A stretch of DNA of 53,691 bases, taken from NCBI GenBank assembly GCA_028866655.1, contig JAGWHQ010000009.1:1-53691 (forward strand). Reading direction: 5' to 3'. Position 1 is the stretch's first letter, and each line of letters opens with the position of its first letter. Position numbers and translations under genes: made by a program. This document shows, piece after piece, positions 1-53,691 of the stretch. The DNA comes from Nitrososphaerota archaeon. Its GTDB lineage: Archaea > Thermoproteota > Nitrososphaeria > Nitrososphaerales > Nitrosopumilaceae. The notes below the pieces were generated by a model that did no database searches, was not told the origin of the DNA, and worked only from the letters and a program-made list of their open reading frames with translations.

Positions 1-207
1 CGTAATTGGTTTTTGCCGTATAAAAGACTCGATTAACTATGTTACTGGAATTATGAATAAAAAAATTGTCTATTTTTGTCTTGGAAACAGAAATATCATT
101 CAAGTCTAAACAAATGAATTGCCCTAGTACAAAATGCGAGTAAATCCTAAATTTGATTCTAATTTAATAATTGTGGATTGATTTTTCGTGCCGTAGATTA
201 TATCGCT
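1..207. other. Left-edge non-coding stretch
   Basis: No convincing coding frame, RNA or repeat was seen. The only ATG frames on the plus strand are very short, for example an 18-codon frame near 53. An AT-rich TATA-like element (AATTTAATAA, 161-170) lies about 42 bases before the small frame at 208 and could be its promoter. Confidence 0.5.
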
Positions 208-315
208 ATGAATGCACAGGATCTTTGGTGGACTCGTTATGGAAATTATACTATTTATGGAATTGTGGTAGTAACAATAACGATCTGCTTCTTTGTTCTT
301 AAAAGAAAAGAATAA
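208..315 (+). CDS. Putative 35-aa single-pass membrane peptide
   Basis: A short frame from ATG 208 to TAA 315. It encodes a polar, aromatic N-terminus (NAQDLWWTRYGNY), one hydrophobic helix of about 18 residues (YGIVVVTITICFFVL) and a basic end (KRKE), which is the layout of a single-pass peptide with its C-terminus in the cytoplasm. A TATA-like box at 161-170 would place transcription start near 192. No known family is recognised. It could be a chance frame, but the clean membrane-helix pattern and promoter spacing argue for a real gene. It lies upstream of radA on the same strand, with radA having its own promoter. Confidence 0.4.
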   Translation: MNAQDLWWTRYGNYTIYGIVVVTITICFFVLKRKE

Positions 316-418
316 CTTATTTCATATTTTGCCAGCATCTAACATCAATTGATTCATCGACCGAAATTAATAGTAAAAAGAAACAACCTAGAAGGTAATA
401 ATCTCATCAAAGGATTCC

Positions 419-442
419 TTTATAAGGTACTAGTACTGTACC
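419..442 (+). promoter_or_regulatory. radA core promoter with overlapping palindromes
   Basis: TTTATAAG (419-426) is a good archaeal TATA box. It would start transcription about 4 bases before the radA ATG at 453, so the mRNA is nearly leaderless. The bases just downstream form a perfect palindrome GTACTAGTAC (427-436), inside a wider inverted repeat GGTAC-N7-GTACC (426-442). A repressor bound there would block initiation. Confidence 0.5.
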
Positions 443-452
443 ATACGGTAAG

Positions 453-1451
453 ATGGACGATTTAAGATTAGAAAATCTAGATGGGGTAGGCCCAGTAACT
501 TCCAAGAAGCTAAGCGATGCAGGAATCCATAACATATTGGATCTTGTTGTAAGAGGACCAGTAGACATATCAGAAATTACTGGTATGGATCTTGATGCTG
601 CTGTAAATCTAGTAAACAAAGCAAGACAACAGCTAATTGACAATGGTCAAATTGCTAAAGAATTTGTCTCAGCAACTGAGATCTACAAAAGAAGACAAGA
701 CATTGGAAAGATCACAACCGGAACTAACGCACTTGATACTTTATTTGATGGAGGAATTGAAACACAAGCCGTAACAGAGGTTTATGGTGAATTTGGTGCT
801 GGCAAGACACAACTTTGTCACACTGTGTGTGTAACTGTCCAAAAACCAAAAGAAGAAGGCGGATTGGATGGTGGAGTGTTGTATATTGATACAGAACACA
901 CATTCAGACCAGAAAGAATTGTTTCAATTGCTAAAGCAAAGGGTCTTGATCCAGAAAAAGTTCTTGACAGAATCATGGTAGCAAGAGCATACAATAGCGC
1001 TCATCAGGAATTGATCCTACAAGAAGCAGGTCCTGTAATTGAAGAGAACAAAATAAAATTGATCATTGTAGATTCTGCAGTAGGACTTTTTCGAGCAGAA
1101 TTCCTTGGCAGAGGTACTCTTTCTGTAAGACAACAGAGATTGAACAAGTTCATGCACCTGTTGTCAAGAACTGCTGAAACATACAATATCGCAGCAATAG
1201 CAACAAACCAAGTACAATCATCGCCTGACCAATTCTTTGGTGATCCAACAAGACCTGTTGGAGGAAACGTTGTGGCACATGCCTCAACATACCGTGTTTA
1301 CCTCAAGAAGTCAGGCAAGAAGAGAATTGCCAGAATGGTTGACAGCCCACATCATCCAGAACAAGAGGCTCTCTACACACTAACCGAAGGTGGTGTTGCA
1401 GACCCAGAGGATGAAACAAAGAAGAAAAAGAAAGAAGACGCTGAAGAATAG
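453..1451 (+). CDS. radA: DNA repair and recombination protein RadA
   Basis: Archaeal RecA/Rad51-family recombinase that forms ATP-dependent filaments on single-stranded DNA and catalyses strand exchange in homologous recombination. The 332 residues match the usual RadA length. A helix-hairpin-helix N-terminal domain (LDGVGPVTSKKL, residues 9-20) is followed by a linker with an FxxA-type polymerisation motif (FVSA, 71-74). The ATPase core has Walker A GEFGAGKT (112-119) and Walker B LIIVDS near 203-208. The C-terminus is a short Lys/Glu-rich tail. The ATG at 453 fits the TATA box at 419-426. A T-rich tract follows the stop, so it is probably transcribed alone. Confidence 0.97.
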   Translation: MDDLRLENLDGVGPVTSKKLSDAGIHNILDLVVRGPVDISEITGMDLDAAVNLVNKARQQLIDNGQIAKEFVSATEIYKRRQDIGKITTGTNALDTLFDGGIETQAVTEVYGEFGAGKTQLCHTVCVTVQKPKEEGGLDGGVLYIDTEHTFRPERIVSIAKAKGLDPEKVLDRIMVARAYNSAHQELILQEAGPVIEENKIKLIIVDSAVGLFRAEFLGRGTLSVRQQRLNKFMHLLSRTAETYNIAAIATNQVQSSPDQFFGDPTRPVGGNVVAHASTYRVYLKKSGKKRIARMVDSPHHPEQEALYTLTEGGVADPEDETKKKKKEDAEE

Positions 1452-1500
1452 TGGTCTCATCCAGTTTCCGGGTGGAAGTGCAGTACTTCCATACCGTTCC

Positions 1501-1511
1501 ATTTTTTCTTT
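1501..1511 (+). terminator. T-rich terminator after radA
   Basis: ATTTTTTCTTT, 50 bases after the radA stop, is an oligo-T stretch of the kind that ends archaeal transcripts. It also borders the promoter of the next operon. Confidence 0.4.
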
Positions 1512-1558
1512 ATATCCAGTAAGTGTTAAATTATGGTCATCTCAAGTCTTAGCGATTA

Positions 1559-1864
1559 ATGACTACTAAGAAATCCAAGGGTCGTTCACACGGCTTTATG
1601 CATAAATCACGATCCGTCATGACTAAGGAGAAAGTACGAGGCGTATCTTTCCTACTTAGAGAGTATGCAGTAGGGGACAAAGTTTTGGTAATCATAGATC
1701 CTTCACAACACAAAGCGTTACCACATAGACGATATCATGGAAAAGTGGGAACTGTAACAGAAACTGGTCGAAGGACAGTAAAATTAACAGTTAATCTTGG
1801 AAACAGGCCAAAAACCTTAATCACTAGATTAGACCATATCAAACCATTCGGTGTTGTTGCTTAG
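1559..1864 (+). CDS. rpl21e: 50S ribosomal protein L21e
   Basis: Archaeal/eukaryotic large-subunit protein of 101 residues, close to the family length. It shows the typical basic N-terminus (KSKGRSHGF), the central DKVLVIIDPSQHKALPHRR stretch and the GKVGTV SH3-like strand. It is the first gene of a five-gene operon (L21e, RpoF, DUF655, KsgA, HemK) that recurs in archaea. An AT-rich box (TTAAATTATG, 1527-1536) sits at the right distance for a nearly leaderless mRNA. Its TAG stop is directly followed by the next ATG at 1865. Confidence 0.97.
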   Translation: MTTKKSKGRSHGFMHKSRSVMTKEKVRGVSFLLREYAVGDKVLVIIDPSQHKALPHRRYHGKVGTVTETGRRTVKLTVNLGNRPKTLITRLDHIKPFGVVA

Positions 1865-2191
1865 ATGGAAGAAGTAAAAAAGAAACAAGGCATTTCTATT
1901 CCTGAAGTAAAAGAAATTATGGAAAAAGTTGATACTGAATCAATGGACCAAATTCAAAGATGGACATATGATTATGTTACCAAATTTTCAAAAATTGATG
2001 CAAAGGCTGCAAAGAAACTCAAGCAGCAACTTGTAAAAGAATGTGGTATACAAGAAGAAGAAGCAGTAGAAATTGTAAATAATCTCCCAAGTACTGAAGC
2101 TGAATTGCGAGCATTTACTTTTGGTTGGAAGAAACTAATTCTTGCTGAAACGCTCGACAAGATGCTAAAGATAATCAAGGAGAACTCTTAA
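1865..2191 (+). CDS. rpoF: DNA-directed RNA polymerase subunit F (Rpb4-like)
   Basis: A 108-residue subunit that pairs with subunit E (Rpb7-like) to form the polymerase stalk, aiding open-complex formation and RNA contact. It is all-helical and charged, with the HRDC-like half (TEAELRAFTFGWKKLILAETLDKML) expected of archaeal RpoF. It starts immediately after the L21e stop, indicating translational coupling in the operon. Confidence 0.93.
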   Translation: MEEVKKKQGISIPEVKEIMEKVDTESMDQIQRWTYDYVTKFSKIDAKAAKKLKQQLVKECGIQEEEAVEIVNNLPSTEAELRAFTFGWKKLILAETLDKMLKIIKENS

Positions 2192-2211
2192 GTTTAGGAG
2201 TACGGTTTATC

Positions 2212-2772
2212 TTGGAACATTCTCAAACTAGAAAGTATGAGGAATACGCATACGTATTGGATTTTGTCACAAGAGGTAAATCAACTACTGTACGAGGACG
2301 AGACGGAATAATTGTTACAGCTATTGGAGAAGAGAGATTAACCATACTTGAATTGCTTGCATTACCAAACTCTACATTTGAAATTGGAGAGCGAGTCTAT
2401 ATTGGAAAAGAAGGTAGGACAAAAATTCTCTCAGTGCTTGGCAGACTAGAACATGAACAGATATCCTCTTCTGCACAGAGTGAGCTCAACGCAGTGATAG
2501 AAAAAATTGTCATACAAAATGAAAAAAGATTTGTAGATTATCTTAACAATGCACAACCACTCACTCCAAGAATTCATGCACTTGAGCTAATACCAGGAAT
2601 TGGCAAGACCTACATGAAAACAATGCTAGAAGAAAGAGAAAAGAAAAAGTTTACTGACTTTAAGGACTTGCAGGAAAGAGTTGGACTAAAAGAGCCTGCA
2701 AAACAGATTGCAAAGAGAATCATCGAAGAGATAACAGGAGAAACAAGGATGAGTCTCTTTGTTAGAAAATGA
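2212..2772 (+). CDS. DUF655 family putative RNA-binding protein
   Basis: A conserved archaeal protein of 186 residues, normally found between rpoF and ksgA, as here. The N-terminal half is a small beta-rich, OB-like module (EYAYVLDFVTRGKS onward). The C-terminal half contains helix-hairpin-helix segments (HALELIPGIGKTYMKTML, about 117-134) suited to nucleic-acid binding. A TTG start at 2212 lies 20 bases after the rpoF stop. The stop overlaps the ksgA ATG by 4 bases (ATGA). The context suggests a role in rRNA or translation, but the molecular function is unknown. Confidence 0.88.
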   Translation: MEHSQTRKYEEYAYVLDFVTRGKSTTVRGRDGIIVTAIGEERLTILELLALPNSTFEIGERVYIGKEGRTKILSVLGRLEHEQISSSAQSELNAVIEKIVIQNEKRFVDYLNNAQPLTPRIHALELIPGIGKTYMKTMLEEREKKKFTDFKDLQERVGLKEPAKQIAKRIIEEITGETRMSLFVRK

Positions 2773-3470
2773 TCAAACGCAGGTCACTTGGACAGCATTT
2801 TCTAATCACACAATCAATCGCAAAATCAATAGTTGATTCTGCCGGTATAACAAAAGACGACATTGTTCTTGAGATAGGAACAGGCAAGGGTATCTTGACA
2901 CCGCTTCTCTGCCAAAATGCAAAGCAGGTAATTTCTGTAGAAAAAGACCCGCTTTTGTATTCTCAGGCAAGTGATGCTTTTTCACATGTCCCAAATCTAG
3001 TCTTGGAAGAGGGAGATGCTTTCAAAAAAAGTATCGAGTTTACAATTCTTGTCTCCAATTTACCATATTCTGAGAGTAGAACTGCAATAGAGTGGCTTGT
3101 TCAAAAAAAGTTCAAGCGTGCCATTATGATGGTCCAAAAAGAGTTTGTCCAAAAGCTAGCCAAAATAGATGGCAAAGAAAGAAGGGCCATATCGGTTCTT
3201 GCAAACTATTGCTTTGATATTAAAAATATAATGGATGTAAAAAATACAAACTTTAGGCCTCCTCCAAAGGTTGATTCTATTGTGATATCGATTGTCCCAA
3301 AGAATGTGCTCTCAAGTCAGACAGTGAATGCCGTAAACAAGTTATTTTCATTTAAAAGAAAGACCATACGTAACATTGGAAAAAAAATGGGGCTAGAGAT
3401 TGATTCAGATAAGAGACTAGAAGAAATACCAGATAGTGAGATAATAGAAATTGCAAAAAGAATCAAGTAA
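2769..3470 (+). CDS. ksgA: rRNA adenine dimethyltransferase KsgA/Dim1
   Basis: SAM-dependent enzyme that dimethylates two adjacent adenines in the 3'-terminal hairpin of 16S rRNA late in small-subunit assembly. Visible motifs are the family N-terminus GQHFL (8-12), the SAM loop EIGTGKGILT (35-44) and catalytic NLPY (97-100). At 233 residues it is shorter than most homologues, with a trimmed C-terminal helical domain. It overlaps its upstream neighbour by 4 bases and the downstream methyltransferase by 20, indicating coupled translation. Confidence 0.95.
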   Translation: MIKRRSLGQHFLITQSIAKSIVDSAGITKDDIVLEIGTGKGILTPLLCQNAKQVISVEKDPLLYSQASDAFSHVPNLVLEEGDAFKKSIEFTILVSNLPYSESRTAIEWLVQKKFKRAIMMVQKEFVQKLAKIDGKERRAISVLANYCFDIKNIMDVKNTNFRPPPKVDSIVISIVPKNVLSSQTVNAVNKLFSFKRKTIRNIGKKMGLEIDSDKRLEEIPDSEIIEIAKRIK

Positions 3471-3981
3471 TTACTATGTACCAGCAGAAGATTCTATTTT
3501 CTTCGATGATTATCTAAAAAATAAGACAGGCCAGTCTGCACTTGACATTGGAACAGGTTCTGGAATTCTTGCAAGTACTTTGTCCAAAAATTTTGCACTT
3601 GTTGTTGCAACTGACATTAACATTATTGCTCTAGCACAAGCTCACAAAACAATTGACAACTGTATCTGTTGTAGCGCAGCTGATGCAGTGAATATTCAAT
3701 TTGATCTAATTGTGTGCAACTTGCCGTATCTACCATCTGATGAACTGCTTGATCCTACTGTTGATGGCTTGCATGATGGTACTGAAATCCCAAGTGTGAT
3801 AATAAAATCTGCCGGCCAAAGAATTAAAAAAAATGGCAAGATGGTATTTCTGACCTCATCTCTTGCCAAGTATGACACTCTGATAAAATTATCCGAGTCT
3901 CTTGGGTTTGATGTTACCATTGCTGCAAAAAAGAAATTGTTCTACGAAGAATTGATTATAATAGAATGCACCAAGAACTGA
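3451..3981 (+). CDS. HemK/Mtq2-type protein-glutamine methyltransferase
   Basis: Class I methyltransferase of 176 residues. It has the HEMK2/Mtq2 N-terminal signature YYVPAEDS (8-15), SAM loop DIGTGSG (32-38) and the catalytic NLPY motif (90-93) of the (N/D)PPY class. In archaea this enzyme is thought to methylate the GGQ glutamine of release factor aRF1. TTG at 3451 is the only usable start before the signature and makes a 20-base overlap with ksgA. It ends the rpl21e operon. Confidence 0.9.
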   Translation: MQKESSNYYVPAEDSIFFDDYLKNKTGQSALDIGTGSGILASTLSKNFALVVATDINIIALAQAHKTIDNCICCSAADAVNIQFDLIVCNLPYLPSDELLDPTVDGLHDGTEIPSVIIKSAGQRIKKNGKMVFLTSSLAKYDTLIKLSESLGFDVTIAAKKKLFYEELIIIECTKN

Positions 3982-4038
3982 GCCCTAATATGATTTTCTT
4001 ACAAAAAGTACATCTAGTTTATTTGTAAAGGAGATAAA

Positions 4039-4947
4039 TTGAGGTTGTTGAGATTTCATTATTTGATTTATGCTGGTATCGTGGCTACAATTTTTTATTC
4101 CATGTGGTTCCCAAGCGCACAGGCATATGATGCACAAGTGACCATTGTAAATGGAAGTGTAAATCATTGCAGGCCAAACCTCTCATGTTATAGTCCGTTT
4201 CAGGTAAATGTCTCAGTTGGAGATACGGTTACCTGGACAAATCATGATAATAGAACCCATACTGCTACTGCTGGAACATCAAACTATGGTCCACAAGGTG
4301 TATTTGACAGTGGAATCATACTGCCAGGGCATTCATTTACCCAGTTCTTTGGCTCTGTTGGAAAATATCCCTACTACGACAAGACTGACACGTGGCCTTC
4401 GGGATTGATTGTTGTGTCAAATGGATTTTCACATGCTGAACTTTCATGGATTCCTGATTCACTCAAAGTTGAAAAACAAAACTATACTTCAAATGGATTT
4501 GTCATAACAAAACAGATTCAAAATACGGGAAACGCTGACGCTCATTCCATAGTGTTTACATTAAAAATAAAAAACCAAACTTCGCTTTTTTACAATAATT
4601 TTGTTAAACTAGATGTTCCTCAAAACCAAAGTGTTCCTGTAGCATTTGTGTGGAATAATGTTCCTAGTGGACAGTATCAACTGTTCTTTGATGCAAATGC
4701 CGCAAATACTATAGGTGACATGAATGCAAATGATGAAAGATCACTTGATCTAATATCTGTCCCACCATCTTCTTCCCAGTCATCTCAAGATCAATCTCTA
4801 CCAATCACCAATCAAAATTTTACAATTAATGATAACACTGCAACTGTTCCAGAGTTTGGCTCTGTATCATTTCTTGTCTTGATTGTATCAATAACATCTG
4901 TTCTAATATTTGTAAAATCTCAATTAAACACTAGGTTATTTTCGTAG
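4039..4947 (+). CDS. Cupredoxin-like surface protein with CARDB-type domain and PEFG-CTERM anchor
   Basis: A secreted 302-residue protein. A TTG start is preceded by AAAGGAGAT. Residues 1-29 form a signal peptide ending near SAQA. Residues 31-126 have a plastocyanin-like fold: DTVTWTNHDNRTHTAT carries the first ligand His (H74). However, the C-terminal ligand loop, normally Cys-x-x-His-x-x-Met, reads YYDKTDTWPSG, so Asp114, Asp117 and Pro120 replace the ligands. Two Cys (44, 50) may form a disulfide. Residues 140-240 look like a CARDB-type adhesion domain. VPEFG (270-274) plus a hydrophobic helix and a basic residue make a PEFG-CTERM sorting signal for an archaeosortase. It is probably a cell-surface protein that does not bind type 1 copper. 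Confidence 0.8.
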   Translation: MRLLRFHYLIYAGIVATIFYSMWFPSAQAYDAQVTIVNGSVNHCRPNLSCYSPFQVNVSVGDTVTWTNHDNRTHTATAGTSNYGPQGVFDSGIILPGHSFTQFFGSVGKYPYYDKTDTWPSGLIVVSNGFSHAELSWIPDSLKVEKQNYTSNGFVITKQIQNTGNADAHSIVFTLKIKNQTSLFYNNFVKLDVPQNQSVPVAFVWNNVPSGQYQLFFDANAANTIGDMNANDERSLDLISVPPSSSQSSQDQSLPITNQNFTINDNTATVPEFGSVSFLVLIVSITSVLIFVKSQLNTRLFS

Positions 4948-5964
4948 TCTCTGTTTTGCAATCTCTATTATTGCATCTGTCATTTGTGTTGTAGTTGCAC
5001 TTCCGCCAATGTCAAATGTAACATACTTGCCTTCGTTGATTACTTGGTCTGTTGCAGCAAATATTGCATCTCTGATGTGAGTCTCTCCTAGATATTCTAC
5101 CATCCATGCTCCTGATAGTACTGCAGCAGTTGGATTTACCTTGTTTAGCCCCTTAAACGATGGTGCACTTCCATGAGCGGCTTCAAACATAGCAAACCTG
5201 TCTCCCATGTTTGCAGAGTAGACTAGTCCAATGGAGCCAATTATGCCTGATGCCAGCTCTGATATTATGTCCATAAAGAGATTAGTGCTTATCAAGACAG
5301 AACCATTGAACTGTTCTGGTTTTATGACTAGTTGCTGGGTCATGTTGTCTATGTATAGTTCCTCAATGGCTATCCCCGGATTTGCCTTGGAGGCCTTTTC
5401 TACTTCTTCCCAAAATATACCATCAGTAACTTTGAGAATGTTTCTCTTTGTTATTGCAACCATTTTGTTCATGTGATATTTTTTTGCCCATGATACTGCA
5501 GAATTGATAAAACGACTGCTTCCCTGTCTTGTTATCTTTCTAATTGCAATTGCAGCATCATCTGATACCTTGAATTCAATTCCAGTGTAGAGTCCCTCTG
5601 TTGCTTCTCTAAAGCACACAAAGTCTAGTGTCTTGTCTGGAGTTATCCTCTTGTATGTCTTAATTGGTCTAATGTTTGCATATAGATCAAATTTTTGTCG
5701 TAATGTTACTGCAACACTTCTTGGAGAATTTGGTTTGGGAATTGTTGTTGTAGGTCCCTTGAAACCTGCATCCGAGTTTTCCAGAATCTTCATTGTTGCA
5801 TCTGGAATGTATGTCTCTCCACCGTGTTTTTCCCATTGTTCAGATCCTGCTTCACATAATATCAATTCAGTTTGAGTGTTACATGCCTTCAATACTTTTA
5901 ACATTGAATCTACGATCTCTGGGCCAATACCGTCGCCTTTGATTATTGCAGCCTTTTTTCCCAA
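4936..5964 (-). CDS. Isocitrate/isopropylmalate dehydrogenase family, probable isocitrate dehydrogenase
   Basis: A metal-dependent decarboxylating dehydrogenase of 342 residues. The N-terminus IKGDGIGPEI is the family signature. Substrate and metal elements are visible in RSVAVTLRQKFDLYANIRP, in FREATEGLYTG and in the late NAD(P)-site segment FEAAHGSAPSFKGLNKVNP. The FREATEGLYTGIEF stretch resembles isocitrate or homoisocitrate enzymes more than LeuB, so isocitrate oxidation in the oxidative TCA branch is preferred. Homoisocitrate dehydrogenase for the lysine pathway at 30-38 kb is a real alternative. Its 3' end overlaps the cupredoxin gene tail to tail by 12 bases. Confidence 0.8.
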   Translation of the reverse strand: MGKKAAIIKGDGIGPEIVDSMLKVLKACNTQTELILCEAGSEQWEKHGGETYIPDATMKILENSDAGFKGPTTTIPKPNSPRSVAVTLRQKFDLYANIRPIKTYKRITPDKTLDFVCFREATEGLYTGIEFKVSDDAAIAIRKITRQGSSRFINSAVSWAKKYHMNKMVAITKRNILKVTDGIFWEEVEKASKANPGIAIEELYIDNMTQQLVIKPEQFNGSVLISTNLFMDIISELASGIIGSIGLVYSANMGDRFAMFEAAHGSAPSFKGLNKVNPTAAVLSGAWMVEYLGETHIRDAIFAATDQVINEGKYVTFDIGGSATTTQMTDAIIEIAKQRLRK

Positions 5965-6074
5965 ATCAGGCGAAATTGTAGTATGAGCATATTTAACTCT
6001 AACTAGAAAATTATTTGAAAAATTTATTGTATAATGCTAAAGCTTAAACTCCTCATTGATTGGACATTTTGTTA

Positions 6075-6821
6075 ATGAAAATAGTGCAGATCTCAGATAT
6101 TCATGTAGGGGCTCAATTCAAAGAAGAAATCTTTGACTTGGCAGTAGAAGAGATAAACCAACTCAAGCCGTCTGTTATTGTAGCAACAGGTGATCTCACA
6201 AATGAAGGGCTACTCAAGGAATATGAAAAATGCAAGGCCAAGTTCTCTCAATTTGACACTGAAAAGATAATTGCAATGAGTGGGAATCATGATTATAGAA
6301 ATACCGGATATCTTTTATTCAAAAAATTCTTTCCTTTTGATTCTGTAAATGAACTAGACTATGATACAGTACTTGTGACACTTGGTACAGCAAGACCTGA
6401 TAGAGACGAGGGTGAGATTGGATACAGGCAAAACCTATGGCTTGAGAGAACAATGAAAAAATATGAAAACAAGACCAAGATACTTGCAATGCATCACCAT
6501 CTGATTGGTGTTCCTGATACTGGAACTGACAAAGTCACTGTAATAGATTCTGGAGATGCATTACGTACTGCACTTGCAAGCAAGATAGATTTGGTAATAT
6601 GTGGTCACAAACACAGACCATGGTTTTGGCACTTTGGAAATTTGTCAATAGCAAATGCTGGAACTGTATCCTCTGAAAGAATGAGGGGATTATTTGAAAA
6701 CACTTACAATATCATCACTGTTGAAAAAGGCAAAATCAAAGTAGACTTGAAGATTGTAGGTGGAGAGAAAATTCATCTCAAGGATCTTGTAGAGAACTAC
6801 AAACGTTTTGGTGAAGAATAG
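6075..6821 (+). CDS. Calcineurin-like metallophosphoesterase
   Basis: A 248-residue phosphoesterase with the full dinuclear-metal motif set: DIHVG (residues 8-12), GDLTNEG, GNHD, a later HHH and GHKHRP. This matches Icc/CpdA-like 3',5'-cyclic or general phosphodiesterases. The substrate is unknown. ATG 6075 is chosen over TTG 6060 because the conserved beta strand KIVQISDIH begins immediately after it. It is divergent from the dehydrogenase gene and probably monocistronic. Confidence 0.88.
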   Translation: MKIVQISDIHVGAQFKEEIFDLAVEEINQLKPSVIVATGDLTNEGLLKEYEKCKAKFSQFDTEKIIAMSGNHDYRNTGYLLFKKFFPFDSVNELDYDTVLVTLGTARPDRDEGEIGYRQNLWLERTMKKYENKTKILAMHHHLIGVPDTGTDKVTVIDSGDALRTALASKIDLVICGHKHRPWFWHFGNLSIANAGTVSSERMRGLFENTYNIITVEKGKIKVDLKIVGGEKIHLKDLVENYKRFGEE

Positions 6822-6850
6822 GAAAATTCATTCCGGCTTTGGTTCCAAAG

Positions 6851-6859
6851 TTATAATAA
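6851..6859 (+). promoter_or_regulatory. TATA box of tRNA-Ser
   Basis: TTATAATAA, centred near 6855, predicts a start about 4 bases before the tRNA. A second AT-rich element (TTTAAATT, 6863-6870) lies too close to be the main box. Confidence 0.4.
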
Positions 6860-6884
6860 CAGTTTAAATTTCAGCAAACATCGT

Positions 6885-6968
6885 GCGGGGGTCGCCTAGC
6901 CTGGTAGGGCGTGGGATTGCTAATCCCATGTCCGTAAGGACCCGTGGGTTCGAATCCCACTCCCCGCG
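6885..6968 (+). tRNA. tRNA-Ser (anticodon GCT)
   Basis: A full class II cloverleaf. The acceptor GCGGGGG pairs with TCCCCGC (one G-U). The anticodon stem TGGGA/TCCCA encloses loop TTGCTAA, giving anticodon GCT. A long variable arm (GTCC/GGAC) is diagnostic of Ser or Leu. The T arm is GTGGG-TTCGAAT-CCCAC, followed by discriminator G. It decodes AGC and AGU. No intron or encoded CCA is present. Confidence 0.96.
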
Positions 6969-6969
6969 C

Positions 6970-6974
6970 TTTTT
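6970..6974 (+). terminator. Oligo-T terminator after tRNA-Ser
   Basis: Five T residues begin two bases after the tRNA 3' end, a typical archaeal stop for a short transcript. Confidence 0.4.
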
Positions 6975-7021
6975 GCGATCTACGCTTAAACTTAATAAAC
7001 CGAATTTTACGAATTTATACA

Positions 7022-7183
7022 ATGGTAAGGAGAAAATCGGTTAAACCACGATCAAGCGGTCCAAAAAACGTTACAACCGGCCTCTGTCCTAAATGCGGTA
7101 CAATTGGAAAAATTTTGATAATAGGATTGATTGGAAGCGAAAAAGGCAAATGCCAATCATGTAACGGCGAATTCACACTATAG
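7022..7183 (+). CDS. Small zinc-ribbon protein (53 aa)
   Basis: From ATG 7022 the frame gives a very basic N-terminus (MVRRKSVKPRSSGPKN) and a two-knuckle zinc ribbon, CPKCG about residues 22-26 and CQSCNG about 44-49. The in-frame ATG at 6944 lies inside the tRNA and is not used. The size, charge and ribbon suggest an RNA- or ribosome-associated protein, but it does not clearly match a named ribosomal family, so no function is assigned. Confidence 0.75.
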   Translation: MVRRKSVKPRSSGPKNVTTGLCPKCGTIGKILIIGLIGSEKGKCQSCNGEFTL

Positions 7184-7254
7184 AAAATACTGACAAAATC
7201 CTCAACAAAATAAACCATAAATTTTTAAGGTCACATCTAGTGAAGAGTAAACAT

Positions 7255-7425
7255 ATGGCAGGCGAAGACGAATCCATTTATGAAAGAGTAGCTAGACTTG
7301 AAGATGAGGTAGCCAGCCTAAGAAATGAGGTAGACATCCTCAAAGGCACATTCCGAAATAAGATTGTAAGATACGAACACAAATTGATCAAGAAAGGAAA
7401 AGACGTACAATCAATTATTGACTAG
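7255..7425 (+). CDS. Short coiled-coil protein (56 aa)
   Basis: An acidic N-terminus is followed by heptads (YERVARLEDEVASLRNEVDIL) and a basic C-terminus (KIVRYEHKLIKKGKD), predicting a parallel coiled coil, probably a dimer. ATG 7255 is preferred over GTG 7240 because a TATA-like TTTTTAAG at 7222-7229 would start transcription close to it. It overlaps the next gene tail to tail by 11 bases. The family is not recognised. Confidence 0.7.
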   Translation: MAGEDESIYERVARLEDEVASLRNEVDILKGTFRNKIVRYEHKLIKKGKDVQSIID

Positions 7426-8236
7426 ATTTCTCTTTGATGTTTTTAATCATCTCTAATATTTCATCAACATCGTCTGCTTCTGGAGCAAGCTCGATGTACT
7501 TGTTAAGAGATGCTAACGCAAGATCGTTTTGAAGCAGTCTTGATTGGATAATTCCCATGTCTCTAATATCCTCAGGTGAGTTGGCATCAAGGCCTAGTAT
7601 CATGTTGACACAGTGCATTGCCTTGTCATAACTAAAGGACTCGGTGTACGAACCCTTTAGGTTTCGTAAAATTCTTATCAAAATCTTTTCTGGCTCGATA
7701 TCATTTAGATATTCTGGCTCAAACTCTACTCCTTCGCCATATGTAGTATCAAGTATGTCTTGGAGGTCTTCAACATCCAATAGACTTCCTCCATTGAATG
7801 GATCCAAGACAAGCTCCTCTGAATATTTTACCAAGAAATGGCCTGGAAATCCCACGGGGCGAAGTTCAAGTCCTATTGCCTTTGCAAGCTCGATGTAAAT
7901 AATTGATAGTGTGATTGGTATTCCGGTACGCTTGTCTATTACTACATTTAAAAAATTATTCCTTGGATTGTAATAGTCATCACTATTTCCTTCAAACTCC
8001 AAGACATCAAACATGTACTCGTTTAACATGGAAACAAGGTAAATGGGATTTTTGACATCAGATATGTGCTCACACAGTCCTTGTTCAAATGATCTCAATT
8101 TTTCTATGTATTCTGTAATATCCAAGTCTGGAAACTCTAGAATCTGGGATAGTTTCAGGCACTTTTCAATTAGTGTATACTGTGGACTCTTTGCATAAGA
8201 GATCCACTCTGCTGCAAATGGATCAAATTCATTCAT
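7415..8236 (-). CDS. SirB1-type transglutaminase-like protein with TPR tail
   Basis: A 273-residue protein with the Transglut_core2/SirB1 pattern: RTGIPITLSIIYIELAKAIG where classical transglutaminases place the catalytic Cys, then GFPGHFLV (His) and LDPFNGG (Asp). The Cys position holds no Cys, as I recall for this family, so it may be a non-catalytic fold or a binding protein. The C-terminal quarter (MHCVNMILGLDANSPEDIRDMG onward) resembles tetratricopeptide helices. Its start overlaps the stop of the upstream unknown gene by 4 bases (ATGA), so the two are co-translated. Confidence 0.83.
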   Translation of the reverse strand: MNEFDPFAAEWISYAKSPQYTLIEKCLKLSQILEFPDLDITEYIEKLRSFEQGLCEHISDVKNPIYLVSMLNEYMFDVLEFEGNSDDYYNPRNNFLNVVIDKRTGIPITLSIIYIELAKAIGLELRPVGFPGHFLVKYSEELVLDPFNGGSLLDVEDLQDILDTTYGEGVEFEPEYLNDIEPEKILIRILRNLKGSYTESFSYDKAMHCVNMILGLDANSPEDIRDMGIIQSRLLQNDLALASLNKYIELAPEADDVDEILEMIKNIKEKSSQ

Positions 8237-9420
8237 TTTCTATTTAGATAACTTTCTGGATTTTTGAGTTCTCTAGTTGTTGGAGGATTTGCAATTAGTG
8301 TCTTGTATGTATCCTTGCCTAATTTTGCAAATATGTATTCTGTAAAGTCAGTTCCCATGCTTTTTCTAATTTGATATGCAGAGATGTCACTATTTGCAAA
8401 CGTGACTAGATAGTTTTTCAAATCTTGATCATCTTTTAGAATATTTTTTACCGCAAACTCTGCCATTCCTTCCATTGTTGTAAATGCTGCATGATGTGCC
8501 TGGATTGGTTTTAACCATCTTTGGTAAATGTCAAGAAGTTGTGGAATCATTTCCAAGATTTTGGGATCAACTGTTACCTTGGTAAATGTCATAACGTCTG
8601 GGCCCAAGACCTGAACTATGAAATTGTCTGGATTTAATATGAAAAATAGATTTGCCCTTTTTGCTACTGGATATTCATCTGGAACTTCGGGTAACTGTAA
8701 ATAATTGTACAAGTTCTTTGTGGTTGTATCATCCAAGCTCAAGATTATTTTTGCAAGCTCTTCGTTGATTGCATTTACTTCAGATACTGCATTTTTGTTG
8801 ATGTTGTACAAATTATTTTGTATCGAGTGGATTTGTTCCTCAAGGATGGTCATCTTCAAGGCACCAATGTATCCAGAGTTTACTTGATCAAATCTTGACT
8901 CGTATGGCTCACCTTGCTTGTGTAATATTATCTTGGGATAATTTGATAAAATGAACTTGTTTAGGTATATTGTAGATTCGTAAAAATCACCATATGTGGT
9001 AGATATCTGTGAGATGTACCCTTTAGCATATGTGGAATAGACTAGATATCTAAAGGTCTGATTTTCTGCAAGTGTTGCTATTTTTTGAACATCCTCGTGT
9101 GCAATTGCTGTAAATAATTCATCAACAAACTCTGCAGACTCTCTTGTGGGATACACCTTGCGTCCCTTGAGGTGCTTGAACTCTACAAGTTCGGGAAACT
9201 CGACTCTTGTATGCGATACTGGAATTCCTGTAAATTCTACTATCTTTTTTGACATGTCTGAAAATAGTCTGTTACAAATTGATTCAATGTCTTCGAACTT
9301 TATTTTTCCAGCAAATGCTTGACTAGATTTTGCCTCTGAGTTTGTTATCTCTTTTTCTTCATTTATTTCAACTGAGAGCTGATCTAAAAGGGCATATGCA
9401 AACTCTTCAAACTCAGTCAT
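8233..9420 (-). CDS. Conserved-looking protein of unknown function (395 aa)
   Basis: A mostly helical soluble protein with no signal peptide or membrane segment. Two stretches catch the eye: ILEEQIHSIQ near residue 195 and TTMEGMAEFAV near 325. Their spacing and sequence recall the zinc site of gluzincin peptidases (HExxH then an E in EGxAE), except that the first His is Glu. FFILNPDNFIVQ, about 260, is another conserved-looking strand. It forms an operon with the SirB1-like gene (4-base overlap). The function is unknown. A degenerate or altered metallopeptidase is possible but unproven. Confidence 0.75.
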   Translation of the reverse strand: MTEFEEFAYALLDQLSVEINEEKEITNSEAKSSQAFAGKIKFEDIESICNRLFSDMSKKIVEFTGIPVSHTRVEFPELVEFKHLKGRKVYPTRESAEFVDELFTAIAHEDVQKIATLAENQTFRYLVYSTYAKGYISQISTTYGDFYESTIYLNKFILSNYPKIILHKQGEPYESRFDQVNSGYIGALKMTILEEQIHSIQNNLYNINKNAVSEVNAINEELAKIILSLDDTTTKNLYNYLQLPEVPDEYPVAKRANLFFILNPDNFIVQVLGPDVMTFTKVTVDPKILEMIPQLLDIYQRWLKPIQAHHAAFTTMEGMAEFAVKNILKDDQDLKNYLVTFANSDISAYQIRKSMGTDFTEYIFAKLGKDTYKTLIANPPTTRELKNPESYLNRK

Positions 9421-9526
9421 TATGAAATTGAGTCAAACCTGCCAATTTAACATTAACTTTAGATCTGTTTTTCTATGTTAGGTTGTGTTTTTATCAGAAT
9501 TTGCTTTTAAAATAAAAATGTCTATC

Positions 9527-9705
9527 TTATCCAGTTGAATTTGTGTTTGATTGCATTGAGCCTGTAGAATTGCTTGGCATTGATCCTGTGGAATTACCTG
9601 TTTGCATTGTTCCAGTAGAGTTGTTTGATGGCATTGAATTTGTCAAATTCATGTTTGATGGCATTGATACAGTAGAGTTCATGTTTGTCTGCATTGGCAT
9701 GGATG
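9527..9705 (-). repeat. Degenerate tandem repeat encoding SMPSN/NSTG units
   Basis: On the plus strand the units read GGCATTGA-N-CTGTAGAATT and variants, repeated about six to eight times with drift. They code for the Asn/Ser/Thr/Met tail of the secreted protein. Copy number is likely to vary between strains. Confidence 0.6.
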
Positions 9706-10024
9706 AATTGCTCCAAGTGTATTGATTTACATTTCTTGGTTGTGCTAGATAGTTTACAACTATTTGATGCATTACGACAAGTCCATATTGTGCACCCGTA
9801 GCTTTACCGGGACCTTGACGTTGTGATGCTGATACAGCTGATGACCATTTGGTATTTTCTCCTGGTTGACAGACATGATTGCCGCAGACTTTGTTTGGAT
9901 TCCAGTTTGACATGATGCCTTCATGTTCACCTGTTCCCATAGTTAATGCACTTGCCTCTTGTGTTATTGTCATGGATAAGGCAATGGAAAATAAAGCTGT
10001 AAAAACTAGCATCTTTTTAGACAT
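9527..10024 (-). CDS. Secreted protein with CGNHVCQPGE motif and Ser/Asn/Met repeat tail
   Basis: A 165-residue extracellular protein. It has a cleavable signal peptide (residues 1-26, ending ASA), a compact conserved-looking domain with a Cys pair in VCGNHVCQPGEN, and then from about residue 107 a low-complexity tail of repeated SMPSN, SNSTG and MQTN units rich in Asn-x-Ser/Thr glycosylation sequons. The Cys motif resembles the CGNGxCxxGE element of other archaeal secreted proteins. The tail could be a glycosylated spacer at the cell surface. Function is not known. Confidence 0.72.
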   Translation of the reverse strand: MSKKMLVFTALFSIALSMTITQEASALTMGTGEHEGIMSNWNPNKVCGNHVCQPGENTKWSSAVSASQRQGPGKATGAQYGLVVMHQIVVNYLAQPRNVNQYTWSNSSMPMQTNMNSTVSMPSNMNLTNSMPSNNSTGTMQTGNSTGSMPSNSTGSMQSNTNSTG

Positions 10025-10209
10025 TTTTAGTATTTGAATTGTCTTAGAATAAAAGGTATTCGCCTCTTTCTATAAAAAAAGATGTACCATGAAGGCTAAA
10101 CTGGTCTGCTCGTACATGTGCATCTTATCCTAACTTTTTGATGCCCTATGATTGCCCTAAATGACTTGTGTTCAATAGTCTTGAAACCCATGTTGATTTT
10201 ATTTTCAAA

Positions 10210-10746
10210 TCATTCTGAGAATTTGAATGCAAACATGTTCTTGTCGTACTTGACATCAATTTTTTTGTGAAACAATTCTACAAATATCAACTCCAAGATT
10301 GTTTTGTTGTATAGTGACCAGTTTTTACCAATTTCATGTTTCATAACAAAAGTATGCATGCCCTTGTCAGACATGTGACTTACCTGAACAGAAGAATTAA
10401 TCATCTGCATCTCAAACCATGACATAAAAGAAATAACGTTTGTCTCTCCTTTCATAAACATTGCAATGTCAAGCATCTCGTCCTTTCCAACTGATGCAAT
10501 CTCTATTACCTTTTTTTGACTCAGACCTTCAAAAATTTTTGTAAACACTGATTTGTTAAGATTGACCAAGCCTATTCTTGATTGGTAAATATCCCACTCT
10601 AGAAATCTTTTCAAGGCCTGAGTTGCAAGTGTGTTGGTATTTACTTGATGATTTGCAGCCTCTTTGTGTAACTTGTCTATGAGTTCTGAATCAAATCTGA
10701 ACGTTATAGTGGATGTTTTTCTCTTGTTACTGTATGTCTCTTCCAT
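10210..10746 (-). CDS. Ribbon-helix-helix protein with C-terminal sensor-like domain
   Basis: A 178-residue protein. Residues 10-55 (TSTITFRFDSELIDKLHKEA and VNTNTLATQALKRFLEW) form a CopG/Arc-type ribbon-helix-helix that would bind DNA as a dimer. The remaining 120 residues (from LVNLNKSVFTKIFEG) form an unrecognised alpha/beta domain that may bind a ligand or partner. It is divergent from the SRPBCC gene, with a 123-base AT-rich region between, where it might act. Its target is unknown. Confidence 0.75.
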   Translation of the reverse strand: MEETYSNKRKTSTITFRFDSELIDKLHKEAANHQVNTNTLATQALKRFLEWDIYQSRIGLVNLNKSVFTKIFEGLSQKKVIEIASVGKDEMLDIAMFMKGETNVISFMSWFEMQMINSSVQVSHMSDKGMHTFVMKHEIGKNWSLYNKTILELIFVELFHKKIDVKYDKNMFAFKFSE

Positions 10747-10869
10747 GATGTGTGATTAATTTCTAAATATTTAAGAAATGATGCAAATGAAAAATTCATC
10801 CTACTTGTGGTACAATCGTCTTACATTGTATACCGCCATGATTTATTCTAGAATCACTAATACTATAAC

Positions 10870-11340
10870 ATGGTAGACATAAAAATCAGAATACAGATTG
10901 GTGCACCACTAGAAAAGGTGTACGACGTGGTATCAAAGGTTGACGATGATCCCAAATTCTGGAACCTGACAAAAAAGATTAGAAACATCTCAAAGAAGGA
11001 AGGTGAGATTGTTCGAGAAGTCGTGATAGGCAAGACAGACAAATGCCTACAAAAGATCACACTTGTGCCCAAAGGAGAGTTACATGTACTTTGGACCAAG
11101 GGTCTGATAACTGGAACAAAGGATCTTCTTTTGAGTGCAATGGGAAACTCTACTCTATTGGAGATCAGTATGAGCTACAAATTATCTGGCCCAGCTGGCT
11201 TGTTCTCGGGAAGAATCGAGGAGGAGCTACAAGTTGAAGCCGAGATGGCAGCTGATCTGATAAAGGAAAAGGCAGAGGGAAGACCTCATAGCGTCCCCAT
11301 GGAAGAGCGAAAATCATGGGCTGACCTTATACGTGGATAG
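10870..11340 (+). CDS. SRPBCC (START/Bet v1-like) protein
   Basis: A 156-residue single-domain protein with the polyketide-cyclase/START start pattern (IRIQIGAPLEKVYDVVSKVDDDPKFW) and the closing amphipathic helix (EEELQVEAEMAADLIKEKAEG). Such folds hold a hydrophobic ligand. The ligand here is unknown. A short basic tail after the helix (SVPMEERKSWADLIRG) extends beyond the core fold. It appears to be a single gene. Confidence 0.8.
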   Translation: MVDIKIRIQIGAPLEKVYDVVSKVDDDPKFWNLTKKIRNISKKEGEIVREVVIGKTDKCLQKITLVPKGELHVLWTKGLITGTKDLLLSAMGNSTLLEISMSYKLSGPAGLFSGRIEEELQVEAEMAADLIKEKAEGRPHSVPMEERKSWADLIRG

Positions 11341-11486
11341 GGCCAACTCATTACAAATTTTTTGTTTAAAATCAAAACTACATCTGTGTATGCATTGATT
11401 TTTTCTGGTATGCTTTGAATGTGTGGAAAATTAAATGACAATCACATACTTGTTACACAGTTTCATAATTGGACTAGATTTGATAA

Positions 11487-12047
11487 TCACTGATTGGCAG
11501 GTTTTTTCCTTTTCATAAGGAATACAGTTCCACCAATGGCTGCAGCCGCAACAACTGCTCCAATGTAAATCATGGTATTATCAATAGGAGTAGGTGCCTG
11601 GACAGGAACAAATACTTGGAATGTTCCTACTGTGATCAAACTGCTTGATCCATGAATTGGCGTTGGATAATCTGCGCGGAAAAATACTGGAAATGTACCG
11701 TCATTTGGAAATGCGTAACTTACTGAAAAGTTTCCGTTTGGCACTGCTATCTGACTGAAATTGTAATATCCACTTCCACCTGTAAAACCAGCTACGTTAC
11801 CTATGGTAATTGATCCAACATAGTTTTGCACTAGTTCTCCAGTTGTAGAGTTTGTCATGGAAAACATCAATGTAGTATAATCATTGATTTTAGGACTAGG
11901 TGGCGAAAACCAAAACTTCATGGTTACACCACTCTGTGTCACTTGTTGCACTGGACTAGTTTCTTGTGCATGTGCTACAAGAAATAACGATGATACTAAC
12001 ATGATTCCCGATAAGATGGGAATTATTAGCAAAATTGATCTTAACAA
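11487..12047 (-). CDS. Membrane-anchored extracellular protein
   Basis: A 186-residue protein with a signal peptide (residues 1-27, ending AHA), an extracellular beta-sandwich-like domain (VTMKFWFSPPSPKINDYTTL, then VPNGNFSVSYAFPNDGTF) and a C-terminal helix (MIYIGAVVAAAAIGGTVFLM) followed by KRKK as a stop-transfer signal. The domain resembles YtkA/immunoglobulin-like modules of archaeal surface proteins. TTG 12047 is used as start; GATGAG just upstream may serve as a weak ribosome site. Function is unknown. Confidence 0.7.
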   Translation of the reverse strand: MLRSILLIIPILSGIMLVSSLFLVAHAQETSPVQQVTQSGVTMKFWFSPPSPKINDYTTLMFSMTNSTTGELVQNYVGSITIGNVAGFTGGSGYYNFSQIAVPNGNFSVSYAFPNDGTFPVFFRADYPTPIHGSSSLITVGTFQVFVPVQAPTPIDNTMIYIGAVVAAAAIGGTVFLMKRKKPANQ

Positions 12048-12194
12048 CTCATCTAACGTGCATATTCAATCTTTTAATGTTTTGCGAATCTAATTTTGTG
12101 ATATCCGTATCATTTGATGGTCACAAACTAAATTTCTTGAGGGATTGAAGATTTTTGTGGCTCAAAACCGCTTGTCATGACTTACAACGGTGTA

Positions 12195-12288
12195 TACCGG
12201 GGGTGGGTTTCGAACCCACGACCTCCAGATTATGAGTATTACCCTTTTGTGTGGACTGGCACTCTAGGCCAGGCTGAGCTACCCCGGC
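12195..12288 (-). tRNA. tRNA with CAT anticodon (elongator Met or Ile2), intron-containing
   Basis: On the minus strand the acceptor GCCGGGG pairs with CCCCGGT (first pair G-U), then discriminator A. The T arm is GTGGG-TTCGAAA-CCCAC and the D stem is GCTC/GAGT. With 18 bases removed, the anticodon arm becomes CCAGA-CTCATAA-TCTGG, fully paired, with anticodon CAT. The three G-C pairs of an initiator anticodon stem are missing, so this is the elongator tRNA-Met, or a tRNA-Ile2 whose C34 is modified to agmatidine. The sequence alone does not decide between them. A TATA-like TTTAATTGC at 12314-12322 is correctly spaced. Confidence 0.92.
12238..12255 (-). other. Non-canonical tRNA intron at position 30/31
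   Basis: The 18-base intron (TCCACACAAAAGGGTAAT on the minus strand) interrupts the 5' strand of the anticodon stem rather than the usual 37/38 site. The precursor can fold a bulge-helix-bulge: GAG pairs with CUC (outer helix), UGCC pairs with GGUA (four-pair central helix), and 3-base bulges AGU and AUA lie at the two cut sites. No other excision gives a fully paired anticodon stem. Confidence 0.85.
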
Positions 12289-12331
12289 ATAAATAACGCC
12301 TAAATTCTTGATGCAATTAAATGTAGCTTGC

Positions 12332-13897
12332 TCAAACTTTTGCAATCTCTTTCCAGTCGGTATCCACTTTTGACACCCATTGGAATTTCTTTTGTAATGC
12401 AGACGTGTAGAGTTTCTCCCATTCTAGTCCAACTGAATCAGACCATGCCTTGACTACTCTTGGGTCGATATAATTTCTAAGTGAAGTTCCCAAATTATAG
12501 TCTCGAGTTTTTTCTGTCAATTCTAGTGTAAATTTTAATTTTTCTTCACGTTGTTTTAGTTTTTCAATTTGTTTTTCAGTCTTGGGTTTTGTCTCCTTTA
12601 GTTTCTTGATAGCTTCACGTTTTTTCTGTAACGTTTCATCAAAGTTCTTGGGTATGGTTCTTTTATGGTTGCATGTTACAGCAGCTTCCAAGTTGGCTAG
12701 TTTTGCATGGTATATCTTGATATTTTCTGATTTTGATTTTAGGTTCTCAACTTTTTTGAGATAATTTGTAACTACCTGTGTTGCAAGATATGTTCTGAAT
12801 ACCTTTGCAGTAAGGCCCTTTACTATGCCACTGAGAAATTCATTGACATGTCTTGATGTAATTCCATCAAATATGAGATCATCTTTTTTCTTTTTCTCTG
12901 TTAGTTTTTTGAGATTTTCATAAAACATCTTGTCTTGCTCTGTAACTAGAAGTGGCTTTTGCCATCTTACACTGTCTTTTCCTAAAAAATCAAACTCTAT
13001 GACGCCAGGTTTTAGGTTTATGTGCTCTACTCTTAGTGTGGTAGCACCTACAGTATCTGCCTCATCTGGATCCTTTTCATCCCCTACTCTCATCGCAGTC
13101 TTGTAAATCAAATAACATACAGTCGCAATCCTTCGTATTTTCTCATCCTTGTCAGACATTTTCTTGATAACTGCACCTAACACCTTGTCTATCTCTGCAG
13201 CAAGTTTTGTTGCCTTGTCATACTTCATCTTGTCACGTTCTTGTTTGAGATCTGATGTATCAGAGAGCCACACGTATTTTCTCTTGTCAGTTAGTATGTC
13301 CATCCAGCTTGCAAGCCACATGAAATCTTGTTCATGAATTATCTTACCCCATTTGCCTGGAGGTACTTTGGCATCTTTTCCAAGGTTTAGTGTAACGTCC
13401 TTTTCTGTAATTCTTGGTTTCCACTTGCCTCTTAATGGGTGATCACCTCTTCCAATGAAAAGACCTGGTGGTTCTGCCATCCAGTTTGCTACATCAACTT
13501 CTTTTCCGTCAATTATTGCCTTGCCATACATTGCCTTCATTTTTTCTTTGATCTCTTTTCTTGACGCTGCAATCTTTTTCTTTTCTTCCTTGGTCATGGT
13601 CACCTTGGAATCTTTTTCCTTGTCTACAACCTTGAATGCATCAGTAAAGTCAATATCTGCAAGTGAAATGTTTTTGAACTTTGCAGGAAGCACTTTAACA
13701 AAATAAGAAAGAAAATTCTTTTGAAAAACTTGATCTTTGACATAAGGTGTATCTTTCTTTTTTGCCCACTGGTAGGCCATCTCTTCAGCATCGATGTTTA
13801 GAGGAACTTTTTCTCCCTTGATCTTGATTGTAATGCCTTTTGATTCATAGGGCGGAAGAAACGCAATGCCATTGTGTTGAAGGGTTTTCCATTTCAT
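12332..13897 (-). CDS. DNA topoisomerase IB (eukaryote-type)
   Basis: A 521-residue type IB topoisomerase that relaxes supercoils through a 3'-phosphotyrosine intermediate. Eukaryote-like core segments are visible: PPGLFIGRGDHPLRGKWKPR, IHEQDFMWLASW and the catalytic-domain stretch YLIYKTAMRVGDEK. A Lys/Glu-rich coiled linker (about 410-450) is followed by the active-site tyrosine Y476 in SLRNYIDPR. It lacks the long disordered N-terminal extension of eukaryotic enzymes. Presence of this enzyme is a recognised hallmark of Thaumarchaeota. The CAT tRNA lies just downstream on the same strand. Confidence 0.96.
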   Translation of the reverse strand: MKWKTLQHNGIAFLPPYESKGITIKIKGEKVPLNIDAEEMAYQWAKKKDTPYVKDQVFQKNFLSYFVKVLPAKFKNISLADIDFTDAFKVVDKEKDSKVTMTKEEKKKIAASRKEIKEKMKAMYGKAIIDGKEVDVANWMAEPPGLFIGRGDHPLRGKWKPRITEKDVTLNLGKDAKVPPGKWGKIIHEQDFMWLASWMDILTDKRKYVWLSDTSDLKQERDKMKYDKATKLAAEIDKVLGAVIKKMSDKDEKIRRIATVCYLIYKTAMRVGDEKDPDEADTVGATTLRVEHINLKPGVIEFDFLGKDSVRWQKPLLVTEQDKMFYENLKKLTEKKKKDDLIFDGITSRHVNEFLSGIVKGLTAKVFRTYLATQVVTNYLKKVENLKSKSENIKIYHAKLANLEAAVTCNHKRTIPKNFDETLQKKREAIKKLKETKPKTEKQIEKLKQREEKLKFTLELTEKTRDYNLGTSLRNYIDPRVVKAWSDSVGLEWEKLYTSALQKKFQWVSKVDTDWKEIAKV

Positions 13898-14054
13898 TTT
13901 GTACTATCACACTAAATTTTGATTAAATCTGTTGACTTAGACAAAAATTGCTTTACGTCGTATATCAATCTAACCAAAAGAATCATGTGAAATTCATAGA
14001 ATTTCATGCTGTATCATTTCAGTATTGGAGAAATAGTATCAAAAAAGATGTATT

Positions 14055-14879
14055 TTAGCTGAAAAGCTCTTTTTTTATGTAATTTTCAAACTCAATGTCA
14101 GTCTTGTCTTTCTTTGCCTCTAGGAACATAATTGCATCATTGCCAACAGGATAACGAGGCAGTGGATTCTCAGATGAAACTGCCTTGATTATGGTCTTGG
14201 CAACCTCTTGTGGGGGAGTTCCCATTTCTGACATCATCAATAAACCCTTCATCACTTTTTCAGTCATGTCTTTGTATGGCGATTCTGATTTTGTCACTTT
14301 TTTCAGGGTTGAAAACAAGTTTGTCTTGATGACACCTGGTTCTATAATTATTGTTCTGATTCCAAATGGAAACAATTCGTATCGCATTGATTCGCTTAGG
14401 CCTTCCAACGCAAACTTGGTACTGATGTATCCTGGAGTTACTGGAAAGCCTATTCTTCCTGCAACTGAACTGATGTTTACTATTATTCCTGATTTTTGAC
14501 TGCGCATTGTGGGTAACACTGCTTGAATTGTTCTTACTACTCCGAAAAAGTTTGTTTCAAACTGATCCTTTAGGTCTGTAATTGTTAGATCCTCCAAACA
14601 TCCTACTAGAAAATAGCCTGCATTGTTTACTAGGACATCAATCCTCTTTTTTTCGTTTATTATGGTTTGTACCGCTTTTTTAATGGTATTTTCATTATTG
14701 ACATCAAGTTCTATTACGCTTATCTTCAAATTCTCTTTTTTTGCAATATCTAGAATTTTGTTGCCTTTTTTGACATCACGCATTGTTGCATACGTGTAGT
14801 ATCCTTCACGTGCAAGCTCAAGTGCTGTCTCAAAACCTATTCCACTTGCGCTACCAGTTACTAACGCAACTTTGTCCAT
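14055..14879 (-). CDS. Short-chain dehydrogenase/reductase
   Basis: A 274-residue classical SDR: cofactor loop TGSASGIG (8-15), NNAG (85-88), and catalytic S138, Y151 and K155 (YISTK). Length and spacing match NAD(P)H-dependent oxidoreductases acting on alcohols, ketones or lipids. The substrate cannot be read from the sequence. It stands alone downstream of the helicase gene on the same strand. Confidence 0.88.
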   Translation of the reverse strand: MDKVALVTGSASGIGFETALELAREGYYTYATMRDVKKGNKILDIAKKENLKISVIELDVNNENTIKKAVQTIINEKKRIDVLVNNAGYFLVGCLEDLTITDLKDQFETNFFGVVRTIQAVLPTMRSQKSGIIVNISSVAGRIGFPVTPGYISTKFALEGLSESMRYELFPFGIRTIIIEPGVIKTNLFSTLKKVTKSESPYKDMTEKVMKGLLMMSEMGTPPQEVAKTIIKAVSSENPLPRYPVGNDAIMFLEAKKDKTDIEFENYIKKELFS

Positions 14880-14943
14880 GTCAAGTCTTTGTTGACGATA
14901 TTAATAATTTGTATCATTCTGATCTTTTCAAGTTTTTATTACA

Positions 14944-17469
14944 TTATACTAGAGGCTTGTCTCCTTCGACAGGTTCTGTAATCTCTGTTCTCTCACCGTC
15001 TGTTATTCTTTGTAGAATCTCTTTTGCTGACAACTTGTGAAGATATTCATTGTTGTTGCCACATCTATACGAAAAAGTACATCGTGGGCAACCTGCCTCA
15101 CTCTTACAAGGACACTCTGATACGATATTCAGACTTCGCTCAAAGGCCTTTTCAAGCCTGTCATAGAGTGCCTTGCTTGCACCATTTCCACCTATTGCAG
15201 AATCATAGACAAAGACCAAGCCTGATGTACCAAGTGATATGCCTCCCAAATCTTGTGATACCCCACCTGTTATCATGTTGCTTCCCTCTATTACGACATG
15301 TTCTGTAGCGTGATATCCACTTGCTTCAACATATTCTTCGTTTTCTGCTTTGTTGATTTGCTCTAGAGGTCTTGGAGCCTTGAATACAATTCCCTTTGTA
15401 ACAAAATCATAATCAAGTGGCTTTTCTAAAATTATTTTCTGCCCCTGTCCTACCTCTTGACCCAATTCCAGATTTACATAACCATAGACTCGTTTCTGAA
15501 TGTGTAGCTTGCAGAATGCAACCTCGATTCCATTTGAAAATCTTTTTTCAAAAATTGTCTCTATTGTTGGCCATTCTTCTGTTAGCGCCTTGGTATAGTA
15601 TGGATAATTCTTTGGAAGATATTCTAATTTTGCCGTCATCTTTTCTGGATATCCCACATCTTTGACTTTGTATCTAATTCCTGCCAAAAAGTAAACTGCT
15701 TGTGGATGGAGTTCTTCTAGTGCAATTGGTAAAACTCGTTCTCCAACTTTTTTACCATTTAGGAAAATGTCAATTGATCTTCCTATTCCTCTTATGCTAT
15801 AATCTTCTAAAATTGATTGTATCTGATCGTAATTTGGAATGTATCTATTTTCAATCAAGACAAGATTGCCTGCACCAACATGTCTTTCAATGACATCCTT
15901 GTGTTCTGGTAGTTCGTGTTTTGCAATTGGCTTGTCACAGGCCATTGCGATAACTTGAAACTCTTCAACAAAGGGATTTTTTGGATCAATGTAAATTTGT
16001 TCAACATCTTCAAAATAATCTGCGGGATGGTTCTTGTAATATTGAGAGATTGGGTCATTACCTAGTACCAAAAACGCATGTCCTTCTTGACCTTTTCTTG
16101 CAGCTCTTCCTATTCGCTGTGTAAGTCTGTTTACTGGAATTGTAGATGATATGACTCCGTCCACATTACCTACATCAATTCCAAGCTCAAGTGTTGGGGT
16201 TGCAGAGATTGCAAGTAACTTGTCAGTCTTGAATAATGTCTCAACTGATCTTCTATAATTTGCCATGAGACCTGCCCGATGAACCTTGATGTCTATTTTT
16301 TGTCTTCTTGCCTGCAGTGCCAAAAGCTCGGAATTAAGATGAGAATTGCTAAACACTAGTGTTTTGTGCTGTTTTGATGTCAATTTCTTTAGTATGTCAA
16401 TCATCAATGCACGCTGGGTCATAAGTGATGGAAAGAGCATTGAAAATTCTGTCTTGCCTTTCTTGCCAGAACCTGAGACCTGGACCATCTTTACTCCAAA
16501 TAACATCTGGCAAAATTGTAATGCATTTTCTAGCGTTGCAGATGCCGCAATCATTTGCATCTTGGGCGCAATTCGTTTCAATCTTTTTATGATATAGTGA
16601 ACATTGGAACCAAAAATTCCCGAGTACACATGCGCTTCATCAACTGCAAGAAATCTAGTTGTATTAAACAGAGATGCAAATCTAGTTCGATGCCACAAGT
16701 GATAGTGTAATACATCAAAGTTAGTTATTATGACCTGAGGAGGGTTTGCAAGAATTTCTCCACGTTCCTCTTGTTTTGTATCTCCGTCAAATACTGCACA
16801 TCGTATATTCATCTTGTCTGCAATTTCTTTTATCTTTGGATATTGATCACGGGAAAGAGATTTTGTTGGATAGACAAAAATTGCCTGTATTGAAGAAACT
16901 AGATTTTTCGAGTTTCCTATTCTTTCAATAATTGGTACTACAAATGATTCTGTTTTTCCAGATGCCGTGGGTGCAGTGATTACTATGTTATCACCTGATA
17001 CGATATGGTGTATTGCTTCTTCTTGAAATTTGTAGAATTTCTTTATGCCTTTTGATTCTAATACTTCTATGATTCGCTGATCAAGACCTGAATCGGATAC
17101 TGTAGAGCCCATTTCAGGCTCGGGTTCCTCTATTATCTTAAAGTGTGAGACATAGTGTTTCTTTGAGAAGAGAATTGACCTTGTAATCTCTCCGATCTTA
17201 GCACCTCCTATCATCTTGTTTATCTCGTCTTCTGTCTGCAGGATGCCTTCTTTTTCTAGGGTTGATTCTGATTGGCTCTTGGTTGGTATCTCATCATTAT
17301 CAAATTTTATCAAAAACTCTAGAAATGCTTCATCGATATTCTTCTTGGAATCTATGATATCTTCAATTTTGCATTTGGGGCAGCTAAAGTGTATTTTTTG
17401 ATTAAATGTGCGTTGAACATCTATCTTGGATTTACACTTGGGGCAATTGTGCACTAGGACAGGGAACAA
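14944..17469 (-). CDS. DEAD/DEAH helicase with C-terminal DUF1998 zinc domain (MrfA/Hrq1-like)
   Basis: An 841-residue superfamily 2 helicase. An N-terminal zinc ribbon (C9, C12, C30, C33) is followed by the helicase core: Walker A TAPTASGKTE, DEAH box in AVDEAH, SAT motif in AASATL and motif VI QRIGRAARKG. The C-terminal DUF1998 domain ends with a Cys cluster (CPC, CPRC and RCG, near 790-805), which in MrfA coordinates zinc. Homologues are 3'-5' DNA helicases used in repair of crosslinks and adducts. The extra N-terminal ribbon is a less common addition. Confidence 0.9.
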   Translation of the reverse strand: MFPVLVHNCPKCKSKIDVQRTFNQKIHFSCPKCKIEDIIDSKKNIDEAFLEFLIKFDNDEIPTKSQSESTLEKEGILQTEDEINKMIGGAKIGEITRSILFSKKHYVSHFKIIEEPEPEMGSTVSDSGLDQRIIEVLESKGIKKFYKFQEEAIHHIVSGDNIVITAPTASGKTESFVVPIIERIGNSKNLVSSIQAIFVYPTKSLSRDQYPKIKEIADKMNIRCAVFDGDTKQEERGEILANPPQVIITNFDVLHYHLWHRTRFASLFNTTRFLAVDEAHVYSGIFGSNVHYIIKRLKRIAPKMQMIAASATLENALQFCQMLFGVKMVQVSGSGKKGKTEFSMLFPSLMTQRALMIDILKKLTSKQHKTLVFSNSHLNSELLALQARRQKIDIKVHRAGLMANYRRSVETLFKTDKLLAISATPTLELGIDVGNVDGVISSTIPVNRLTQRIGRAARKGQEGHAFLVLGNDPISQYYKNHPADYFEDVEQIYIDPKNPFVEEFQVIAMACDKPIAKHELPEHKDVIERHVGAGNLVLIENRYIPNYDQIQSILEDYSIRGIGRSIDIFLNGKKVGERVLPIALEELHPQAVYFLAGIRYKVKDVGYPEKMTAKLEYLPKNYPYYTKALTEEWPTIETIFEKRFSNGIEVAFCKLHIQKRVYGYVNLELGQEVGQGQKIILEKPLDYDFVTKGIVFKAPRPLEQINKAENEEYVEASGYHATEHVVIEGSNMITGGVSQDLGGISLGTSGLVFVYDSAIGGNGASKALYDRLEKAFERSLNIVSECPCKSEAGCPRCTFSYRCGNNNEYLHKLSAKEILQRITDGERTEITEPVEGDKPLV

Positions 17470-17581
17470 TTTTGGATGATTTAATTTTTGGTTATGGTAC
17501 TGTATCCATCACAAGTAAAACTTGAATAGACTTTGTTCAAAACCGCGATGACATATAATATCGTATTATTTCTAGACTGAC

Positions 17582-18271
17582 GTGGGTCTTGGAAGTTATT
17601 GGGGAGAAGTCCTCAATGTATTGGAAAAAATAATTCCTGTGTATGACAAGGTTAATTCCATGATTTCACTTGGCAGAGACTCTGAGTTTCGCCAACGAGG
17701 AATTACAAATAGAGTTCATCCTGGAAATAGTATCCTTGATGCAGGTTCTGGTTTTGGTAACATGTCAAAGACTGCATCTAGGATATGTAATGGAGACATC
17801 AACATCACATTGTATGATCCGCTACGAGCGATGCTAAAAAACACCAGTAGATTATTTTCTGTAACACCTGTACTAACATGCGGAGTCTTTGAGCATATTC
17901 CATTCCGCGATGAAAATTTTGATGCAGTACTTACTGGATATTCTCTAAGAGATGCAATCAATCTACGAATTGCAATATCTGAGATACACCGGGTCCTAAA
18001 AAAAGACGGAAGATTTGTCATAGTTGATCTAGGCAAGCCTGACAATCCACTACTTAGAGCAGGAGTATCGTTTTACCTCAGGGCGATACTTCCAATACTG
18101 GCAGTAATTGGTGGAGGGAGACTGGGGCTGAAATTTGCCACTCTGTATGGTACGTACAAACTATGGCCTCAAAACAAGAAACTAGAGTCGCTTCTTCTTG
18201 AAAAATTCTCAAGAGTCGAGTTTGAAAAAGGCATGCTTGGAGGCGCAATCATGGTTGCAGCATACAAGTAA
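17582..18271 (+). CDS. UbiE/MenG-like SAM methyltransferase
   Basis: A 229-residue class I methyltransferase. It shows the UbiE-type N-terminus (YDKVNSMISLGRDSEFR), SAM loop LDAGSGFGN (about 52-60), an acidic second strand (TLYDPL), and the later MenG-like segments VLTGYSLRDAINL and EIHRVLKKDGRFVIVDLGKP. It may methylate a quinone ring, which would suit the menaquinone-type pools of these archaea, but the substrate is inferred. The MFS gene follows after 2 bases, so they are co-transcribed. Confidence 0.85.
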   Translation: MGLGSYWGEVLNVLEKIIPVYDKVNSMISLGRDSEFRQRGITNRVHPGNSILDAGSGFGNMSKTASRICNGDINITLYDPLRAMLKNTSRLFSVTPVLTCGVFEHIPFRDENFDAVLTGYSLRDAINLRIAISEIHRVLKKDGRFVIVDLGKPDNPLLRAGVSFYLRAILPILAVIGGGRLGLKFATLYGTYKLWPQNKKLESLLLEKFSRVEFEKGMLGGAIMVAAYK

Positions 18272-18273
18272 AG

Positions 18274-19407
18274 ATGAACAAAGTAACGCTTGTCTATGTT
18301 ATTGCATTAATTGTTGGATTTTCATATGGGATGCACAATCCTATCGTTCCACTGTTTTCAAAAGATCTTGGCGCATCGTACTTTGATCTTGGAGTAATTG
18401 GATTTGCAAATTTTATTCCTTACATGTTCATTCCGCTTTTTGTCGGACTGTTGCTTGACAGATTCAACAAGGGCCTTCTTCTTTCTCTTGGGTTGATTCT
18501 TGATTCTGTATCAATTTACTTGTTGTCTGTTGCGGATTCCATTCCACAGGTAATATTGTTTAGAACAATGGTTGGAGTTGCACATTCATTTTTCTGGCCT
18601 CCATGTGAATCTATTATATCGCAATCTACCAGCCCACAGAATCGTGTGAAAGCAATTTCTAGATTTATGGCTTTTTTTGTTGTAGGCCTTATGATTGGGC
18701 CTCTGATTGGTTCATTTTTACTTGAACACTTTGATGTATCCTACAGGATACTCTTCCAAGTTGCTGCGTTTGCAATTGCAACTTCATTGGTTTCATCATT
18801 GATGTTGTCAAAAGATAAAAAAATTATCCCTAGTGGAAAAATATCTTTTACATCTGCAAAACATTTGATAAAATTTCCAACAGTTATTGCAATCCTTTTG
18901 TTTGCAAGTGTCAGCTTTGGAGTGTTTCTGGCAATACTTCCTGCATTTATGAGTGAGCGGTCAATTTCCGAGTCAAACATTGAACTATTATTTTTTGTAT
19001 TTGGGATATCTCGTCTTGTTTCATTGTTATCCTCAAACTTTCTCATGAAAAAATTCCTCACAAGTATCATGCTTGTGATTGTATCAATTTCTGTTGGAAT
19101 GCTATTGTTGTTCTACTCTCACAGTATGGTAGAATTTGGCATAGCAGTACTTGTACTTGGGTTTGGATTTAGTGTGTATTTTCCATTAACATTTGAGATT
19201 ATTATGATAAAGGCAAAAGAAAATGCGGGAGCATTAATTGGTGCATATGAGGCAACCTTTGGAATTGGTTGGGCATTTGGGCCGTTGATAATTGGAGTGA
19301 TTGCCAATTCTTTTGGCAGTTCTATTCCTTATCTTATCTTGTTTGTAATAGGGTTGTTTGTACTGGGATTTGTGTTTCTCAAGAGAAAACAAGTTGTTCT
19401 AGTCTAA
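18274..19407 (+). CDS. Major facilitator superfamily transporter
   Basis: A 377-residue integral membrane protein with about 12 hydrophobic helices and the MFS loop motif between helices 2 and 3 (GLLLDRFNKGLL, a G-x3-D-R pattern). It resembles drug or metabolite exporters of the major facilitator type. The substrate is unknown. Its ATG is 2 bases after the methyltransferase stop; co-transcription hints at export or uptake of a methylated product, but that is speculative. Confidence 0.88.
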   Translation: MNKVTLVYVIALIVGFSYGMHNPIVPLFSKDLGASYFDLGVIGFANFIPYMFIPLFVGLLLDRFNKGLLLSLGLILDSVSIYLLSVADSIPQVILFRTMVGVAHSFFWPPCESIISQSTSPQNRVKAISRFMAFFVVGLMIGPLIGSFLLEHFDVSYRILFQVAAFAIATSLVSSLMLSKDKKIIPSGKISFTSAKHLIKFPTVIAILLFASVSFGVFLAILPAFMSERSISESNIELLFFVFGISRLVSLLSSNFLMKKFLTSIMLVIVSISVGMLLLFYSHSMVEFGIAVLVLGFGFSVYFPLTFEIIMIKAKENAGALIGAYEATFGIGWAFGPLIIGVIANSFGSSIPYLILFVIGLFVLGFVFLKRKQVVLV

Positions 19408-19440
19408 AGCTTTAATTTTAGAAACAAGACAAATTATTTC

Positions 19441-19794
19441 ATGTTTGACTATGCACTCAATATCATAGGCAATGATTGGATTATGATTGCCTTGGCGGCT
19501 ATGGTGTTGTTACTTGGAACCAAAAGAGTGCCAGATGCAACAAAAAAACTTGCACGAGTCATGGCGCAATATGATAAAACAAAAAACATGGTTCAAGATG
19601 AAATCAAGAAAGCCAAGGGTGAGCTTAACATCAATATATCAGGACCTGTCATGTCTGAGCGACAAAAACTTGAAACACTTGCCAAGTCATTTGGTGTAAA
19701 CACTGAAGGCAAGACTGATGATGATCTGCGTAATTTGGTCAACTCTAAGCTTGGTGGTAATGCTAAAGCCGATCAAGATACTACAAAACAATAA
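19441..19794 (+). CDS. tatA: TatA/MttA-like twin-arginine translocation protein
   Basis: A 117-residue protein with a short N-terminal membrane helix (WIMIALAAMVLLL), a hinge GTKRVPDATKKLARVM that matches the TatA amphipathic helix (family pattern FGPKKLPELARxLG), and a charged tail. TatA forms the channel that passes folded Tat substrates. The C-terminal 50 residues (SERQKLETLAKSFGVNTEGK onward) resemble a small helical bundle and lengthen it relative to minimal TatA. No tatC is in the window. Confidence 0.85.
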   Translation: MFDYALNIIGNDWIMIALAAMVLLLGTKRVPDATKKLARVMAQYDKTKNMVQDEIKKAKGELNINISGPVMSERQKLETLAKSFGVNTEGKTDDDLRNLVNSKLGGNAKADQDTTKQ

Positions 19795-19807
19795 CAATAC
19801 TCTCAAC

Positions 19808-19817
19808 AAATTTAAAT
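19808..19817 (+). promoter_or_regulatory. TATA box of glutamate dehydrogenase
   Basis: ATTTAAATAC is centred about 35 bases before the TTG at 19848, predicting a leader of roughly 10 bases. Confidence 0.45.
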
Positions 19818-19847
19818 ACAATATCCCGTGAGACATATCGGTTAAGA

Positions 19848-21095
19848 TTGACTAAAATCGATCCTTGGCAAAATGCTCTCAAGCAACTTGCAGATGCCGC
19901 AAAAATTTTGAAACTTGATGCTGGTATTCATGAGATGCTGGCAAATCCAAAAAAAATTCTAACCGTTTCATTGCCAATCAAGATGGATGATGGCAGAATC
20001 AAGGTATTCACTGGATATAGATCACAACATAATGACTTTAGAGGTCCACACAAGGGTGGAATAAGATATCATCCTGATGTTTCAATTGAGGAAGTAAAGG
20101 CACTTTCAATGTGGATGACATGGAAGTGTGCAATTGTTGATGTTCCATTTGGCGGAGGCAAGGGTGGTATTATCTGTGATCCAAAAAGACTCTCGGCTGG
20201 AGAAAAAGAGCGACTGACAAGAAGATATGCATATGCAATATCTGAAATAATTGGACCTGGTAAGGATGTCCCAGCTCCTGATGTGTATACTACTGGAAAA
20301 GAAATGGCACAGATAATGGATGTTTATAGTGTAATGCATGGCCAGACAGAGCCTGCTGTTATCACCGGAAAACCAATTGCAGCAGGAGGTTCTCTTGCAA
20401 GAAATGTAGCTACTGGTCTTGGTGTTGCTTATTGTATCAGAGAAGGAGCAAAGAAGGTCGGACTTAATCTCAAAGGTGCCAAAGTTGTCATTCAAGGTTA
20501 TGGTAATGCTGGAACATATGTTGCAGAATATGTAGAAAAGATGGGCGCAAAAATTATTGGAGTAAGTGATACCAAGGGTTCTATAATTAATCCAAAAGGA
20601 ATGGATGCAAAGAAGGTGCTTGAATTCAAGACTAAACATGGAAGCGTTGTTGGTTATCCTGGAAGTAAAAAGGTGTCAACAGAAGAATTGCTTACTACTC
20701 CATGTGATGTTCTAGTACCTGCAGCACTTGAAAATCAGATAACTGCTTCCATTGCAAGAAACATTAAATGTAAAATACTTGCAGAAGCTGCAAACGGTCC
20801 TACAACTCCTGAAGCAGACGATATTATCTTCAACAAGAAAATAATGGTTATTCCAGATATCTTGGCAAACTCTGGTGGTGTGTGTATATCATACCTAGAA
20901 TGGGTACAAAACTTGCAAAGATACTATTGGACATTTGATGAGGTTGCAGGTAAAATGGAACACCACATTGTACGTGGTTTCAACGATACATATGCTCTTT
21001 CAAAGAAACACAATGTAGACATGAGAAAAGCAAGCATGGTGCTTGCAGTTGGTAGAGTGCTAGAAGCATTTGAAGCACGTGGTCTCTGGCCATAG
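19848..21095 (+). CDS. gdhA: Glutamate dehydrogenase
   Basis: A 415-residue hexameric GDH that interconverts 2-oxoglutarate plus ammonia and glutamate, the entry point for assimilated ammonium. Active-site blocks are clear: GPHKGGIRYHP (substrate lysine), KCAIVDVPFGGGKGG (catalytic Lys-Asp region), and the dinucleotide loop VIQGYGNAGTYVAEY. The start is TTG 19848, set by the TATA box and by the family N-terminus (DPWQNALKQL). Cofactor preference is not certain from reading. The glutamate made here feeds the LysW arginine/lysine cluster. Confidence 0.96.
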   Translation: MTKIDPWQNALKQLADAAKILKLDAGIHEMLANPKKILTVSLPIKMDDGRIKVFTGYRSQHNDFRGPHKGGIRYHPDVSIEEVKALSMWMTWKCAIVDVPFGGGKGGIICDPKRLSAGEKERLTRRYAYAISEIIGPGKDVPAPDVYTTGKEMAQIMDVYSVMHGQTEPAVITGKPIAAGGSLARNVATGLGVAYCIREGAKKVGLNLKGAKVVIQGYGNAGTYVAEYVEKMGAKIIGVSDTKGSIINPKGMDAKKVLEFKTKHGSVVGYPGSKKVSTEELLTTPCDVLVPAALENQITASIARNIKCKILAEAANGPTTPEADDIIFNKKIMVIPDILANSGGVCISYLEWVQNLQRYYWTFDEVAGKMEHHIVRGFNDTYALSKKHNVDMRKASMVLAVGRVLEAFEARGLWP

Positions 21096-21129
21096 AAATA
21101 CCTAATACTTGATATTGTGATAATGTTCT

Positions 21130-21357
21130 ATGAGCAAGGCTTTTGTGGCAATCCACTGTGAAACTGGAAAAGAAAGTCCAATAATTAGAAAACTTATGGA
21201 GATCAAAGGTATATCCGAAGTTACTGGAACCTTGGGGTTGTATGATATCATAGCTAAAGTCGAGGCAGCTGATTCTATGACTCTGGAGAAGATAATCACA
21301 AAAGAAGTACGAAAAATTCCGCACGTCTTGACTACGATGACCCTGATGGTCATCTAA
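21130..21357 (+). CDS. Stand-alone Lrp/AsnC ligand-binding (RAM) domain
   Basis: A 75-residue protein consisting only of the ferredoxin-like effector domain of Lrp/AsnC regulators (FVAIHCETGKESPIIRKLME, then EVTGTLGLYDIIAKVEA), without the helix-turn-helix. Such single-domain proteins bind amino acids and may form mixed assemblies with full Lrp proteins such as the one at 33197-33616. It follows gdhA by 34 bases and may be co-transcribed, suggesting an amino-acid or nitrogen signal. Confidence 0.85.
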   Translation: MSKAFVAIHCETGKESPIIRKLMEIKGISEVTGTLGLYDIIAKVEAADSMTLEKIITKEVRKIPHVLTTMTLMVI

Positions 21358-21440
21358 AATTCATTAATACTTTTTCAAATTGTACACGAGATCTAGTTTA
21401 CACTAGTTGCTAGAAAATAAAAATTAAAAAAGTTTCGAAT

Positions 21441-21791
21441 CTAGGATGTGCTAAATGAACTTCCACAAGAGCAAGACTTGGTTACATTTGGATTGTTGAT
21501 TTTAAATCCTGCACCCATTAGGCTCTCGATGTAGTCGATGTTTGCACCCTTGAGGTAGTCGACACTATAACTGTCAATTACCATCTTGACACCGTTTTCT
21601 TCGATTACAAGATCGTCTTCTTCAGATGTCTTTTCAAATCCCATTCCGTAGGATAATCCTGAACATCCTCCACCTTGTACGTAGACTCGCAGAAATTGTG
21701 GCTTTTCGGCTTCTTCTGCCATGAAAGCAATTACTTTTTCTGCGGCTTTTGGTGTAATTGTGACCAATTTTGTGGTCTGTGTATTACTCAT
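21441..21791 (-). CDS. HesB/IscA/ErpA-type iron-sulfur carrier
   Basis: A 116-residue A-type carrier with the three invariant cysteines C43 (QGGGCSGLSYG), C107 and C109 (SCSCGSS). It delivers Fe-S clusters to apo-enzymes, for example the radical-SAM protein at 49713-50981. A TATA-like AATTTAAAGC upstream gives it its own promoter. Confidence 0.93.
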   Translation of the reverse strand: MSNTQTTKLVTITPKAAEKVIAFMAEEAEKPQFLRVYVQGGGCSGLSYGMGFEKTSEEDDLVIEENGVKMVIDSYSVDYLKGANIDYIESLMGAGFKINNPNVTKSCSCGSSFSTS

Positions 21792-21865
21792 GAACCTAAT
21801 TCGTGCTTTAAATTATAATAATCTTTTCATACATGACATAATAGGAATCAACAATTAGGTAGAGC

Positions 21866-22627
21866 TTACTTTTTTGATTTGTTTACAAAAGCAGTCATTC
21901 TTTCTGCTCTGTCTGGATGAGTAAAGCACAAGCCCCATGTGTATAATTCCAGGGCAAGACCTGTGTCAATGTCTGAATTTCTCCCCTTGTTTATTGCGAT
22001 CTTTGACATTCTTACTGCCATTGCAGAATTTTGAGCAATCATCTTTGCAGTATTGTTAGTCTCTTCCATTAATTTTGCGAGTTCTACTACTTTGTTTACT
22101 AGACCCATCTCTTTTGCTTCATCTGATTTTACAATTCTTCCAGTAAAGATCAAATCTTTTGCCTGGGAAATTCCAATTGTTCTTTGTAGTCTCTGAGTTC
22201 CACCCCAGCCTGGACATACACCAATTGTTACTTCTGGTTGTCCCATCTTTGCAGTATCTGCAGCTATTCTAATATCACATGCAAGTGCGAGTTCACATCC
22301 GCCACCGAGTGCAAATCCGTTGATTGCAGCAATTGTTGGCTTGCTACAATTTTCTACAGTATGTGTCAACAGATGGCCAAGTTTTGCATAAGTTTCTGAT
22401 TCTATTGGTGTGATTGTTGACATGTATGCAATGTCTGCGCCTGCAGAAAATGCCTTGTCTCCTTCTCCTGTGATTACTACGACCTTTACAGAATCATCCT
22501 TTTCAATTTCTTTGAATTCTTTGATGATGTCATTTGCAACATCCATGTTCATGGCGTTGAGCTTGTCTGGTCTGTTAATCTTGATTGTGCAAATTCCTTC
22601 TGATTTTGAGACGTTAACTAGAGACAT
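21866..22627 (-). CDS. 3-hydroxypropionyl-CoA dehydratase / crotonyl-CoA hydratase
   Basis: A 253-residue enoyl-CoA hydratase family enzyme. The oxyanion-hole loop AFSAGADI (59-66) and both catalytic glutamates (GGGCEL and GQPEVTIG) are present, so it is a true hydratase/dehydratase. In Nitrosopumilus the neighbouring pair of this enzyme and the ADP-forming ligase was shown to act in the 3-hydroxypropionate/4-hydroxybutyrate CO2-fixation cycle, the hydratase being used twice. The frame remains open to TTG 22753, but that would run into the upstream ligase gene; ATG 22627 matches the family N-terminus and leaves a 25-base gap. Confidence 0.9.
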
Positions 22628-22652
22628 GTCAAAACTCCAAACAATGTGGAAA

Positions 22653-24776
22653 TTAAACCTTATTGGGTTTAACTTTTCCCCATTGGTGCAGGGCTGATGC
22701 TGCTGCAACCCAGTTTCGGATATCGTCGTACACTGGTACATTGTGCTTTTCAATTAGTCCAGAGACTTTGGCTGTGTATGGGCCGCCGTTTCCACCTACA
22801 AGCAATGGTTTTTTGCCTTGCTTTGAAAACTCTCCCAAGTAATCAATTATTGTCTCTTCGAGTGGATCATCTTGGAAGACAAACCATGGCATGACAATGT
22901 CGATGTTTGGATCGTCCATGAACTTTTGTATGGAATATCTATAGTCATCAGCATTTGCGCCTCCTGTAACATCTGCAGGATTTCCATTTCCAATTACATA
23001 TGTTGGAGGATAGTGTGCTTTCATTTCCTTGAGTGTTTCTTCTGTTACTTTGCCAAGCTCTAGTCCATATTTTTCAAATTGGTCTATTGCACCAATCATT
23101 GGTCCTGCACCATTGCTGACAAGTGCGACTCTGGGACCTTTAGCTGCTGGTTGCCATGCTAGTGCTTTTGTCGCTGAAGCAAGTTCTTGATAACTTTCTA
23201 CTGAAACTATTCCTGCTTGTTTGAATGCTCCTTGGATTATTGCGTTAGAGCCTCCAAGAGAACCTGTGTGTGATGCTGCTTGTTTTGCTCCAAGTGCAGT
23301 TCTTCCACTCTTCCAAATTATTATTGGCTTGTGCATTTCTTTCATCACACGTTTTGCAGTCTCGATGAATTTTCTGCCATCTCCAAAACCTTCTACGTAT
23401 AATGCAATTACTTTGGTTTGAGGATCATTTGCCAAGTACCAGATCATGTCTGCTTCGTCCACATCTGATCTGTTGCCATAGCTTACCATCTTTGATAGTC
23501 CAAACGAGTCTGCAGTTTCAAGGAAACTGATTCCCATTGTACCACTTTGTGATAATAACGCGACTGGTCCAAGTTTTGCACGGACCATTCTTTCTTGGCC
23601 TTGGAATGCACAGTCTAGTCTGTTAGCTGCATTGAACATACCAATGCAGTTTGGACCGATTATTCTGATCTTGTGCTGTTCTGACAAGTTCTTGATTTGA
23701 GATTCAAAGTCTGCTCTCTCTCCTCCGAGTTCTTTTCCACCTCCTGATACGATTACCATGTTGTGGATTCCTTTCTTTGCACATGCTTCAAGAACTGGGG
23801 GTGTAACTGACAAGTCAACACATACTACAACCAAGTCAACCTTGTCTGGTATTGCTTCAATTGATGGATAGCATTTTAGTCCCAAAATTTCTTCTGCTTT
23901 TGGATTGATAGGATATACTTTACCCTTGTAGTCGTGCTTTGCAATACTGTCAAGAACAGAGTTTCCTACTTTGCCAGGAGTTGCAGATGCACCAACCAAT
24001 GCGACTGATTGTGGAGTAAAGAATGTCTCCATGAATTCGATGTTTGGTTTTGCTGTAGAGATTGCATCGTTTTTGATCTCTTTTCTCAAGATTATTTTTG
24101 CATCAACTACATAGTATGATTTTGGATAAACTACGATTGGGTTAAAGTCTACGCTGTCAAAGTATTTTGCATTGTCTACTCCGACCTTGCTGATTTGTAC
24201 AATTGCTTTTGCAAGCATGCTCAAATCAATTGACTTGGTACCTCTGTACCCTTGAAGGATCTTTGAACCCTTTAATTCTAAGAGCATTGATTTTGCATCG
24301 TCTACTGTAATTGGTAGCATTCTAAATGCAACATCTTTGAATATTTCAGTTAGTACACCACCAAGTCCTACCATTATCACTGGACCAAACTGTGGGTCAT
24401 TCTGAAGTCCTATGATGAGTTCGACTCCTTGTGGAACCATCTTCTCAAGTAAAATTCCTTTTACATGTACTCCTTTCTTCTTTGAGAGTCTTGGATACAT
24501 TTCAAGAAATGCTTTCTTTACTTCTTTTTCATTTTGTAGTCCGACCTTTACTCCTCCTACATCACTTTTGTGAAGTATTTGTGGAGATACTACTTTCATA
24601 ACTAGCGGAAAACCTAACTTCTTTGCAGCCTTGACAGCATCTTTTGCATTGGTTACAAGTGCATAGCCTGGAACTTTGATTCCATATTTCTTCAATACTG
24701 CTTTGGATAGATCTTCGGTGATTACCTTATGATCTGTTGCAAATGTTTCTTCAAAAATCTTTGTTACTGGGTTCAA
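22653..24776 (-). CDS. ADP-forming acyl-CoA synthetase, probable 3-hydroxypropionyl-CoA synthetase
   Basis: A 707-residue fused NDP-forming ligase. An N-terminal ATP-grasp half ([21 protein letters not shown] and [16 protein letters not shown]) precedes the CoA-binding Rossmann domain ([14 protein letters not shown], about 255) and the ligase domains with [23 protein letters not shown] and [14 protein letters not shown]- rather than AMP-forming activation of 3-hydroxypropionate saves one high-energy bond, the energetic signature of the thaumarchaeal cycle. Assignment to 3-hydroxypropionate rather than 4-hydroxybutyrate rests on pairing with the hydratase directly downstream. TTG 24776 follows GGAGAGATCC. 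Confidence 0.88.
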
Positions 24777-24959
24777 AAGGATCTCTCCTCTTTATTGGCA
24801 GATCGCAATGATGAGATCTGTATTGTTTTATGTATCATGACGAAATTTCAAGGTCCAAGTGTTTTATATTAAACTTTTGTCAAAATGTGATAAAATACCA
24901 CCAAAAAAGTTATCCTTTCAAAAATGCTCGCTGCTTGAATCTGTTCCAATTTTTGTGTC

Positions 24960-25649
24960 TCAGAGATCAAACTCTGACTTGAAATTTTTATAAAATATCT
25001 CTAGATTTTCTCTTACAATTCCGATCTTTTGTGGTATCTGTTTTTCAATTATGTCTGGATGAATGTATGTTACCTTGTCTAGTTCTTCTTTTGATTTTTC
25101 TAGCCAGAGTTTTATGGTTTGCTCGTCTACTTCAAGATGAAATTGTATTCCAACTACACTTCCTATCTTTATTGCTTGATTTTGATAATCCTTTGAATGT
25201 GCTAACCTGATTGCATTTTTTGGCAGATCAAACGTATCGCCATGCCAGTGAAATACCAATGATGGACTCTTTATGCCTCTAAAGAGTTTAGACTGGGAGG
25301 TATTGTCAAACTCGATATCATCATAGAACCCTATCTCTTTTCTGGGCCCACTGTATACTCTGGCATCAAATGCTTTGGCAATAATCTGTGAGCCAAGACA
25401 TATGCCCAAAACAGGTATCTCTTTCTTTACAGAATCGCGAATCAACTCCATCTCTTGTTTTAGGTATGGAAGATCATCGTTTGCACTCTCTGGGGCACCA
25501 AGAATTATGATTCCATCATATTTGTTCTCTGGAATTTTTTCATTTTTTGCAAGGATTGTCTTTGTACCAAATCCGTCTGCTTTGAGTAGATCTCCTAGTG
25601 TCCCGATTCCTTCTATCTTTGTATTTTGGATTATCAGAAATTCTGACAT
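24960..25649 (-). CDS. Class I glutamine amidotransferase-like protein
   Basis: A 229-residue stand-alone GATase1 domain: nucleophile C84 in LGICLGSQ, then FHWHGDTFDLP and the His-Glu of IQFHLEVDE complete the triad. It resembles the GMP-synthase-like GATase group, whose members hydrolyse gamma-glutamyl compounds or supply ammonia to an unknown partner. No synthase domain is fused or adjacent, so the substrate is open. It is divergent from the Toprim gene. Confidence 0.86.
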   Translation of the reverse strand: MSEFLIIQNTKIEGIGTLGDLLKADGFGTKTILAKNEKIPENKYDGIIILGAPESANDDLPYLKQEMELIRDSVKKEIPVLGICLGSQIIAKAFDARVYSGPRKEIGFYDDIEFDNTSQSKLFRGIKSPSLVFHWHGDTFDLPKNAIRLAHSKDYQNQAIKIGSVVGIQFHLEVDEQTIKLWLEKSKEELDKVTYIHPDIIEKQIPQKIGIVRENLEIFYKNFKSEFDL

Positions 25650-25693
25650 GTGGGTCTGAAAATTGCTTAATAGTCTAGCTTGTAAATAAGTTT

Positions 25694-26068
25694 GTGAATT
25701 TTAAATCAGACGAAATCTATCACGTGCGAGATTTTGTAAAATCGCTCAACTCTGCACACGACAGTATAATTGTTGTAGAGGGAAAACGTGATGAGGAAGC
25801 ACTAGATAAATTGGGTTTCTCTGGGAAGATATGTCAGTTTCACAGCTTCAAAGGTCTCATAAAATTTGCAGACAGTATGCCCAAATACAAAAATCTCATA
25901 CTGTTACTAGACTCTGATCCAAAGGGGCGTTATCTTACAAAGAGAATAATCTATCAACTTCAACATAGGATGACAATTGACCTATCGTATAGAAAACGAC
26001 TTACTGTTATAACAAAAGGCAAAATAAAAAATGTAGAAGATCTGTCGATGTATGCATTTGAGAGCTAA
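25694..26068 (+). CDS. Small stand-alone Toprim-domain protein
   Basis: A 124-residue protein that is little more than a Toprim fold: IIVVEGKRDEEALDKLG supplies the catalytic Glu and LLLDSDPKGR the DxD. It resembles RNase M5- and small primase-like Toprim proteins of archaea. GTG 25694 is taken as start. It lies 77 bases upstream of dnaG on the same strand, suggesting linked function in RNA processing or primer handling. The biochemical role is unknown. Confidence 0.8.
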   Translation: MNFKSDEIYHVRDFVKSLNSAHDSIIVVEGKRDEEALDKLGFSGKICQFHSFKGLIKFADSMPKYKNLILLLDSDPKGRYLTKRIIYQLQHRMTIDLSYRKRLTVITKGKIKNVEDLSMYAFES

Positions 26069-26145
26069 TGCGAAGGAATGTGGAATAAGCACTTATATCA
26101 TACCATTATCAAAAATAATTGATCAAAAATTAAGAGGATAATGAA

Positions 26146-27291
26146 TTGCCATATACAGGAATTGTCAAGTATCACGTTAAGCTCAGCTTCGAAGTCGACG
26201 GATTAGTTGAAAAAGCAGATATCATAGGTGCGATTTTCGGCCAGACAGAAGGTCTGCTTGGCCCAGAAATGAACCTAAACGAACTCCAGAAGGTGTCGAA
26301 GGTAGGACGAATAGAAGTCAATACCACGGCCTCGTCTACTCAAACAAAAGGAGATGCTTTAATTCCTATGAGTACTGATATTAACACAGCCGCTCTTATT
26401 GCAGCTGCAATCGAAAGTATCGATAAAGTTGGTCCATTTCAAGCTAAATTCAAACTAGATGCAATTGATGATGTACGTACTGCCAAGAAAAAGGAGATTG
26501 TAGACAGGGCAAAAGACATCGTCCAAAAGTGGTCTACAAAAACAATCAGCGAAGGTGAAGAGATGCTCAAAGATGTATCTGATATTGGTTCTGCTGGAAA
26601 ACTTGCAGCATTTGGAAGAGAAAAACTTGCATGTGGTTCCGGTGTATTTGACTCTCCTTGGATAATTCTAGTTGAAGGTAGAGCAGATGTGATAAATCTA
26701 TTACGAGCAGGTTTTGATAACGCACTTGCAATCGAGGGCGCAAGAATTGATGAATCAATCAAATCATTATGTGATTCAAAATCAAAAGTGGTTGCATTCC
26801 TTGACGGAGACAGAGCAGGCGGATTCATACTAAAAGAACTAAAATCTCTTGTTACGGTAGATGTAGTACACAGAGCACCAGAAGGTGTAGAAGTTGAAGA
26901 ACTAACTCCTATACAGATTGCAGATATTCTAAAAGATACTGCTGAAGATATGAAAAAGGAGACTGCAAAGCCTGTACTCAAGGATACAAAGGACGAACCA
27001 ATTGCTAATGTTGTAAAGAAGGTATATCCACAACTCAATGAATCATTAGAAGCAATAGCACTCGATGATGGTACAAATCAACTCTTCAAGGTACCGGTAA
27101 GCGAAGTTGTAGGCAAACTTGCTCCTGGCTCTGGCATCAAGTTTTTGATACTTGACGGAATCATAACACAAAGACTGGTAGACTCTGCAAAACAAGCTGG
27201 AATTGGGTATCTGATTGGTCATAGAATGGCTAATCTCAAGTCCACTGATGGACTGATACTCAAAACATTTACAGAGCTTGGTGTTGCATAA
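26146..27291 (+). CDS. dnaG: Archaeal DnaG-like primase / exosome-associated protein
   Basis: A 381-residue protein with the archaeal DnaG N-terminus (KYHVKLSFEVDGLVEKADI), a central Toprim domain (ILVEGRADVINLLRAGFDNA, then VAFLDGDRAGG) and a C-terminal region. In archaea it can make short primers in vitro and also binds the RNA exosome as a poly(A)-binding cap factor. TTG 26146, 7 bases after GAGG, is the start; the ATG five bases upstream is out of frame. ribK follows after 5 bases. Confidence 0.94.
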   Translation: MPYTGIVKYHVKLSFEVDGLVEKADIIGAIFGQTEGLLGPEMNLNELQKVSKVGRIEVNTTASSTQTKGDALIPMSTDINTAALIAAAIESIDKVGPFQAKFKLDAIDDVRTAKKKEIVDRAKDIVQKWSTKTISEGEEMLKDVSDIGSAGKLAAFGREKLACGSGVFDSPWIILVEGRADVINLLRAGFDNALAIEGARIDESIKSLCDSKSKVVAFLDGDRAGGFILKELKSLVTVDVVHRAPEGVEVEELTPIQIADILKDTAEDMKKETAKPVLKDTKDEPIANVVKKVYPQLNESLEAIALDDGTNQLFKVPVSEVVGKLAPGSGIKFLILDGIITQRLVDSAKQAGIGYLIGHRMANLKSTDGLILKTFTELGVA

Positions 27292-27296
27292 AATTA

Positions 27297-27992
27297 ATGT
27301 CAGAACTAAAGATTCAACATATTCTTACACTTGCAGAACTTTTGACCAAAGGCGCACGCTATAATTTTGTCCCGATAACTACGTCTTCTCTTGGAAAAAG
27401 TATCAACAAATCACAACAGGCTGCATCAAAACATCTCATGGAACTGGAGGCAAATGGATATGTAGAAAGACTTCGAAGTGGACAAAAAGTCTCTGTAAGA
27501 ATAACAACCAAGGGTCATTCTGAAATGATCAAAATATTTTCTATACTAAAATCAAGTCTAGAGTCAATTCCCGCACATTTGGAATTCAAGGGAACCATAA
27601 TTTCTGGAATGGGTGAGGGTGCATATTACATGTCAATGAAAGGATATACAAAACAATTCAAAACAAAGCTTGGCTATGTTCCATTTCCTGGAACTCTAAA
27701 TGTAAAACTAAAAGACAAAGAATCAATTGAGGCCAAGCGTTCACTTGATGCATATCCTGCAATATTGGTTGATGGTTTCTCCGACGGTAAGAGGACATAT
27801 GGATGGGTAAAATGTTATCCTGCAAAAATAAATGGAATCACTGCAGCGCTGATTCTTCTTGAGCGTACTCATCATGATGATTCCATAATTGAATTAATAT
27901 CTGAAGAAAACATCAAAAAGGCAACAAAACTTTCTACTGGTTCAAAAGTTACAATACGGGTTCCAATAAGCGTAAAACCTATCTCAAGTTAA
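27297..27992 (+). CDS. ribK: CTP-dependent riboflavin kinase with N-terminal winged helix (RbkR-type)
   Basis: A 231-residue protein. Residues 1-85 form a winged helix-turn-helix (SINKSQQAASKHLMELEANGYVER); residues 97-225 are the archaeal RibK domain (GTIISGMGEGAYYMSM, LGYVPFPGTLNVKL, and the late AALILLERTHHDD). It converts riboflavin to FMN using CTP. Fusions of this type (RbkR) act as both kinase and transcription regulator of riboflavin genes. The adjacent FAD synthetase gene runs toward it and overlaps by 4 bases. It is probably the last gene of the dnaG transcript. Confidence 0.93.
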   Translation: MSELKIQHILTLAELLTKGARYNFVPITTSSLGKSINKSQQAASKHLMELEANGYVERLRSGQKVSVRITTKGHSEMIKIFSILKSSLESIPAHLEFKGTIISGMGEGAYYMSMKGYTKQFKTKLGYVPFPGTLNVKLKDKESIEAKRSLDAYPAILVDGFSDGKRTYGWVKCYPAKINGITAALILLERTHHDDSIIELISEENIKKATKLSTGSKVTIRVPISVKPISS

Positions 27993-28606
27993 ATTCCATA
28001 AATTGACTTGCCGTAATCATTTTCTATCTTTGAACTTTTGATGTCTGGTATTGGAGACTGGAGTCTTGCAATTGATACGTCGATTCCAATCTTTTTACAT
28101 CCATCTATTATGAACTTCTCTTGATGCACCTGATCATAGCCTAACGCAATGATGTTTGGCTTGATAATCTCCACTGACTTGAATATGTCGCCCTCGTATC
28201 CTACTATGGCATAATCTACCATTGAGAGAGATCTTACCAGGTCTTTGCGAAGCTCCATGTTATGTAACGGGAGTCGTTTCTTCATTTTTTGTGCAGTATT
28301 GTCAGTTGCAATCACTACCACTAGTACATTGCCAAGGGCTTTTGCTGCCCTAAGTGTATGTATGTGTCCTGGATGAATGATGTCGAAAACTCCACCTGCC
28401 AGTACAACTCGTATGGAATTTCTTCCAAGTTCGGTAAGGGTTTTTTTATTATTTTCAATAAATCCATTTTTTACAAGATTCTCTATTTTTTCTTCAATGT
28501 ATTCTGGACTGAGTGCAAGTTTTTTTCGTATTATGCCAGTGGCAGTATCTCCTGAAAGTGATGCCACAAAAAATGCTGTAATTATCTCTTTATCAAATGC
28601 ATCCAA
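27989..28606 (-). CDS. ribL: RibL-like FAD synthetase with N-terminal HTH-like segment
   Basis: A 205-residue cytidylyltransferase-fold protein. The nucleotide site is AGGVFDIIHPGHIHTL (HxGH), with the later GYEGDIFK segment. Archaeal RibL adenylates FMN to FAD. Residues 1-65 form an extra helical module (SPEYIEEKIENLVKNGFIEN then KTLTELGRNSI) that resembles a winged helix. The tail-to-tail position with riboflavin kinase supports FAD synthesis over other members of the family. CTP:glycerol-phosphate-type activity is the main alternative. Confidence 0.86.
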   Translation of the reverse strand: MDAFDKEIITAFFVASLSGDTATGIIRKKLALSPEYIEEKIENLVKNGFIENNKKTLTELGRNSIRVVLAGGVFDIIHPGHIHTLRAAKALGNVLVVVIATDNTAQKMKKRLPLHNMELRKDLVRSLSMVDYAIVGYEGDIFKSVEIIKPNIIALGYDQVHQEKFIIDGCKKIGIDVSIARLQSPIPDIKSSKIENDYGKSIYGI

Positions 28607-28645
28607 ATCTTATCACTCGAGCGAAACTATTACAATTTGATTTAT

Positions 28646-29692
28646 CTATAAACTCTGTGTCCAAGGATCGATTCCTCTTGAGAGGCGTAGTGCATCCATC
28701 AATCCTTCTGCATATCCAATACTGAGTACTGCAAGCTCTTCTTGTCCATCTTTTTGGAACTTTTCAGCATCATCGATATACAGCTGGGCATTTTCTATCA
28801 CTGGTCCGAGACTAGAATCGTTTTTGAACATCTTTACTACCTCCGTTAATGCTTGTCTTGCCTTTGGAATATACTTTGCAAGCATCTGGTCTGATATCTT
28901 TTGAATCTTTGATGAATTGTCAAATGGTTCATCAAGGCACTTGGAAAATATCTTGATTGCATCACTTTCTGTAAAATGTAACCTTCCAGGAATGATGATA
29001 GTATGTGGAGGTTTGCCAAAGTCTGTCTTGACAAGTGTTGATATTTTTCCTGAAATTATTTTTTGATTCTTTGAGCCAATTCTTGATGCAACTATGGCAA
29101 ATGTAGATTGGTCTATGACATTTCGTTTTTGGCCCTTTTCTGTTTCAAGCAAATTTACTAGAGCATCTCTTGGTTCCATGAAGAAATTCAAACTTTTATC
29201 AAATTCTAGTATGAGTAAACTGTGGCTTCCCTTTACCATGTTCTCATAAATTGTATAGTATACTGTATTCAATGATGGCATCTCTCTCATGATGGTTACA
29301 GGTCTTCCAATCTTGTAATGGTGTAAACCACATTCTCCAATCAATGATGTAATTGCTGATGCACCGTGAATTGTCTTTGTTTTTATCTTGTCATTCTCTG
29401 CCCTTGTACGTAGTTCTAGGTGAGTTGTTGCCACATATGGGTCTCCATAAGCAAGCAGTACGACGTTCTTCTTTTTGGCAAGTGCCAAGATTGCCTTACC
29501 ATCTTCTACCATCCACCTGGGTGCTATAGTCATCTTTCCCTTGACAAGTTTTTTTATCTTTGATAATTCTGTTTTTTCAATGGGGCTAGTAAAATTTTCA
29601 AAAAATGTCATGTCTGCCTTTTTTAAAACTTGGATGGCACTAGCACTTGCACCCTCTAGTCCTGAAATGCCAAGACCTACAAACCATAACAT
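28646..29692 (-). CDS. dphB: Diphthine synthase DphB fused to a DUF357 domain
   Basis: A 348-residue protein. Residues 1-260 are the tetrapyrrole-methylase fold of DphB (MLWFVGLGISGLEGASASAI, LLAYGDPYVATTH, HGASAITSLIGECGLHHYKIG), which methylates the modified histidine of elongation factor aEF2. The last 85 residues (from about KYIPKARQALTEVV to GYAEGLMDALRLSRGID) match DUF357, a helical domain that in many archaea is a separate small protein. Family DphB is usually about 260 residues, so this is a real C-terminal fusion. It has its own promoter. Confidence 0.9.
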   Translation of the reverse strand: MLWFVGLGISGLEGASASAIQVLKKADMTFFENFTSPIEKTELSKIKKLVKGKMTIAPRWMVEDGKAILALAKKKNVVLLAYGDPYVATTHLELRTRAENDKIKTKTIHGASAITSLIGECGLHHYKIGRPVTIMREMPSLNTVYYTIYENMVKGSHSLLILEFDKSLNFFMEPRDALVNLLETEKGQKRNVIDQSTFAIVASRIGSKNQKIISGKISTLVKTDFGKPPHTIIIPGRLHFTESDAIKIFSKCLDEPFDNSSKIQKISDQMLAKYIPKARQALTEVVKMFKNDSSLGPVIENAQLYIDDAEKFQKDGQEELAVLSIGYAEGLMDALRLSRGIDPWTQSL

Positions 29693-29731
29693 TGTAAAAA
29701 ACTCTGGCCACTCTATATTTTGAGCTTCGTT

Positions 29732-30874
29732 TTAGGACTTGGTGGAATGATTTTTGAATTCATGCAGTCTTCTTAGGTGCGATAACATCCTCTTAAAGAC
29801 CTCAATGCTCCTTAGGAACTCATCAGTTGATACTCGCTCATCAATTGTATGTGATGCGTGAGGATCTCCTGGACCATATGTGACAACTGGAATGTTTAGT
29901 GAATTTCCTATTATGTTCATGTCTCCTGTTCCTGTCTTTCGAATTAGTTGTGGTCTTGCTTTTTCTACATCCATTATTCCTAATGTTAGTGCCCTTACAA
30001 GTGGAGAATTATGTGGCGCCTCAAAAGGTTCTGTCTCATCTATTACAGAATAGAATGCATTGACTCCTTGTTTTTTTGCAATCTCTTCTACTGTTGTTGC
30101 AATTCTTTCTCCAACCATTTTACAATTCATGTTTACTGGAATTCTGATATCCATTATTGCATCGCATTCTAGTGGTGTTACATTGTGACTAGTACCACCC
30201 TTGATTTCAGTCAGAGATGATGTTAGCATCATGCTCTTTGCTATGCCTTCTTGGTTTTGCTCTAGTGATTTTTTTAGTGCGTTAGTAAATACGTATGATT
30301 CTTCAATTGCATTCTTTGCAAGCCATGGAGCACTTGCATGCGCACTATCACCTACATTTACTCGCAGATTTATTGCAATTCTTCCCTTGTATGCAATTGT
30401 AATATTTTTAATTCCACTTGGTTCTCCAAATATTGCGTAATCTATCTCTGGCTTTTGTTTTACCAGACTCTTGATTCCTGTAGCGTTTCCTTCTTCATCT
30501 ACAACTGCTGCAAATATTATTGTCCCATTGTTGTTTCCTTGTACTGATGCTGCTGCAAGAAGCATTGAAATTAAAGGTGCCTTGGCATCTGATGCACCTC
30601 TTCCATAAATGAATCCGTCTTCATTTCTTACCTTTATCTTTCCTGGAACTGTATCCATGTGTCCACATAACATTATTCTTGGATATCCGGAACCCTTTGT
30701 GGCAATAAGATTTCCTACATCATCTATGTGGATATCTTCAAATCCAAAATCATCACACTTGTCTGCTAGAAACTCTGCCAGTGGTTTTTCTGCAAGAGAT
30801 GGTGTGTAAAGTCTTAGAGCCTTCTCTAGCACCTTTACTGAATACCTTGGTGTACTAGTTACTGAGGAGTCCAA
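29732..30874 (-). CDS. lysK: LysW-lysine/LysW-ornithine hydrolase
   Basis: M20-family zinc carboxypeptidase of 380 residues that releases lysine (and ornithine) from the LysW carrier, the last carrier-bound step. The metal and catalytic stretches are LCGHMDTVPG, YGRGASDAKAPL, VVDEEGNATG and the late GDPHASHTIDE. Only one lysK is present for two carriers, so it probably serves both pathways. It is the last gene of the homocitrate synthase-lysW2-lysX2-lysK transcript, with a 3-base gap after lysX2. Confidence 0.93.
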   Translation of the reverse strand: MDSSVTSTPRYSVKVLEKALRLYTPSLAEKPLAEFLADKCDDFGFEDIHIDDVGNLIATKGSGYPRIMLCGHMDTVPGKIKVRNEDGFIYGRGASDAKAPLISMLLAAASVQGNNNGTIIFAAVVDEEGNATGIKSLVKQKPEIDYAIFGEPSGIKNITIAYKGRIAINLRVNVGDSAHASAPWLAKNAIEESYVFTNALKKSLEQNQEGIAKSMMLTSSLTEIKGGTSHNVTPLECDAIMDIRIPVNMNCKMVGERIATTVEEIAKKQGVNAFYSVIDETEPFEAPHNSPLVRALTLGIMDVEKARPQLIRKTGTGDMNIIGNSLNIPVVTYGPGDPHASHTIDERVSTDEFLRSIEVFKRMLSHLRRLHEFKNHSTKS

Positions 30875-30877
30875 TTT

Positions 30878-31726
30878 TTATTTCCCTAGATTTACTGCGT
30901 AATCAATCATCATTGCTGGTATATTTACGCCAGTAACTCTGACAGTATTTTTGTATTCCGTTGTATTGTTTACTTCGTGTACCACAAGCCCGTTTTCCTT
31001 ACTTTCCATTAGATCTACCCCAACTATTTGTCCTTGAACTGCTTCTTTTGCCTTGATACAAATGTCTTCTAATTCTTTTGTGACTTTGAGTTCTTCTGCT
31101 CTGCCACCAAGTGCCATGTTTGTCTTCCATTGGTCTTCTCCTGAATAACGGTAAATTGCCGCAACAACTCTATCCCCTACTACAATTGCTCTAATGTCTC
31201 GTGGAGGTCTGTTAACAAATTCTTCCAGATAGTATACTTGGTAAATTGGATACATACTCTCTCTACTTTCTATTATTGCCTCTGCGGATTCCTTGTCTTT
31301 TAGCATGGCAATCATTCGTCCCCAACTGCCTACTGTTGGTTTGATTACCATTGGGTATCCTTTTTTTTCTAAAAGATCAAGTGCAGATTCTTGTGAAAAT
31401 GCAACTGCGCTAAACGGTGTTGGTATTCCTTTTTTTAGCAAAAGCATGTGAGTAAATAATTTGTTTCCTGCAAAGATGCTGGTGTTCAAGGAATTGATGA
31501 CATTGACTCCTTTTCCTTCAAGTGCCGCAGTAGAGTGAAGACTGCGATAGTAACTTACACATCTTTGTATTACTATGTCGTAATCTTCCTTGCTTTTATC
31601 TAGATTTATGGATAAATTCTTACAGTCTACCATCTTTGCATCGATGCCTTTCTCTTTTGCAGCATCAAAGAGTGCTTTTTCTTCCCACCTTATGGTATCG
31701 TAAAGAATCGATAAACCCGGGCTCAC
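30878..31726 (-). CDS. lysX: LysX/ArgX-family LysW ligase, copy 2 (homocitrate-synthase-linked)
   Basis: An ATP-grasp (RimK-like) ligase of 282 residues that attaches the amino group of alpha-aminoadipate or glutamate to the C-terminus of LysW. Motifs: YPMVIKPTVGSWGR, EFVNRPPRDIRAIVVGD and VGVDLMESKENGLVVHEVNN. GTG 31726 overlaps the lysW2 stop (GTGA), so the pair is co-translated. The substrate-side loop reads SLNTSIFAGNKL, differing from the other copy (RTEVANNCGNKM). Context with homocitrate synthase suggests aminoadipate, but loop resemblance, recalled from memory, does not settle it. Its acceptor carrier ends in Gln, not Glu. Confidence 0.88.
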   Translation of the reverse strand: MSPGLSILYDTIRWEEKALFDAAKEKGIDAKMVDCKNLSINLDKSKEDYDIVIQRCVSYYRSLHSTAALEGKGVNVINSLNTSIFAGNKLFTHMLLLKKGIPTPFSAVAFSQESALDLLEKKGYPMVIKPTVGSWGRMIAMLKDKESAEAIIESRESMYPIYQVYYLEEFVNRPPRDIRAIVVGDRVVAAIYRYSGEDQWKTNMALGGRAEELKVTKELEDICIKAKEAVQGQIVGVDLMESKENGLVVHEVNNTTEYKNTVRVTGVNIPAMMIDYAVNLGK

Positions 31727-31887
31727 TGGCCCCAGTCCTCACCAACAGATTGTGCTGGTTTTAACTCAAAGCCGGAGGATCCTTTAGCAAGCTCAAAACT
31801 TGCACCGCAATCAGGACAGGTTACTATCTCTCCTTCCATCGAATCTTGTGGAGGGTTGATGTTTGCATCACATTCTAAACATTTCAT
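31723..31887 (-). CDS. lysW: Amino-group carrier LysW, variant ending in EDWGQ
   Basis: A 54-residue acidic zinc-ribbon carrier. CxxC knuckles are at residues 3-6 (CLEC) and 24-27 (CPDC). It is followed by acidic residues and the C-terminal tail VGEDWG. LysW normally ends in Glu, whose gamma-carboxylate carries the substrate. Here the last codon is CAG, giving EDWGQ. The frame and stop are secure: the start is 1 base after the homocitrate synthase stop, and the stop overlaps the lysX GTG. Either the carrier is charged differently (alpha-carboxylate, or after deamidation), or it has another role. Confidence 0.9.
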   Translation of the reverse strand: MKCLECDANINPPQDSMEGEIVTCPDCGASFELAKGSSGFELKPAQSVGEDWGQ

Positions 31888-31888
31888 A

Positions 31889-33079
31889 TTATTTTCCTGC
31901 TTTTACCTTCGTTTCTGTGTCATTAATTATCTTTCGTTCAAGTCTGTCATCAAGTGGTATCTCAAGCAAATCTCCCATCCTTAAATTCTTCAGGCCAGCT
32001 GCTACTGACTTTGCATGGGTTTCATTTTGTTCAAGACCTAATAATGACATCAAGTATGCTGCACCGTTCTTTCCTGCAAGTTCTCCAAAGACAATTCTTC
32101 TCCTATTTCCTACCACCTTTGGCTCGATTGGTTCGTATGCAGCAGGGTTTCTCAAAATAGCTGCTAGGTGTGTTCCAGCCTTGTGTTTGTAAGCAGTAGG
32201 ACCAACAATTGGCTTTGAATCATAAGGTATGATTGTGGTATATTGTTCAATTAGTCTTGAGAGGTCCATGAGCATGTCCAGTCTGAAATTATTTGGGGAC
32301 TTGTATAGGTATGTCAAAGCAACTGCAGTCTCTGCAAGTGCTGGTATTCCGGTTCTTTCTCCTATGCCATCAATTGTTGTATGAATCTGGTCTGCACCAC
32401 CATCACATCCTGCCAGCGCATTTGCAAGTGCAAGTCCAATGTCATTGTGACAGTGGACATCAAGTGGTGTTTTTATCTCATCACGAATTGATTTTACAAA
32501 ATTATACATCCCATTTGGTCTCATGATTCCAACTGTATCTGGCAAACTAATCCTGTCAACTCCTGCATCAGAGATTGCCTTGCAGACCTGCATTAAGAAT
32601 TCTGGGTCTGCTCTGCTACCGTCTTCAACTGTAAATCTCATCTTGAGACCATGTGACTTGGCATATTCTACTGTCTCAACTGATCTTCGTAATGCTTCTT
32701 CTCTTGTTATTCTCAGCTTGTCCTTCATGTGAATTTCAGAAATGCCAAGATAAGTTGCCATCCATGTTGCATCGCAATCTAGTGCAACGTCTACATCTTC
32801 TTTTAATGCTCTAACGTGAGCAACAATGTCTGCCTTTAATCCTTGTTTGATGATTGTCTTCGTTGCTTCCTTGTGATCTGGTGATACTACAGGTGATATC
32901 TCAATTTGATCTACTCCAAAATAATCAAGCATCCATGCAATCTGAATTCTTTGTTTGTTTGAAAAAGTAACACCAGGGTGCTGTTCTCCTTCTCTTAGTG
33001 TACTGTCAAGTATTCTAATTTTTTTTGGTTTTACGCCCATCTCGTTGTATTGATATGCGTAATAGTTCGCGTCGTCCAT
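31889..33079 (-). CDS. Homocitrate synthase (LeuA/Lys20 family)
   Basis: A 396-residue acyltransferase of the isopropylmalate/homocitrate synthase family. It condenses acetyl-CoA with 2-oxoglutarate, starting the aminoadipate route to lysine. Motifs: ILDSTLREGEQHPGVTFS (catalytic Arg and Glu), MRFTVEDGSRAD, SLPDTVGIMRPNGM and the metal site VHCHNDIGLA. The AHVRALKEDVDVALD segment resembles homocitrate synthases more than LeuA, and the lysW-lysX-lysK genes follow directly. LeuA-type activity cannot be fully excluded. A TATA-like GTTTATATTT (about 33102-33113) gives a near-leaderless start. Confidence 0.85.
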   Translation of the reverse strand: MDDANYYAYQYNEMGVKPKKIRILDSTLREGEQHPGVTFSNKQRIQIAWMLDYFGVDQIEISPVVSPDHKEATKTIIKQGLKADIVAHVRALKEDVDVALDCDATWMATYLGISEIHMKDKLRITREEALRRSVETVEYAKSHGLKMRFTVEDGSRADPEFLMQVCKAISDAGVDRISLPDTVGIMRPNGMYNFVKSIRDEIKTPLDVHCHNDIGLALANALAGCDGGADQIHTTIDGIGERTGIPALAETAVALTYLYKSPNNFRLDMLMDLSRLIEQYTTIIPYDSKPIVGPTAYKHKAGTHLAAILRNPAAYEPIEPKVVGNRRRIVFGELAGKNGAAYLMSLLGLEQNETHAKSVAAGLKNLRMGDLLEIPLDDRLERKIINDTETKVKAGK

Positions 33080-33129
33080 TTATCAATTTTTTACTTGGGT
33101 TTTACAAATATAAACATATTCGTACAGAA

Positions 33130-33189
33130 ATCGTCTAGTTTGGTTATTTTTGAAACGATTTTAGGCGATTTTCAGAATTCGATAACGAT
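33130..33189. promoter_or_regulatory. Cluster of CGAT elements upstream of homocitrate synthase
   Basis: Five CGAT/ATCG copies (33130, 33156, 33166, 33180, 33186) lie in 60 bases just upstream of the TATA element, two of them 10 bases apart within ACGATTTTAGGCGATTTT. They sit next to the Lrp-type regulator gene and may be its binding sites. Confidence 0.35.
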
Positions 33190-33196
33190 ATTCGTT

Positions 33197-33616
33197 TTAT
33201 GTGACAGTACGCAATATTATGACAGTGTTTGTATCAAACACGCCTGGAACCTTTCGTAATTCATCGATACATACGTTGATGTCTGTAATTGTAGGTGCCT
33301 TGATTATTGTGGCAATATCATACTGTCCTGTTATCTCAAACACTGTGTGAACTCCACGTAATTTGGAAAGTTTTGCAGATACTTTTGATGTATCAGTTGA
33401 TGAATCAACTGAAATTAAAATTATGGCACTAGTAGAATTTGCATCTCCTGTTTCGATTGTAAATTTTTTAATTATTCCTCCGTCTGTGAGATTCTTCACT
33501 CTACGTCTTACTGCTGATTCTGACAATCCAAGTTTTTCACCAATCTCTACAAATGATTGCCTAGAATCTTTTTTTAGTATCTCCATTATTGTCTCATCTG
33601 TTTTATCTCTAGACAT
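33197..33616 (-). CDS. Lrp/AsnC-family transcription regulator (LysM-like)
   Basis: A 139-residue full-length Lrp protein: N-terminal helix-turn-helix (SFVEIGEKLGLSESAVRRRVKNL) and a C-terminal effector domain (TVFEITGQYDIATIIKA). Its ATG overlaps the lysJ/argD stop by 8 bases, so it is in the same transcript. In Sulfolobus the analogous LysM, set beside lysWXJK, activates them when lysine is scarce. A similar local role is likely, acting on the homocitrate synthase promoter directly downstream. Confidence 0.88.
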   Translation of the reverse strand: MSRDKTDETIMEILKKDSRQSFVEIGEKLGLSESAVRRRVKNLTDGGIIKKFTIETGDANSTSAIILISVDSSTDTSKVSAKLSKLRGVHTVFEITGQYDIATIIKAPTITDINVCIDELRKVPGVFDTNTVIILRTVT

Positions 33617-34784
33617 TTCTTCGCTGTTCCTCCTTTGTTAGTATTACATCTAGAGTTTCTAAAGCTTTGTTTATGTCAGACTCTGATATCACTAGAGGCG
33701 GTAATAATCGTAGTATGTTTTTACCGGAATAAAGCAAGAGTAGATTATTTGCAATTCCATCAAACAATATGTCCTTTACTTCAAACTTCATCTCAACACC
33801 AATCATCAAGCCCTTACCTCTTATCTCTCTAATTATCTTGTGTTTTTCTTTTAGTCTCTCTAATCCTTCTCGAAATATCTTTCCATTCTTGTCTGCATTC
33901 TCAACTAGCTTGTCTTCTACTAGTGCATCAATTGCCCCAATTCCTGCTGCACATGATAATGGATTACCACCAAATGTTGAAGATTGTTCTCCCTTGCTAA
34001 TTGAGGCCAAGATATCTGGTCTTACTAGAGTAGCACCCATTGGCACGCCTCCTGCAATACCTTTTGCAAGGCACATGATGTCAGGTACTGTATCCCAGTG
34101 CTCACATGCCCACATCTTTCCAGTTCTTCCAAGGCCTGCTTGAATTTCATCAAATACTAGAACGATTCCTTTCTCATCACATAATTTTCTAACTTGTTGT
34201 AAAAATCCATCTGGCGCAACATTGATTCCACTTTCTCCTTGAATTGGTTCCATGATAACCATTGCAGTATCAGAATCTACGGTATTTCGTAATGCTTCAA
34301 TATCTCCAAACGATGAAAAACTTACTGAATCAACAAGAGGCTCAAAGGCCTTACGATATTTCTGATTGAATGTAACTGATAGTGCACCAAGTGATTTTCC
34401 ATGGTATGAGCCGTTCATTGCAACCATTTTTTTCTTTCCTGTAAACTTGCGTGCAAACTTGATTGCAGCCTCTACTGCTTCTGTTCCGCTGTTGTTTAGG
34501 TAAACCTGGTTTAAATTTTTTGGTGAAATTTTTATTAATTTCTCAAGAAATTCTTCACGGGTCTTGTTGTAAAGCGAACTGTGTACTGTGATTATTTTAT
34601 CGAGTTGATTTTTTATTGCCTTTACTACTCTTGGATTACAGTGGCCAACTAATGCAACACCATAACCACCCATACAGTCGATGTATTCCTTTCCACTTGC
34701 ATCCCATACATGAGCTCCCAATCCACGCTCTATTGTTACAGGAAATCTCTGATAGATACTTCCCATGAATTGATCTTCTGTCAT
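33609..34784 (-). CDS. lysJ: LysW-aminoadipate semialdehyde/glutamate semialdehyde transaminase
   Basis: A 391-residue class III PLP aminotransferase (ArgD/LysJ group): NSGTEAVEAAIKFAR, the Asp of LVFDEIQAGLGRTG, and the PLP lysine in CLAKGIAGG. It transfers an amino group from glutamate to the carrier-bound semialdehyde. One copy for two carriers implies dual lysine/ornithine use. It overlaps lysZ by 4 bases and the Lrp gene by 8. Confidence 0.92.
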   Translation of the reverse strand: MTEDQFMGSIYQRFPVTIERGLGAHVWDASGKEYIDCMGGYGVALVGHCNPRVVKAIKNQLDKIITVHSSLYNKTREEFLEKLIKISPKNLNQVYLNNSGTEAVEAAIKFARKFTGKKKMVAMNGSYHGKSLGALSVTFNQKYRKAFEPLVDSVSFSSFGDIEALRNTVDSDTAMVIMEPIQGESGINVAPDGFLQQVRKLCDEKGIVLVFDEIQAGLGRTGKMWACEHWDTVPDIMCLAKGIAGGVPMGATLVRPDILASISKGEQSSTFGGNPLSCAAGIGAIDALVEDKLVENADKNGKIFREGLERLKEKHKIIREIRGKGLMIGVEMKFEVKDILFDGIANNLLLLYSGKNILRLLPPLVISESDINKALETLDVILTKEEQRRNV

Positions 34785-35581
34785 TTTGATATCACCGTAC
34801 AGTTGTCATGAGAAATTGCCGCAGATATTGGGTTTTCCTTTTTGCCATTTGCAACAAGTGCCTCCTTGACGCCCATCTCCAACGCTTCTGTTGCAGCAAG
34901 GATCTTCTTTTCCATGCCAAATCCAATCTTTGGTAAAATTGCTTTTGCTTCTTCTAATGATAGTTTTTGGACTAGCTTTTCTTCCATGAGTAAACCGTCT
35001 ACATTTGTGAGAAATAATATCTTGTCTGATTTCATCTTGCCTGCTACGTATGCTGCAGCCCTATCTCCGTCAACATTGAGAAAGTCACACTCTTCACTTA
35101 TTGCAATGGGTGATATCACTGGAACATATCCTTGGTCTAGTATGGATTGAATCAACCCCGTATTGACATCCTGTATCTTTCCTGTATAGCCGCCATCTAT
35201 TATCATCTTGCGACCCTTTTCGTTCATTACAATTAGTTTCTTTTTTCGTTCTGCTTGTATTATTTTTCCATCTACTCCTGAGAGGCCAACTGCATTGATT
35301 CCATGTTTTTGGAGCATGCCTACTATCATTTTATTTATTTTTCCTGACATGACCATTGTAAATATCTCTGCAGTCTCTTTGTCAGTAAACCTACTCTTGA
35401 CTCCTCCTGGGGATACGATAAATTTTTGTTCTTTTCCTAGTGCTTCAGAAATTTTTGTTACTTCTTTTCCTCCACCGTGTACCAGAATGAGTTTCTCTTT
35501 CTCTGAGACTTTTTTTATGTCTGATATTGTAGTAGGATGAAGACCATCTACCACACTTCCTCCTATCTTTATTGTAATCAT
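34781..35581 (-). CDS. lysZ: LysW-aminoadipate/glutamate kinase
   Basis: A 266-residue amino-acid kinase (ArgB/LysZ group) that phosphorylates the carrier-bound side-chain carboxylate. Visible motifs are the start TIKIGGSVVDG, phosphate loop LVHGGGKEV, SPGGVKSRF, and LNVDGDRAAAYVAG. It starts 3 bases after the lysY/argC stop and overlaps lysJ by 4 bases. The SPGGVKSRFTDKET loop is the usual position of difference between LysZ and acetylglutamate kinases; here it fits the carrier-dependent type. Confidence 0.92.
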   Translation of the reverse strand: MITIKIGGSVVDGLHPTTISDIKKVSEKEKLILVHGGGKEVTKISEALGKEQKFIVSPGGVKSRFTDKETAEIFTMVMSGKINKMIVGMLQKHGINAVGLSGVDGKIIQAERKKKLIVMNEKGRKMIIDGGYTGKIQDVNTGLIQSILDQGYVPVISPIAISEECDFLNVDGDRAAAYVAGKMKSDKILFLTNVDGLLMEEKLVQKLSLEEAKAILPKIGFGMEKKILAATEALEMGVKEALVANGKKENPISAAISHDNCTVISK

Positions 35582-35584
35582 TTT

Positions 35585-36637
35585 TTACACAGGTGTTAGC
35601 GGAGAATATGCGATTCCTTCCATCTCATTGAATCCTGCCATCACATTCATGTTTTGTATGGCGGAGCCTGCTGCACCTTTCATGAGGTTGTCTGATGCTG
35701 AGAGAACTACAAGTCTGTTATTGTCTTCGTCAATATCAAATCCTACATCACAAAAGTTTGAACCTACTACAAACTTTGGATCTGGGAATTTGTAAAATCC
35801 TTTCTTATCACGAATTAGTCTGATGAATCTTTCATTTTGGTATTGTTCGCGATACATCTTCCACAAATCCATTTCAGTTACTGGCTGTTTTAGAAATACA
35901 TGGTTTGTACAAAGAATTCCTCTTACGATATCCACTGCATGTGGACTCATTGATACTTTGATCTTAGAACCTGCTGCTTGACTTAGCTCTTGTTCTATCT
36001 CTCCAGTATGTCTGTGCTTTGCTGGTTTGTATGGTCTAATTACACCTGACCTCATTGCATGATGAGTACCTGAGAGAGTTCCTGCGCCTGCACCAGATGA
36101 ACCAATCTTTGAATCAACTATGATATGTTCTGTATCGATGATGTTCTTTTTGATCAATGGGTATAATCCGAGAATTGATGTTACTGCCATACATCCTGGA
36201 CATGATACAATCTGTGATTTTTTTATCTCCTCTCTGTGTAGCTCTGGAACTCCAAAGACTGATTTTTCTAACAACTCTGGGTGTGGATGTTGCCAACCAT
36301 ACCATTTATCATAATCTGCAGGATTGTGTAATCGATAATCTGCACTAAGATCAATTACTTTCATTCCTCTGTCATAGAGTGCTTTTACAATGTCAACTGC
36401 AGTTCCATGTGGTACTGCAGTAAAGACAATATCACACTTGTCTGTTAGTTTATCATAATCTAGTTCTGAAAATGTCAAATCTGTAAATCCCTTCAAGCTT
36501 GGTTGGATTCTGGAAATGTATTCTCCAACATACTGTCTTGAAGTTACCATTGAAATTTCTGCATGTGGGTGACTAACAAGTAATCTAAGAATTTCTCCGC
36601 CGACATACCCTGATGCTCCTACTACACCTACTTTCAT
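35585..36637 (-). CDS. lysY: LysW-phosphate reductase (ArgC/LysY)
   Basis: A 350-residue semialdehyde dehydrogenase. The NADPH loop VGASGYVGGEILRLL (about 4-18) and the catalytic Cys in VSCPGCMAVTS are present, followed by GSSGAGAGTL and HRHTGEIEQEL. It reduces the carrier-linked acyl phosphate from LysZ to the semialdehyde. It lies between ligase copy 1 and lysZ on one transcript; the 63-base gap before it is AT-rich (TATAATTTAAAC-like), so an internal promoter is possible. Confidence 0.93.
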   Translation of the reverse strand: MKVGVVGASGYVGGEILRLLVSHPHAEISMVTSRQYVGEYISRIQPSLKGFTDLTFSELDYDKLTDKCDIVFTAVPHGTAVDIVKALYDRGMKVIDLSADYRLHNPADYDKWYGWQHPHPELLEKSVFGVPELHREEIKKSQIVSCPGCMAVTSILGLYPLIKKNIIDTEHIIVDSKIGSSGAGAGTLSGTHHAMRSGVIRPYKPAKHRHTGEIEQELSQAAGSKIKVSMSPHAVDIVRGILCTNHVFLKQPVTEMDLWKMYREQYQNERFIRLIRDKKGFYKFPDPKFVVGSNFCDVGFDIDEDNNRLVVLSASDNLMKGAAGSAIQNMNVMAGFNEMEGIAYSPLTPV

Positions 36638-36700
36638 TGATACTCTCCTACCATAATATAGTATAATTTAAACTCTAAAATTTTTTTCAACTTTTAGAAT

Positions 36701-37558
36701 TTATCGCTTGGCGTAACTTATTGCGTAGTCGATCATTTCTTTTGGTATGTCTCTTTTGGCAACTTTTGCAAGTCCCTTGAATTCTACGGTGTTGTTGACT
36801 TCGTGTACTACAAATCCGCGTTTTTCGTCTTCCATGACATCAATTCCCAGGATTCCGCCTCCTACTGCCTTTGATGCCTTCATGCAGATGTCTTCCAACT
36901 CCTTTGTAATTTCACATGCAATTGGTTCTGCACCAAGGGCAATGTTTGTCTTAAAGCCGCCTGTGGATGTTCTGTACATTGCTGCTATCAACTGGTCTCC
37001 TACAGATATAGCTCGTATGTCTCTTGGAGGACGTTCCACAACCTCTTGTAGGTAGTAAATCCTGTCTAATGGTCCATCATTTAGTTCTCTGACCTCAATT
37101 ATTGCATCAGCTGTCTCTCTGTTTCTTAGTGGTACCACCCCTCTTCCCCAGCTTCCTATGATTGGCTTTATCACAAGGGGATAACCGTCTTTTTCTAGCG
37201 TCTCAATTGCAGCTTCAGATGAGAATGTAAAGTATGTTTTTGGAGTAGGCACGTTGTGTTTTTTTAACAACAATGATGTCACCATCTTGTTTCCGCAATT
37301 GTTTGCTACCTCTGTTCTGTTAAGTACTGGAATATCTAAAAATTCAAGAGCTGCTGTAAAATGAAGACCACGAAAGTAACTTACGCATCTTTCTAAAACG
37401 ACATCTCCGAAATCGTAATCACTTTTTTTACTTTCAGTGGTAAATTGAGTGGTTTTAGCGTCGATCATCTTCGTATCGTGTCCAAGCTCGATTGCTTTTT
37501 GCTCGAGCATCTTCTCCTCTAGTCTTACTCTATCGAACACGATTCGAACTTTGGGCAT
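36701..37558 (-). CDS. LysX/ArgX-family LysW ligase, copy 1 (argG-linked)
   Basis: A 285-residue ATP-grasp ligase, paralogue of the gene at 30878. Motifs: YPLVIKPIIGSWGRGV, EVVERPPRDIRAISVGD, LGIDVMEDEKRGFVVHEVNN. The substrate-side loop LNRTEVANNCGNKM resembles Thermus LysX as I recall it, but its place beside argG and a standard carrier favours glutamate and arginine synthesis. Whether it is ArgX, LysX or bifunctional is therefore open. It starts directly after the lysW1 stop. Confidence 0.87.
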   Translation of the reverse strand: MPKVRIVFDRVRLEEKMLEQKAIELGHDTKMIDAKTTQFTTESKKSDYDFGDVVLERCVSYFRGLHFTAALEFLDIPVLNRTEVANNCGNKMVTSLLLKKHNVPTPKTYFTFSSEAAIETLEKDGYPLVIKPIIGSWGRGVVPLRNRETADAIIEVRELNDGPLDRIYYLQEVVERPPRDIRAISVGDQLIAAMYRTSTGGFKTNIALGAEPIACEITKELEDICMKASKAVGGGILGIDVMEDEKRGFVVHEVNNTVEFKGLAKVAKRDIPKEMIDYAISYAKR

Positions 37559-37726
37559 TTACTCTCCCCAATCTTCGCCAACTTTCTCAGCATGCTTTAA
37601 TTCGCATACGCTACCGTTCTTGGAAGCAATCTCGAAATCTGCCCCACAATCAGGACATGAGACTATCTCTCCAACACTTGCATCGTCTGGAATTTTTATT
37701 GTTGCATCACATTCTGGACAATTCAT
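37559..37726 (-). CDS. lysW: Amino-group carrier LysW, standard EDWGE form
   Basis: A 55-residue acidic zinc-ribbon carrier with knuckles CPEC (residues 3-6) and CPDC (24-27) and the canonical C-terminus EDWGE, whose terminal Glu accepts the substrate. ATG 37726 gives the usual MNCPEC start. The upstream GTG 37741 overlaps the argG stop (GTGA) and would add five residues; it cannot be ruled out. It sits between argG and ligase copy 1, consistent with a role in arginine synthesis. Confidence 0.93.
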   Translation of the reverse strand: MNCPECDATIKIPDDASVGEIVSCPDCGADFEIASKNGSVCELKHAEKVGEDWGE

Positions 37727-37737
37727 TCTTTGATCAT

Positions 37738-38928
37738 TCACCTCTTTTTTAGTAATTTATTAGCTTCTGTTGATTGAAGTCCCCATAGCTCAACGAATCC
37801 TTTTCCAAGAGTTTGGTCAAAAGTTGATCCGGCTCCATATGTTGCCAGATCATGGCTATACAATGAATATTCTGATTTTCTTCCAACAACTCTAAGACTT
37901 CCTTTGAACATTTTGAGCTTGACGGTTCCGCTAACCCTCTTCTGTGTAGCATTGATAAACATATCTAAATCTGATTTTAGTGGATCTTGCCACAATCCAG
38001 AATATGCAAGCCATGACCATTCTGTATCAACCATTGTCTTGAATCGTAATTCGTGTTTTGTCAAAACCATTTTTTCAAGATCAGTGTGTGCTTCAATAAT
38101 GCATGTTGCACCTGGCGTCTCATAGACTTCCCTTGATTTTATGCCTACTACTCTGTCTTCGATGTGGTCTACAATTCCTACTCCGTTTGCGCCTGCTTTT
38201 TTGTTGATGTATTTGATTAATTCAATTTGTTTCATGCGTTTTCCATCAGCTGCAACAGGTATACCATTTTCAAATTTTATTTCCAAGTATTGTGGTTTTT
38301 CTGGCAAGTTTTTTGTCTTGACCCAGATGAATGCATCATCTGGTGGCTCTGAGAATGCATCTTCCATATCTCCGCCTTCGATTGCTCTTCCCCACAAGTT
38401 TTGATCGATACTGAATTTTTTTGCAGTGTTATCAATCGGAATGTGGTGTTTTTGTGCGTATTTCAATTCTACATCTCGTGTGAGATTGAGATCGCGTATT
38501 GGTGCAATGATTGGAAGATTAGAACCTGAACGATATGTAACATCGAATCTTACCTGATCATTTCCTTTTCCTGTGCAACCATGTGCAAGTGCAGATGCAT
38601 TTTCTTTTTCTGCCACTTCAACTACTTTTTGTGCAATCAATGGTCGTGCAAGTGATGTTGCAAGACAGTATTTTTTTTGGTATAATGCATTTGCCTTGAT
38701 AGCTGGAAAAATAAAATTATCTACAAATTCTTGTCGTGCATCAATGTTGTAATGTTTTAACACACCTAGACTTTTTGCCTTGGCTAAAATCTTTTTCAAG
38801 TCATCTTCTTGACCAACATCAACTGTAACTGTTATGACATCAAGTTTGTGTTTTTCTTGAAGATATTTTATCACAACAGAAGTATCCAGTCCGCCAGAGA
38901 AAGCTAGAACTGCCTTTCCTTTCATCAT
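37738..38928 (-). CDS. argG: Argininosuccinate synthase
   Basis: A 396-residue enzyme that joins citrulline and aspartate with ATP, the penultimate step to arginine. The ATP pyrophosphatase loop AFSGGLDTSVV (about 9-19), ALAHGCTGKGNDQVRFD and APIRDLNLTRD are typical. It is the first gene of the arginine/lysine block and has its own upstream region. argH is not in the window. Confidence 0.96.
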   Translation of the reverse strand: MMKGKAVLAFSGGLDTSVVIKYLQEKHKLDVITVTVDVGQEDDLKKILAKAKSLGVLKHYNIDARQEFVDNFIFPAIKANALYQKKYCLATSLARPLIAQKVVEVAEKENASALAHGCTGKGNDQVRFDVTYRSGSNLPIIAPIRDLNLTRDVELKYAQKHHIPIDNTAKKFSIDQNLWGRAIEGGDMEDAFSEPPDDAFIWVKTKNLPEKPQYLEIKFENGIPVAADGKRMKQIELIKYINKKAGANGVGIVDHIEDRVVGIKSREVYETPGATCIIEAHTDLEKMVLTKHELRFKTMVDTEWSWLAYSGLWQDPLKSDLDMFINATQKRVSGTVKLKMFKGSLRVVGRKSEYSLYSHDLATYGAGSTFDQTLGKGFVELWGLQSTEANKLLKKR

Positions 38929-39147
38929 CGAGGTTTTCTGTGATCAGAATTTAGCATTTATCTTTTATGATCATGGTGCAGATCTAGTTTTTATTTTGAA
39001 AAAATAATAAAATTGGTTTTCTAATTTGTGAGATAAAGCAAATTAGTCCAAGCTAAAATTCGATCACTATTTAAGATAAATATTATAACGACGTTATATG
39101 ATAATTGATTTTCGTACTGTTCATAGATTACATAGGATGATAATCTC
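38929..39147. promoter_or_regulatory. Divergent control region argG / ABC importer
   Basis: A 219-base AT-rich spacer with no gene seen. Two TGATCA hexamers (38941 and 38968) lie in the argG promoter side, and a strict palindrome (39084-39098) lies on the ABC transporter side. Confidence 0.4.
39084..39098. promoter_or_regulatory. Perfect palindrome TATAACG-A-CGTTATA, likely operator
   Basis: Seven-base arms flank a central A. It is 50 bases upstream of the importer ATPase ATG, just where an activator or repressor of the promoter would bind. I found no second copy in this window by eye. Confidence 0.45.
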
Positions 39148-39924
39148 ATGACAAAACTTCAGGCTAAAAATATCATAAAACACTTTGATCATAATGGAAA
39201 TTCTGTTGTTGCACTGGATGGTGTCAATCTAAATGTAGAAGAAGGTGATTTCGTATGCATTGTTGGTCCATCCGGATGTGGAAAATCTACCTTTTTGAAT
39301 ATTGTAGCAGGTCTTGAAAAACCAGACTCGGGAGAAATTCTACTAAATGGCAAACCGATCTCTGACCCAGGACCTGATAGAACAATGGTTTTCCAAGAAG
39401 GTGCACTATTTCCGTGGCTCAAAGTGATTGACAATGTAGAGTTTGGACTAAAGATGGCAGGAATTCCAACAGATGAACGCAGAGAAATATCTAGAAGATA
39501 TCTTGACATGATGCAGCTTACAAAATTTGCAGACTCGTACACATATCAATTATCAACAGGAATGAAACAAAGAGTTGCAATAGCTAGAGCACTTGCAATG
39601 GATCCTGAAATTCTTTTGATGGATGAACCCTTTGCAGCACTTGATTCTCAGACAAGAGATCTGCTGCTTGTGGAATTACAACTCATCTGGGAGAGGACAA
39701 AGAAGACAATCATATTTGTTACGCATAATATTTCTGAGTCTGTAATACTTGGTAACAAGGTAGAGGTGTTCAAGAATAGGCCATCTAGAATTAAAAAGGA
39801 AATAATAATTGATTATCGACGACCAAGACTTGCTGAAGATGAAAATCTTCAACAATATTATCACCAAATTCTTGATGAGCTAAAAAGTGAAGTCATTGCA
39901 CGAACAAAGGATGAAATTCAATGA
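39148..39924 (+). CDS. ABC importer ATPase, nitrate/sulfonate/taurine type
   Basis: A 258-residue ATPase of the SsuB/TauB/NrtD group. Walker A GPSGCGKST (40-48), Q-loop VFQEGALFPWL, Walker B ILLMDEPFAALD and the switch His of FVTHN are present. The signature motif reads LSTGMKQRVA instead of the usual LSGGM. It energises the permease that follows with a 4-base overlap. The substrate class is inferred from family, and the actual compound is unknown. Confidence 0.92.
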   Translation: MTKLQAKNIIKHFDHNGNSVVALDGVNLNVEEGDFVCIVGPSGCGKSTFLNIVAGLEKPDSGEILLNGKPISDPGPDRTMVFQEGALFPWLKVIDNVEFGLKMAGIPTDERREISRRYLDMMQLTKFADSYTYQLSTGMKQRVAIARALAMDPEILLMDEPFAALDSQTRDLLLVELQLIWERTKKTIIFVTHNISESVILGNKVEVFKNRPSRIKKEIIIDYRRPRLAEDENLQQYYHQILDELKSEVIARTKDEIQ

Positions 39925-40715
39925 GTGATACTGTAAAAAGGCATAAACGAAATTTTGATGATGCTGCAAACGCGGCATTATTCATTGCTGCATTCATTGG
40001 TATATGGCAACTGGTGTTCACACTTGGAATATTTCCACAAATATCTCTGCCTTCACCAACTATGGTGGCAGAAACCTTTGCCAAAATAATATCTGATGGT
40101 ACTCTGTTCTGGAGTGTTGGTGTAACACTAGGTAGGTTGCTTGCCGCTTTTGCAGTATCGATTACACTTGGAACACTTGTTGGATTTACAATGATAAAAT
40201 TCAAGAGTTTTGGCAAGACTCTGAACTCTTTTTCAGCAGGATTGTTGGCATTTCCAAGCATTGCATGGGTTCCATTCTCGATTTTACTCATAGGATTCAA
40301 CGAATTTGGCATAATGTTTGTAGTTGTAATGAGTTCTGTATTTTCAATCATGATATCTACATACAGCAGCATCCGAAACATACCGCCAATCTATCTTGAT
40401 GCTGCAAAAAACATGGGAGCAAAGGGACTTTTGTTATTTAGACATGTTACAATTCCTGCAGCTACGCCTTCATTAATAATCGGATTACGACAGGCTTGGT
40501 CATTTTCTTGGCATGCAGTAATAGGTGCTGAGATATTAATGTCAATTGTAGGACTGGGACACATTCTTTCAGTTGGTAGAGAATTCTTGGATATGAGCCA
40601 GGTAATTGCAAGTATGATTACAATATTTACAATTGGATTGTTAGTTGATAGATTCCTCTTACACAAGCTAGAAGATAAAATCAGAGCCAAGTGGGGCCTG
40701 GATAATCATAGATAA
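39921..40715 (+). CDS. ABC importer permease
   Basis: A 264-residue SsuC/TauC-type membrane subunit with about six helices and the ATPase-coupling EAA-like loop (PPIYLDAAKNMGAKGLLLFRH), followed by VTIPAATPSLIIGLRQAWSF. Its start overlaps the ATPase stop by 4 bases and the binding protein follows after 15 bases. Confidence 0.92.
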   Translation: MSDTVKRHKRNFDDAANAALFIAAFIGIWQLVFTLGIFPQISLPSPTMVAETFAKIISDGTLFWSVGVTLGRLLAAFAVSITLGTLVGFTMIKFKSFGKTLNSFSAGLLAFPSIAWVPFSILLIGFNEFGIMFVVVMSSVFSIMISTYSSIRNIPPIYLDAAKNMGAKGLLLFRHVTIPAATPSLIIGLRQAWSFSWHAVIGAEILMSIVGLGHILSVGREFLDMSQVIASMITIFTIGLLVDRFLLHKLEDKIRAKWGLDNHR

Positions 40716-40730
40716 TTTTAGGTATTCAAA

Positions 40731-41798
40731 ATGGTTCATCATATCAATGCTGGAATAAAGTTTGGAATTGCAGGTGCAATAATTGGAGTTGTAATTATAC
40801 TTAGTTTGATATCGCATCCTTTACTGGTATCATCACAATCTTCGTCTGAAACTACGGGCGAGGTATTGCGAATAGGATATTTTCTAAACATGAATCATGC
40901 TCAAGCAGTGATAGGTGTTGGTAATGGTGACTTTCAAAATGTACTTGGTAATGTCAAAATAGAATCACAAGTATTCAATGCAGGACCTGATGAAGTGGAG
41001 GCATTGTTTACAAATAGAATTGATATTGCGTATGTTGGTCCTAATCCTGTAATCAATGGATATCTCAAAAGTGATGGCGGACTAAAGATAATTGCAGGCG
41101 TATCAAGCGGAGGCGCTGTCTTTGTAATAAGAAATGATTCTGGAATAGAAACTATACATGATTTTGCAGGCAAGAAATTTGCTTCTCCACAACTTGGTAA
41201 TACACAAGATGTTGCATTACGATCTTATTTGATAAAGAATGGATACAAGACTTCGGAAAATGGAGGAAATGTGACAATACTCCCTGCAAAGACTTCGGAC
41301 ATTGTTACAATGATGTCGAAAAAAGACATTGATGGGGCATGGGTGCCTGAACCATGGGGTGCCACACTTGTCAAAAACACAGGTGGAAAAATATTTCTTG
41401 ATGAAAGAAACTTGTGGCCAAATGGCAAGTTCACAACTGCTCTAATAGTTACAAGAACTGACTATCTACAGAGTCATCCGGATATTATCCAAAAATTGTT
41501 AGAGGCTCATGTCAAAGAGACGATATGGATTAACAATAACAAGAATGAAGCAATTGACGATTTTAATACGCAATTGCAGAAATTAGCTGATAAGACAATC
41601 CAAAATGATGTTCTCTCTAATGCATTTTCACGAATGGATGTAACATATGATCCAGTCAAATCTTCTGTTATAACATCTGCTGATAGTGCATTTGATTTGG
41701 GATTTTTAGGAGATAAAAAACCAGACCTTTCAAACATATTTGATCTGACAATATTGAACAAAGTATTGCAAGAACAAAACTTGCCTGTAATACCTTAA
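40731..41798 (+). CDS. ABC importer substrate-binding protein (SsuA/NMT1-like)
   Basis: A 355-residue extracellular binding protein. An N-terminal hydrophobic segment (AGAIIGVVIILSLISHPLL) serves as signal or membrane anchor, with no lipobox Cys. The mature part shows the NMT1/SsuA pattern: RIGYFLNMNHAQAVIGVG, RIDIAYVGPNPVINGY, GKKFASPQLGNTQDVALR and DIDGAWVPEPWG. Candidates include sulfonates, taurine, nitrate, cyanate or pyrimidines. The 3' end overlaps the next gene tail to tail by 4 bases. Confidence 0.9.
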   Translation: MVHHINAGIKFGIAGAIIGVVIILSLISHPLLVSSQSSSETTGEVLRIGYFLNMNHAQAVIGVGNGDFQNVLGNVKIESQVFNAGPDEVEALFTNRIDIAYVGPNPVINGYLKSDGGLKIIAGVSSGGAVFVIRNDSGIETIHDFAGKKFASPQLGNTQDVALRSYLIKNGYKTSENGGNVTILPAKTSDIVTMMSKKDIDGAWVPEPWGATLVKNTGGKIFLDERNLWPNGKFTTALIVTRTDYLQSHPDIIQKLLEAHVKETIWINNNKNEAIDDFNTQLQKLADKTIQNDVLSNAFSRMDVTYDPVKSSVITSADSAFDLGFLGDKKPDLSNIFDLTILNKVLQEQNLPVIP

Positions 41799-42844
41799 TC
41801 TTTTTTCTTCTTCCAGATTACTATACTTATTGCAGCTGCTACAATTGGTATTGTTATCAAAATATAATTTCCAAAGTTGTTTGATGCAAGTAAATCAGGT
41901 TGGTCAAATCCTGAGATTGCTAGCTTTGATGTAGATCTTGGAGGAAGTGTCAATGCCACATGCCAGTATCCATCCGGGTCTTTACTTTGCACAAATTCTA
42001 TTGGCATACCATTTGATAATACGGAAAATTTTTCTACTCCTGTTTCTTGTGGGAACATAAAGTTTACAAATCCTGTATCTGGAAATGGGTATCTGACAGT
42101 TGCAAGAACGCTGTGTGTGGTATCATCAAATTTAGTATCGGTAACAGAACCCGAAGTCAGATATTGGAAATTGTATGGCTTACCATCTTTGGTGACTGTT
42201 ACTGGCATTGTTGGGTCTTCTCCTACAACAAAACAACTGTAATAGCTCACCATTGAGGCGTGTTGGGGATCTGGGTACATGGAAAATGCAATTTTTTGCC
42301 TAGGGTCTATCTTGTCAATTGTCTCAACACTTTTTCCAACATCCAAAAACTTGCCATCTTTTCCATATATTGCAGCATATACTTTTACCCCATAAGCTGT
42401 TGAAGTGTCATTATTTACAATAACACCTGTTTCATGACCGTCAGCGTGTTTTTTCAATGTCTTGTCATAGATTATCTCAATATCTGTAAAATTATGATCC
42501 GTTGAAACAAAACTAACTTGAGGAATTTCTAGAGTTGCATTTTTTCCTTCAATTTGAAGTATCTTTATATTAAATGGGATATCCTTTTGAGAATTTACAG
42601 TTGATAGAGTATATTTTTCTGATACCATGTTATCATTATCTTTTACATTGATTGTAATTGTTGGAATTATTGCAGTAGATTGAGTATTTTTTACTGCACC
42701 AATTACTGTATAAGTTCCGTTTATATCATAAAATCCCTTGAATTCATTATCTGGAATCCATACGTTAGCAGATGCTGGATGAATGGCAACAAATCCTAAA
42801 CCAATCATTACTGCAAATATGGAAACTAGAACAAACAATTGCAT
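41795..42844 (-). CDS. Membrane-anchored extracellular protein (349 aa)
   Basis: A secreted protein with a signal peptide (residues 1-26, ending PASA), two beta-rich segments (YTVIGAVKNTQSTAIIPTITI, like an FxLYD or CARDB module, and GVIVNNDTSTAYGVKVYAAIYG) and a C-terminal helix (YILITIPIVAAAISIVIW) closed by KKKKD. The repeat of a similar beta pattern suggests two related domains. It is probably a surface or S-layer-associated protein. Function is unknown, and it is not evidently part of the importer, since it is on the opposite strand. Confidence 0.75.
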   Translation of the reverse strand: MQLFVLVSIFAVMIGLGFVAIHPASANVWIPDNEFKGFYDINGTYTVIGAVKNTQSTAIIPTITINVKDNDNMVSEKYTLSTVNSQKDIPFNIKILQIEGKNATLEIPQVSFVSTDHNFTDIEIIYDKTLKKHADGHETGVIVNNDTSTAYGVKVYAAIYGKDGKFLDVGKSVETIDKIDPRQKIAFSMYPDPQHASMVSYYSCFVVGEDPTMPVTVTKDGKPYNFQYLTSGSVTDTKFDDTTHSVLATVRYPFPDTGFVNFMFPQETGVEKFSVLSNGMPIEFVQSKDPDGYWHVALTLPPRSTSKLAISGFDQPDLLASNNFGNYILITIPIVAAAISIVIWKKKKD

Positions 42845-42931
42845 CTGATGATGTTCGTCTATGGACCGTTCTTTAATTTTAATCTAGATGTCAATTTTCA
42901 TGTCTGTTACGCGTAATGTGAAAATGTTTGA

Positions 42932-43687
42932 TTATCGTAGTTTGTGTAAGAGATCTAACGCCCCTACAAAGTCGTTTGGAGAACTAATCAATACATTTCC
43001 TGCAATCTTGTCTATTTGTTTTACAAATCCTACCATGTCCTTACTGTATCCTGACCAGTCAAGATTTAGCATTTGGGCTGATTTTACATTCTTCTCAGAT
43101 GATAACAAGACACATGGAATTATCTTGAACCCTTGAGGTTTTAGTGTATCAACCATTCTAGTGACTTGATCAATGGAACTTATGACTTGAGTGACAAACC
43201 CCTTTGGTTGGGCTTCAATTTTTTTATGCATCTTTTCAAAGTCTGGATTGCTTGAGATTGAGAGAAACATGTCAATTCTTTTTCCAAAGCCTTGTTCATT
43301 GAACTGCTTTACTATGTCACTTGGAATCAATCCTGAATCTTTTGGGCCCGCTGGTGGGGCATCACCCTTGAGTACTAGAACTCCGTTTAGATTCAATAAA
43401 ATGGCATCACATATGGTTTGAGTAATTGAGGTAAGATTTCTGTCACGAACGCGTATGCTTGCAGTGATTCTTATCTTATTGTTTGAATTTCGTATGAAAA
43501 ATCCAGCTGTAATTGGTGAAACTCTGGGAATTCCAAGAACTGAATCAGTTAGATGGATTCCATCACTTGCTTGACCAATCTTGACAGCTCTCTCCTTTAG
43601 CCTTTCAACGGATTCTGAAAGCTGGTCATGAGATAGTACTGTATCTTGGATAACTTTGGGAGGATTAATTTCATAAATTATAGTCAT
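42932..43687 (-). CDS. Methylenetetrahydrofolate reductase-like protein
   Basis: A 251-residue TIM-barrel protein of the MetF family (YEINPPKVIQD at the start, NLNGVLVLKGDAPP in the middle, and GFVTQVISSIDQVTRMV). It would supply the methyl-pterin for methionine synthase, whose genes are divergently transcribed 94 bases away. It is a little shorter than bacterial MetF (about 290) and the flavin-site residues are not obvious, so cofactor use (FAD versus another) is uncertain. Confidence 0.82.
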   Translation of the reverse strand: MTIIYEINPPKVIQDTVLSHDQLSESVERLKERAVKIGQASDGIHLTDSVLGIPRVSPITAGFFIRNSNNKIRITASIRVRDRNLTSITQTICDAILLNLNGVLVLKGDAPPAGPKDSGLIPSDIVKQFNEQGFGKRIDMFLSISSNPDFEKMHKKIEAQPKGFVTQVISSIDQVTRMVDTLKPQGFKIIPCVLLSSEKNVKSAQMLNLDWSGYSKDMVGFVKQIDKIAGNVLISSPNDFVGALDLLHKLR

Positions 43688-43781
43688 AATTGACTGTCCT
43701 GACTACTTGATTATAACCTTTGAAGAGGATTCACATCATGTCAAAACAAAACAGAATTAAATTGATGATGCTCTCTTTGAA

Positions 43782-44750
43782 TTGTACTTGGCTGAAAAGA
43801 TACCTCTAGATATTTTGATGAAAAATAAAATTGTGCTCTTTGATGGCGCAATGGGTACTGAAATCCAAAAACTAAATCCTAAACCTGAAGACTTTCCAGA
43901 TGGTAAAGATGGATTCAATGATGGATTATCGTTTACAAGACCAGAATGGATAAAACAAATCCACCGATCATATCTGCAAGCTGGAGCTGACTGTATTGAG
44001 ACTAATACATTTGGATCAAACAAGCTAAAGCTAGAAGAATATGGGTATGGTGACAAAACACTAGACTATAACAAAAAAATAGCACAACTTGCAGTTGATG
44101 TTACACAAGAGTTTACAGACAAACCAAGATATGTGATAGGCTCTATGGGTCCAACTGGTTTTCTTCCAAGCTCAAACGATCCATCTCTTGGTCAGATAAA
44201 ACTTGATGAAATTCGAGATGCCTTTGAGATTCAAGCAGAGGGACTCATTCTTGGAGGAGTAGATGCCTTGTTGATTGAGACAAGCCAGGATATTCTGGAA
44301 GTAAAACTTGCAATTGAGGCATGCCATAATGCATTTAAAAAAACTGACAAGAGAGTTCCAATAATTGCAAATGTAACACTGGATAAATATGGAAAGATGC
44401 TTCTTGGTACAAACATCCAAGCTGCATATACTACGGTATCTGAGATGGGCATTGACGCATTTGGACTTAATTGTTCAACTGGTCCTACCGAAATGATTCC
44501 TAGTGTACAATGGCTAAATGAACAAAATTCTTTGCCATTACTTGTTGTGCCAAATGCTGGAATGCCTGAAAACCAGGGAGGAAAAGCAGTATACAAGATG
44601 GAACCAAAAGACATGGCAAGTGTAATGGCTGATTTTTTGAACCAGTATCAAAATGTGAGAATAATTGGAGGATGCTGTGGCACAAATGTTGAACATATTT
44701 CATTTCTACGTAAAGTAATTGACGAAAAGGCCGCAGAGAATAACCGCTAG
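43782..44750 (+). CDS. Homocysteine S-methyltransferase (MetH N-terminal domain)
   Basis: A 322-residue Hcy-binding barrel. It begins IVLFDGAMGTEIQKL, has the ETNTFGSNKLKL strand, and ends with the zinc cysteines in GGCCGT. It corresponds to domain 1 of bacterial MetH only. The next gene carries the remaining domains, so the two proteins should act as a complex. TTG 43782 is the frame start; ATG 43818 directly before the barrel is a plausible alternative. Confidence 0.9.
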   Translation: MYLAEKIPLDILMKNKIVLFDGAMGTEIQKLNPKPEDFPDGKDGFNDGLSFTRPEWIKQIHRSYLQAGADCIETNTFGSNKLKLEEYGYGDKTLDYNKKIAQLAVDVTQEFTDKPRYVIGSMGPTGFLPSSNDPSLGQIKLDEIRDAFEIQAEGLILGGVDALLIETSQDILEVKLAIEACHNAFKKTDKRVPIIANVTLDKYGKMLLGTNIQAAYTTVSEMGIDAFGLNCSTGPTEMIPSVQWLNEQNSLPLLVVPNAGMPENQGGKAVYKMEPKDMASVMADFLNQYQNVRIIGGCCGTNVEHISFLRKVIDEKAAENNR

Positions 44751-44776
44751 GTATTTAGAAAAAGTACTAGAGAACG

Positions 44777-47284
44777 ATGTTGTTGAAGATTCCACGAGTA
44801 AGTTCTGCATTAAAGGCCGTTGAATTGGCACAAAATCCTGCTCCCTTGATAATTGGAGAAAGACTAAACGCTCAAGGCTCCAAAAAGGCAAAGGAATGTG
44901 TCCTAAACGATAACTTTGAAGAACTAGTCAAACTTGCACGAGACCAAGTCGAAGATGGGGCACACTGCCTTGATGTTTGTGTTGCAACAACAGAACGCTC
45001 AGATGAACTTGAGTTTATGAAAAAACTTGTAAAATTATTGAGTCTAGAAATTGATGCACCACTAGTAATTGATTCCACAGAACCCAAAGTGATTGCATCT
45101 GCATTGGAACAAATTCCTGGAAAACCAATCATAAACTCAATAAATCTGGAAGGTGATGGAAGTAGATTTCATCTGCTTGCCCCTCTGATGGTAAAATATG
45201 GAGTTCCTGCAGTTGCCATGTGTATTGGACCAAAAGGGATGGCAAAGACTCCACAAGAAAAACTAGAAACTGCAGAACTCTTGGTTGAGACTGGGAAGAA
45301 ATATGGTCTGACTGAGGAACATTTCATTTTTGATGTACTTACATTTACCTTGGCCACTGGAGAGGCTGAGTTTTTAGATGCTGGAAAAAATACGCTAGAA
45401 GGAATTCGTCTTGTCAAGCAACGATTTCCAAACTCCTTTACAACTCTTGGATTGAGTAATGTCAGTTTTGGTCTTGCTCCTCGTGCAAGAAAGACTCTCA
45501 ATGCTGTATTTTTATATCACGCAGTAAAATATGGGCTGGATACTGTTATCATCAATCCAAAAGATGTCATACCTTACACAGAAATCGATGATAAGGAAAA
45601 GAAACTTGCAGAAGATCTAATATTTAACAAACACCAAAACGCACTTGCAGATTTTATTTCATACTTTGAAAATACAAAAGGAACAACCCAGACTGCTGCC
45701 AAGAAAGTGGATGTGGACCCAACTTGGCCTGCTGGAAAGAGGGCAAACTTTAGGATTGTAAATAGACTCCGTGATGGGATTGAAAATGATGTGGTAAATG
45801 CAATCGCAGAAAAAATCACTGACAAGTTCAATCTTGTTGAAAAAGATGGAAGGCTGGAAATTGATGCTCCTAGGAACTTGACTCACAAGGCAGCCATTGT
45901 GACACTAAATGAAGATCTCTTACCAGCAATGAAGGAAGTTGGTGACAAGTTTGGCTCTGGAGAACTAATCTTGCCATTTGTGCTCAAATCTGCAGAATGT
46001 ATGAAGGCATCAGTTGTAGAGCTTGAAAAATATCTGCTAAAAGAAGAGGGATCAAGCAAAGGAAAACTAGTTCTTGGAACAGTCTATGGCGATGTGCATG
46101 ATATTGGGAAAAATCTTGTCAAGACAATCTTTGAAAACAATGGGTATGCAGTATATGATCTTGGAAAACAAGTACCAATGCAAAAATTCCTTGAAAAAAT
46201 TGATGAAGTAAATGCTGATGCAATAGGGCTTTCTGCATTGTTAGTATCTACATCAAAACAGATGCAGTACTTTGTAGAACATGCAAGAAAGAACAATATG
46301 AAAATTCCTGTTCTCTGTGGGGGAGCTGCAATCAACACCAATTACATAAATCGTGTTGCAAAAGAGGGAGGAATTTACGAGCCTGGTGTCTTTTACTGCA
46401 AGACTATGTTTGATGGACTAAAAATTATGGATACCCTAGTTTCGCCAGAAAAACCAAAGTTTGTGCAAGACTGGCAAGAAAAAATTGAGAAATGGAAAGA
46501 GCCTGTTTTTGAAAAAACTGAGGTACCAGAGTTTGCCCATAGTGGAATTGTTCCTGTGACTCCACCTGTAGATGTATCATTAAACCATGTAATACGACTA
46601 GAACCAAAAGACATTGACTTGAACGAAGTCTGGAAATATCTAAACAAGAAATCCTTGTTTGTGTTGTCTTGGGGAGTCCGGGGACAGTCTGCCAAAGACT
46701 CTGAACAAGAACATGAGGCATTGTTTCAAGAATGGAAAAAAAAGATACTTGATGAAAAATTGTTTGAACCAAGTGCTGTGTATGGATACTTTGCTTGTCA
46801 TAACAAAGATGGACATCTGATTGTAGACCATCCAAACGGAGAGCAATTATCGTTTGATTTTCCACGTTCTTCAAAATCAAAACATCTCTGTCTTACTGAT
46901 TATTTTGGAAAAGACGATGTTGTTGCGTTTCAGGCAGTTACTGTGGGAACTAAGGTATCTGATTTGATAGATAAATGGAACAAAGAAGATCGATATACTG
47001 ATGCCTATTATTTACACGGAATTGCAGTAGAGACAGCAGAGGCAATGGCAGAGTGGATAAACCACAAGATTAGAGAAGAACTCAAGATTGGAGAAAAGCG
47101 AGGACTACGTTATAGTTGGGGATATCCAAGTTGTCCTGATGTAGCACAACATTATATTGTGTGGAAACTTTTGGAACCTGAAAAATCTGGCATGACTCTG
47201 ACAGAGGCAGGTCAAATAATTCCTGAACAGTCAACTGCTGCTATTGTGGTTCACCACCCTGAAGCAGAATACTTTGTGCTCTAA
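44777..47284 (+). CDS. metH: Cobalamin-dependent methionine synthase, pterin/B12/activation subunit
   Basis: An 835-residue protein covering domains 2-4 of MetH. Pterin-binding barrel: IIGERLNAQGSKKAKE (about 25-40) and VIDSTEPKVI. Cobalamin-binding Rossmann domain: GTVYGDVHDIGKNLV (DxHxxG). Activation domain: SWGYPSCPDVAQHYIVW near the end, which rebinds S-adenosylmethionine to reactivate oxidised B12. It begins 26 bases after the homocysteine-methyltransferase gene. The full activation domain and B12 site argue for an active B12-dependent enzyme. Confidence 0.93.
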   Translation: MLLKIPRVSSALKAVELAQNPAPLIIGERLNAQGSKKAKECVLNDNFEELVKLARDQVEDGAHCLDVCVATTERSDELEFMKKLVKLLSLEIDAPLVIDSTEPKVIASALEQIPGKPIINSINLEGDGSRFHLLAPLMVKYGVPAVAMCIGPKGMAKTPQEKLETAELLVETGKKYGLTEEHFIFDVLTFTLATGEAEFLDAGKNTLEGIRLVKQRFPNSFTTLGLSNVSFGLAPRARKTLNAVFLYHAVKYGLDTVIINPKDVIPYTEIDDKEKKLAEDLIFNKHQNALADFISYFENTKGTTQTAAKKVDVDPTWPAGKRANFRIVNRLRDGIENDVVNAIAEKITDKFNLVEKDGRLEIDAPRNLTHKAAIVTLNEDLLPAMKEVGDKFGSGELILPFVLKSAECMKASVVELEKYLLKEEGSSKGKLVLGTVYGDVHDIGKNLVKTIFENNGYAVYDLGKQVPMQKFLEKIDEVNADAIGLSALLVSTSKQMQYFVEHARKNNMKIPVLCGGAAINTNYINRVAKEGGIYEPGVFYCKTMFDGLKIMDTLVSPEKPKFVQDWQEKIEKWKEPVFEKTEVPEFAHSGIVPVTPPVDVSLNHVIRLEPKDIDLNEVWKYLNKKSLFVLSWGVRGQSAKDSEQEHEALFQEWKKKILDEKLFEPSAVYGYFACHNKDGHLIVDHPNGEQLSFDFPRSSKSKHLCLTDYFGKDDVVAFQAVTVGTKVSDLIDKWNKEDRYTDAYYLHGIAVETAEAMAEWINHKIREELKIGEKRGLRYSWGYPSCPDVAQHYIVWKLLEPEKSGMTLTEAGQIIPEQSTAAIVVHHPEAEYFVL

Positions 47285-47315
47285 TGATATTACACTGAAA
47301 TCATAAAAGACAATA

Positions 47316-47888
47316 ATGAATCCTGATAATGATGAAACATTGAATGTTGTACATCTAAAACAGACACTATCTAGTGATATCAGCGCAGAATTACATGATG
47401 ATTCTAAAAACAAACTTGCAGCAGTCATGATAATTGTATTTGGAAGTGAACCTATGGTGTTGATGACTGAACGATCTAAAACAATGAATCATCATGCTGG
47501 TGAAATATCATTTCCTGGCGGAACTTGGGATGAAAAAGACGGAGATCTGCTTACAACCGCAATACGTGAAACAAGGGAGGAATTGGGACTGGAAATCTCA
47601 AAATCAATGGTAATTGGACAACTCAAACCAGTAACAACCCTGAATTCCGGCTTTAAGATAATGTCATTTGTTACAATACTTGATGAATTACCAAAGATTT
47701 TGCCAAGTTCTGAAATTGCTTCAGTTCTTAGAATCCCGTTGTTTCCACTTTTAAAAACGATTGAAAATGATAAAGATCCATCCCACCGGTCAATCTTAGA
47801 AATGTACACTTTCAAATTCGATAATCACTTGATCTGGGGTGCATCTGCAAGAATGCTAAAACAAATCCATGACAAGATATTGCCATGA
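47316..47888 (+). CDS. NUDIX hydrolase, CoA pyrophosphatase-like
   Basis: A 190-residue NUDIX protein. The stretch HHAGEISFPGGTWDEKDGD then TTAIRETREELGL carries both the NUDIX box (catalytic REx2EE) and the upstream pattern typical of the NudL/CoA diphosphatase group, which splits CoA into phosphopantetheine and adenosine 3',5'-bisphosphate. It may be co-transcribed with metH (31-base gap). Confidence 0.87.
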   Translation: MNPDNDETLNVVHLKQTLSSDISAELHDDSKNKLAAVMIIVFGSEPMVLMTERSKTMNHHAGEISFPGGTWDEKDGDLLTTAIRETREELGLEISKSMVIGQLKPVTTLNSGFKIMSFVTILDELPKILPSSEIASVLRIPLFPLLKTIENDKDPSHRSILEMYTFKFDNHLIWGASARMLKQIHDKILP

Positions 47889-47942
47889 TATCATCTATGT
47901 ATCTGAGATTCATTTAAAAAGAGGCTAAAATGTCAAATTTTT

Positions 47943-48101
47943 ATGGCTGCCCGCAAGTCAACTCCAAGAAAGAACAGATTGATGAAAAAGATAAAACAGA
48001 ATTCGTCTGTACCAGCTTGGATAATTGTTAGGACAAAACGAAGAGTGAGAACTAACCCTCAAAAGAGACAGTGGCGCAGAACAGATGTGAGTGTAGGATA
48101 A
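47943..48101 (+). CDS. rpl39e: 50S ribosomal protein L39e
   Basis: A 52-residue, highly basic protein. ATG 47943 starts MAARKSTPRKNRLMKKIKQN; VPAWIIVRTKRRVRTNPQKR is the tunnel-lining core of L39e. Its length and sequence match archaeal members. rpl31e begins after 1 base. Confidence 0.95.
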   Translation: MAARKSTPRKNRLMKKIKQNSSVPAWIIVRTKRRVRTNPQKRQWRRTDVSVG

Positions 48102-48102
48102 A

Positions 48103-48627
48103 ATGTCTACTGAATCAATAGAAAGAATTTACACTATTAATCTTGGCAAAGTACTCTTGTCCCCAAATAACCAGAGGGCAAAAAGAGCAATCAACATGAT
48201 CAGAGAATTTGCTACAAAACATATGAAATCAGAAAATGTAAAAATTGAAGAAGAAATTAGCCACCTAGTTTGGGCAAGAGGAATCAGACATCCGCCAAGA
48301 AAGATTCGAGTAAAGATTACAAAAGATGATGGCAACGTTATTGTTTCAAAGTATCAAGAAGAAAAGAAAGCAGAAGAGACCTCAAAGAAATCCGACAAAA
48401 AATCTGATGACAAAAAGAAAGGCGACAAAAAGTCTAACGACAAGCCAAAGAAAGAAGAAAAGAAAGTAGAGGAAAAAAAGACTGAAGAGAAACCAAAACT
48501 AGAGGAAAAGAAATCAGAAGAAAAACCAAAGAAAGAAGAAAAGAAACCAGAAGAGAAACCAAAAAAGGCTGAAGAAAAACCAAAACAAGAAGAAAAGAAA
48601 TCTGAAAAAAAGCCAAAGAAAGAATAA
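48103..48627 (+). CDS. rpl31e: 50S ribosomal protein L31e with long Lys/Glu-rich tail
   Basis: A 174-residue protein. Residues 1-82 are a standard L31e (IERIYTINLGKVLLSPNNQR, HLVWARGIRHPPRKIRVKIT). The remaining about 90 residues are a highly charged repeat with units such as PKKEEKK, SEEKPKK and PEEKPKK, with no hydrophobic core, predicted to be disordered or a single charged helix. L31e in other archaea usually lacks this. It follows rpl39e, and the pair sits at the usual archaeal place for these genes. Confidence 0.93.
   Translation: MSTESIERIYTINLGKVLLSPNNQRAKRAINMIREFATKHMKSENVKIEEEISHLVWARGIRHPPRKIRVKITKDDGNVIVSKYQEEKKAEETSKKSDKKSDDKKKGDKKSNDKPKKEEKKVEEKKTEEKPKLEEKKSEEKPKKEEKKPEEKPKKAEEKPKQEEKKSEKKPKKE
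48376..48624 (+). repeat. Degenerate K/E/P codon repeat in rpl31e
   Basis: Repeated units of about 21-24 bases, based on CCAAAGAAAGAAGAAAAGAAA with variants, make up the tail of L31e. Copy number likely varies between strains. Confidence 0.6.
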
Positions 48628-48666
48628 ACTCTACATTTTAATTTACTAAATTTCTATTAGATTAAA

Positions 48667-48680
48667 TTATTTTTTGTTTG
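48667..48680. terminator. T-rich region between convergent rpl31e and FtsZ-like genes
   Basis: The 57-base spacer holds TTATTTTTTGTTTG on the plus strand, an oligo-T tract suited to ending the rpl31e transcript. Confidence 0.35.
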
Positions 48681-48684
48681 AATC

Positions 48685-49638
48685 TTATTCTATTTGATCT
48701 AAATTAAGATCAATTTTCACGCTTGCATCTGGCTCGTCCCAATCAAGTACATTGTCTTTTGGTATGAAACCAAGTGGGTCGTACTTGTCAAAGCGTGTCT
48801 CACCTTCAATTGAAGTAAGCAGAACAACTTTGGAGTTTTCTCCTGCTGTGACTGACATGCTTACTCGTGTACTGTCATCTCCAAAAATTCCGCTTATTGT
48901 ATTTACCATTGAATTCAAAACTCCAACTGGGACTTTGTTTCCGCCTACTACGTACATTAATGCACTTTTAATGTTGTTTGGTGCTGCATCTTCGTATAGC
49001 ATTTTGATGGAATCTCTAAGTGAAGTCTCTACATCTGAAATATCCTTGCTAGTTGAAAGTATGCTTGTTTCAAGCGGTAATGATGAATTCTTTAGGGTGG
49101 ATATTACGTGTAGCAAGGCAGAATTTGTGATTTTATTACATGCATCTGGAGTAAGGTCTGGATTGCTCTCAAGTAATGCATCATTGTCTATTATTACTGT
49201 ACAATCTGAATTTGTCTTTAGTCTCTTCAAAGAAACTCCTGAGAAGAATATCCTGTCTTTTTCAAACTTGAATGGCATGATTCCAAAGGAGAGTGTGCTT
49301 TTTCCTGCTTCTTTACTAATCTTAGATACTACGGGTGCAAGTGCAGCACCTGATTTGCCTGCTAGGTTGGCAACAACCATTATTGTTGAATATCCTCTAA
49401 TTCTTTCTTCAATGGAATCTCTTGCACCAAATGAAACTCCTCTTATGAGATATGCGGACGGATTCAAAATGGGACTAGTATTAATCAAAATCTTTGAGGC
49501 ATCATGGTTGAGGTCTCTTGCATCGTGGCTTATCAAAAGGCAGTCATATCCTAGGTTTTCCTTTATGTTGATGGCAAGTTTGCATCCTGCGCCCCCTAAA
49601 CCTACGATTAAAACTGGATCTTTCATCTGAAACTCCAT
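48685..49638 (-). CDS. Divergent FtsZ/tubulin-like protein, GTPase motif degenerate
   Basis: A 317-residue FtsZ-superfamily protein. The first nucleotide loop survives (LIVGLGGAGCKLA, 10-22), but the tubulin signature GGGTGTG is replaced by NLAGKSGAAL (91-100). No NxDxxD-type T7 loop follows helix H7; the region reads SSLPLETSIL. These changes remove known residues for GTP binding and hydrolysis. Thaumarchaeal FtsZ homologues have been described as degenerate, with division carried out by Cdv/ESCRT proteins. It is probably a structural or regulatory relative. Start ATG 49638 follows a TTTTTTAATC box; ATG 49626, 6 bases after GGAG, is an alternative. Confidence 0.82.
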   Translation of the reverse strand: MEFQMKDPVLIVGLGGAGCKLAINIKENLGYDCLLISHDARDLNHDASKILINTSPILNPSAYLIRGVSFGARDSIEERIRGYSTIMVVANLAGKSGAALAPVVSKISKEAGKSTLSFGIMPFKFEKDRIFFSGVSLKRLKTNSDCTVIIDNDALLESNPDLTPDACNKITNSALLHVISTLKNSSLPLETSILSTSKDISDVETSLRDSIKMLYEDAAPNNIKSALMYVVGGNKVPVGVLNSMVNTISGIFGDDSTRVSMSVTAGENSKVVLLTSIEGETRFDKYDPLGFIPKDNVLDWDEPDASVKIDLNLDQIE

Positions 49639-49712
49639 GACTCCCTTTTGCTTACAAAATTGATTAAAAAACTTTGTTGCTTAGTTTTGATCTAAGTTCG
49701 GATCTAAAATAT

Positions 49713-50981
49713 TTAGCTCACTATGGTACCATACAGACCATTTGGTGCAGCACCATCTATCTTGACAATGACCTTTTTTCCTAGTTTGACCTTATCATCT
49801 GTAACTATCTGTTTGTATGCAAAATTTCTTCCCTTTGTTATTCCGTCTGATATTTCATCGAACAAGACCTCTCCCTTCCAACCTATCCATTCTTCATTTC
49901 TTTGCTGAGAGATCTTTTTTGCCATGTCAAAGACTATCTTACTTCTACGTTTGACCTCTGCAACATCGTTCTGGTCCATTTGGGCAGCCTTGGTACCAGA
50001 TCTTGCACTATATCTTGAGAGGTTTACAATGTCTGGCCTTGTCTCATCTATCAAGTCAACCGTTTTAGCAAAGTCTTCTTCTGTCTCTGTGGGAAAACCT
50101 ACTATGATATCAGTAGCAATGGTAAATCTGTCAAATCTCTCTCTAAATGCAGAGTTTACATCGTAGAATATCTTGGAGGTGTGAAGCCTTTTCATATCCT
50201 TGAGGACTTTGTCACTACCGCTCTGGACTGGAATGTGAAGAAACTTGAAGACTCGGTCATTTACAAAACTCTTCAAGAGGTTGCCCTTGATGCGTGGAAG
50301 GTACATGGGATTCATCATTCCTACACGTATCATAAAGTCATGTTCTATACTTGAGACATTTTGTACAAGTTCCGGTAGGCTTGAACCAATATCAAATCCA
50401 TAACAACCATTATCCGTTGAGGTGAGCCATACCTCTACACAACCGTCCTTGATTTCGTGTTGTACTTGTCTCACAATGTCTCCGACTCGATAGCTCTGCA
50501 AATCACCTTTGGCAATCTTTGTCTGGCAAAATGTACACTCACTCATGCAACCGCTTGCTATCTCTATGATCCCAACTGCTGGATTTAGCCTAACCTTTGG
50601 AAGTCCCACCTTACTGACATCAGTATCGGCAAGCTCTATCTTTCTTATTCCATTTAATGTGGAACTTATCACATCCAAAGTTTTTCCAAGAGAATTTGGT
50701 CCAAGCAAACTTGCTTTTGGGCTAAACTTTTCTACTGTTGACTGTTCTGCCTTGGGTAGACAACCTGCTACAACAAGTGGATTTGTTTTTAGTTTTTTTA
50801 TTCTGTGTACCATCTTGTGTGCTGTAACGTCTTTTACAGAACAAGTAACTATCACGCTAAGATCAGAATCTTTTTCATTTTCTGCAAGAGTGTGTCCCCC
50901 ATTTACAATCAGACCTGATATCATTTCCGAGTCTGCAAAACTTGCAGAGCAACCATATGCCTCTACCCAGATCTTTGCCAT
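49713..50981 (-). CDS. tRNA methylthiotransferase (radical SAM, MtaB/CDKAL1 type)
   Basis: A 422-residue enzyme that installs the 2-methylthio group on t6A37 of tRNAs. N-terminal auxiliary cluster cysteines: C11 (EAYGCSASFADSEM), C47 and C74. Radical-SAM motif C145-x3-C149-x2-C152 (CMSECTFC). A C-terminal TRAM-like region ends the protein. It needs Fe-S clusters such as those carried by the HesB protein. It may be co-transcribed with fumarase, whose stop lies 3 bases upstream. Confidence 0.93.
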   Translation of the reverse strand: MAKIWVEAYGCSASFADSEMISGLIVNGGHTLAENEKDSDLSVIVTCSVKDVTAHKMVHRIKKLKTNPLVVAGCLPKAEQSTVEKFSPKASLLGPNSLGKTLDVISSTLNGIRKIELADTDVSKVGLPKVRLNPAVGIIEIASGCMSECTFCQTKIAKGDLQSYRVGDIVRQVQHEIKDGCVEVWLTSTDNGCYGFDIGSSLPELVQNVSSIEHDFMIRVGMMNPMYLPRIKGNLLKSFVNDRVFKFLHIPVQSGSDKVLKDMKRLHTSKIFYDVNSAFRERFDRFTIATDIIVGFPTETEEDFAKTVDLIDETRPDIVNLSRYSARSGTKAAQMDQNDVAEVKRRSKIVFDMAKKISQQRNEEWIGWKGEVLFDEISDGITKGRNFAYKQIVTDDKVKLGKKVIVKIDGAAPNGLYGTIVS

Positions 50982-50984
50982 TGC

Positions 50985-52346
50985 TTATCCAAGTAGTACC
51001 TTTACTTCTTTTTCAGTCAACAATCCTTTTGCAATTACAAGTTGTCTGATTGTCTTTCCTGTCTTGAGGGACTCTTTGAATAAATCTGCAGAGACTTGGT
51101 ATCCTATCTTTGGAGTAAGAAGTGTTACTATGACTGGACTATTTTCTATGTATTGGCTTAGCTTTGTCTTGTTTGCAGTCAAGCCATCGATTAAATTCTT
51201 TGAAAATATTGGAACAAAATTTCTTAGCATGTCCATGGAATCAAGAACTGATTTTAACATTACAGGAAGCATAACATTGAGTTCAAACTGTCCTGCCTGT
51301 GCAGCAAGTGCCACAGTAGAGTCCTTTCCAATTATATCAAAACATACCATGTTCATACATTCAGCAAGTGATGGGTTTACCTTGCCTGGCATGATTGAAG
51401 ATCCTGCATGAACTGCAGGAATTCCAATTTCAGATAAACCTGCAACAGGTCCTGATGCCATCAGTCTAATATCATTTGATATTCTTCCAAGTTCCAGTGC
51501 AAGATTTCTTAGAGTGGATGAAACTCTAGCAACTGCAAATCTGCTCTCAAGTCCAAATTGCATGTCCTGCTCTGGTTTGAGTGAAAGTTTTGATATTTTA
51601 CCAAGCTCTGATATTACAAGGGTTCTGTATCCCTTTGGAGTGTTTGCACCAGAACCTACTGCTGTTCCTCCAAGTGCAACATGTTCAAGATCTTTTTTTG
51701 ATTCAAAGATTGCATCACGTGCTTTTGCAATTGCTGTAGCATATGCTGCAAATTCACTTCCAAGAGTTATAGGGAGTGCATCCATCAAGTGGGTCCTTCC
51801 AATTTTTTGATAACTTGAAAATTCTTTTGCCTTTTTGGTTAATGTTTTTATCAATTCATCAATTACTGGTATTACTTGGTTTACATTAAATAAAATTGCA
51901 ACATGCATTGCAGTTGGAAATGTATCATTACTTGACTGTGACATGTTTACATGATCGTTTGGATGTATGACGTCGTAATTTCCTTTTTGCTTTCCAATTA
52001 TTTCAAGTGCGATATTTGATATCACCTCGTTTGTATTCATGTTAAATGCAGTTCCCGCACCAGAATTGATTGCCTCTACAACAAACTGATCAAGATGTTT
52101 TCCTGACAATACTTGATCACATGCCTTGATTATTGCATTTCCTCTTTTGGTATCAAGTGCTTTTACTTTCATATTTGCAACTGCTGCTGATCTTTTGATC
52201 ATAACAAATGCCATGATGAGATATGGATGAGATCTGTGTCCACTTACATGATATTGTTTTATTGCTCTTGCTGTAAATGCTCCATAGTATGCTTCTGCTG
52301 GAATCTCTACTTTTCCCAAAGAATCGGAATCGGTTCTAAACTTCAC
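50985..52346 (-). CDS. fumC: Class II fumarase (fumarate hydratase)
   Basis: A 453-residue (from GTG 52346) tetrameric lyase interconverting fumarate and malate in the TCA cycle. The aspartase/fumarase signature GSSIMPGKVNPSLAE and the substrate stretches INSGAGTAFNMNTNEV, NMSQSSNDTFPTA and GRTHLMDALPI are present. The frame continues to ATG 52385, but a TATA-like CATAAAAA near 52385-52395 (minus strand) would start transcription about 20 bases before the GTG, so GTG is preferred. Aspartate ammonia-lyase is the main alternative. Confidence 0.88.
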   Translation of the reverse strand: MKFRTDSDSLGKVEIPAEAYYGAFTARAIKQYHVSGHRSHPYLIMAFVMIKRSAAVANMKVKALDTKRGNAIIKACDQVLSGKHLDQFVVEAINSGAGTAFNMNTNEVISNIALEIIGKQKGNYDVIHPNDHVNMSQSSNDTFPTAMHVAILFNVNQVIPVIDELIKTLTKKAKEFSSYQKIGRTHLMDALPITLGSEFAAYATAIAKARDAIFESKKDLEHVALGGTAVGSGANTPKGYRTLVISELGKISKLSLKPEQDMQFGLESRFAVARVSSTLRNLALELGRISNDIRLMASGPVAGLSEIGIPAVHAGSSIMPGKVNPSLAECMNMVCFDIIGKDSTVALAAQAGQFELNVMLPVMLKSVLDSMDMLRNFVPIFSKNLIDGLTANKTKLSQYIENSPVIVTLLTPKIGYQVSADLFKESLKTGKTIRQLVIAKGLLTEKEVKVLLG

Positions 52347-52452
52347 GCCAAAACTAAAATTAATTTTCCTAATATGCATTCGCATTTTTATGAATTAGGA
52401 ATGGTCTGAAATCACAAGATCCTGTGAATTTCTCAAGAAAATCCCCAATAAG

Positions 52453-52465
52453 TTAATATATTTAG
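52453..52465 (+). promoter_or_regulatory. TATA box of the NirK-like gene
   Basis: TTAATATATTTAG is centred about 26 bases before the ATG at 52484, which predicts a leaderless mRNA of a strongly expressed gene. Confidence 0.55.
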
Positions 52466-52483
52466 ATTTTAACATTCGAAACG

Positions 52484-53691
52484 ATGAACAGACGATACAG
52501 TATGATGTCTATTGCCGCAATAGTGGCAGTAGCAGGATTATTGTTCGCAAGCACATATTCACAGACTCAGATGACTGCATCAAGTCAGAGTGTACCTAGT
52601 GCACCAGCACAGGCCTCGATTAAATCAGTCGATGATATGGGCGGTATCCAGTTACAAATGCCAAGTGCATTTGCACAGATACCAGCAGATCAAATTGATA
52701 ATTTGACTGCACAGGGACGTCATGTAGTAGATGTAAAGTTAGTAGCACAAAGCACTACTTTGCCTATCATGGGCGGCGGAAAATATTACGCATTGACCTT
52801 TAACGGCCAAGTCCCAGGACCAACTGTAAGAGTTACACAAGGCGATATCGTCAGAGTAACACTAACAGTACCATCGAATGAATCCACCCCACATTCCATA
52901 GATATGCACGCAGGACAACTAAGTGCAACAAACTTTGGAGCTGTCAAGGTTGGACAATCAATGACTTATGCATATATTGCTGAGACTCCTGGTGCATTCA
53001 AGTATCACTGTGAAGGTGTCAATCTAGCATCAATGGACCAACATGTAATGTCCGGCATGTACGGAGTAACAATCGTTGATCCATTGAGTGGTTACAATCC
53101 ATTGATAGTAGACAAGACTGAAACCCAAGGCGGTAAAGTTGTTGTAGTACATCAACGCTATGAAGCAGCTGCAAAAGAATTTGTCTTAGAGTACAATCAA
53201 TTGTACTTGAACGCAGATGGCAGCTATGACCAAACAGCAATGTTCCTTCACAATACAACACAAACTGTTGTAAACGGAATGGCATTTGGTTACACTCCAA
53301 ACTCAGATATCAACAAACTGATCAAGGGTGATCCAACAAAGAATGTCTTCCCAGTGCAACCTTGGAATGATCCATCACTAAAACAATATCAAGGACATCC
53401 ATTATTTGTCGACCTTGATACACACTACAGAATGTTTGTAGTCAATCAAGGAGATATGCCAGTATTCTTCCACATTGTGGGAGGACAACTTGCTCGTGTA
53501 ACACAAGGAAACCATGTTCAAGCTCAAGGAGTTCAAACTTGGTTGATTGGTGGCTCACAGGATGCAATCTTTGATGTTGTATTTGATAGTCCAGGTGCAT
53601 ATGTAGCAGTCAATCACGACTATGCAGCAATCTTTACAGGTGCGGCCACAGTATTTGTCGCAGGTGACCCATTCAACTTGGGCTATCATCC
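52484..53691 (+). CDS. nirK: NirK-type copper nitrite reductase/multicopper oxidase (partial, cut by right edge)
   Basis: 402 residues are visible, open to the window end. Residues 1-27 form a signal peptide (SIAAIVAVAGLLFASTYS). Type 1 copper ligands: H137, C176, H187, M192. Type 2 ligands: H142 and H175, plus a His in FFHIVGGQ. The catalytic Asp is present as D140 (PHSIDMH). These match NirK, with two extra residues between C176 and H187. The enzyme is periplasm-equivalent and in ammonia oxidisers is linked to NO formation. Other two-domain multicopper oxidases are possible. The C-terminus is missing only because the window ends. Confidence 0.87.
   Translation, partial: MNRRYSMMSIAAIVAVAGLLFASTYSQTQMTASSQSVPSAPAQASIKSVDDMGGIQLQMPSAFAQIPADQIDNLTAQGRHVVDVKLVAQSTTLPIMGGGKYYALTFNGQVPGPTVRVTQGDIVRVTLTVPSNESTPHSIDMHAGQLSATNFGAVKVGQSMTYAYIAETPGAFKYHCEGVNLASMDQHVMSGMYGVTIVDPLSGYNPLIVDKTETQGGKVVVVHQRYEAAAKEFVLEYNQLYLNADGSYDQTAMFLHNTTQTVVNGMAFGYTPNSDINKLIKGDPTKNVFPVQPWNDPSLKQYQGHPLFVDLDTHYRMFVVNQGDMPVFFHIVGGQLARVTQGNHVQAQGVQTWLIGGSQDAIFDVVFDSPGAYVAVNHDYAAIFTGAATVFVAGDPFNLGYH

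Follow-up and report, generated by a model that had tools for sequence, protein, structure and literature searches.

Archaeal and bacterial LysW carriers with an encoded C-terminal glutamine, and a possible priming step by release hydrolases

Introduction

The LysW amino-group carriers described in Thermus, Sulfolobus, Thermococcus and Natrinema combine a zinc ribbon with an EDWG tail and are encoded in operons with the ligase LysX and the LysYZJK set. Their final residue is the cargo-bearing Glu, and the cargo is held on its gamma-carboxylate; in Natrinema ArgW the attachment residue is Glu54, and its replacement in an E54A strain causes arginine auxotrophy (PMC10433800). In the metabolic model of Nitrosopumilus maritimus, the LysW Nmar_1287, located beside argX (Nmar_1288), is assigned to arginine biosynthesis, and the portion of that publication available to us makes no mention of the tail of the other LysW (PMC6038301).

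A C-terminal Glu is thus far the working rule for amino-group carriers. Here, we report that this rule is broken at the DNA level in most of the genomes of presumed ammonia oxidisers that we examined, as well as in some other archaea and in bacteria of several phyla, often where no second carrier was found. Either a post-translational activation acts as a priming step in amino acid synthesis, or LysX possesses a second linkage chemistry. We found no description of a Gln-ended LysW in the open-licence literature, which lacks key structural work. A small carrier-like protein that resembles LysW in this respect is Pup, which is encoded with a C-terminal Gln or Glu and joined via the Glu side chain; Dop, the enzyme that removes Pup, also deamidates Pup-Gln, the bond to be cut being identical in both reactions (PMC8223512).

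Results and Discussion

A Gln-tailed LysW in a lysine and arginine biosynthesis cluster

The window analysed here is a stretch of 53,691 nt from a Nitrososphaerota archaeon (assembly GCA_028866655.1, contig JAGWHQ010000009.1). It contains a cluster in the order argG, lysW1, lysX1, lysY, lysZ, lysJ, lysM, a homocitrate-synthase-like gene, lysW2, lysX2 and lysK (model scores with their cut-offs in brackets):

37738-38928, minus strand: argG (NF001770, 530.8, cut-off 334)
37559-37726, minus strand: lysW1, Glu-tailed paralogue ending in EDWGE (NF041070, 88.9 bits, cut-off 75)
36701-37558, minus strand: lysX1, ligase beside lysW1, ArgX-like by position (TIGR02144, 295.5, cut-off 275.6)
35585-36637, minus strand: lysY/argC reductase, single in the cluster (TIGR01850 argC, 426.7, cut-off 233.6)
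34781-35581, minus strand: lysZ/argB, [LysW]-aminoadipate/glutamate kinase, single in the cluster (NF010662, 295, cut-off 194)
33609-34784, minus strand: lysJ/argD aminotransferase, single in the cluster (TIGR00707, 428.9, cut-off 410.05)
33197-33616, minus strand: lysM, Lrp-type regulator (NF040947, 184.2, cut-off 180)
31889-33079, minus strand: homocitrate-synthase-like gene of the isopropylmalate/homocitrate synthase superfamily (TIGR02146, 379.2 bits, below the cut-off of 413.55)
31723-31887, minus strand: lysW2, zinc-ribbon amino-group carrier ending in EDWGQ (NF041070; CAG at 31726-31728, TGA at 31723-31725)
30878-31726, minus strand: lysX2, RimK-family ATP-grasp ligase, the expected loader of lysW2 (TIGR02144, 348.9 bits, cut-off 275.6)
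29732-30874, minus strand: lysK, M20 hydrolase that frees the product from LysW, and putative LysW-Gln deamidase (TIGR01902, 257.7 bits, cut-off 163.1)

The lysW2 gene encodes 54 amino acids (MKCLECDANINPPQDSMEGEIVTCPDCGASFELAKGSSGFELKPAQSVGEDWGQ) with the C-terminus ...SVGEDWGQ. Its 3′ codons read GAG GAC TGG GGC CAG TGA, and the GTG start of lysX2 overlaps the stop codon, so DNA and translation bear out the sequence-only reading of a second LysW that ends in EDWGQ; the observation that the other LysW of the window keeps EDWGE was likewise correct. Two copies of the EDWG DNA pattern are present in the window, compared with 0.02 expected by chance. LysW2 passes NF041070, the NCBI model of archaeal LysW/ArgW, with 82.7 bits (cut-off 75), and stays below the TIGR01206 lysW cut-off (26.2 versus 53.2). 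It possesses both the CxxC...CxxCG zinc ribbon and the EDWG tail and its gene adjoins that of a LysX-type ligase, as in known LysW carriers; unlike in these, the encoded attachment residue is not Glu, since the codon is CAG and orthologues also carry Gln. A whole-genome search (genome 94.6% complete) identified lysW1 and lysW2 as the only two convincing LysW genes, besides two weak matches (E-values of 0.05 and 0.24).

The products of the neighbouring genes fit a LysW pathway. The PDB matches of LysX2 are the LysX/ArgX structures 3vpd, 5k2m and 3vpb, and LysK contains a PF01546 domain and matches 5xoy, a [LysW]-lysine hydrolase. An intact operon with homocitrate synthase had been assumed in the sequence-only reading; the zinc ribbon, the EDWG tail, lysX and lysK hold, but the name homocitrate synthase does not reach its curated cut-off, and the product of 31889-33079 scores higher (427.5 bits) on a 2-isopropylmalate-synthase subfamily model, also below the cut-off (517), so that the name rests on context. 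The presence of argG assigns the lysW1 end of the cluster to arginine biosynthesis. Two Candidatus Nitrosotalea contigs (L176, L187) carry the same cluster genes at 94-99% identity, and the clusters that were read end to end contain both carriers but, counted within the cluster, one LysY, LysZ, LysJ and LysK each. At two further loci (L025, L215), LysX2 is split into two open frames, as are, at L215, several other genes of the cluster, possibly owing to assembly frameshifts.

The Gln tail is conserved among presumed ammonia oxidisers

When 250 genomes of the window's family were searched at the protein level, LysW was detected in 236, and LysW2 ended in EDWGQ in all of the 30 best-scoring loci, which comprise the window, 27 loci of the same genus and two of genus g18. 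At the level of the order (400 genomes), the DNA pattern EDWG[E/Q] was present in 374 genomes and the EDWGQ pattern in 278; these patterns also admit Glu in place of Asp and TGG in place of the stop codon. By hand count, EDWGQ occurred in 205 of the 232 genomes of the window's family (f1), in 66/70 of family f8 and in 6/7 of family f2, the three families which we take to be ammonia oxidisers. The other 14 families of the order yielded one match in 91 genomes (G389, EEWGQ), which is probably due to chance.

This alignment of orthologues had been proposed as the means of excluding an error, and with 27 further orthologues from the same genus, two from another genus and the pattern in 278 of 400 genomes an error of sequencing or assembly that put CAG in place of GAG, one of the explanations considered at the outset, is ruled out. 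GAG at this codon, which had been named as a sign of such an error, does occur in G114, G148, G149 and G162; these genomes represent switches on the tree and indicate no error in the genome studied here. The Gln tail of lysW2 is real and not peculiar to one gene.

Glu and Gln are exchanged between carriers while LysX stays the same

For a comparison of both carriers, 66 chosen genomes were searched at the protein level, of which 64 matched, and the fetched loci were read. All four combinations of tails were found. LysW1-Glu together with LysW2-Gln is usual in f1 and was seen in f2 (g23) and f8 (g44); the reverse, LysW1-Gln with LysW2-Glu, in f8 (g53 and g57). Both carriers end in Gln in f8 (g51, g41, g62, g63) and in f1 g21 (G244, G245), and both end in Glu in G148, G149, G114, G162 and f2 g50. 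Every LysW read from f3-f7 and f9-f17 had a Glu end, and G402 (f8 g60) possesses three LysW, two with Gln and one with Glu. Altogether, the residue after EDWG was Glu 75 times, Gln 48 times and never any other, with genes in overlapping loci counted twice. The restriction to Glu and Gln argues against a free side chain, because tolerance should also yield Lys, Asp, Ala, Gly or Val. A third tail residue in G030, G205 and G203 was considered and rejected, as their LysW2 matches end part-way (query positions 2-28, 1-40 and 1-35, respectively), as they would where a contig breaks off.

In the phylum Acidobacteriota, a survey by homology matched LysW in 83 of 199 genomes, and the 30 higher-scoring loci that were read comprised 19 EDWGE tails, 6 EDWGQ tails and 5 LysW-like proteins without an EDWG tail. 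The latter zinc ribbons (L357-L361), which are profile matches, have Asp/Glu-rich ends and are possibly non-carrier relatives. The tail changed at least 12 times on the LysX tree with 247 rows, and nine independent pairs lie on supported branches; the best LysX tree of 146 representatives including Acidobacteriota required at least 16 changes, again with nine independent supported pairs.

The LysX partners (165 of Gln and 82 of Glu carriers) share the GSWGR and R-D-x-R motifs and the acidic ATP-grasp residues, which are essentially invariant in both classes; in one row of the Gln class, the Trp of GSWGR is replaced by His. Across the nine supported independent pairs, 762 residue tests were made, and the best-scoring residue followed the tail in a maximum of 3.8 out of 9, in either direction. 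A raw mutual-information list was left out because it is confounded by the difference between LysX1 and LysX2. In G114, G148 and G149, where the DNA reads GAG and the tail is Glu, LysX is 94% identical to the nearest partner of a Gln carrier (L250). A re-specialisation of LysX for Gln was therefore rejected, as no tested residue tracks the tail, and the workability of Gln does not appear to come from a change in LysX.

Gln-tailed LysW occur in several phyla, often as the only LysW found

In the phylum of the window, the Gln pattern was present in 90 of 398 genomes, 74 of the 398 being members of the order already searched. Outside the order it occurred in 18 of 324 genomes, and 14 of these were confirmed as LysW-Gln beside LysX (families f25, f30, f48 and f51); G445 and G649 were unconfirmed as LysW, and the remaining matches are G528 and G435 (TGG in place of a stop codon). 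A scan of genome contigs for CAG-T in combination with a zinc ribbon gave at least 120 matches. Among the matches listed, archaeal LysW-Gln belonged to presumed ammonia oxidisers, Caldarchaeum and a Heimdallarchaeote, and bacterial ones to Gammaproteobacteria, Acidobacteria, Bacteroidetes, Calditrichia, Ignavibacteria, Phycisphaerae, Krumholzibacteriota and Wirthbacteria.

Among 29 genomes selected for their Gln tails, 28 yielded no Glu-tailed LysW; several of these assemblies are incomplete, and the 12 genomes reached through the contig scan carry no completeness figure. Only in G511 was a Glu-tailed one seen, a second LysW with the end EDWGE. In G256 and G294, each of which consists of one contig, a single LysW was found and it is Gln-tailed. 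These 28 genomes imply that the Gln form is the working carrier where the pathway runs, and the earlier options of a switch or of a non-carrier regulatory role are unlikely for the same reason. A Nitrosocosmicus contig (L197) contains argG and LysX1 with no EDWG-tailed LysW1 beside argG; judging from this arrangement, a single LysW with a Gln tail may supply both pathways, arginine and lysine.

A possible mode of action

The reading that we prefer, and to which we give about even chances, is that LysW2 is a working carrier whose Gln is a masked Glu, primed by hydrolysis of the side-chain amide, with the release hydrolase as the likeliest deamidase. The final Gln of LysW2 would be hydrolysed once at its side-chain amide to Glu, and from there on the pathway would run as in other LysW systems: LysX would attach the amino acid via the gamma-carboxylate, and the shared set of LysZ, LysY and LysJ would take over the loaded carrier. 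We infer that the mature Gln carrier equals the Glu one from the restriction to Glu and Gln, the unchanged LysX, the seemingly shared downstream enzymes and the lack of another carrier. The release hydrolase is the likeliest deamidase, since in freeing lysine or ornithine it cleaves a gamma-glutamyl amide at this very residue, and the bond in LysW-Glu-gamma-CO-NH2 does not differ from that in LysW-Glu-gamma-CO-NH-lysine. In this archaeon the enzyme would be LysK (M20), in many bacteria an EgtC-like relative of class-II glutaminases. The broader reading, a priming of LysW-Gln pro-carriers in two domains after the fashion of Pup and Dop, by two unrelated release hydrolases (LysK in archaea, the EgtC-like protein in bacteria), we hold more tentatively, at somewhat less than even chances.

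The main rival is a ligation by LysX at the alpha-carboxylate of the final Gln, which would lengthen the carrier through a regular peptide bond and leave the side chain unused. Alpha-ligation and deamidation, both raised as options in the sequence-only reading, remain the leading explanations. A terminal Gln leaves LysX only an alpha-carboxylate, LysX2 matches the RimK family model TIGR00768 (303.9 bits), and the conservation of LysX across both tails would also fit an enzyme that uses either carboxylate. RimK and CofF, alpha-L-glutamate ligases of the family to which LysX belongs, make alpha linkages, which are not known for a LysX. However, the side chain is limited to Glu and Gln over nine supported independent switches, and two linkages would have to be accepted by LysY, LysZ, LysJ and LysK, of which the clusters read contain one copy each. 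We regard alpha-ligation as a genuine alternative, but as the less likely one.

A direct swap of the Gln amide for the amino acid under loss of ammonia, by LysX or another enzyme and with no free Glu as an intermediate, would explain the equivalence of Glu and Gln without a deamidase. Such a transamidation is quite improbable, given that the ATP-grasp residues of LysX are kept in both tail classes and that no transglutaminase-like family was detected among the cluster genes scanned. Still less credit is due to the view of LysW2 as a regulatory or structural decoy next to a LysW1 that carries both substrates, for which the Glu-tailed LysW1 of this genome speaks but which is at odds with the Gln-only genomes described above and with the relatives in which the tails are swapped.

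Two types of candidate release hydrolase

For the preferred reading, priming by the release hydrolase, the distribution of these enzymes is of relevance. LysK (TIGR01902) was detected above the cut-off in all 17 archaeal genomes tested and in none of 12 others (11 bacteria and the Heimdallarchaeote), in which weaker M20 relatives only were present. The bacterial clusters with Gln tails encode a conserved protein of ~212 residues that starts with MCR, near LysY and LysZ. Genes for this EgtC-like Ntn hydrolase, at loci with no LysK shown, are:

L326, 9580-10218: EgtC-like Ntn hydrolase gene near LysY/LysZ
L329, 4955-5599: EgtC-like Ntn hydrolase gene near LysY/LysZ
L332, 11964-12602: EgtC-like Ntn hydrolase gene near LysY/LysZ

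One of three proteins tested matched PF13230 (class-II glutamine amidotransferase) with 35.7 bits (cut-off 23), and all three reached 44.5-54.7 bits on TIGR03442, the EgtC equivalog, far below its cut-off of 218.65; no NCBIfam cut-off was reached by the family. An AlphaFold model (pLDDT 86.8, pTM 0.86) had EgtC chains as its best 13 Foldseek matches (4zfl, 4zfj and 4zfk, the last being EgtC with glutamine), with E-values from 2e-12 to 1.3e-11 (4zfl, 2.2e-12) and TM scores of about 0.8. By this model, the bacterial protein shares the fold of EgtC, an Ntn amidohydrolase of the ergothioneine pathway that cleaves off a gamma-glutamyl group (PMC9103826).

Cys2, H-x-R and F-N-G are invariant across 10 EgtC-like sequences. 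In class-II glutaminases and Ntn hydrolases, such an N-terminal Cys is the nucleophile and F-N-G the oxyanion motif. The Asp that precedes Ser in four other class-II homologues is replaced by Gly in 8/8 aligned LysW-cluster proteins (IGAE or IGSQ), which sets these apart from EgtC as the missed equivalog cut-off does; in a further alignment (A2), Gly occupies the position in 9 of 10 rows and the tenth has a gap. In class-II enzymes, this Asp contacts the free alpha-amino group of the glutamine substrate, and an Arg its alpha-carboxylate. The loss of Asp combined with retention of Arg is in keeping with a protein's last residue as substrate, its amino group tied up in a peptide bond, its alpha-carboxylate free and its side chain bearing an amide. 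Retention of an Arg expected to bind a free alpha-carboxylate also speaks against alpha-ligation.

The type of hydrolase was associated with the tail in 28 bacterial loci: nine have LysK (9 Glu, 0 Gln), 14 the EgtC-like gene (12 Gln, 2 Glu) and five neither (2 Glu, 3 Gln), with a Fisher p of 6.7e-5 that ignores kinship and includes Gln loci partly found by their tail. Within Acidobacteriota, where the flanks of 19 of the 25 EDWG loci were read and 16 classed, 5 Gln and 2 Glu tails with the EgtC-like gene stood against 0 Gln and 9 Glu tails with LysK (hypergeometric 0.0048; 0.011 if G744, on which the survey was centred, is left out; kinship being ignored in both). On these data, the EgtC-like protein fits well as the deamidase of bacterial LysW-Gln, as far as sequence and predicted structure go. 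Its presence in two Glu-tailed clusters indicates that its first role is probably release, and the uncharacterised family is a candidate for the missing release enzyme of bacterial LysW clusters without LysK.

A profile of the EgtC-like protein matched 5/5 such bacterial genomes tested and the Heimdallarchaeote, gave a weak fragment in one of four LysK-type bacteria, and detected a weaker class-II homologue in one (G252) of eight archaeal genomes with Glu tails only. It matched none of 14 archaeal genomes with Gln-tailed LysW, and the EgtC-like gene was rejected as the deamidase of these archaea; the deamidase of the window would be LysK or something unseen. LysK is a candidate for this role in the archaeon studied, and the absence of Gln tails from the LysK-type bacterial clusters (0/9) speaks against LysK as a general deamidase. 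His72, Asp96, Glu127, Glu128, Glu151 and His342 of LysK, which we take to form the M20 site, are kept whichever the tail (at least 105/108 Gln and 28/28 Glu), and the comparison of LysK with the tail drew on four supported pairs only.

A deamidase of the Pup type was rejected for ammonia oxidisers, since PF03136, the family of Dop and Pup ligase, was found in 0/7 genomes of presumed ammonia oxidisers, and among 14 controls in Corynebacterium glutamicum alone. The parallel to Pup and Dop implies no sequence relation, and the cargo of LysW differs in being a metabolite. In the Heimdallarchaeote (L387, L391), the EgtC-like match consists of two neighbouring open frames on a contig (G753:C367) other than that of LysW.
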